Position numbers and translations under genes: made by a program
Shown: piece by piece, positions 1 to 20,398 of the stretch
Numbering within the stretch: position 1 is the first letter of the stretch
Layout: each line of letters opens with the position of its first letter
Notes under the pieces: generated by a model
The model's database searches: none
Told to the model about the DNA's origin: nothing
Seen by the model: only the letters and a program-made list of their open reading frames with translations
IMG/VR virus record: IMGVR_UViG_3300037861_000063
Location: 1 to 20,398 of that record
DNA from: a virus
Reading direction: 5' to 3' (one strand)
DNA: 20,398 bases

Positions 1-402
1 ACCTCGCAATTCAATATGAATAAAGAGATGTCTAGGGATATGTTTACCGATGTCAAAATGATGTTTGAAAACGGAATGAACGCAGAACTATCTATAGGTT
101 ACCAAGTTATGCAAAGAGACCAACGCAACAAGTCAATGATTACAGAATATAAATTATTTGAATATTCATTTTTAACTTCTCATGCTGCTAATGAATTAGC
201 CACTGTGCAGGGAATGAAAGGATTAAATAGTTTTTATGGAATCATGGAGATAGCACAAAAGGCATACAATTTAGACTATTCAGACACTCGTTTAAGAGAG
301 TTGGAAACAATATTAAAAGCACTATCTAAAGAGCCGATAGAAACTATCACTTTAAATGAACAGCCGCTTATTTTAGACACGTTAAAATCATTTAAATTTT
401 AA
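1..402 (+). CDS. HK97-family prohead protease, C-terminal part (5' end outside window)
   Basis: The frame is open to the first base, so the gene starts upstream; the ATG at 16 is internal. The visible 133 residues match the C-terminal half of the S78 (HK97 gp4-like) capsid maturation protease. A conserved LSIGY block lies about 30 residues in; its serine is the expected nucleophile. It is followed by the family's pattern of an E-rich strand (ITEYKLFEYSF) and a T/S-x-x-A-N stretch (SHAANELATV). The enzyme cleaves the scaffold-like N terminus of the capsid protein during prohead maturation. The next gene, 9 bp downstream, is that capsid protein, which supports the call. The catalytic histidine would be in the missing part. 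Confidence 0.82.
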   Translation, partial: TSQFNMNKEMSRDMFTDVKMMFENGMNAELSIGYQVMQRDQRNKSMITEYKLFEYSFLTSHAANELATVQGMKGLNSFYGIMEIAQKAYNLDYSDTRLRELETILKALSKEPIETITLNEQPLILDTLKSFKF

Positions 403-411
403 AACAAAACA

Positions 412-1575
412 ATGGAAGCATTAGAAATTAAAAACGCTTTAGAAGCGATTAAGTTGCAAGTAGAAACTAAATCTACTGAAAACGCAACAGAGGTTAAGGG
501 TATGATTGAAACCCTAGAGGGTAAGATGGTAAAAGGTGCAGACCTTGAAGACGTGAAAGCAGAGTTGAGAGTAGAATTAAAAGCTATTCAAGATTATGCA
601 GATTTATTAGATGTTAAATTAAACGAAAAAAAAGGAACAGAAGTGAAAGAAGCTAAAAGTTACGGTGAGGTAGTTGTAAAATCAATTAAAGAAAATGCTG
701 CTGCAATTGGAGAAGTAGGGAACAAGTCTACTAAATTGCAAATTGACATTAAGGCTGTTGGTAACATGACATTGGGCGCAAACCTAACAGGCGACCAAAA
801 TAGAGATTATTCTGATAACATTCAAATTGTTCCTTCTCAATTACTAAACTTTAGTGATTTAGTTTCTACAGTTGCTATCTCTGGTGGTACTTATACCTTC
901 CCAAAAGAGACAACAAGCGAAGGGTCTATCTCTACTGTTGCGGAAGGTTCTGATAAGTCACAAATTGACTATGACATCACAATGGTAGATGTATCTACTG
1001 ATTATTTGGCAGGTCGTGCTGTTTACTCTAAGAAAATGCGTAACAACTTACCGTTCCTTGAGTCATTCATCCCACGTGCGCTAAGACGTGATTATTTTAA
1101 AGCTGAAAACGCTAAATTTAGTGGAGAACTAGCTGCTGTAGCTACTGCATCTGTTTTAACAAGCGGTAATAGAATTGAGAGATTAATTCAAAACGTTGCA
1201 GTTTTAGAAGGAATTGACTATGCAGTTAATGGAATTGTCATTACCCCTGCTGATTATTGGGCTATTATGTTGATTGAGAAGTCTACAGGATCAGGATATG
1301 GCTTACCTGGTATTGTAACTATGGAAGGTGGTACACTTAGAGTTAATGGTATTCCTCTATTTAAAGCTACATGGTTAGCTGCAAACAAGTACTTTGTAGG
1401 AGATTGGAGCTATGTTCAAAAGGTTGTAACTGAAGGACTAACTCTAGAGTTTTCAACAGAAGATAAAGATAACTTTTCAAAGAACAACATCACAGCTAGA
1501 ATTGAGTCTCAAATTGCACTAGCAGTTGAAAGACCTAATGCTGTAATCTTTGGAGATTTCACAACTGTAGCATAG
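412..1575 (+). CDS. Major capsid protein, HK97 fold
   Basis: A 387-residue protein directly after the prohead protease. Residues 1 to about 80 are charged, heptad-like and rich in E, K and L: the delta (scaffolding) domain expected to be removed by the protease. The mature part begins somewhere around residues 100-120; the exact site cannot be read. It shows the usual order of an N-arm, an E-loop-like stretch (about 150-190) and P/A-domain segments such as LAGRAVYSKKMRNN and the C-terminal ARIESQIALAVERP block. Length is typical of this family with a delta domain. A strong terminator follows at 1594, so capsid expression can be separated from the genes downstream. Confidence 0.9.
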   Translation: MEALEIKNALEAIKLQVETKSTENATEVKGMIETLEGKMVKGADLEDVKAELRVELKAIQDYADLLDVKLNEKKGTEVKEAKSYGEVVVKSIKENAAAIGEVGNKSTKLQIDIKAVGNMTLGANLTGDQNRDYSDNIQIVPSQLLNFSDLVSTVAISGGTYTFPKETTSEGSISTVAEGSDKSQIDYDITMVDVSTDYLAGRAVYSKKMRNNLPFLESFIPRALRRDYFKAENAKFSGELAAVATASVLTSGNRIERLIQNVAVLEGIDYAVNGIVITPADYWAIMLIEKSTGSGYGLPGIVTMEGGTLRVNGIPLFKATWLAANKYFVGDWSYVQKVVTEGLTLEFSTEDKDNFSKNNITARIESQIALAVERPNAVIFGDFTTVA

Positions 1576-1593
1576 TATTATAGGTTTTATTTT

Positions 1594-1625
1594 AAACCCA
1601 CTAATTAATTTTAGTGGGTTTTTTT
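1594..1625 (+). terminator. Intrinsic terminator after the capsid gene
   Basis: Perfect 11-bp inverted repeat (AAACCCACTAA at 1594-1604, TTAGTGGGTTT at 1611-1621) with a 6-nt loop, running into a 7-T tract at 1619-1625. It starts 18 bp after the capsid stop codon. Confidence 0.9.
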
Positions 1626-1682
1626 ATAAATTTTAAGACATTTATATCGATTAGCAATAAGTTATAAAACATTAAAAAGATT

Positions 1683-1907
1683 TTATAACATTTTATATAA
1701 GTAATGGCTGTTATTGGATTTCACACCAACATTAAGTAAGACTCCCGAAGTTCTGTCCCCTACTTGAAAATTCAGCCAAACAGCCACATACTCATATACT
1801 TTGCCTTTATGCACAACATTTCGTTATCTTTTCCATAATTCAGGCAGTGCATAACAGCCGTTTAGAGCAATTGCCATTTGGGTTTCAGCAGAAAACAAGT
1901 CGTTCAT
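1683..1907 (-). pseudogene. Minus-strand ORF of 27 codons, or a 73-residue gene broken by an in-frame TAA
   Basis: On the minus strand an ATG at 1907 opens 27 codons (MNDLFSAETQMAIALNGC...) ending in TAA at 1824-1826. The same frame then stays open for another 46 codons (from RNVVHKGKVYEYVAVW) to a TAA at 1683-1685. The downstream part looks protein-like, with alternating hydrophobic residues, but an open run of this length is not proof. A good minus-strand promoter lies 70 bp upstream at 1978-2008. Local GC is about 40% by hand count against about 30% around it, hinting at a different origin. No family recognised. Alternatives: a real 27-aa peptide, a decayed moron, or non-coding DNA; inverted repeats in the same stretch favour the last. 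Confidence 0.3.
1706..1859. repeat. Inverted repeats within the GC-richer island between capsid and connector genes
   Basis: GGCTGTTAT at 1706-1714 is perfectly complementary to ATAACAGCC at 1851-1859, and TTATGCAC at 1807-1814 to GTGCATAA at 1847-1854. The two pairs share bases 1851-1854, so they would be alternative folds. The rest of the gap 1626-2079 holds only A/T-rich DNA, the minus-strand ORF and the promoters listed separately. Confidence 0.5.
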
Positions 1908-1977
1908 ATTTATTTTAGTTTTATAATTAATTTTTCGTTTCCGCAACTGCACTAAGTGGCGAAGACGTTACATTAAA

Positions 1978-2008
1978 CAAATATATAAATACTTATTTAA
2001 ATAAACAA
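1978..2008 (-). promoter_or_regulatory. Bacteroidetes-type promoter for the 1683-1907 unit
   Basis: Read on the minus strand: -33 TTG (plus-strand 2006-2008), 20-bp spacer, -7 TATATTTG (plus-strand 1978-1985), matching the TTG/TAnnTTTG consensus. The upstream half carries the 13-mer AAAGTATTGTTTA, which recurs exactly in the promoters at 3799-3828 (minus) and 14974-15003 (plus). A start near 1971 would leave a 5' leader of about 60 nt. Confidence 0.65.
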
Positions 2009-2055
2009 TACTTTATTTAATTTATTTACAAAAATAATTATAAAATATTTATTTG

Positions 2056-2063
2056 TATATTTG
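2056..2063 (+). promoter_or_regulatory. Possible -7 element (TATATTTG) for the head-completion operon
   Basis: TATATTTG lies 17 bp upstream of the ATG at 2080 and is divergent from the minus-strand promoter at 1978-2008. It follows the terminator at 1594, after which a new start is needed. No convincing -33 TTG is seen at the usual distance, so support is partial. Confidence 0.4.
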
Positions 2064-2079
2064 ATAAAAATATTATATT

Positions 2080-2256
2080 ATGAAAATAAAATTTTTATTA
2101 GAGTCAATGGGTCATGACATTTTGTATAAAGTTGGGGATATAGCTGACTTAGGAGATAAAAGAAATGAAAGTGCAGTAGAGCGTGGGAGAGCTGAATGGG
2201 TTGTAGAAGATTTTAAAGAAGTTAAAATACTTAAAAAAGTTAAAAAAGTTAAATAA
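2080..2256 (+). CDS. Small capsid-adjacent protein, 58 aa, unknown role
   Basis: MKIKFLLESMGHDILYKVGD... ends in a lysine-valine repeat (KKVKKVK). A short protein with a beta-strand-like start, then Y-K-x-G-D and an A-E-W-V-V motif, is common between the capsid and connector genes of HK97-like phages; the shape resembles the small DUF7210-type proteins, but the match is by eye only. It might be a capsid accessory or head-fibre base. Its stop TAA overlaps the next ATG (TAATG), so the two genes are probably translationally coupled. No function is claimed. Confidence 0.7.
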   Translation: MKIKFLLESMGHDILYKVGDIADLGDKRNESAVERGRAEWVVEDFKEVKILKKVKKVK

Positions 2257-2705
2257 TGAGTTATTTATCAATTATTACACTAGCAGAGGCAAAGAGGTAT
2301 CTAAGGATAGATGAAGATCAAAACGAAACAGACGACGAAATTATATCAATGATTGAGGGGTGTTTGTCATTTATTGAGAAACGTACTAATCATATACTAT
2401 ATCCACGAGATAGAACTTACTATGCTGATAGTATAGCAAATGTTTACGACTTTCCAATTAATACTGTACCTTCAACTTCTGTACAATTAATTTACAGTAC
2501 CTACTCCGCTATAACTACATTAGATAGAGTTGTTGTGTTAAATATCGGATACACTAACGTAGCTAATATTCCAGAGGAATTGAGACAAGCCGCTTTCCAA
2601 ATGCTAAAAGTGTTTTACTTTGAAGCGGAAAAGCAAGTTAATACAACTTTAATACCTGAATCAGTATTAATGATCTTAGATATAAATAAGAGATATATAT
2701 GTTAG
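2256..2705 (+). CDS. Head-tail connector protein (HK97 gp6-like)
   Basis: A 149-residue, mostly helical protein. It opens with the typical I-T-L-A-E-A-K-R-Y-L-R-I-D followed by an acidic segment (EDQNETDDEIISMI) and I-E-K-R-T, the signature start of phage gp6/connector proteins that form a ring under the portal. The later block NIPEELRQAAFQMLKVFYFEAE is the expected C-terminal helix pair. Position after the capsid genes and before a closure protein agrees. Start and stop both overlap neighbours (1 bp upstream, 7 bp downstream), which indicates one tightly coupled operon. Confidence 0.82.
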   Translation: MSYLSIITLAEAKRYLRIDEDQNETDDEIISMIEGCLSFIEKRTNHILYPRDRTYYADSIANVYDFPINTVPSTSVQLIYSTYSAITTLDRVVVLNIGYTNVANIPEELRQAAFQMLKVFYFEAEKQVNTTLIPESVLMILDINKRYIC

Positions 2706-3025
2706 CTAGAACTTACGATAAAAGAGTTGAGATATGGAATCTTACAGAAGTTAGCGATGACTTTGGAGGATTTATTGTTTCTGAATCTTTGTTAATTAAA
2801 AGATGGGCTAATATTGAAACTAAAAACGCTATAAGAACTACTGACAATGGAAAAATAGAAAACTTTTACACAACTATTTTTAAGTTTCGTGGAATTAACT
2901 CTTTTATGCTTAGTGAAAAATTAAATTACATAAAGTATAAAGGAAATAAATTTGTCATTGACCGAATAGAAAACATAAATTTAGTTGATATCGATATAAT
3001 TGTATATTGTACAGCACAAAATTAA
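2699..3025 (+). CDS. Head-tail closure (stopper) protein
   Basis: A 108-residue protein of the SPP1 gp16 / phage head-tail joining type. It begins ARTYDKRVEIWNLTEVSDDFGG, the usual 'R-x-x-I-x-...-D-x-x-G-G' opening, continues with a W-A-N-I-E strand, and ends with a strand-rich half containing K-Y-x-G-N-K-F-V-I-D-R-I-E-N. In related phages it plugs the connector and docks the tail. It overlaps the connector gene by 7 bp. Divergence is high and the assignment rests on pattern and position. Confidence 0.75.
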   Translation: MLARTYDKRVEIWNLTEVSDDFGGFIVSESLLIKRWANIETKNAIRTTDNGKIENFYTTIFKFRGINSFMLSEKLNYIKYKGNKFVIDRIENINLVDIDIIVYCTAQN

Positions 3026-3029
3026 TTTT

Positions 3030-3470
3030 ATGGCTTTTAAACCGCAAATAAGAGGATTAGATAAAACAATAGCTGAATTAAAAAAGTTTGGTGATAAAGC
3101 TAAAGATACTTTGTCTTTAGTTATGGAATCTACAGCATACGAGATGGTAGATAAAGCGGTTTCCTTAGTTGTTGTTGATACAGGTAAATTAAAGCAATCA
3201 ATAAGGGTCGTGACCGTTAATGATATGAACTATGTAGTAGAAGCAGGCGGAGGGGTTGCACCTTACGCACCCTATATTGAATTTGGAACTGGTGGCTTAG
3301 TTGAAGTTCCAAAAGAGTTTGACGAGCAGGCACGTAGGGCATTAGGTAAAGGAATTAAAGAGGTTAATTTACCCCCACGACCTTATATGTACCCTACATT
3401 GATTTACGGAAGAAAACAAATTGAAATAAACCTAAAAACAGAGATTGAACAATTAACAAAAAAAATATAA
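3030..3470 (+). CDS. HK97 gp10-like head-tail joining / tail protein
   Basis: ATG at 3030 (MAFKPQIRGLDK) was chosen because a TTG further upstream lies inside the previous gene and has no conserved sequence after it. The 146-residue protein has the gp10 layout: an N-terminal helix (IAELKKFGDKAKDTL), then VDTGKLKQSI, a V-E-A-G-G-G-V-x-P-Y-A-P-Y-I-E-F-G-T-G block and P-P-R-P-Y-M-Y-P near the C terminus. These D-T-G-x-L, Y-A-x-x-x-E-F-G-T and R-P-x-x-x-P motifs are diagnostic for the family, which acts at the neck or in tail completion. A bidirectional terminator follows 6 bp after the stop. Confidence 0.86.
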   Translation: MAFKPQIRGLDKTIAELKKFGDKAKDTLSLVMESTAYEMVDKAVSLVVVDTGKLKQSIRVVTVNDMNYVVEAGGGVAPYAPYIEFGTGGLVEVPKEFDEQARRALGKGIKEVNLPPRPYMYPTLIYGRKQIEINLKTEIEQLTKKI

Positions 3471-3475
3471 AAACA

Positions 3476-3503
3476 CCGATAGCTAATGTTATCGGGTTTT
3501 TTT
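3476..3503. terminator. Bidirectional terminator between converging genes
   Basis: CCGATAGC (3476-3483) pairs with GTTATCGG (3488-3495) around a TAAT loop with one G-U pair. T-tracts lie on the right for plus-strand transcripts (3497-3503) and on the left for minus-strand ones (A-run before 3474). It sits between the gp10-like gene (ends 3470) and the minus-strand gene (ends 3512) and can serve both. Confidence 0.85.
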
Positions 3504-3511
3504 GTACAATA

Positions 3512-3757
3512 CTAAATATATTCTACTAATGATTTTAAATAAGAAATTAAAACTTTTGCTTGTGCTTTATTAATATTAAAATAACATTCTTCACCATCAT
3601 CAGGGTCTAATTCATTTTTAGACAAAGGTATGTGTTTGCCTTCAATTGTTATACTAAAAGATATATAATCATTATTACCGTCAAAGTTAGGTTGTATTAT
3701 TAAACTATTTTCATCTTTAAAAAAGTTTCCTAAAGTCAATTTTGTATCCATTTCCAT
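3512..3757 (-). CDS. Unknown 81-aa protein, probable moron
   Basis: An acidic protein (MEMDTKLTLGNFF...) with a D-P-D-D-G-E-E-C stretch near residue 53 and a C-terminal amphipathic helix (AQAKVLISYLKSLVEYI). No signal peptide or membrane segment; no family recognised. It lies opposite to the surrounding head and tail genes. Its own TTG/TAnnTTTG promoter (3799-3828) and a shared terminator (3476-3503) make it a self-contained unit, the usual structure of a moron. Such genes often act on the host or on competing phages, but nothing in the sequence shows what this one does. A second in-frame ATG at 3751 is an alternative start. Confidence 0.75.
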   Translation of the reverse strand: MEMDTKLTLGNFFKDENSLIIQPNFDGNNDYISFSITIEGKHIPLSKNELDPDDGEECYFNINKAQAKVLISYLKSLVEYI

Positions 3758-3798
3758 TTTAATTAATTTTAATTGTTATTATTGTTTTTTATATTAAG

Positions 3799-3828
3799 CA
3801 AAAATATAAATACTTTTTAAATAAACAA
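3799..3828 (-). promoter_or_regulatory. Bacteroidetes-type promoter of the minus-strand moron
   Basis: On the minus strand: TTG (plus-strand 3826-3828), 19-bp spacer, TATTTTTG (plus-strand 3799-3806), fitting TTG/TAnnTTTG. It includes the 13-mer AAAGTATTGTTTA, identical to that in two other promoters of the window. The predicted start leaves about 35 nt of leader before the ATG at 3757. Confidence 0.7.
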
Positions 3829-3920
3829 TACTTTTATTATAAAATAAATTAAAATATTTTTGCATACAATAATTTATTATATTTACAAAGTCTTTTTCAT
3901 AATTATTTTTTAGTTGGTTT

Positions 3921-3951
3921 AAAACACGTTGCGTTTGTAACGTGTTTTTTT
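3921..3951 (+). terminator. Intrinsic terminator just ahead of the tail operon
   Basis: Perfect 10-bp stem (AAAACACGTT 3921-3930, AACGTGTTTT 3939-3948) with an 8-nt loop and a 7-T tract ending at 3951. It ends only 13 bp before the start codon at 3965, so it isolates the tail operon from upstream transcription. Confidence 0.88.
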
Positions 3952-3960
3952 GTATATTTG
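3929..3960 (+). promoter_or_regulatory. Candidate tail-operon promoter overlapping the terminator
   Basis: TTG at 3929-3931, a 21-bp spacer and TATATTTG at 3953-3960. The -33 element lies inside the terminator hairpin and the expected start falls at or next to the ATG at 3965, which would give a leaderless or nearly leaderless transcript. Without this promoter the tail genes would have no visible start after the terminator. Confidence 0.5.
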
Positions 3961-3964
3961 TGTT

Positions 3965-4390
3965 ATGGATAAAATCAACCCTAGTAAGTTTATTAGAAAA
4001 TCAATTTTTACAGCTATCAATGGAATGGTTGTAAATGGTTTAACGATTCCATGTTATGACACAAGGGTAAGACCTAGCGAAAACCCACATTTTTATATTT
4101 TAATGACGACTCAAAGTAAGCGTGTTTTAAAACAAAATAAGTGTGAGTATTTTTGGGAAGCAGACATTTTACTAGATATAGTGACAATATATAACGGTTC
4201 AGGAAATACAGGTAGCCGCTTGTTAGTTGATGACATAGAAAATCAAATAAGGTCATTAACACAAGATTTAGTTATTGAAGGGTTTACAACAATAATTCAA
4301 TCCGAAGATTTTCCTAACAACTTAGATAACATAAACGATAATCAAATAGTTTACAGAAATTTTATTAGATACACATTAACACTTAATTAA
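3965..4390 (+). CDS. Putative tail terminator / tail completion protein
   Basis: ATG at 3965 is chosen; an upstream TTG at 3950 would overlap the terminator and promoter. The 141-residue protein has a helix then a strand-rich centre (HFYILMTTQSKRVLKQN, EYFWEADILLDIVTIY), then VDDIENQIRSL and a C-terminal strand ending YTLTLN. Size, alpha/beta pattern and position between the gp10-like gene and the tail tube gene fit the ring-forming tail terminator (DUF3168/gpU-like role) that caps tube growth and joins the tail to the head. The sequence match itself is weak, so the call relies mainly on gene order. Confidence 0.6.
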   Translation: MDKINPSKFIRKSIFTAINGMVVNGLTIPCYDTRVRPSENPHFYILMTTQSKRVLKQNKCEYFWEADILLDIVTIYNGSGNTGSRLLVDDIENQIRSLTQDLVIEGFTTIIQSEDFPNNLDNINDNQIVYRNFIRYTLTLN

Positions 4391-4397
4391 GCAATCA

Positions 4398-4847
4398 ATG
4401 AGCAATTTTATCAAAGGAGAAGTATCAATTCTCTCAATTCACGATGGAACGTCCTACAAGCCTGTGGCGTGCCTAACTTCTAACGCAATAGCTACTGATT
4501 TATCAGTTATTGAAAGTACAACAAAATGTAACCCTGGAATTATGGTAAGACAGCCAGGTATGTTTAGTTATTCCGTAACCGCAGAAGGTCAATATATTGA
4601 CACTACTACTGTAGGTGGAGATGATGCTAAAAGATCGCATGATGCTTTGCTAGCTAAGCAATTAACAAAGACTTTGGTTAATTTTAAATTAGACACTAAT
4701 GTATCTAACACTGAATCAATTAAATATTTCGGTTCTGCGGTTATTTCTAGCCTTTCAGCTGATTTTGGAAGCGGTGATGATTTAGCTACGTTTTCTTTGA
4801 CATTAGATGGAAACGGATTGGTTTTACTAACAGATCCATTGGTATAA
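4398..4847 (+). CDS. Major tail tube protein
   Basis: A 149-residue strand-rich protein beginning MSNFIKGEVSILSIHDG, followed by a C-L-x-x-N turn, an I-E-S-T-T-K strand, YSVTAEGQYIDTTT and a C-terminal L-T-L-D-G-N-G-L. This is the layout of TP901-1-type major tail proteins that stack as hexamers to form the siphovirus tube. It lies just before the two overlapping-frame assembly chaperone genes, as expected. A clear paralogue is encoded at 9234-9743 (same FIKGE, ILSI, CL..N, TT[KR] and GGD landmarks). Confidence 0.85.
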   Translation: MSNFIKGEVSILSIHDGTSYKPVACLTSNAIATDLSVIESTTKCNPGIMVRQPGMFSYSVTAEGQYIDTTTVGGDDAKRSHDALLAKQLTKTLVNFKLDTNVSNTESIKYFGSAVISSLSADFGSGDDLATFSLTLDGNGLVLLTDPLV

Positions 4848-4848
4848 T

Positions 4849-5181
4849 ATGAAAACTAAAATAAATATTGAAGGACAAGATAGAGAGTTTGGGTTTGGTT
4901 TAGGGTTTTTAGGCGATATGTTGGAAGGTTTAGATTTAGGGTTTATTGAATTGTCAAATAAATTAGATAGCAATCCTTTTAAGTACATTCCACTAGCAAT
5001 GTTGTACTCTTACAATAGCGTTAATGAGCCTAAAATAGATAACGATACTTTATTACAATGGTTAGAAAATGATGGTGGTATGCACTCAAATGCTTTAAAA
5101 GAATTTAGAGAAGGTTATGTAAAATCGATGACTAAAAATGTACCTGTTTCTAATTCTAAAAAAAAAATAGTGAAGATTTAG
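4849..5181 (+). CDS. Tail assembly chaperone, short form (gpG-like)
   Basis: A 110-residue protein lying between the tail tube and tape measure genes, the invariant place of the tail assembly chaperone. It starts 1 bp after the tube gene stop. It is acidic, with glycine-rich GFGLGFLGDMLEGLDLGF, and ends in a lysine run (SKKKIVKI) coded by ten consecutive A residues at 5158-5167. Those As form a slippery site where a -1 shift joins this frame to the next one (5160-5525). In lambda and related phages the shifted product (gpGT) and the short form act together, binding the tape measure during tail assembly. Confidence 0.82.
   Translation: MKTKINIEGQDREFGFGLGFLGDMLEGLDLGFIELSNKLDSNPFKYIPLAMLYSYNSVNEPKIDNDTLLQWLENDGGMHSNALKEFREGYVKSMTKNVPVSNSKKKIVKI
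5158..5167 (+). other. Slippery A10 tract for -1 programmed frameshift
   Basis: Ten As (codons AAA AAA AAA A.. in the short-form frame) lie 12 bp upstream of the TAG at 5179-5181. The -1 frame has a TAA at 5157-5159, immediately before the run, and is then open to 5525. So the only stretch in which a ribosome can pass from one frame to the other is this run and the few codons up to the TAG. Confidence 0.8.
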
Positions 5182-5525
5182 CAATAAATTGGAATGAAGA
5201 TGTTATATCTTTTGCAATAGGCGAACTCCAAGTTCAGAACTTACAGTCAGTATATGATATGACGTGGGCTGAGTTTCAGATTCGCCTTTTTGCATATAAC
5301 CGAATTCAAAAAATGGAATGGCTTAAATTAAGGGAATTAGCATGGGCTTCATTAATTGGCTCGCATTATGACCCTAAAAAGTTGCCAAAAAGCAAAGATT
5401 CATTTATGCCTTTAGATTTTGATAAGTCAAAAAGTATAGGAGTGTCAGAAGAACAAAAGGCTGCATTTATAGCGGCAACAAAGCAATATTTAACAAACTC
5501 AAGCAATGCCAAAAATAGAAATTGA
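5160..5525 (+). CDS. Tail assembly chaperone, frameshift extension (gpT-like part)
   Basis: In the -1 frame relative to the short form the reading is open from 5160 and gives KKNSEDLAINWNEDVISF... followed by MTWAEFQIRLFAYNRIQKMEWLKLRELAW, typical of the second half of tail assembly chaperones. Translation of 4849-5525 with one -1 slip at the A10 tract gives about 225 residues. The ATG at 5259 is a possible independent start, but it would cut off about 33 residues of plausible protein, so the extension reading is preferred. The 3' end overlaps the tape measure gene by 20 bp. Confidence 0.8.
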   Translation, partial: KKNSEDLAINWNEDVISFAIGELQVQNLQSVYDMTWAEFQIRLFAYNRIQKMEWLKLRELAWASLIGSHYDPKKLPKSKDSFMPLDFDKSKSIGVSEEQKAAFIAATKQYLTNSSNAKNRN

Positions 5526-7350
5526 AATAGGTGGTGATAATACCGATTTACAAAGAAAGATTGCAGAAGCTGAGATACTTTTAAAAAGGCTTAGGAAGGA
5601 TGTAGCTGTAGAGTTAAAAGCTGGTAATATTGATTTAGCTGAAAAAATGACCGTAGAGGTTAATCAAGCTAAAAAATCATTACAAGAATTGCAAGGTTCT
5701 TATAAAAGTACTACCGTATCAACAAATACATTAACTAAGGCTACGGGTAACGGTAGTAACACGTTAATTCAGTTTTCTCGTATAGCTCAGGATGCACCAT
5801 TTGGAATAATGGGTATTGGTAATAATATTACCGCAACTGCTGAAAGTTTCGGATATCTTTCTAAATCTTCTGGTGGTGCGGGTAACGCATTAAAAGCCGT
5901 TGCAAGTTCATTGCTTGGCACAGGTGGTATATTATTAGCTGTTTCTTTGGTAACTTCTGCCCTTACTTATATGAGTCAGAATGGTATAACTGTAGGAGAT
6001 ATTTTTGATAAATTATCTGGGAAATTTGATGCGGTAGGTAACTCAATGAAAAAAGCATTTGATGAAGGCGCTAAGAGTGCCTTTGAAGAAAGAGCTGGAT
6101 TGTTAGGTTTAATTTCAGTTGCTCAAAGCGATGTCGTATCACGTGAAGCAAGAACAAAAGCGGTAAAAGATTTACAAGATAAATACCCTGCTTATTTAGG
6201 CAATTTAACTAAAGAAGAGTTAATGTACGGTAATTTAACTAAAGCGGTTAATGAAATTACAAAAGCATTAATTAGCAAAGCAGTTGCTGAAAAATTAGCA
6301 AAAGATGCCGTACAGCCAACTATTGATTTATATAAGGCTAATGCTGCATTAATTGCTCAACGAGGCGAGCAGTTAAAAATGGAAAAAGCACTTGCTGCTG
6401 AAAATAAAAAAAACAAAGATGCTGGTTTTGGGGGTGCTAGTAACGCAAGTGTTAATTTAAAAAATTCTATAGCAAATAATAATTTAGCAATAAATGAAAC
6501 TAAATTAAATATAGGCGAATTAGATAAAATAGTAAAGAGTTACGAAAAAAATATAAGTGCAGTAAGTATAGCTAGTTCAAAATTATTAATAGAGCCTGAT
6601 AAAATAATTAAAGTTAAAAAAGCGCCTAAGTTTAAAAACCCAAAAGGTAAGCAAGAATTTGGTGGGGGTTTTATTGGTGGAGGAATAGTTAACCCAAATT
6701 TAGGTTTACAAACACCAGACTTAGGAGTTGATGCTGCAGCAATTGAAGCTAACATGAAGTTACAAAAAGGATTGGCTATGCAACGAGAAACCCTAGAAAG
6801 GTTTAATGAAAGTGTAACTGATTTAATACAAGGCTCTTTAGTTGATACTTTTTCTTCTTTAGGCGAAGCATTAGGTAACGCTTTAGCAACAGGAGGTAAT
6901 GTTTTAAACGCATTGGGTGGGGCTTTATTAGGTGCTTTAGGTGGCTTTTTAGGTTCTTTAGGGAAGCAAATGGTTGCGTTTGGTGTAACTGCTTTATTTT
7001 TTGATAAAACTAAAAAATCATTATTTACAGGTGTGGGTACTCCTGCTGCTGCCGTAGGATTAATTGCTGCTGGTGTTGCTATAAGTGCTATTGGTTCAGC
7101 TATTTCAGCAACTGCAAATAAAGGACTTAGTGCAGGTGGTAGTGGAGGAGGTGGGGGTACTCGTGCGGTATCTACAGATACAGGAAACAATTCATTTAGA
7201 GGTTCAACAAGTGGCGGTTCTAGTGTGTCAACAAGCGGCGGTTTTCAATCAGTTGTATTTGAAATTAGCGGTAATAGTTTAATAGGAGTATTAGAAAACT
7301 CTTTGCAAAAAAACAGAAGGTTAGGTGGTAATTTAGCAATAACATCATAA
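5506..7350 (+). CDS. Tape measure protein
   Basis: A 614-residue protein right after the chaperone frames and the largest in the window together with its neighbour. The N-terminal 80 residues are coiled-coil-like (AEILLKRLRKDVAVELKAG...). Then comes an FSRIAQDAPFGIMGIGNNI block seen in Bacteroidetes phage tape measures, a hydrophobic segment around 145-160 (GGILLAVSLVTSAL), helical repeats rich in A and K, and a Gly/Ala-rich hydrophobic stretch (about 460-540: LGGALLGALGGFLGSLG...). It fixes tail length and may help form the DNA channel. At roughly 1.5 angstrom per residue it would predict a tail near 90 nm, which is inference. Confidence 0.85.
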   Translation: MPKIEIEIGGDNTDLQRKIAEAEILLKRLRKDVAVELKAGNIDLAEKMTVEVNQAKKSLQELQGSYKSTTVSTNTLTKATGNGSNTLIQFSRIAQDAPFGIMGIGNNITATAESFGYLSKSSGGAGNALKAVASSLLGTGGILLAVSLVTSALTYMSQNGITVGDIFDKLSGKFDAVGNSMKKAFDEGAKSAFEERAGLLGLISVAQSDVVSREARTKAVKDLQDKYPAYLGNLTKEELMYGNLTKAVNEITKALISKAVAEKLAKDAVQPTIDLYKANAALIAQRGEQLKMEKALAAENKKNKDAGFGGASNASVNLKNSIANNNLAINETKLNIGELDKIVKSYEKNISAVSIASSKLLIEPDKIIKVKKAPKFKNPKGKQEFGGGFIGGGIVNPNLGLQTPDLGVDAAAIEANMKLQKGLAMQRETLERFNESVTDLIQGSLVDTFSSLGEALGNALATGGNVLNALGGALLGALGGFLGSLGKQMVAFGVTALFFDKTKKSLFTGVGTPAAAVGLIAAGVAISAIGSAISATANKGLSAGGSGGGGGTRAVSTDTGNNSFRGSTSGGSSVSTSGGFQSVVFEISGNSLIGVLENSLQKNRRLGGNLAITS

Positions 7351-7355
7351 AGTAA

Positions 7356-9200
7356 ATGGCAAATAGAATTTATAACATAGAGTATAAAGACACAAATAAT
7401 GTTGAATATATAATTAATATATTTAAGGAAGGCTACACAGGCGAATCTACTTTAATAGGTGGATATGCTGTACTAGAATATGGTGGTGTACGCAATAATT
7501 TAGAAACCATTAGAGGTAATGGCTTGTCATTAATTTTAGAAGCTAATCTTGATTTAACTTTAAATGATTTATATAGCGAAAATGAAAATACATTTAAAAT
7601 AGAATTAAAACGCAATAATGAATTGTTTTTTATTGGTTTTATAAAGCCAGATGGTATATTTCAAGATTTCGTTAATGATAAATGGGAAATAACACTAGAG
7701 TGTGTAGATGGTTTAGGATTATTAGAAAACCTAGCTTTTGTTAAAGAAAACGGTGCGCCATACAGTGGTAAACTGTCGGCTTTAAGCATTATTGAAAAGT
7801 GCCTACGAAGGTCTAATTTAAGTTTAGCAATTAATACTGCTGTAAATATTTATTATCAAGGTCAAATTCCTAGTGATGAATTAGACCCATTGACTGAAAT
7901 TTATTTGAGCGTTAATAGATTTGTAAAAGACGACAATGATACTATAATGGATTGCGCTGAAGTATTAACATCTGTGCTAAGTTTATTCAACGCTGCAATA
8001 GTACAGCTTAATGGTCAATGGTATATTTATAGACCTAATGAGATATACAATAATTCTATAGTTAAATTTAGGAGATATATTTTAACTGCTGAGGGGTTTT
8101 TATACCAAAACATAAACGAAAGAAATTTTGCATTTAATTTAGGAAGTCATATAAATAATAAATATCCACATCATTCAAATAGCAATCAAAGAATAGGAAT
8201 TAAGGGGAGTGTATCGGCTTATAGAATAAATTATAAATATGGTTTTGAAAGTGGTTTGTTTGCTAATCCATCTTTTATTCACGAAGGATTAAATTATAAT
8301 AGTTGGGTAGTACTTGATAGCAATTTAATAGTTGATGAGCCAAATATATTTACAGGAGTAAAAATAATTAATTTAGACAATGAGTCTTTGTCTTCTGTTA
8401 TATCTAGCGAATCTTTAAATTTAGATGCAGATCAAATTTTTGATTTAAATGTTACTTATGTTGCTGAGCCTAACACACAAATAGCAATAACATTAAAATT
8501 AGCAAAGGAAGGTTCTCCTTCGCTATATTATCAAGGAGCTACAAATACATGGATAAATAACAGTCAGGCTATAATTAATATTTTTGCGGATTCTGGAGGT
8601 GGAGTATCAATAACTTCATTAGCTGCTTTGCCAAATAGCGGAAAATTAACTGTAACTATAAACCAACCATTTCAAAATGATGAAGTTACTGGAAATACTT
8701 TATTTAATAGATTAAACATTATAAATAAAAATAAAAGTTTTGACGTTAAAAAAGGCGAATTTCATACAGCATTAAGAAAAAGCAGACCTAGCTCAATAGC
8801 AAAAGATACTGTGCAAATATTTAACGGTGATAGTCCTTCTATAATATTTGAAGGTGCAATATTTAAAACCGACAACGTTACACCAACAACAACGTGGTTT
8901 AGAAGAGATGTAAATGAAAATTTTAAGATATTGCAAATAGCAGTAGAAGATGTTTTAAGAGCATCTCAGCTACCTTCTAAGGTTTTTAGTGGAAATGTTT
9001 ATGGTTATATTCCTTATTTATCATTAATTGACATTGATGGTGTTGATGGTAAATTTATGCCTATTGAATATAGTTTTGACACTAAAAATAATTTAACAAT
9101 TTTAAAGAGTTTAGAATTGTTTGGGAGTGAAATAGTTGATGACATTGATTATAAATTAACATTCGATTTTGGGAATACAGTTAAGCCAACTATTCTGTAA
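7356..9200 (+). CDS. Putative tail-tip / distal tail protein
   Basis: A 614-residue, strand-rich protein starting 5 bp after the tape measure gene, where distal tail and hub proteins are encoded. It has no signal peptide or membrane segment. The N-terminal 110 residues (YNIEYKDTNNVEYIINIFKE..., then FFIGFIKPDGIFQDF) resemble the ring-domain style of tail-tip proteins. The middle contains a region like baseplate hub proteins (IMDCAEVLTSVLSLFNAAIVQ, then QWYIYRP) and the C terminus repeats similar strands. Similar long proteins follow the tape measure in flavobacterial phages as far as I recall. No catalytic motif is seen. The exact role (Dit, hub or both fused) is uncertain. Confidence 0.6.
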   Translation: MANRIYNIEYKDTNNVEYIINIFKEGYTGESTLIGGYAVLEYGGVRNNLETIRGNGLSLILEANLDLTLNDLYSENENTFKIELKRNNELFFIGFIKPDGIFQDFVNDKWEITLECVDGLGLLENLAFVKENGAPYSGKLSALSIIEKCLRRSNLSLAINTAVNIYYQGQIPSDELDPLTEIYLSVNRFVKDDNDTIMDCAEVLTSVLSLFNAAIVQLNGQWYIYRPNEIYNNSIVKFRRYILTAEGFLYQNINERNFAFNLGSHINNKYPHHSNSNQRIGIKGSVSAYRINYKYGFESGLFANPSFIHEGLNYNSWVVLDSNLIVDEPNIFTGVKIINLDNESLSSVISSESLNLDADQIFDLNVTYVAEPNTQIAITLKLAKEGSPSLYYQGATNTWINNSQAIINIFADSGGGVSITSLAALPNSGKLTVTINQPFQNDEVTGNTLFNRLNIINKNKSFDVKKGEFHTALRKSRPSSIAKDTVQIFNGDSPSIIFEGAIFKTDNVTPTTTWFRRDVNENFKILQIAVEDVLRASQLPSKVFSGNVYGYIPYLSLIDIDGVDGKFMPIEYSFDTKNNLTILKSLELFGSEIVDDIDYKLTFDFGNTVKPTIL

Positions 9201-9233
9201 TTTAAATAAATTAAAATTGATTATCTTTACGGC

Positions 9234-9743
9234 ATGAGTATATTTATTAAGGGAGAAGATAGAATTTTATCAATAGGTTTTGAGGGTGTTTTTTATCCTA
9301 TAGGCTGCCTAAGTGACAATTCATTTAGCGAAAATTCTGAAATGCTAGATACTACAACTAGAGAATCAAATGGATGGGCGACAGCGCAAGCGGTTAAACA
9401 AAATTATAACATATCTTTTAATGGATTGCAAATAAATACAACAGTAAGCGGTGGGGATACTTCAAAGTTTTCTTACGATACATTAAAACAAATTAAAAGA
9501 AATAGAGAAAAAATACAGTGGAAAATACAAGGTACACAAGTTCCAAGTATAGATTATGGATTTTGCACAATTAATGAAATTTCAGAAAGCACACCTGTTA
9601 ATGAATTTATAACCTTTACAGGTAATTTACTTGGTTTTGGTCAGCCTTTTTTTGCGGCTAACGCAAATGACCCTGTATTTGTTGAATTTGAAAATAACGA
9701 CTTACAAATATTACAAAATAACGACAATTATACATATCGATAA
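9234..9743 (+). CDS. Second tail-tube-like protein
   Basis: A 169-residue paralogue of the tail tube protein at 4398-4847. Both start MS-x-FIKGE-x-x-ILSI and share the C-L-x-x-N turn, a (I/L)-(E/D)-x-TT-(K/R) strand, an aromatic strand before I-(D/N)-T-T, GG-D and S-(H/Y)-D-x-L. This copy has a longer acidic C terminus. Encoded after the tail-tip protein, it may form a terminal ring of the tube, a tip adapter or a fibre anchor. It is not obviously degenerate. Its TAA overlaps the next ATG (TAATG), coupling it to a fibre-like gene. Confidence 0.7.
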   Translation: MSIFIKGEDRILSIGFEGVFYPIGCLSDNSFSENSEMLDTTTRESNGWATAQAVKQNYNISFNGLQINTTVSGGDTSKFSYDTLKQIKRNREKIQWKIQGTQVPSIDYGFCTINEISESTPVNEFITFTGNLLGFGQPFFAANANDPVFVEFENNDLQILQNNDNYTYR

Positions 9744-10270
9744 TGGCAAATAAAAAACTATCAGAATTAACGGAAAAAGTAAATCTACCATTAGATTCTT
9801 TAATCCATATTTTAGACCCAAATGACTTGTCTGATAGTCCGCAAGGCTCAGACTTTAAGTTTGAAGTTAATAAAATAGTAGAAACTAATACGTCTTTACG
9901 AGCAAAAAGACCGTTAAAAACAATTGAAGGCAATACATTAGAAGGCAATGGTAACGTTCAGCTAATAAATAAAGAGGACGTGTCAAAAAAACAAAATAAC
10001 TTAGATTTTGACGGAACTGGAAATAAATACCCAACTGTCGATGGTGTTAATGAGGGTATAAGTAAAATAAAACAAGATAAAAATTTTGTTTACAATCAAA
10101 CAAATCCTTCAGCGGTATGGAATGTTACTCATAATCTTGAAAAAAGACCAACAGCCACAGTTGTAGATACTGCTGGCAGTCACGTTGTAGGACAAATAGA
10201 CTATATAAATGACAATGAAGTTATAATCACTTTTGGAGCATCGTTTAGCGGTTACGCATATTTTAACTAA
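9743..10270 (+). CDS. Tail fibre-like / tail-associated protein
   Basis: A 175-residue protein. The N terminus (MANKKLSELTEKVNLPLDSLIHILDPND) is a small attachment-type module of phage tail appendages. The middle carries a fibre-style LKTIEGNTLEGNGNVQL turn, and the C terminus holds the VWNVTHNLEKRP...VVGQIDYINDNEVIITF...GYAYFN domain. This C-terminal domain is widespread at the end of phage fibre or minor tail proteins. Short length suggests a fibre tip or a connector rather than a complete long fibre. It starts inside the stop codon of the tube-like gene. Confidence 0.68.
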   Translation: MANKKLSELTEKVNLPLDSLIHILDPNDLSDSPQGSDFKFEVNKIVETNTSLRAKRPLKTIEGNTLEGNGNVQLINKEDVSKKQNNLDFDGTGNKYPTVDGVNEGISKIKQDKNFVYNQTNPSAVWNVTHNLEKRPTATVVDTAGSHVVGQIDYINDNEVIITFGASFSGYAYFN

Positions 10271-10289
10271 ATAATAAAAAAACACACAA

Positions 10290-12035
10290 ATGGCAGGAAT
10301 AAAATATTTAGTGGATTTAGATTTAACAAAAAATCAACTATTAAACGTAGTTGTTCAAAACTTAGCAGTAGCACCAAGTAACCCGAAAGACGGACAGATT
10401 TATTGGGATACAGCAGATAAAACTCTTTATGCATGGAAGGAGTTCTTTCCAGTTCCAGCAACAGCACCTTTTGGTATCTGGCTAGATTTAGGAACGACAG
10501 GAGTTACTGATTTAGCTTATACATCTTCAGATACAAATGGAATAGTTACTTCTAGCGCAGGTACTGATGCAACTATACCTTTAGCAACGCTTGTAGCGGG
10601 AACAAATAAAGCGGGACTTTTATCCCCAGCTGAAAAAACAAAAATAGCCTTAGCAGTATTGACAAATCAGACTGATTTAACGGCTTCTTTTCTAAGCACA
10701 AGTGAAAGTTTTGTGGAAAATTCAGATACTAAATTAGCATCGCAAAAAGCTACTAAATCATATATTGATAATTTAGTGTTGACAAATGGGTCTTTAGTTT
10801 TTAAAGATGCATATAATGCAGATACAAATAGTCCTAATTTAGACAGCACTCCAATTGCTGGAATTAAGAAAGGATGGACGTATGTAGTTAGCGTTGCGGG
10901 TACTTTTTATGATGAGCCAGTAGATGCTGGAGATATGGTTATAGCTAAACAAAATGACCCTACAACACTATCACATTGGGCATTAATAAACAAAAATATA
11001 CCTGAGGTATTAACTACAGTTTTAGTTGGATTTATAGTAGGCGCAAATTCTACAATAACTTCAGCAGACAGTATTTTAGTTGCTTTTGGAAAAGTTCAAG
11101 CGCAACTCAACAATAAAATAGCAGGCTCAGGAACGACAAATAAACTAGCTAAATTCACAGGTAGTGGAGCCGTCGGGAATAGTTCTATTTTTGATGATGG
11201 AAATGTAGGAATAAACCAAACTTCTCCAATAGAAAAACTAGACGTAGTAGGTAATGGTAAGTTTAGCGGTACGGTTACAGCAGGCTCGGACATAAGCGCA
11301 AACGGTTTGACAGTAGGGCGTGGTGGCGGTAATATATCTAGCAACACAGCAAATGGAGTAAATACTTTGCTAAGTAACACAACAGGAGTTAACAACACAG
11401 CAAATGGATCAAGTGCTTTGTTTAATAACACAACAGGAAATAACAACACAGCAAATGGAGTAAATACTTTGCTAAGTAACACAACAGGAGTTAACAACAC
11501 AGCAAATGGAGCAAATGCTTTGTTTAATAACACAACAGGAAATAACAACACAGTAAATGGAACAAGTGCAGGTCGTTTTATAGGCGACGGTTCAAACGCA
11601 ACAATATTAAACAATTCAGTGTTTTTAGGTGTTGAAAGTAAACCGTTAAGTAATAGCCAAACTAATCAAATAGTAATTGGACACACCGCAATAGGCGCAG
11701 GTTCAAACACCGTAACATTAGGTAACACTGCAATTACCCAAACAATCCTACGAGGTACGGTTACAGCAAGCAACGGAACATTAGCTACTCATTTAGTAAC
11801 TAAAGAACAGTTAGATGCTAAAACAGGCAAACTTGTATCTATTTCAGCAAGTGCTTCTCTCGTATCTACTTTTGCAATAGCTCATACTTTTGGTACGGAT
11901 GTAATAGCAAATGCAAGATTTGTTAGTGACAATACAGTGTTTTTATGCGAAGTAATTATGACAAATAATTTAGTAACATTTAATGTCAATACACCAATTG
12001 CTGCTAATTCAGTTAAATTTATAATCATAGGATAA
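10290..12035 (+). CDS. Tail fibre protein with tandem repeats
   Basis: A 581-residue modular protein with no signal peptide. The N-terminal part (residues 1-60: LVDLDLTKNQLLNVVVQNLA, then DGQIYWDTADKTLYAW) is a common fibre attachment module. A KDAYNADTNSPNLDSTPIAG domain lies near 170-240, and a GTTNKLAKFTGSGAVGNSSIF-DDGNVGI segment near 290-310. Residues 352-427 are a 17-residue repeat (NTANGVNTLLSNTTGVN type), like the beta-roll heads of trimeric adhesins. The C terminus has LVTKEQLDAKTGK plus a small sandwich domain. It is probably a trimeric receptor-binding fibre. Sequence around LVTKEQLD recurs in the next gene, suggesting domain shuffling. Confidence 0.78.
   Translation: MAGIKYLVDLDLTKNQLLNVVVQNLAVAPSNPKDGQIYWDTADKTLYAWKEFFPVPATAPFGIWLDLGTTGVTDLAYTSSDTNGIVTSSAGTDATIPLATLVAGTNKAGLLSPAEKTKIALAVLTNQTDLTASFLSTSESFVENSDTKLASQKATKSYIDNLVLTNGSLVFKDAYNADTNSPNLDSTPIAGIKKGWTYVVSVAGTFYDEPVDAGDMVIAKQNDPTTLSHWALINKNIPEVLTTVLVGFIVGANSTITSADSILVAFGKVQAQLNNKIAGSGTTNKLAKFTGSGAVGNSSIFDDGNVGINQTSPIEKLDVVGNGKFSGTVTAGSDISANGLTVGRGGGNISSNTANGVNTLLSNTTGVNNTANGSSALFNNTTGNNNTANGVNTLLSNTTGVNNTANGANALFNNTTGNNNTVNGTSAGRFIGDGSNATILNNSVFLGVESKPLSNSQTNQIVIGHTAIGAGSNTVTLGNTAITQTILRGTVTASNGTLATHLVTKEQLDAKTGKLVSISASASLVSTFAIAHTFGTDVIANARFVSDNTVFLCEVIMTNNLVTFNVNTPIAANSVKFIIIG
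11343..11570 (+). repeat. 51-bp coding tandem repeat arranged as a 102-bp duplication
   Basis: Units start at 11343, 11394, 11445 and 11496, with a partial fifth from 11547. Units 1 and 3 are identical; units 2 and 4 differ at only a few bases; odd and even units differ more. So a two-unit (102 bp) block was duplicated recently. It encodes 17-residue repeats rich in N, T and G inside the tail fibre gene. Confidence 0.92.
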
Positions 12036-12127
12036 AATGGCAAAACAAAAAATAAAAGCAGATTTAGAAGTAGATGGTACAGTTTCAGCAGCCAATGGAA
12101 CAACATCTACTCATTTAGTAACTAAAG
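11785..12127 (+). repeat. Direct repeat shared by two fibre genes (11785-11805 and 12107-12127)
   Basis: A 21-base identical segment, coding for T-H-L-V-T-K, occurs near the 3' end of the large fibre gene and near the 5' end of the next gene, within longer similar stretches (A-[SA]-N-G-T-x-x-T-H-L-V-T-K-x-Q-L-D in both proteins). It could permit recombination between the genes. Confidence 0.85.
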
Positions 12128-12552
12128 GACAGTTAGATACAAAACAAGATAGCTTATCGTCAGGAAATAATATTAAAACCATAAATGGAAGTAGTGTTTT
12201 AGGAAGCGGTAATTTAGTCGTAAATACAGCATTACCTTATAAAGTTTACACAGCTATATTAAGTCAAACTGGAAATAATAATCCCGATGTTTTAGTATTT
12301 CAAAATACTTTTAATTCTTCTTTTTCATGGGTAAGGACTTCAATGGGAGTATATACTGGTACTTTAACTAATGTTTTTGAAGTTCCTAATAAAAACTACG
12401 CTTCGTTAACACAAAATTATAACACAAAACAAGGTATAGAAATTGGGTCTGTCAGTACAGCTATAATTAGAACTTCAGAGGCAAGTAGTAGTCCTGTTCC
12501 TGGAGATAGCAGTCTAAATAACACACCTGTGGAAATAAGAGTATATAACTAA
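12037..12552 (+). CDS. Fibre-like tail protein
   Basis: A 171-residue protein beginning 1 bp after the large fibre gene. Its N terminus (VDGTVSAANGTTSTHLVTKGQLDTKQDSL) is homologous to the C-terminal region of the preceding fibre. A N-I-K-T-I-N-G-S-S-V-L-G-S-G-N turn, the same fibre motif as in the 9743-10270 protein, follows. Residues 70-171 form a strand-rich domain (LPYKVYTAILSQTG..., then EIGSVSTAIIRTSEA...PVEIRVYN), a type of C-terminal domain I associate with Bacteroidetes phage fibres. It is a probable tip or alternative receptor-binding subunit. Confidence 0.68.
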   Translation: MAKQKIKADLEVDGTVSAANGTTSTHLVTKGQLDTKQDSLSSGNNIKTINGSSVLGSGNLVVNTALPYKVYTAILSQTGNNNPDVLVFQNTFNSSFSWVRTSMGVYTGTLTNVFEVPNKNYASLTQNYNTKQGIEIGSVSTAIIRTSEASSSPVPGDSSLNNTPVEIRVYN

Positions 12553-12553
12553 A

Positions 12554-12748
12554 ATGATAAAATTTATCTTAAACATATTAAAATCAGATACACCTGAAAG
12601 TAGTAAAAGACTTGTAGGTGTTTTAGGTTCTATAAGTTTAATAATATCAATGTTAATATGGCACACAGATACATTGGTAAATGCTGTTTTAGTTTTAAGT
12701 TTAGGAGCACTAGGAATTACTGCAGTCGAGAAAATATTTAAAAAATGA
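12554..12748 (+). CDS. Small two-span membrane protein, candidate holin
   Basis: 64 residues with two hydrophobic segments (about 21-37, GVLGSISLIISMLIW, and 41-58, LVNAVLVLSLGALGITAV) joined by a short turn and ended by a basic tail (EKIFKK). It begins one base after the fibre gene and overlaps the next gene by 4 bp (ATGA). Two spans, small size, a basic C terminus and a place just upstream of the endolysin are the pattern of a class II holin. No sequence-specific family was recognised. Confidence 0.6.
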   Translation: MIKFILNILKSDTPESSKRLVGVLGSISLIISMLIWHTDTLVNAVLVLSLGALGITAVEKIFKK

Positions 12749-12987
12749 ATAATATTAAAGAGGTTTTAAATTGGTTAGACGTTTTTTTTAGCGTTGTTTG
12801 GGGAGTTACTGTAATTGATTTAATACCTTCAATTTCTATGGGATATGTTTTTAATAGCGTAGATAACGTGATTAAAATAGCATTTAGCGTAGTAGGTTTA
12901 ATTTATGCATTTTGTAGACTTATATTTTATGTAATAAAATCGCAACAAGAAATAATTAAAATGAAACGAGAAAATGGAACTAAATAG
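12745..12987 (+). CDS. Small two-span membrane protein, candidate holin or antiholin
   Basis: 80 residues. Hydrophobic segments lie near 12-31 (LDVFFSVVWGVTVIDLI) and 43-64 (VIKIAFSVVGLIYAFCRLIFYVI), followed by a charged cytoplasmic-type tail (KSQQEIIKMKRENGTK). The start overlaps the stop of the preceding membrane protein (ATGA), and the end overlaps the endolysin gene by 14 bp. The pair may be holin plus antiholin; the sequence does not tell which is which. Confidence 0.6.
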   Translation: MNNIKEVLNWLDVFFSVVWGVTVIDLIPSISMGYVFNSVDNVIKIAFSVVGLIYAFCRLIFYVIKSQQEIIKMKRENGTK

Positions 12988-13423
12988 AAAAGGATTAGCG
13001 TTAATTAGTGAATTTGAAGGACTAAGATTAAAACCTTATTTATGCTCAGCAAAAGTGCCTACTATCGGTTATGGAAATACGTATTATGAAGATGGCACTA
13101 AGGTATCTATGAGTAATCCTGCTATAAGCGAAGAAAAAGCAAATTTACTATTAAAAATAATTGTAACTAACTTTGAAGATGGTGTAAATAAATATGTTAA
13201 AAAAGACTTAACACAAAATCAATTTAATAGCTTAGTATCTTTGGCTTATAATATAGGAGTAGGTAACTTTTCAAAATCTACACTTTTAAAATTAGTTAAT
13301 ATAAATCCAAACGATGCAAATATAGCTAAGCAGTTTTTAAGATGGAATAAAGCAGGCGGACAAGTTTTAAAAGGATTGACAAATAGAAGAATAAAAGAAT
13401 CGGCTAACTATTTTACAAAATGA
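12974..13423 (+). CDS. Endolysin, lysozyme of GH24 family
   Basis: A 149-residue muramidase that cleaves the glycan bond between MurNAc and GlcNAc in peptidoglycan. The catalytic signature is E15 (EFEGLRLKPYLC), then C24 and T30 with spacing E-8-C-5-T, as in phage lysozymes where Cys replaces the Asp of T4 lysozyme (E-8-D-5-T). It is followed by TIGYGNT and later the helical QFNSLVSLAYNIGVGNF and L-x-x-R-R-x-x-E motifs (GLTNRRIKESANYF). No signal peptide or SAR segment is visible, so export should depend on a holin. It overlaps genes on both sides inside the lysis cassette. Confidence 0.9.
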   Translation: MELNRKGLALISEFEGLRLKPYLCSAKVPTIGYGNTYYEDGTKVSMSNPAISEEKANLLLKIIVTNFEDGVNKYVKKDLTQNQFNSLVSLAYNIGVGNFSKSTLLKLVNINPNDANIAKQFLRWNKAGGQVLKGLTNRRIKESANYFTK

Positions 13424-13908
13424 AAAAAGAAAACGATAAGCTTATAATATCGGCTATTTTAGCAATTATTATAATTATAGGATTTGCTAGTTGCGGAAGT
13501 AGAAAAGTAGAATCTAATAAAATAGATAAAATAATAACTATTGAAATTGAGGAAATAAAAAAAGATAGTTTATTTACAACTACTAAAAACAACATCTTTA
13601 AAACGGATGATGAAGAAACTGTTATTTATGAGCCAATTAATAATGACAAACCATTTGTTATTAACGGAATAAGCTACATAAACACACGTTTAATCAATCA
13701 AAAACGTAAATCTATATTAGTAGATACAACTGTAAAAAAAGAAGTTAAAACAGCCGTTTATAATAAACAAGAAACAAAGCAAGTGAAAGAAATAATTAAA
13801 GAAAAAAAGATAGATAAAAAGTCTAATTATTTTTCAATATTTTTAGTTTTATTATTGTTTATAGGTATTTATTTTGTAATTAAAAAGTATTTTACTAGGT
13901 TTTTATAA
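13420..13908 (+). CDS. Lipoprotein with C-terminal membrane anchor, candidate unimolecular spanin
   Basis: 162 residues, overlapping the endolysin stop (ATGA). Residues 7-24 are a hydrophobic signal ending in a lipobox-like F22-A23-S24-C25, with G26 after it. A long charged periplasmic part rich in K, E and I follows. Residues about 137-156 (YFSIFLVLLLFIGIYFVI) form a second membrane span with a K/R-rich cytoplasmic end. An outer-membrane lipid anchor at one end and an inner-membrane anchor at the other is the design of u-spanins such as T1 gp11, which fuse the two membranes in the last step of lysis. T1 gp11 is somewhat shorter. The role is inferred from layout and location, not similarity. 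Confidence 0.6.
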   Translation: MKKENDKLIISAILAIIIIIGFASCGSRKVESNKIDKIITIEIEEIKKDSLFTTTKNNIFKTDDEETVIYEPINNDKPFVINGISYINTRLINQKRKSILVDTTVKKEVKTAVYNKQETKQVKEIIKEKKIDKKSNYFSIFLVLLLFIGIYFVIKKYFTRFL

Positions 13909-13946
13909 TATTTTATTTAATTTTACGCAACTAAAATAATTAATTT

Positions 13947-14822
13947 ATGAAAAATAAACTTAGAAGGTATCGACTTAGTGATTATCAAGCTTCAAATTTA
14001 GGCTTAGAATTAAAGAAAATTAATCGGTATAGCTTAACCGTAGAGCAAGAAGAAAAGCATTTAAATAGCTTTGCAAACCTAGAAAACACAACAAGGAAAA
14101 GTGTTTTAATAGATGCATTTAACAATCAAGACAATCTTAAACCTTTGCCAAAAAATATAAAGATAAGTAAAACAGGCAAACGTGTTTTAATTATTGGAGA
14201 TTTGCACGAACCATTTTGTTTAAAAAATTATTTAGATCATTGTTTGAAAACTTATTATGATTATAATTGTGACACCGTTATATTTATAGGCGATGTGATA
14301 GATAATCATGCTTCAAGCTACCACGAAACAGACCCAGATGGTCACTCAGCAGGTCAAGAGCTTAAAATTGCAATTCACAACATTAAAAAATGGTACAAAG
14401 CATTTCCTAAAGCATTTGTAACTATTGGAAATCACGATCGTTTAATAATGCGAAAAGCTATGACAAGCGGGTTATCTAAAATGTGGATTAGAGATTATGC
14501 GGAAGTACTAGGTGTTATCGGATGGAAATTTGTAGAGTCTATAGAAATAGATGAAGTTCTTTATATTCATGGCGAAGGAGGAACTGCAAGGAATAGGGCA
14601 AGACGAGACTTGCAAAGCGTTGTGCAAGGACATTTACACACTCAATGCTATGTAGAATGGATTGTAGGGGCTAAATTTAAAATATTTGGTATGCAGGTAG
14701 GTTGTGGCGTTGATAATAAGGCATATGCAATGGCATACGGTAAGAATTACGCTAAACCTGCAATCGCTTGTGGCGTTATAGAAAATGGAATAACAGCTAC
14801 TAATGTTATGATGGAATTGTAA
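13947..14822 (+). CDS. Calcineurin-like metallophosphoesterase
   Basis: A 291-residue protein with the full metal-binding set: D85-x-H87 (GDLHEP), G115-D116-x-x-D119 (GDVID), G161-N-H-D164, H208-G and G228-H-L-H231. These are the canonical residues of dinuclear-metal phosphoesterases, so it should hydrolyse a phosphoester; the substrate is not visible. Residues 1-75 lie before the catalytic core and are basic and helical, of unknown role. In phages such enzymes have been proposed as nucleases, phosphatases of nucleotides or counter-defence factors. It stands alone between the lysis cassette and the early promoter, with a terminator about 80 bp after its stop. Confidence 0.85.
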   Translation: MKNKLRRYRLSDYQASNLGLELKKINRYSLTVEQEEKHLNSFANLENTTRKSVLIDAFNNQDNLKPLPKNIKISKTGKRVLIIGDLHEPFCLKNYLDHCLKTYYDYNCDTVIFIGDVIDNHASSYHETDPDGHSAGQELKIAIHNIKKWYKAFPKAFVTIGNHDRLIMRKAMTSGLSKMWIRDYAEVLGVIGWKFVESIEIDEVLYIHGEGGTARNRARRDLQSVVQGHLHTQCYVEWIVGAKFKIFGMQVGCGVDNKAYAMAYGKNYAKPAIACGVIENGITATNVMMEL

Positions 14823-14840
14823 TTTTAGTAACGCATTAAA

Positions 14841-14905
14841 TACCGTTAGTTTAAGTAAAATTAGGATTCATTTCTTAGATGAGAGTTAGAAAATATCTCA
14901 CGGTA
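14841..14905 (+). ncRNA. Candidate structured RNA segment upstream of a terminator
   Basis: TACCG at 14841-14845 is complementary to CGGTA at 14901-14905, enclosing a hairpin TGAGA (14880-14884) / TCTCA (14896-14900) directly adjacent, so the two helices could stack. The stem runs straight into the terminator at 14905. It may be the 3' untranslated end of the phosphoesterase transcript or a small RNA. No known RNA family recognised; two short stems in A/T-rich DNA can arise by chance. Confidence 0.25.
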
Positions 14906-14935
14906 AACCCGCTAATTAAATTTGGTGGGTTTTTT
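14905..14935 (+). terminator. Intrinsic terminator closing the late region
   Basis: AAACCCGCTAA (14905-14915) pairs with TTGGTGGGTTT (14922-14932), 11 pairs with two wobbles, and runs into a T-tract to 14935. The hairpin resembles the terminator after the capsid gene (AAACCC...GGGTTT). It divides the lysis and phosphoesterase genes from the early region. Confidence 0.85.
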
Positions 14936-14973
14936 ATTGTCTTAAATTTTTGTTAAATTAATTAATAAAAGTA

Positions 14974-15003
14974 TTGTTTAAATAACCTTATAAACTATCT
15001 TTG
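14974..15003 (+). promoter_or_regulatory. Bacteroidetes-type promoter of the early region
   Basis: TTG (14974-14976), 19-bp spacer, TATCTTTG (14996-15003): an exact TTG/TAnnTTTG match with about 15 nt to the ATG at 15025 from the expected start. The -33 region carries the 13-mer AAAGTATTGTTTA (14968-14980) that is also present in both minus-strand moron promoters. Confidence 0.78.
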
Positions 15004-15024
15004 TAGAAACAAAAAGCTTTAATT

Positions 15025-15243
15025 ATGGAACAATTGACAATTAATTACGAAGGTTTAGATTTTACGGTTTGGGGATATTATACAAAAGAGCATAGACCTA
15101 TATCATATTATGAAAGACCCGAGGATGCAGATTTTGATATTAGAGAAGTATATTTATCAGATGACAACATTATTGAATTATTAAAAGAATATGTTGTAGA
15201 TAAGCTTCAAGAATTAGCATTAGAACAATTAAAAAATAAATAA
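15025..15243 (+). CDS. Unknown 72-aa early protein
   Basis: An acidic protein (MEQLTINYEGLDFTVWGYY...) with an aromatic strand-rich first half, a polar Y-E-R-P-E-D-A-D-F-D-I-R-E-V-Y middle and a C-terminal helix (NIIELLKEYVVDKLQELALEQLKNK). No family recognised. It is the first gene after the early promoter, so probably among the first expressed. The start has the AAATTATG-like context (TTTAATTATGG) common in this region. Confidence 0.7.
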   Translation: MEQLTINYEGLDFTVWGYYTKEHRPISYYERPEDADFDIREVYLSDDNIIELLKEYVVDKLQELALEQLKNK

Positions 15244-15244
15244 T

Positions 15245-15361
15245 ATGAGAGAAGTAGAAAAATTTTACGATTGGTTATTAAAGTGTAAAAATGTTTATTT
15301 AAGTGACAATAATAAAATTAATAATTCATTCTTAATAGTTTTAGAAAATGGAAAGCAATAG
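15245..15361 (+). CDS. Unknown 38-aa protein
   Basis: A short ORF fills the gap between two early genes: MREVEKFYDWLLKCKNVYLSDN... to the TAG at 15359. Its start follows the previous stop by 1 bp and its end overlaps the next gene by 14 bp, a coupling pattern that supports real translation. No motif or family recognised. Confidence 0.5.
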   Translation: MREVEKFYDWLLKCKNVYLSDNNKINNSFLIVLENGKQ

Positions 15362-15584
15362 AGATGTTTTTTTAAAAATGACCGAGGAACACTATATGAA
15401 TATTCCTTCGCTAACTAGAGAGATGTTTTTGACATCTAAAAGAATTGACAGCGATAGTTATGATTGGCAAGAAAATATGAAAGACGAGTTTTTCTCTAAT
15501 CTTTACTATTTAAAAAAAGAAGCGGCAAAAAAGCTAGAAGAAAGACAGTACCAACTTAGAGAATTAAGAATTAAAAATAAATAG
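15348..15584 (+). CDS. Unknown 78-aa early protein
   Basis: A highly charged, mostly helical protein (MESNRDVFLKMTEEHYMN...) ending in KKEAAKKLEERQYQLRELRIKNK, a likely coiled coil. No catalytic or membrane feature. It lies 2 bp upstream of the ERF annealing-protein gene and is probably co-translated with it. Conserved small proteins of this kind are common in early phage operons; the function is not known. Confidence 0.65.
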   Translation: MESNRDVFLKMTEEHYMNIPSLTREMFLTSKRIDSDSYDWQENMKDEFFSNLYYLKKEAAKKLEERQYQLRELRIKNK

Positions 15585-15586
15585 TT

Positions 15587-16126
15587 ATGAAAAATATTAT
15601 TATTGCATTGCTAAAAGCACAGAGAGAAATGGGTAACGCAACAAAAGACAATGTTAACCCTTTTTTTAAATCAAAATACGCAGATTTAAACAGCGTTAGA
15701 GAAGCTGTCACTCCTTTACTTAACGCTAATGGAATTGTAGTATTACAGCCTATGTGTACAATAGATGGAAGTGAATATGTAAAGACAGTTTTAATGCACG
15801 AAAGCGGAGAAGTTTTAGAGAGTTACACTAAAATTATTTGCAAGTCTCAAAACGATCCTCAGGCATACGGTAGCGGTGTTACTTATGCTAGAAGATATGG
15901 TTTGCAATCATTTATGAGCATTGGAGCAGATGACGACGATGGAAATAAAGCAAGTAAAGCAGAAGTTTTTAAGCCAACTAAAGAGCAAATATCTAATGAA
16001 TTGTTAATTGCAAATGCTGAAAATTTAGAAAGTTTATCTAAAATATTTAAATCGTTTGACTTACAAGAACAGAAAAGATTAACTAAGTTTACAACTGAAA
16101 GAAAATTAGAATTAACAATTAAATAA
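15587..16126 (+). CDS. erf: ERF-family single-strand annealing protein
   Basis: A 179-residue protein with the ERF-family signatures: NPFFKSKYADLNSVREAVTP near the N terminus, N-G-I-V-V-L-Q-P, then V-L-M-H-x-S-G-E, and finally DPQAYGSGVTYARRYGLQSFMSIGADDDDGN (residues about 90-123). ERF proteins (P22 Erf) form rings on single-stranded DNA and anneal complementary strands in phage recombination and genome circularisation. The C-terminal 55 residues are helical and charged. It precedes a gene for an SSB-like protein, the usual partner, separated by one small unknown gene. Confidence 0.9.
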   Translation: MKNIIIALLKAQREMGNATKDNVNPFFKSKYADLNSVREAVTPLLNANGIVVLQPMCTIDGSEYVKTVLMHESGEVLESYTKIICKSQNDPQAYGSGVTYARRYGLQSFMSIGADDDDGNKASKAEVFKPTKEQISNELLIANAENLESLSKIFKSFDLQEQKRLTKFTTERKLELTIK

Positions 16127-16133
16127 ATAAATT

Positions 16134-16379
16134 ATGCTAGTTTTAAGTAAAAATTTAGAAGAAGGTATCGACGCAAGAGACATGAAAGATGGCGAAATTG
16201 CTGTTGTTGTTTCAGGAACTTACAAAAATATAATAGTTCAAAGGTATGAAGATATTTTAATTTCATTAGGAAATGAAAGCGGTAATTCTTACTCCTTTAT
16301 TTTAAATCGTAGTCGTTGCGAAGAAGGAAAGATGTTTGTAAGAGTCTTACACAAAGGAGAAACATTAACAATTAAATAA
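16134..16379 (+). CDS. Unknown 81-aa protein between ERF and SSB-like genes
   Basis: A mostly beta protein (MLVLSKNLEEGIDARDMKDGEIAVVV...) ending in a strand (MFVRVLHKGETLTIK). Its place between an annealing protein and an SSB-like protein suggests a role in DNA replication or recombination, or an accessory to them, but no motif shows this. Intergenic gaps are 7 bp on each side. The start context is AAATTATG. Confidence 0.65.
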   Translation: MLVLSKNLEEGIDARDMKDGEIAVVVSGTYKNIIVQRYEDILISLGNESGNSYSFILNRSRCEEGKMFVRVLHKGETLTIK

Positions 16380-16386
16380 TTAAATT

Positions 16387-16713
16387 ATGGACATTTTAGG
16401 TAAAGTTATCTTATTAGGAGAAACAATCACAGTAGGAAGTGCTGGAACATTTAAAAAACGAACTATAGTAGTTGAGACAAGCGAACAATATGCACAGAGT
16501 ATTCCTATAGATTTTGTGCAGGATAAATGTAATATCCTTAACGCTTATAAAGTAGGAGACAACGTATAGATAGGAATAAAAATTAGGGGTAACAAATATA
16601 ACGGAAAATACTACGTATCTTTAAATGGATGGAACATAAATAAGACAGATAAATCAAGTACAACAGTAAAATATACGGAAGTAGTTGATGAATTAACTGA
16701 TTTGCCATTTTAA
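16387..16713 (+). pseudogene. DUF3127-type single-stranded DNA-binding protein, interrupted by in-frame TAG
   Basis: Codons 1-60 give MDILGKVILLGETITVGSAG... and FVQDKCNILNAYKVGDNV, the N-terminal half of DUF3127 (an OB-fold, SSB-like family common in Bacteroidetes phages). A TAG at 16567-16569 stops it where the family continues with a lysine or similar. The same frame then runs on as IGIKIRGNKYNGKYYVSLNGW and ends VVDELTDLPF before TAA at 16711. That last stretch is an acidic tip like the D-D-x-P-F tail of SSB proteins, which recruits partners. So 108 codons form one complete SSB-like protein with one nonsense codon: decay, sequence error or readthrough. No ATG lies in the second half to restart from. 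Confidence 0.8.
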
Positions 16714-16726
16714 AAATAAAAAAAAA

Positions 16727-16885
16727 TTGAAGTATAACAAAGAGCAAAAGTATATTTTAAAACTTACAGGAGGTCAATCATTTAGAGGTGGATTTCCAAA
16801 AAACACACCTACATTTGTAATAAAAGATGGTTTTAAAATAATAGAAAGTAAAATGAACAATTTAATAAATAATAAAATGAAGTAG
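16727..16885 (+). CDS. Possible 52-aa small protein, TTG start
   Basis: After the SSB-like gene a TTG at 16727 opens LKYNKEQKYILKLTGGQSFRGG... to TAG at 16883-16885. Residues look protein-like (strand, then GGQSFRGGFPKN), and the ORF is positioned in the operon order, but there is no ATG near the 5' end and no family. It may instead be the tail of a decayed gene. Confidence 0.35.
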   Translation: MKYNKEQKYILKLTGGQSFRGGFPKNTPTFVIKDGFKIIESKMNNLINNKMK

Positions 16886-16893
16886 TGTTAAAA

Positions 16894-17008
16894 AGCCTTT
16901 CAATACATAAAGGCTGGGTCAGAGGTGCAAACAGATAATTTTTATTTTAATTATTGAGATTTTTACGAATTAAATTATCGGGTTATAGGTTTCGAATACC
17001 ATTGCATC
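16894..17008 (+). ncRNA. Candidate structured intergenic element
   Basis: Three nested or adjacent helices fill the gap before the gene at 17024. AGCCTTT / AAAGGCT is a hairpin (16894-16900 / 16909-16915, 8-nt loop). GGTGCAA (16924-16930) pairs with TTGCATC (17002-17008), 7 pairs with one G-T. Inside it, GATAATT (16934-16940) pairs with AATTATC (16973-16979), and GGT-TTCGAAT-ACC (16988-17000) forms a small loop with the T-loop-like sequence TTCGAAT. The element is GC-richer than its surroundings. It could be a leader RNA for the 17024 gene or a repeat of the type seen at 19352; it does not make a valid tRNA. Confidence 0.35.
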
Positions 17009-17023
17009 ACTAAAATTAAAATT

Positions 17024-17419
17024 ATGATAGACGAATATAAAGTTAAACTAGGAGATGTTTACAAAATTGGTTATAATAAAAAGATAATTGTTACAGAACA
17101 TAATTGGTTTTCTATAAACTATAAACAATTAGAAAGATTACCTTTAGATAATTTAGTTTTAATGTCTTTTGGTTTTAAGCAATCTTTAGATTTGTTAACT
17201 TATATTTTAAATGATTTTGAAATTATCACAAACGAGTTTAGATTTAAAGATTTAAATTACCAAAAAATTAACAATATTTATTATAATAATGGTTTTGAAT
17301 TTAAAGTTATAAATCAATTCTTTTATAAAAACGAGTTAATGTCTCCTGTTATTTTTGCTGATGAATTGCAAAGCATTTATTTTATGCTTACTAAAAAAAA
17401 ATTAAAATATAAATTATGA
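17024..17419 (+). CDS. Conserved Bacteroidetes-phage hypothetical protein, 131 aa
   Basis: The protein shows the order LGDVYKI..., an L-P-L-x-N-L-V-L-M-S-F-G-F turn, a central strand pair, and the C-terminal motif F-A-D-E-L-Q-S-I-Y-F-M-L-T near the end. This E-L-Q-x-x-Y-F-x-L-T ending with an upstream P-L-T/L-x-x-x-L-x-x-x-G-F segment marks a very common Bacteroidetes phage and prophage family without known function, which I recognise by its ending. The stop overlaps the next start (ATGA). Confidence 0.7.
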   Translation: MIDEYKVKLGDVYKIGYNKKIIVTEHNWFSINYKQLERLPLDNLVLMSFGFKQSLDLLTYILNDFEIITNEFRFKDLNYQKINNIYYNNGFEFKVINQFFYKNELMSPVIFADELQSIYFMLTKKKLKYKL

Positions 17420-17622
17420 TTCCATTATACTACTGCAAAGTTTGTAACGAAAAATACGGGTACAAGCAAAATTCAATTAATTGCTGCTTACCAAAATGGA
17501 TTAAATTAAAGGAGCTTTATGAGCCAACTATAGCTCAGTACCAAAAAAGTTATTACGAGCGTAAAAGCGAAGTTATTAAGGCTCAAAGCGCAATTAATTA
17601 TAGTAAAAGTAAATTAAAATAA
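17416..17622 (+). CDS. Small Cys-rich protein, 68 aa, possible zinc knuckle
   Basis: The N-terminal 25 residues hold four cysteines (C7-x-x-C10 and C23-C24 in YYCKVCNEKYGYK...NCCLPKW), a pattern that could bind one zinc, though the closing pair is adjacent rather than C-x-x-C. The rest is a charged helix (SYYERKSEVIKAQSAINYSKSKLK). No family recognised. It is translationally coupled to the upstream gene by an ATGA overlap. Confidence 0.6.
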   Translation: MIPLYYCKVCNEKYGYKQNSINCCLPKWIKLKELYEPTIAQYQKSYYERKSEVIKAQSAINYSKSKLK

Positions 17623-17628
17623 AAAATT

Positions 17629-17880
17629 ATGATTAAAGAAATTAAATTAACAAAAAGTGATGAAGAAAATCTTTTTATAAATATTAAAAACGAAATTATT
17701 TTAAAACTACAACATATTAAATATACAGGACACCTTGATGACTTAGGAAATGAAATAGGAATGGCTGTATCTAACCATATTTGTCAAAAAGAAAAATCAT
17801 TAAATATATTTGGTTTTGATAAAGAATCTTTTATTGATGGGTTTAAGCATGGTTCTTCATTAAAAGATGGAACTCATTAA
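17629..17880 (+). CDS. Unknown 83-aa protein
   Basis: MIKEIKLTKSDEENLFINIKNEII... is helical, with H-L-D-D-L-G-N-E-I-G and a C-terminal F-D-K-E-S-F-I-D-G-F-K-H-G motif. This looks like a short regulatory or accessory protein of an early operon; no family recognised. The start has the AAAAATTATG context typical of this region. It is the last gene before the regulatory leader at 17934-18043. Confidence 0.6.
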   Translation: MIKEIKLTKSDEENLFINIKNEIILKLQHIKYTGHLDDLGNEIGMAVSNHICQKEKSLNIFGFDKESFIDGFKHGSSLKDGTH

Positions 17881-17933
17881 AATATTAATAAAAATAAAAG
17901 TTTAAAAAATACTTTTAATTAATAAAATAGTTG

Positions 17934-17941
17934 TATATTTG
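17934..17941 (+). promoter_or_regulatory. -7 element (TATATTTG) of the replication-gene leader
   Basis: TATATTTG fits TAnnTTTG exactly and sits 7 bp before the first hairpin, so the transcript should start close to 17948. The -33 region (ACTTTT about 20 bp upstream) lacks a clear TTG, so strength or regulation may depend on an activator. Confidence 0.55.
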
Positions 17942-17957
17942 AAATCAGATACTATCT

Positions 17958-17996
17958 ATGGTGGATTTAGTATCATATAAGATTTATAATTGTTAA
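17958..17996 (+). CDS. Candidate 12-codon leader peptide (MVDLVSYKIYNC)
   Basis: Within the leader, ATG at 17958 opens MVDLVSYKIYNC and TAA ends it at 17994-17996, touching the first bases of the terminator stem (17995). The start codon lies inside the ATGGTGG loop that can pair with CCACCAT in the terminator hairpin. A translating ribosome would open hairpin 1 and reach the terminator stem, the arrangement used in translation-coupled attenuation. Translation itself is unproven; such short ORFs are common by chance. Confidence 0.35.
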   Translation: MVDLVSYKIYNC

Positions 17997-18043
17997 CCTT
18001 AATAGGAGTAGAGCCACCATCTCGAAACTATTAAGGTTTTTTT
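17995..18043 (+). terminator. Intrinsic terminator in the replication-gene leader
   Basis: AACCTTAATAG (17995-18005) pairs perfectly with CTATTAAGGTT (18028-18038), 11 bp, and is followed by T18037-18043. It ends 13 bp before the ATG at 18057, so transcripts from the 17934 promoter and the upstream operon must pass it to express the gene. Confidence 0.82.
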
Positions 18044-18056
18044 ATTTTATAAAATT

Positions 18057-18761
18057 ATGGCAAAAGAACTTCCTTATTTTAAATTTGAACCTGCACAATG
18101 GGAAAGTGGAAACATTCAAATTTGTTCTCACCAAGAAAAAGGTGTATTTTTAGATTTATGCTCTTTATATTGGTTAAGACTTGGAGATTTACCATATAAA
18201 TTAGCTATTCAAAAAGTATGCGGTGGCAATGCGGTCGAATTAGATTCGCTTTACGCAGAAAAAATATTTGATATAATAGATGATAGTATTTTTATAAGTT
18301 TTCTTTCAGAACAGTTAGAAGAGTTTGAAGATGTAAGTAAAAAAAACAGTAAAAACGCAAAAGAAGGATGGGAAAAGCGTCGTAAACAAAGAGATAAAAG
18401 CGAGCGCAATGCGACCGCATTAAATTCGCAATGCGAAAGTGATGCCATAAGAGAAGATAACATAATAGAAGATAAGATAAATAACAACCTGTTGGTTGAT
18501 TGGGTGGCACTTTTAAAATTCTTTAATGATGTAACAGGAAGAAACTTTAAAGTTGTAACCGTGAAAGCTAAAAAACAAATAAAAGACAGATTAAAAGAGG
18601 GATATGTAAAAGCTGATATTATAAATGCTATTAATAATTGCTTCTTAGATAAATATCATCAAGAAAATCCTCACTTCTTAACTCTTGAATTTATAAGCCG
18701 AAGTGATAAAATGGAGAAGTACGCAACTGATGCTTTAAAAACTAAAACAACAAAAAAATAA
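18057..18761 (+). CDS. Replication initiator-like protein with conserved phage C-terminal domain
   Basis: A 234-residue protein in two parts. Residues 1-90 (YFKFEPAQWESGNIQICSHQEKGVFLDLCSLYWLR...) match the N-terminal winged-helix-like domain of phage replication proteins of the DUF1376/DUF4373 type. A charged linker (SKKNSKNAKEGWEKRRKQRD) follows. Residues about 150-228 (LLKFFNDVTGRNF..., INNCFLDKYH, PHFLTLEFISRSDKMEKY) match the phage conserved C-terminal domain found with DnaD-like initiators. It probably recruits the host helicase or loads it at the phage origin. It is preceded by a terminator-bearing leader (17948-18043), so its level seems to be controlled. Confidence 0.82.
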   Translation: MAKELPYFKFEPAQWESGNIQICSHQEKGVFLDLCSLYWLRLGDLPYKLAIQKVCGGNAVELDSLYAEKIFDIIDDSIFISFLSEQLEEFEDVSKKNSKNAKEGWEKRRKQRDKSERNATALNSQCESDAIREDNIIEDKINNNLLVDWVALLKFFNDVTGRNFKVVTVKAKKQIKDRLKEGYVKADIINAINNCFLDKYHQENPHFLTLEFISRSDKMEKYATDALKTKTTKK

Positions 18762-18790
18762 TATAAATATTAACAATTAAATTATAAAAT

Positions 18791-18967
18791 ATGAAAAAAT
18801 TTAGATTTATTTTAGCTTTATTATTTATTACAGAAGTAATAGTAGGAATCATGCATATTGTTATAGGAGTTTTTTTAAAAGAGACTTACCCGTTGATAAT
18901 GTATATAATTATGCCTTTAGCTATTCTAGCTTGTGTTTTATTAACCTTTATTTTTTCCTATTCTTGA
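18791..18967 (+). CDS. Small two-span membrane protein, 58 aa
   Basis: ATG at 18791 (MKKFRFILALLFITEVIVGI...) to TGA at 18965. The first 30 residues after a basic start are hydrophobic (ALLFITEVIVGIMHIVIGVFL) and a second span covers residues about 34-54 (PLIMYIIMPLAILACVLLTF), joined by LKETY. It is probably an inner membrane protein of unknown role. Upstream context AAAATATG fits the region's initiation pattern. A possible accessory element boundary begins 28 bp downstream. Confidence 0.6.
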   Translation: MKKFRFILALLFITEVIVGIMHIVIGVFLKETYPLIMYIIMPLAILACVLLTFIFSYS

Positions 18968-18994
18968 TTGGATAATCAGGGGTTAAGCTTAGTG

Positions 18995-19005
18995 ATAACG
19001 TTATG
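18995..19005. repeat. Palindrome at the left edge of the first cassette-like unit
   Basis: ATAACGTTAT (18995-19004) is a perfect palindrome. Its right part CGTTATG (18999-19005) is complementary to CATAACG at 19352-19358, after the gene at 19060-19344. In the cassette model it is the left boundary of that unit. Confidence 0.45.
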
Positions 19006-19059
19006 CGGCTTTGTGATGTTGCCGAAACAAACACACCTAAACCTTTAAATTTAAGACAA

Positions 19060-19344
19060 ATGATTGAATATAAAAACAATAACAAAGATAACTACAAAGA
19101 CGGCAATATAATCAAAACCGCTGTTATGGTTAGTTCTTTATTTGACAAAAATGGTAAATGTATAAACGACAAAGAAACTTACTTTGATCAAAAAGGTGAT
19201 TTGATAGAATGGATTTTAATATCTAATGATTACGATAAATTCCCTGTTAAAAGTGATATTGTAAAAATGCATTATGCAGAAAATTACGCTGAAGAAACTC
19301 ACGGAAATTATTGTGCAAGAACGTTATTTTACCGTGGGTATTAG
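19060..19344 (+). CDS. Unknown 94-aa protein in a cassette-like unit
   Basis: Start chosen at ATG 19060 (MIEYKNNNKDNYKDGN...), because the earlier in-frame ATG at 19003 falls inside the palindromic repeat boundary; the intervening 19 codons might still be coding. The protein has a D-K-N-G-K-C-I-N-D-K-E-T-Y-F-D turn region and a C-terminal H-Y-A-E-N-Y-A-E-E-T-H-G-N-Y block. No family recognised. It is bounded by complementary heptamers (18999 and 19352). Accessory genes in such positions are often variable between related phages. Confidence 0.55.
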   Translation: MIEYKNNNKDNYKDGNIIKTAVMVSSLFDKNGKCINDKETYFDQKGDLIEWILISNDYDKFPVKSDIVKMHYAENYAEETHGNYCARTLFYRGY

Positions 19345-19351
19345 AATTGAC

Positions 19352-19461
19352 CATAACGTTTTGCGTGTATAGTAAGTAGCGGATTAGAAATCCAAAACTT
19401 TCAGCAAGCAAAGAACTTAATTATAAACTAAACCCGCTTTTTTGCCAAACAATTGTTATGT
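19352..19461 (+). repeat. attC-like imperfect palindrome
   Basis: The element folds on itself through nested pairs: CATAAC at the start (19352) with GTTATG at the end (19455-19460), GTTTTGC with GCCAAAC (one mismatch), AGCGG (19378-19382) with CCGCT (19434-19438), with a separate hairpin GGATT-AGA-AATCC (19381-19393) competing for part of it. Length about 110 nt. The wording (ACGTTTTGCGTGTAT, CTTTCAGCAAGCA, GCCAAAC) resembles intergenic repeats I recall from Flavobacteriia genomes; that recollection is unchecked. No T-tract, so not a terminator. It lies between two small genes. Confidence 0.55.
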
Positions 19462-19489
19462 GATTAAAGGGTTATTAAAAATTAAAATT

Positions 19490-19810
19490 ATGAGTGGAGG
19501 TGCATTTGATTATTCTCAGTATAAGATACGAGAAATTCACGAAGAAATACAACAAGAACTTGATAAGCAAGGTAAGGAAAAATTAAAACAAGATTTAAAA
19601 TATTTACCTGATGGATATTTAGAAAAATACCCAGAAGATAGATTTGAACTCACCTACAGAGAAGATGTGCAAATAATATTTAAAGAAGCAATTGAAGCAC
19701 TTAAAAAAGCTGAAATTTATGCCCAAAGAATTGATTGGTATCTGTCTGGAGATGATGGAGAAGATTCTTTAGTATCGAGGTTAAAAGATGAATTGCAAAA
19801 CTTGAAGTAG
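19490..19810 (+). CDS. Small acidic protein of the MSGGAFDY type, 106 aa
   Basis: ATG at 19490 in an AAAATTATG context is preferred; the frame is open upstream to a TTG at 19442, but that lies inside the repeat. The opening M-S-G-G-A-F-D-Y-x-x-Y-K-I-x-x-I-x-x-E-I is a recurrent start of a phage and bacterial hypothetical family with no known function. The rest is helical and charged, ending W-Y-L-S-G-D-D-G-E-D-S-L-V-S-R-L-K-D-E-L. It is bracketed by GTTATGTGAT (19455-19464) and its exact inverted copy ATCACATAAC (19814-19823), which supports a cassette-like unit. Confidence 0.7.
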   Translation: MSGGAFDYSQYKIREIHEEIQQELDKQGKEKLKQDLKYLPDGYLEKYPEDRFELTYREDVQIIFKEAIEALKKAEIYAQRIDWYLSGDDGEDSLVSRLKDELQNLK

Positions 19811-19813
19811 TTT

Positions 19814-19864
19814 ATCACATAACATCCGTATAGGCGCAGTTTTAATTTCGCCTATACCTTGTTA
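19814..19864 (+). repeat. Second attC-like hairpin element
   Basis: TAACA (19820-19824) pairs with TGTTA (19860-19864), then after a small unpaired bulge GTATAGGCG (19828-19836) pairs perfectly with CGCCTATAC (19849-19857) around a 12-nt loop. Only A-rich DNA follows, so it is not a standard terminator. Its first ten bases (ATCACATAAC) are the inverted copy of the left boundary of the same unit at 19455. Confidence 0.6.
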
Positions 19865-19899
19865 AAAATAAAAAATAATTAACTAAAAAACTATAACAG

Positions 19900-20397
19900 A
19901 TGAGTTGGAAACTAGAAAATAATACTAAACGCATATACAACGTTTTTAAGCGTTCAAAATCTCAAATCTATAGTGAAGATATAGAAGCGTTAAAAGAGGT
20001 CTTAAATCACGTAAATGAAGGTAATAAAGCATTAGTAAACGATAATTTACTTTTTGCAAAACTATTATCTATTCATTTAAGGCAAAATTTAAACTATTAT
20101 GGTTCGATAGGCGGTGCAATAGCTGCAACAAAAGAATTATTAAAAGAGCCTTTAAATAATAACTTAGAAATGCTTAGAATTGATTTAAACTCTGTAGATT
20201 TACAGAATTATTTTAAAAGCATTGGAATTGTAGATGAATTTACAACTGAGCAAAGATTAAATAATAATTATTTACTTAGCGAAAATCAAAAGGAAATAGT
20301 AGATAAATGCAAAAAAAATTGGACTATTGAAAAAGTAGAAAAATCATTGATTAATAGCGTAAATGATTTTTTAAAGGATGTAGACAATTATAAGTAA
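19900..20397 (+). CDS. Unknown 165-aa protein
   Basis: MSWKLENNTKRIYNVFKRSKSQIYSEDIEALKEVL... is helical and acidic, resembling conserved hypothetical proteins of Bacteroidetes phages (N-T-K-R-I-Y-N-x-F-K, N-E-G-N-K-A-L-V-N-D-N-L-L-F-A-K-L-L) but without named family. An internal segment L-N-Y-Y-G-S-I-G-G-A-I-A-A-T-K-E-L-L-K is conserved-looking. The stop TAA is at 20395-20397, one base before the window ends, so the gene is complete. It is preceded by the second attC-like element and a 35-bp A/T-rich gap. Confidence 0.65.
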   Translation: MSWKLENNTKRIYNVFKRSKSQIYSEDIEALKEVLNHVNEGNKALVNDNLLFAKLLSIHLRQNLNYYGSIGGAIAATKELLKEPLNNNLEMLRIDLNSVDLQNYFKSIGIVDEFTTEQRLNNNYLLSENQKEIVDKCKKNWTIEKVEKSLINSVNDFLKDVDNYK

Positions 20398-20398
20398 C

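Follow-up and report, generated by a model that had tools for sequence, protein, structure and literature searches.

A covarying leader with kissing hairpins, a candidate transcription attenuator, before replication and early genes of Bacteroidota phages

Leaders of replication genes in plasmids and phages

In plasmid copy-control leaders such as those of ColE1 (RNAI/RNAII), pT181 and IncI-alpha, kissing loops are situated upstream of the replication gene and an antisense RNA transcribed from the opposite strand is employed, with attenuation as the mode of control in the pT181 type. In phage HK022, the early transcripts start with the put RNA, which is made of two hairpins and works as an antiterminator without a U tract of its own. 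As for phage P4 immunity, the sections of PMC4825925 devoted to it describe a leader-encoded CI RNA that pairs with leader sequences and thereby halts transcription before the replication genes. The same source presents IsrK of Gifsy-1 as a case in which a single promoter gives rise to a short terminated RNA and, by readthrough, to a longer mRNA (PMC4825925).

The leader considered here occupies positions 17934 to 18056 of a viral DNA of 20,398 nucleotides (IMG/VR record IMGVR_UViG_3300037861_000063), this whole analysed stretch being referred to as the window. It has a flavour similar to that of plasmid copy control, but no opposite-strand promoter box was seen near it in a scan for the consensus, and blastn returned no plasmid relatives. 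The put RNA shares the two-hairpin design, whereas the present leader ends in an intrinsic terminator. Regarding IsrK, the passages on this RNA in PMC4825925 do not describe a 5' hairpin that kisses the terminator, and the host differs. The likeness is closer with the P4 CI RNA (and P1 c4), as outlined in PMC4825925: in each case the untranslated leader of phage replication genes holds internal complementary segments, which are indeed found within the present leader, and a short RNA would be the product. As in P4, transcription would end before the replication genes, termination having the status of a proposal in this leader. However, the CI RNA is portrayed there as a separately processed antisense RNA acting on seqA and seqC, while the partners here are the loop of a 5' hairpin and the loop of an intrinsic terminator. 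By analogy, phage P4 immunity is the nearest working analogue.

The flavo-1 motif of Rfam had been suggested for comparison by an earlier reading of the DNA made without database searches (the sequence-only reading), but it shares only its host group with the leader, and no family of Rfam 15 is matched at the gathering score, the best weak match being TEG147 with 21.7 bits against a cut-off of 56.1. As regards a riboswitch, no class-wide conserved aptamer sequence was seen: the GAGUA/GAAA internal loop is present in the subfamily of the window, and other members share the architecture but not the sequence. Finally, a literature search on kissing-loop terminator leaders in phages, Bacteroidota phages included, yielded nothing on point.

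Architecture of the leader

The box, hairpins, open reading frame, U tract and gene start described in the sequence-only reading were all recovered in their places. The features of the leader, all on the + strand, are the following.

17934..17941, +, promoter box TATATTTG, the -7 box of the Bacteroidota primary sigma factor, of the TAnnTTTG type
17948..17974, +, P1, the 5'-terminal hairpin, with the stem GATACTA/TAGTATC (17948-17954/17968-17974)
17958..17964, +, kissing segment 1, ATGGTGG, in the P1 loop (GTGGTGG in most relatives)
17958..17996, +, open reading frame of 12 codons, judged fortuitous
17975..17994, +, linker, A/U-rich, about 20 nt, of unconserved sequence
17995..18038, +, P2, the terminator hairpin, with the outer stem AACCTTAATAG/CTATTAAGGTT (17995-18005/18028-18038)
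18006-18010 / 18024-18027, +, P2 internal loop GAGUA/GAAA, conserved within the subfamily of the window
18011-18013/18021-18023, +, small inner stem of P2, GAG/CTC
18014..18020, +, kissing segment 2, CCACCAT, in the P2 apical loop, pairing with 17958-17964 in 15 of 15 aligned relatives
18037..18043, +, U tract of the terminator
18057..18761, +, replication initiation gene, with a DUF1376-like N-terminus and a Phg_2220_C C-terminus

In the alignments, members of the window's subfamily hardly differ in the P2 internal loop, G[GAGUA]/[GAAA]C, which, taken against the AGUA/GAA consensus, presumably is a bulged-G (loop E) motif. The replication gene starts with an ATG at 18057, 14 nt past the leader terminator; the gene (18057..18761) matches PHROG replication/primosomal families as well as PF09524 (Phg_2220_C), while the DUF1376 match of its product stays below the Pfam cut-off. 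When folded, the 123-nt leader performs only moderately better than its shuffles (z -2.19; 6 of 200 shuffles as good). In Flavobacterium, the TAnnTTTG box has been placed at -12 to -5 (PMC9723704), so that +1 is expected near 17946, two bases 5' of P1. Since P1 begins 2-7 nt past such a box in 22 of 31 scanned elements of the wider class presented below, the same placing puts P1 near +1 in these elements as well.

Two parts of the sequence-only reading are not supported. The first is a leader peptide, whose initiation at the ATG of loop 1 was thought to compete with the kissing contact: most relatives have GTG as the start codon, with frames anywhere between 5 and 37 codons long, and the idea is further disfavoured by the other loops found in most members of the wider class. 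The second is a plasmid-like antisense control, for which the nearest opposite-strand TAnnTTTG boxes of the window lie at 16752 and 19090, with none between them on the minus strand in a scan for the consensus only.

Covariation among close relatives

A relative of the leader, with the loops GTGGTGG/CCACCAC instead of ATGGTGG/CCACCAT, was found by blastn in the Olleya phage Harreka_1. A scan of IMG/VR with a pattern of the terminator core gave 15 contigs, all of which possess P1 and in which A or G in loop 1 is always matched by T or C in loop 2, A-U to G-C double changes keeping the loop-loop helix in these close relatives. In a second scan, only the flanks of P2 were fixed (GGAGTAGAG-N7-CTCGAAAC) and complementarity was not demanded; the two further real members that came out, with complementary but wholly different loops (L040, GTTACGG/CCGTAAC; L042, ATTCCGG/CCGGAAT), therefore constitute an independent test of the loop pairing. 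Eight matches of the P2 pattern in genome contigs were judged to be due to chance, P1 and the kissing partner being absent.

Over the 15 aligned sequences, 99.5% of the cells are paired and double changes occur in 16 of 26 pairs, i.e. in 5 of the 6 counted pairs of P1, in 7 of 10 pairs of the outer P2 stem, and in 4 of the 7 kissing pairs, which answers positively the check for compensatory changes in ATGGTGG/CCACCAT that the sequence-only reading had put forward. None of 500 shuffles equalled the alignment on any measure, and in an alignment of P2 only, 9 of 10 outer-stem pairs show double changes. On comparative grounds, this evidence is decisive for the reality of the predicted structure: P1, P2 and the kissing helix, together with the positions of the promoter box, the U tract and the start codon, are established by comparison. 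Besides, covariation shows that the kissing contact matters, be it for stronger or weaker termination, for protection of the RNA or as a binding site. The intramolecular loop-loop contact, the terminator, the promoter-proximal leader and the replication gene behind it, as first proposed, are thus supported, and the earlier observation is confirmed as real and larger than first described.

A wider class in Bacteroidota phages

The wider class was explored with a scanner built to detect complementarity between the loop of a 5' hairpin and the apical loop of a terminator further downstream. This scanner was tuned on the first matches, it counts a U-rich tail among its criteria, and it allows a spacing of 32-85 nt between the kissing segments. 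In 340 kb of phage loci it reported several dozen elements, with 0 expected from shuffles at a score of at least 24.7. Control DNA amounting to 541 kb, drawn from bacterial contigs (mostly of Bacteroidota) and from the Staphylococcus phage phi 11, gave four matches at an equal cut-off, one of them a duplicate and none with a promoter box beside P1. Four scanner matches of doubtful appearance were discarded (L041:13998, L043:3106, L057:46983 and L057:25142). Model R1, which covers one subfamily, gave only weak matches in a thin sample of 395 Bacteroidota genomes (E 0.001-0.01, mostly 30-38 nt); these are read as ordinary short terminators and were not inspected singly.

The association with replication genes was assessed on 32 loci picked solely because they encode relatives of the replication proteins of the class. 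In 23 of these loci, an element lies at most 1.5 kb ahead of the replication gene, with 0.14 expected from shuffles, it being understood that several of the 32 are near-duplicates and that the other counts include related sequences too. At least one element, that of L023, escaped the scanner and was recognised by eye, whereas none was seen in L029 (which has a short flank) and L039, either by the scanner or on reading the upstream stretch. Among six flavobacterial phage genomes, five contain an element (morran9-1, phi10:1, Harreka_1, FCL-2 and, by eye, Nekkels_1), directly before the replication initiator gene or operon in the first four; upstream of the replication gene of Arctus_1, neither the scanner nor reading revealed one. 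The top-scoring element of the scans belongs to the Bacteroides phage B40-8 (L114:28403-28510), with the kissing segments CCGCCAA/TTGGCGG directly before a gene annotated pRha, and the class therefore extends beyond flavobacteria.

More than 20 loop pairs occur in the class, including GTGAGAAG, GCTCATCAC, GGTCAG, GGTCTCAC, GTACGAC, AGTTGCGTT, TGTCTAC and GTAGAAG. The kissing segments of scanned elements are 39-52 nt apart in the main cluster, and the linker comprises 13-32 nt in the 33 members measured. The first six positions after P2 are T-rich across the class, which is partly built in by the scan criterion but not in the pattern-selected family; the U tract is weak in L032, L034 and L060. 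Of 36 scanned elements, 33 have the ATG of an open reading frame of at least 35 codons within 0-50 nt behind the terminator, a distance that mostly leaves no room for a separate promoter. The genes so preceded include replication initiators with differing N-terminal halves; inspection of the sequences by eye further suggests a helicase, homing endonucleases and a Bro-N-like gene.

A few singular cases may be mentioned. In L003, L027 and L028, the partners of the loop pair GTGAGAAG x CTTCTCAC sit on the opposite hairpins from those in L023 and L077, and the neighbouring loop bases have changed places with them. In the Cellulophaga phage Nekkels_1 (L058:48396-48610), the P1 stem appears short by eye and the terminator bears two apical hairpins, with an apparent double contact in which TTCCAAT pairs with the P1 loop ATTGGAA and GTTAGAC with GTCTAAC of the linker. 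In L066, a TATATTTG box ahead of the match at 2501 is followed by two complementary segments of 11 nt, GGCTTAAGCAA/TTGCTTAAGCC, within a larger structure outside the design of the scanner.

Proposed mode of action and alternatives

The leader gives the impression of a hitherto undescribed RNA, either a switch or a small RNA, before early genes, and we lean, with moderate confidence, towards a cis-acting, promoter-proximal transcription attenuator heading the phage replication module. In such a scheme, the transcript would begin at about 17946 and P1 would fold at its extreme 5' end, followed by the unstructured linker and by P2, the hairpin of the terminator; pairing of the two hairpin loops over 7 bp would then staple the start of the RNA to the terminator. 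The majority of transcripts would end at 18037-18043 as a compact RNA of about 95-98 nt, while readthrough would provide the mRNA of the replication gene, the balance possibly being shifted by some input, either an RNA-binding protein of phage or host or a second RNA that contacts a loop. Actual termination and partial readthrough are inferred. A hairpin followed by a U tract does lie between promoter and gene, as in an intrinsic-terminator attenuator. In a simple rod model in which P1, the kissing helix and P2 are stacked end to end (2.8 A per pair, 6.5 A per linker nucleotide), 29 of 33 elements have a linker of sufficient length for kissing with a closed P2, so that kissing is geometrically compatible with a closed terminator. 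An antiterminator helix using the linker was rejected, none standing out above shuffled arms: pairing of the P2 5' arm before the 3' arm exists reaches 0.45, compared with 0.48 for shuffled arms. With kissing and terminator closure not in competition and no classical antiterminator apparent, the element is taken as a stapled terminator, and the RNA by itself shows no switching device. In favour of attenuation we count the covariation, the complementary new loops, the frequency of elements at the protein-homology loci, the close ATG, P1 near +1, the clustered spacing and the linker length; against it, the absence of a visible switching device, the varied downstream genes, the weak U tracts of some members and the lack of a conserved input among our findings.

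It is less probable, but deserving of attention, that the leader yields a stable small RNA acting in trans, with its own promoter, a sealed 5' end and its own terminator, in which the kissing fold would be protective, the linker or loops would act on other RNAs or a protein, and the downstream gene would be expressed by leakage. The discrete unit of about 85-100 nt from promoter to terminator, with P1 near +1, fits such an RNA, kissing together with a closed terminator would make it compact, and a dual sRNA/mRNA transcript has a precedent in IsrK as PMC4825925 presents it. Nevertheless, an ATG almost always follows closely, and with an unconserved linker and loops that change freely while matching each other, no constant target sequence is visible.

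A more doubtful idea is a self-sensing feedback, in which released RNA copies would pair by their loops with nascent leaders of the same kind and so measure their own amount, in a manner reminiscent of phage P4 immunity and plasmid copy control. The leader does hold its own complementary partners, and contigs with two elements (L006, L024, L027, L043 and L020) carry different loop pairs. We entertain, at the same low level of belief, a private loop-loop code for each locus of the class, by which a released copy would recognise no nascent transcripts but those of its own kind and would feed back on their termination; if true, this would be a self-addressed RNA control of phage replication genes without protein or antisense gene. 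However, both loops of a finished copy would be occupied in cis, and drift, too, would make the loops of two loci differ.

It is improbable that the element forms part of a replication origin, its transcript or the R-loop thereof priming or opening the DNA at the head of the replication module. In this sense, morran9-1, phi10:1, Harreka_1 and FCL-2 each have one credible element before the initiator gene or operon, and the element is common to initiators with different N-terminal halves; yet some contigs have two elements, before genes that by eye are helicase-like or homing-endonuclease-like, and an origin would not need a close start codon. Lastly, the complementary 7-mers could, as reverse-complement segments, be an inverted DNA operator for a repressor with incidental hairpins, a reading that is barely credible given that both stems covary independently of the loops and that the segments sit in both hairpin loops, with P1 near the predicted start and a U tract behind.

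While the kind of control, leader attenuation, is known, the RNA class is new: a strongly covarying structured RNA, absent from Rfam, stands before replication or early genes of many Bacteroidota phages. Because the loop sequence is free while complementarity is kept, break-and-restore mutants would directly test the effect of kissing on an intrinsic terminator. If functional, the diverse loop pairs would also offer ready-made parts for transcription control in Bacteroidota.

Observations on neighbouring genes

In L009 (7708-8328) and L037, replication proteins with a C-terminal half of the window type and another N-terminal half stand behind a like leader. In Arctus_1 and phi19:1, the replication gene has HNH genes next to it. 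Furthermore, at L002:2747, L003:1776, L005:1264, L024:2745, L027:2244 and L113:658, as well as in L012 and L044 (minus strand), a second small conserved hairpin, CGGT(A)N..CTTAAAACCG or, with a compensatory change, AGGT..ACCT, ends 7-8 nt before an ATG. The gene that follows encodes a small protein starting with MAK or MAN and precedes the replication gene, and the hairpin is possibly a translational operator of this small protein.
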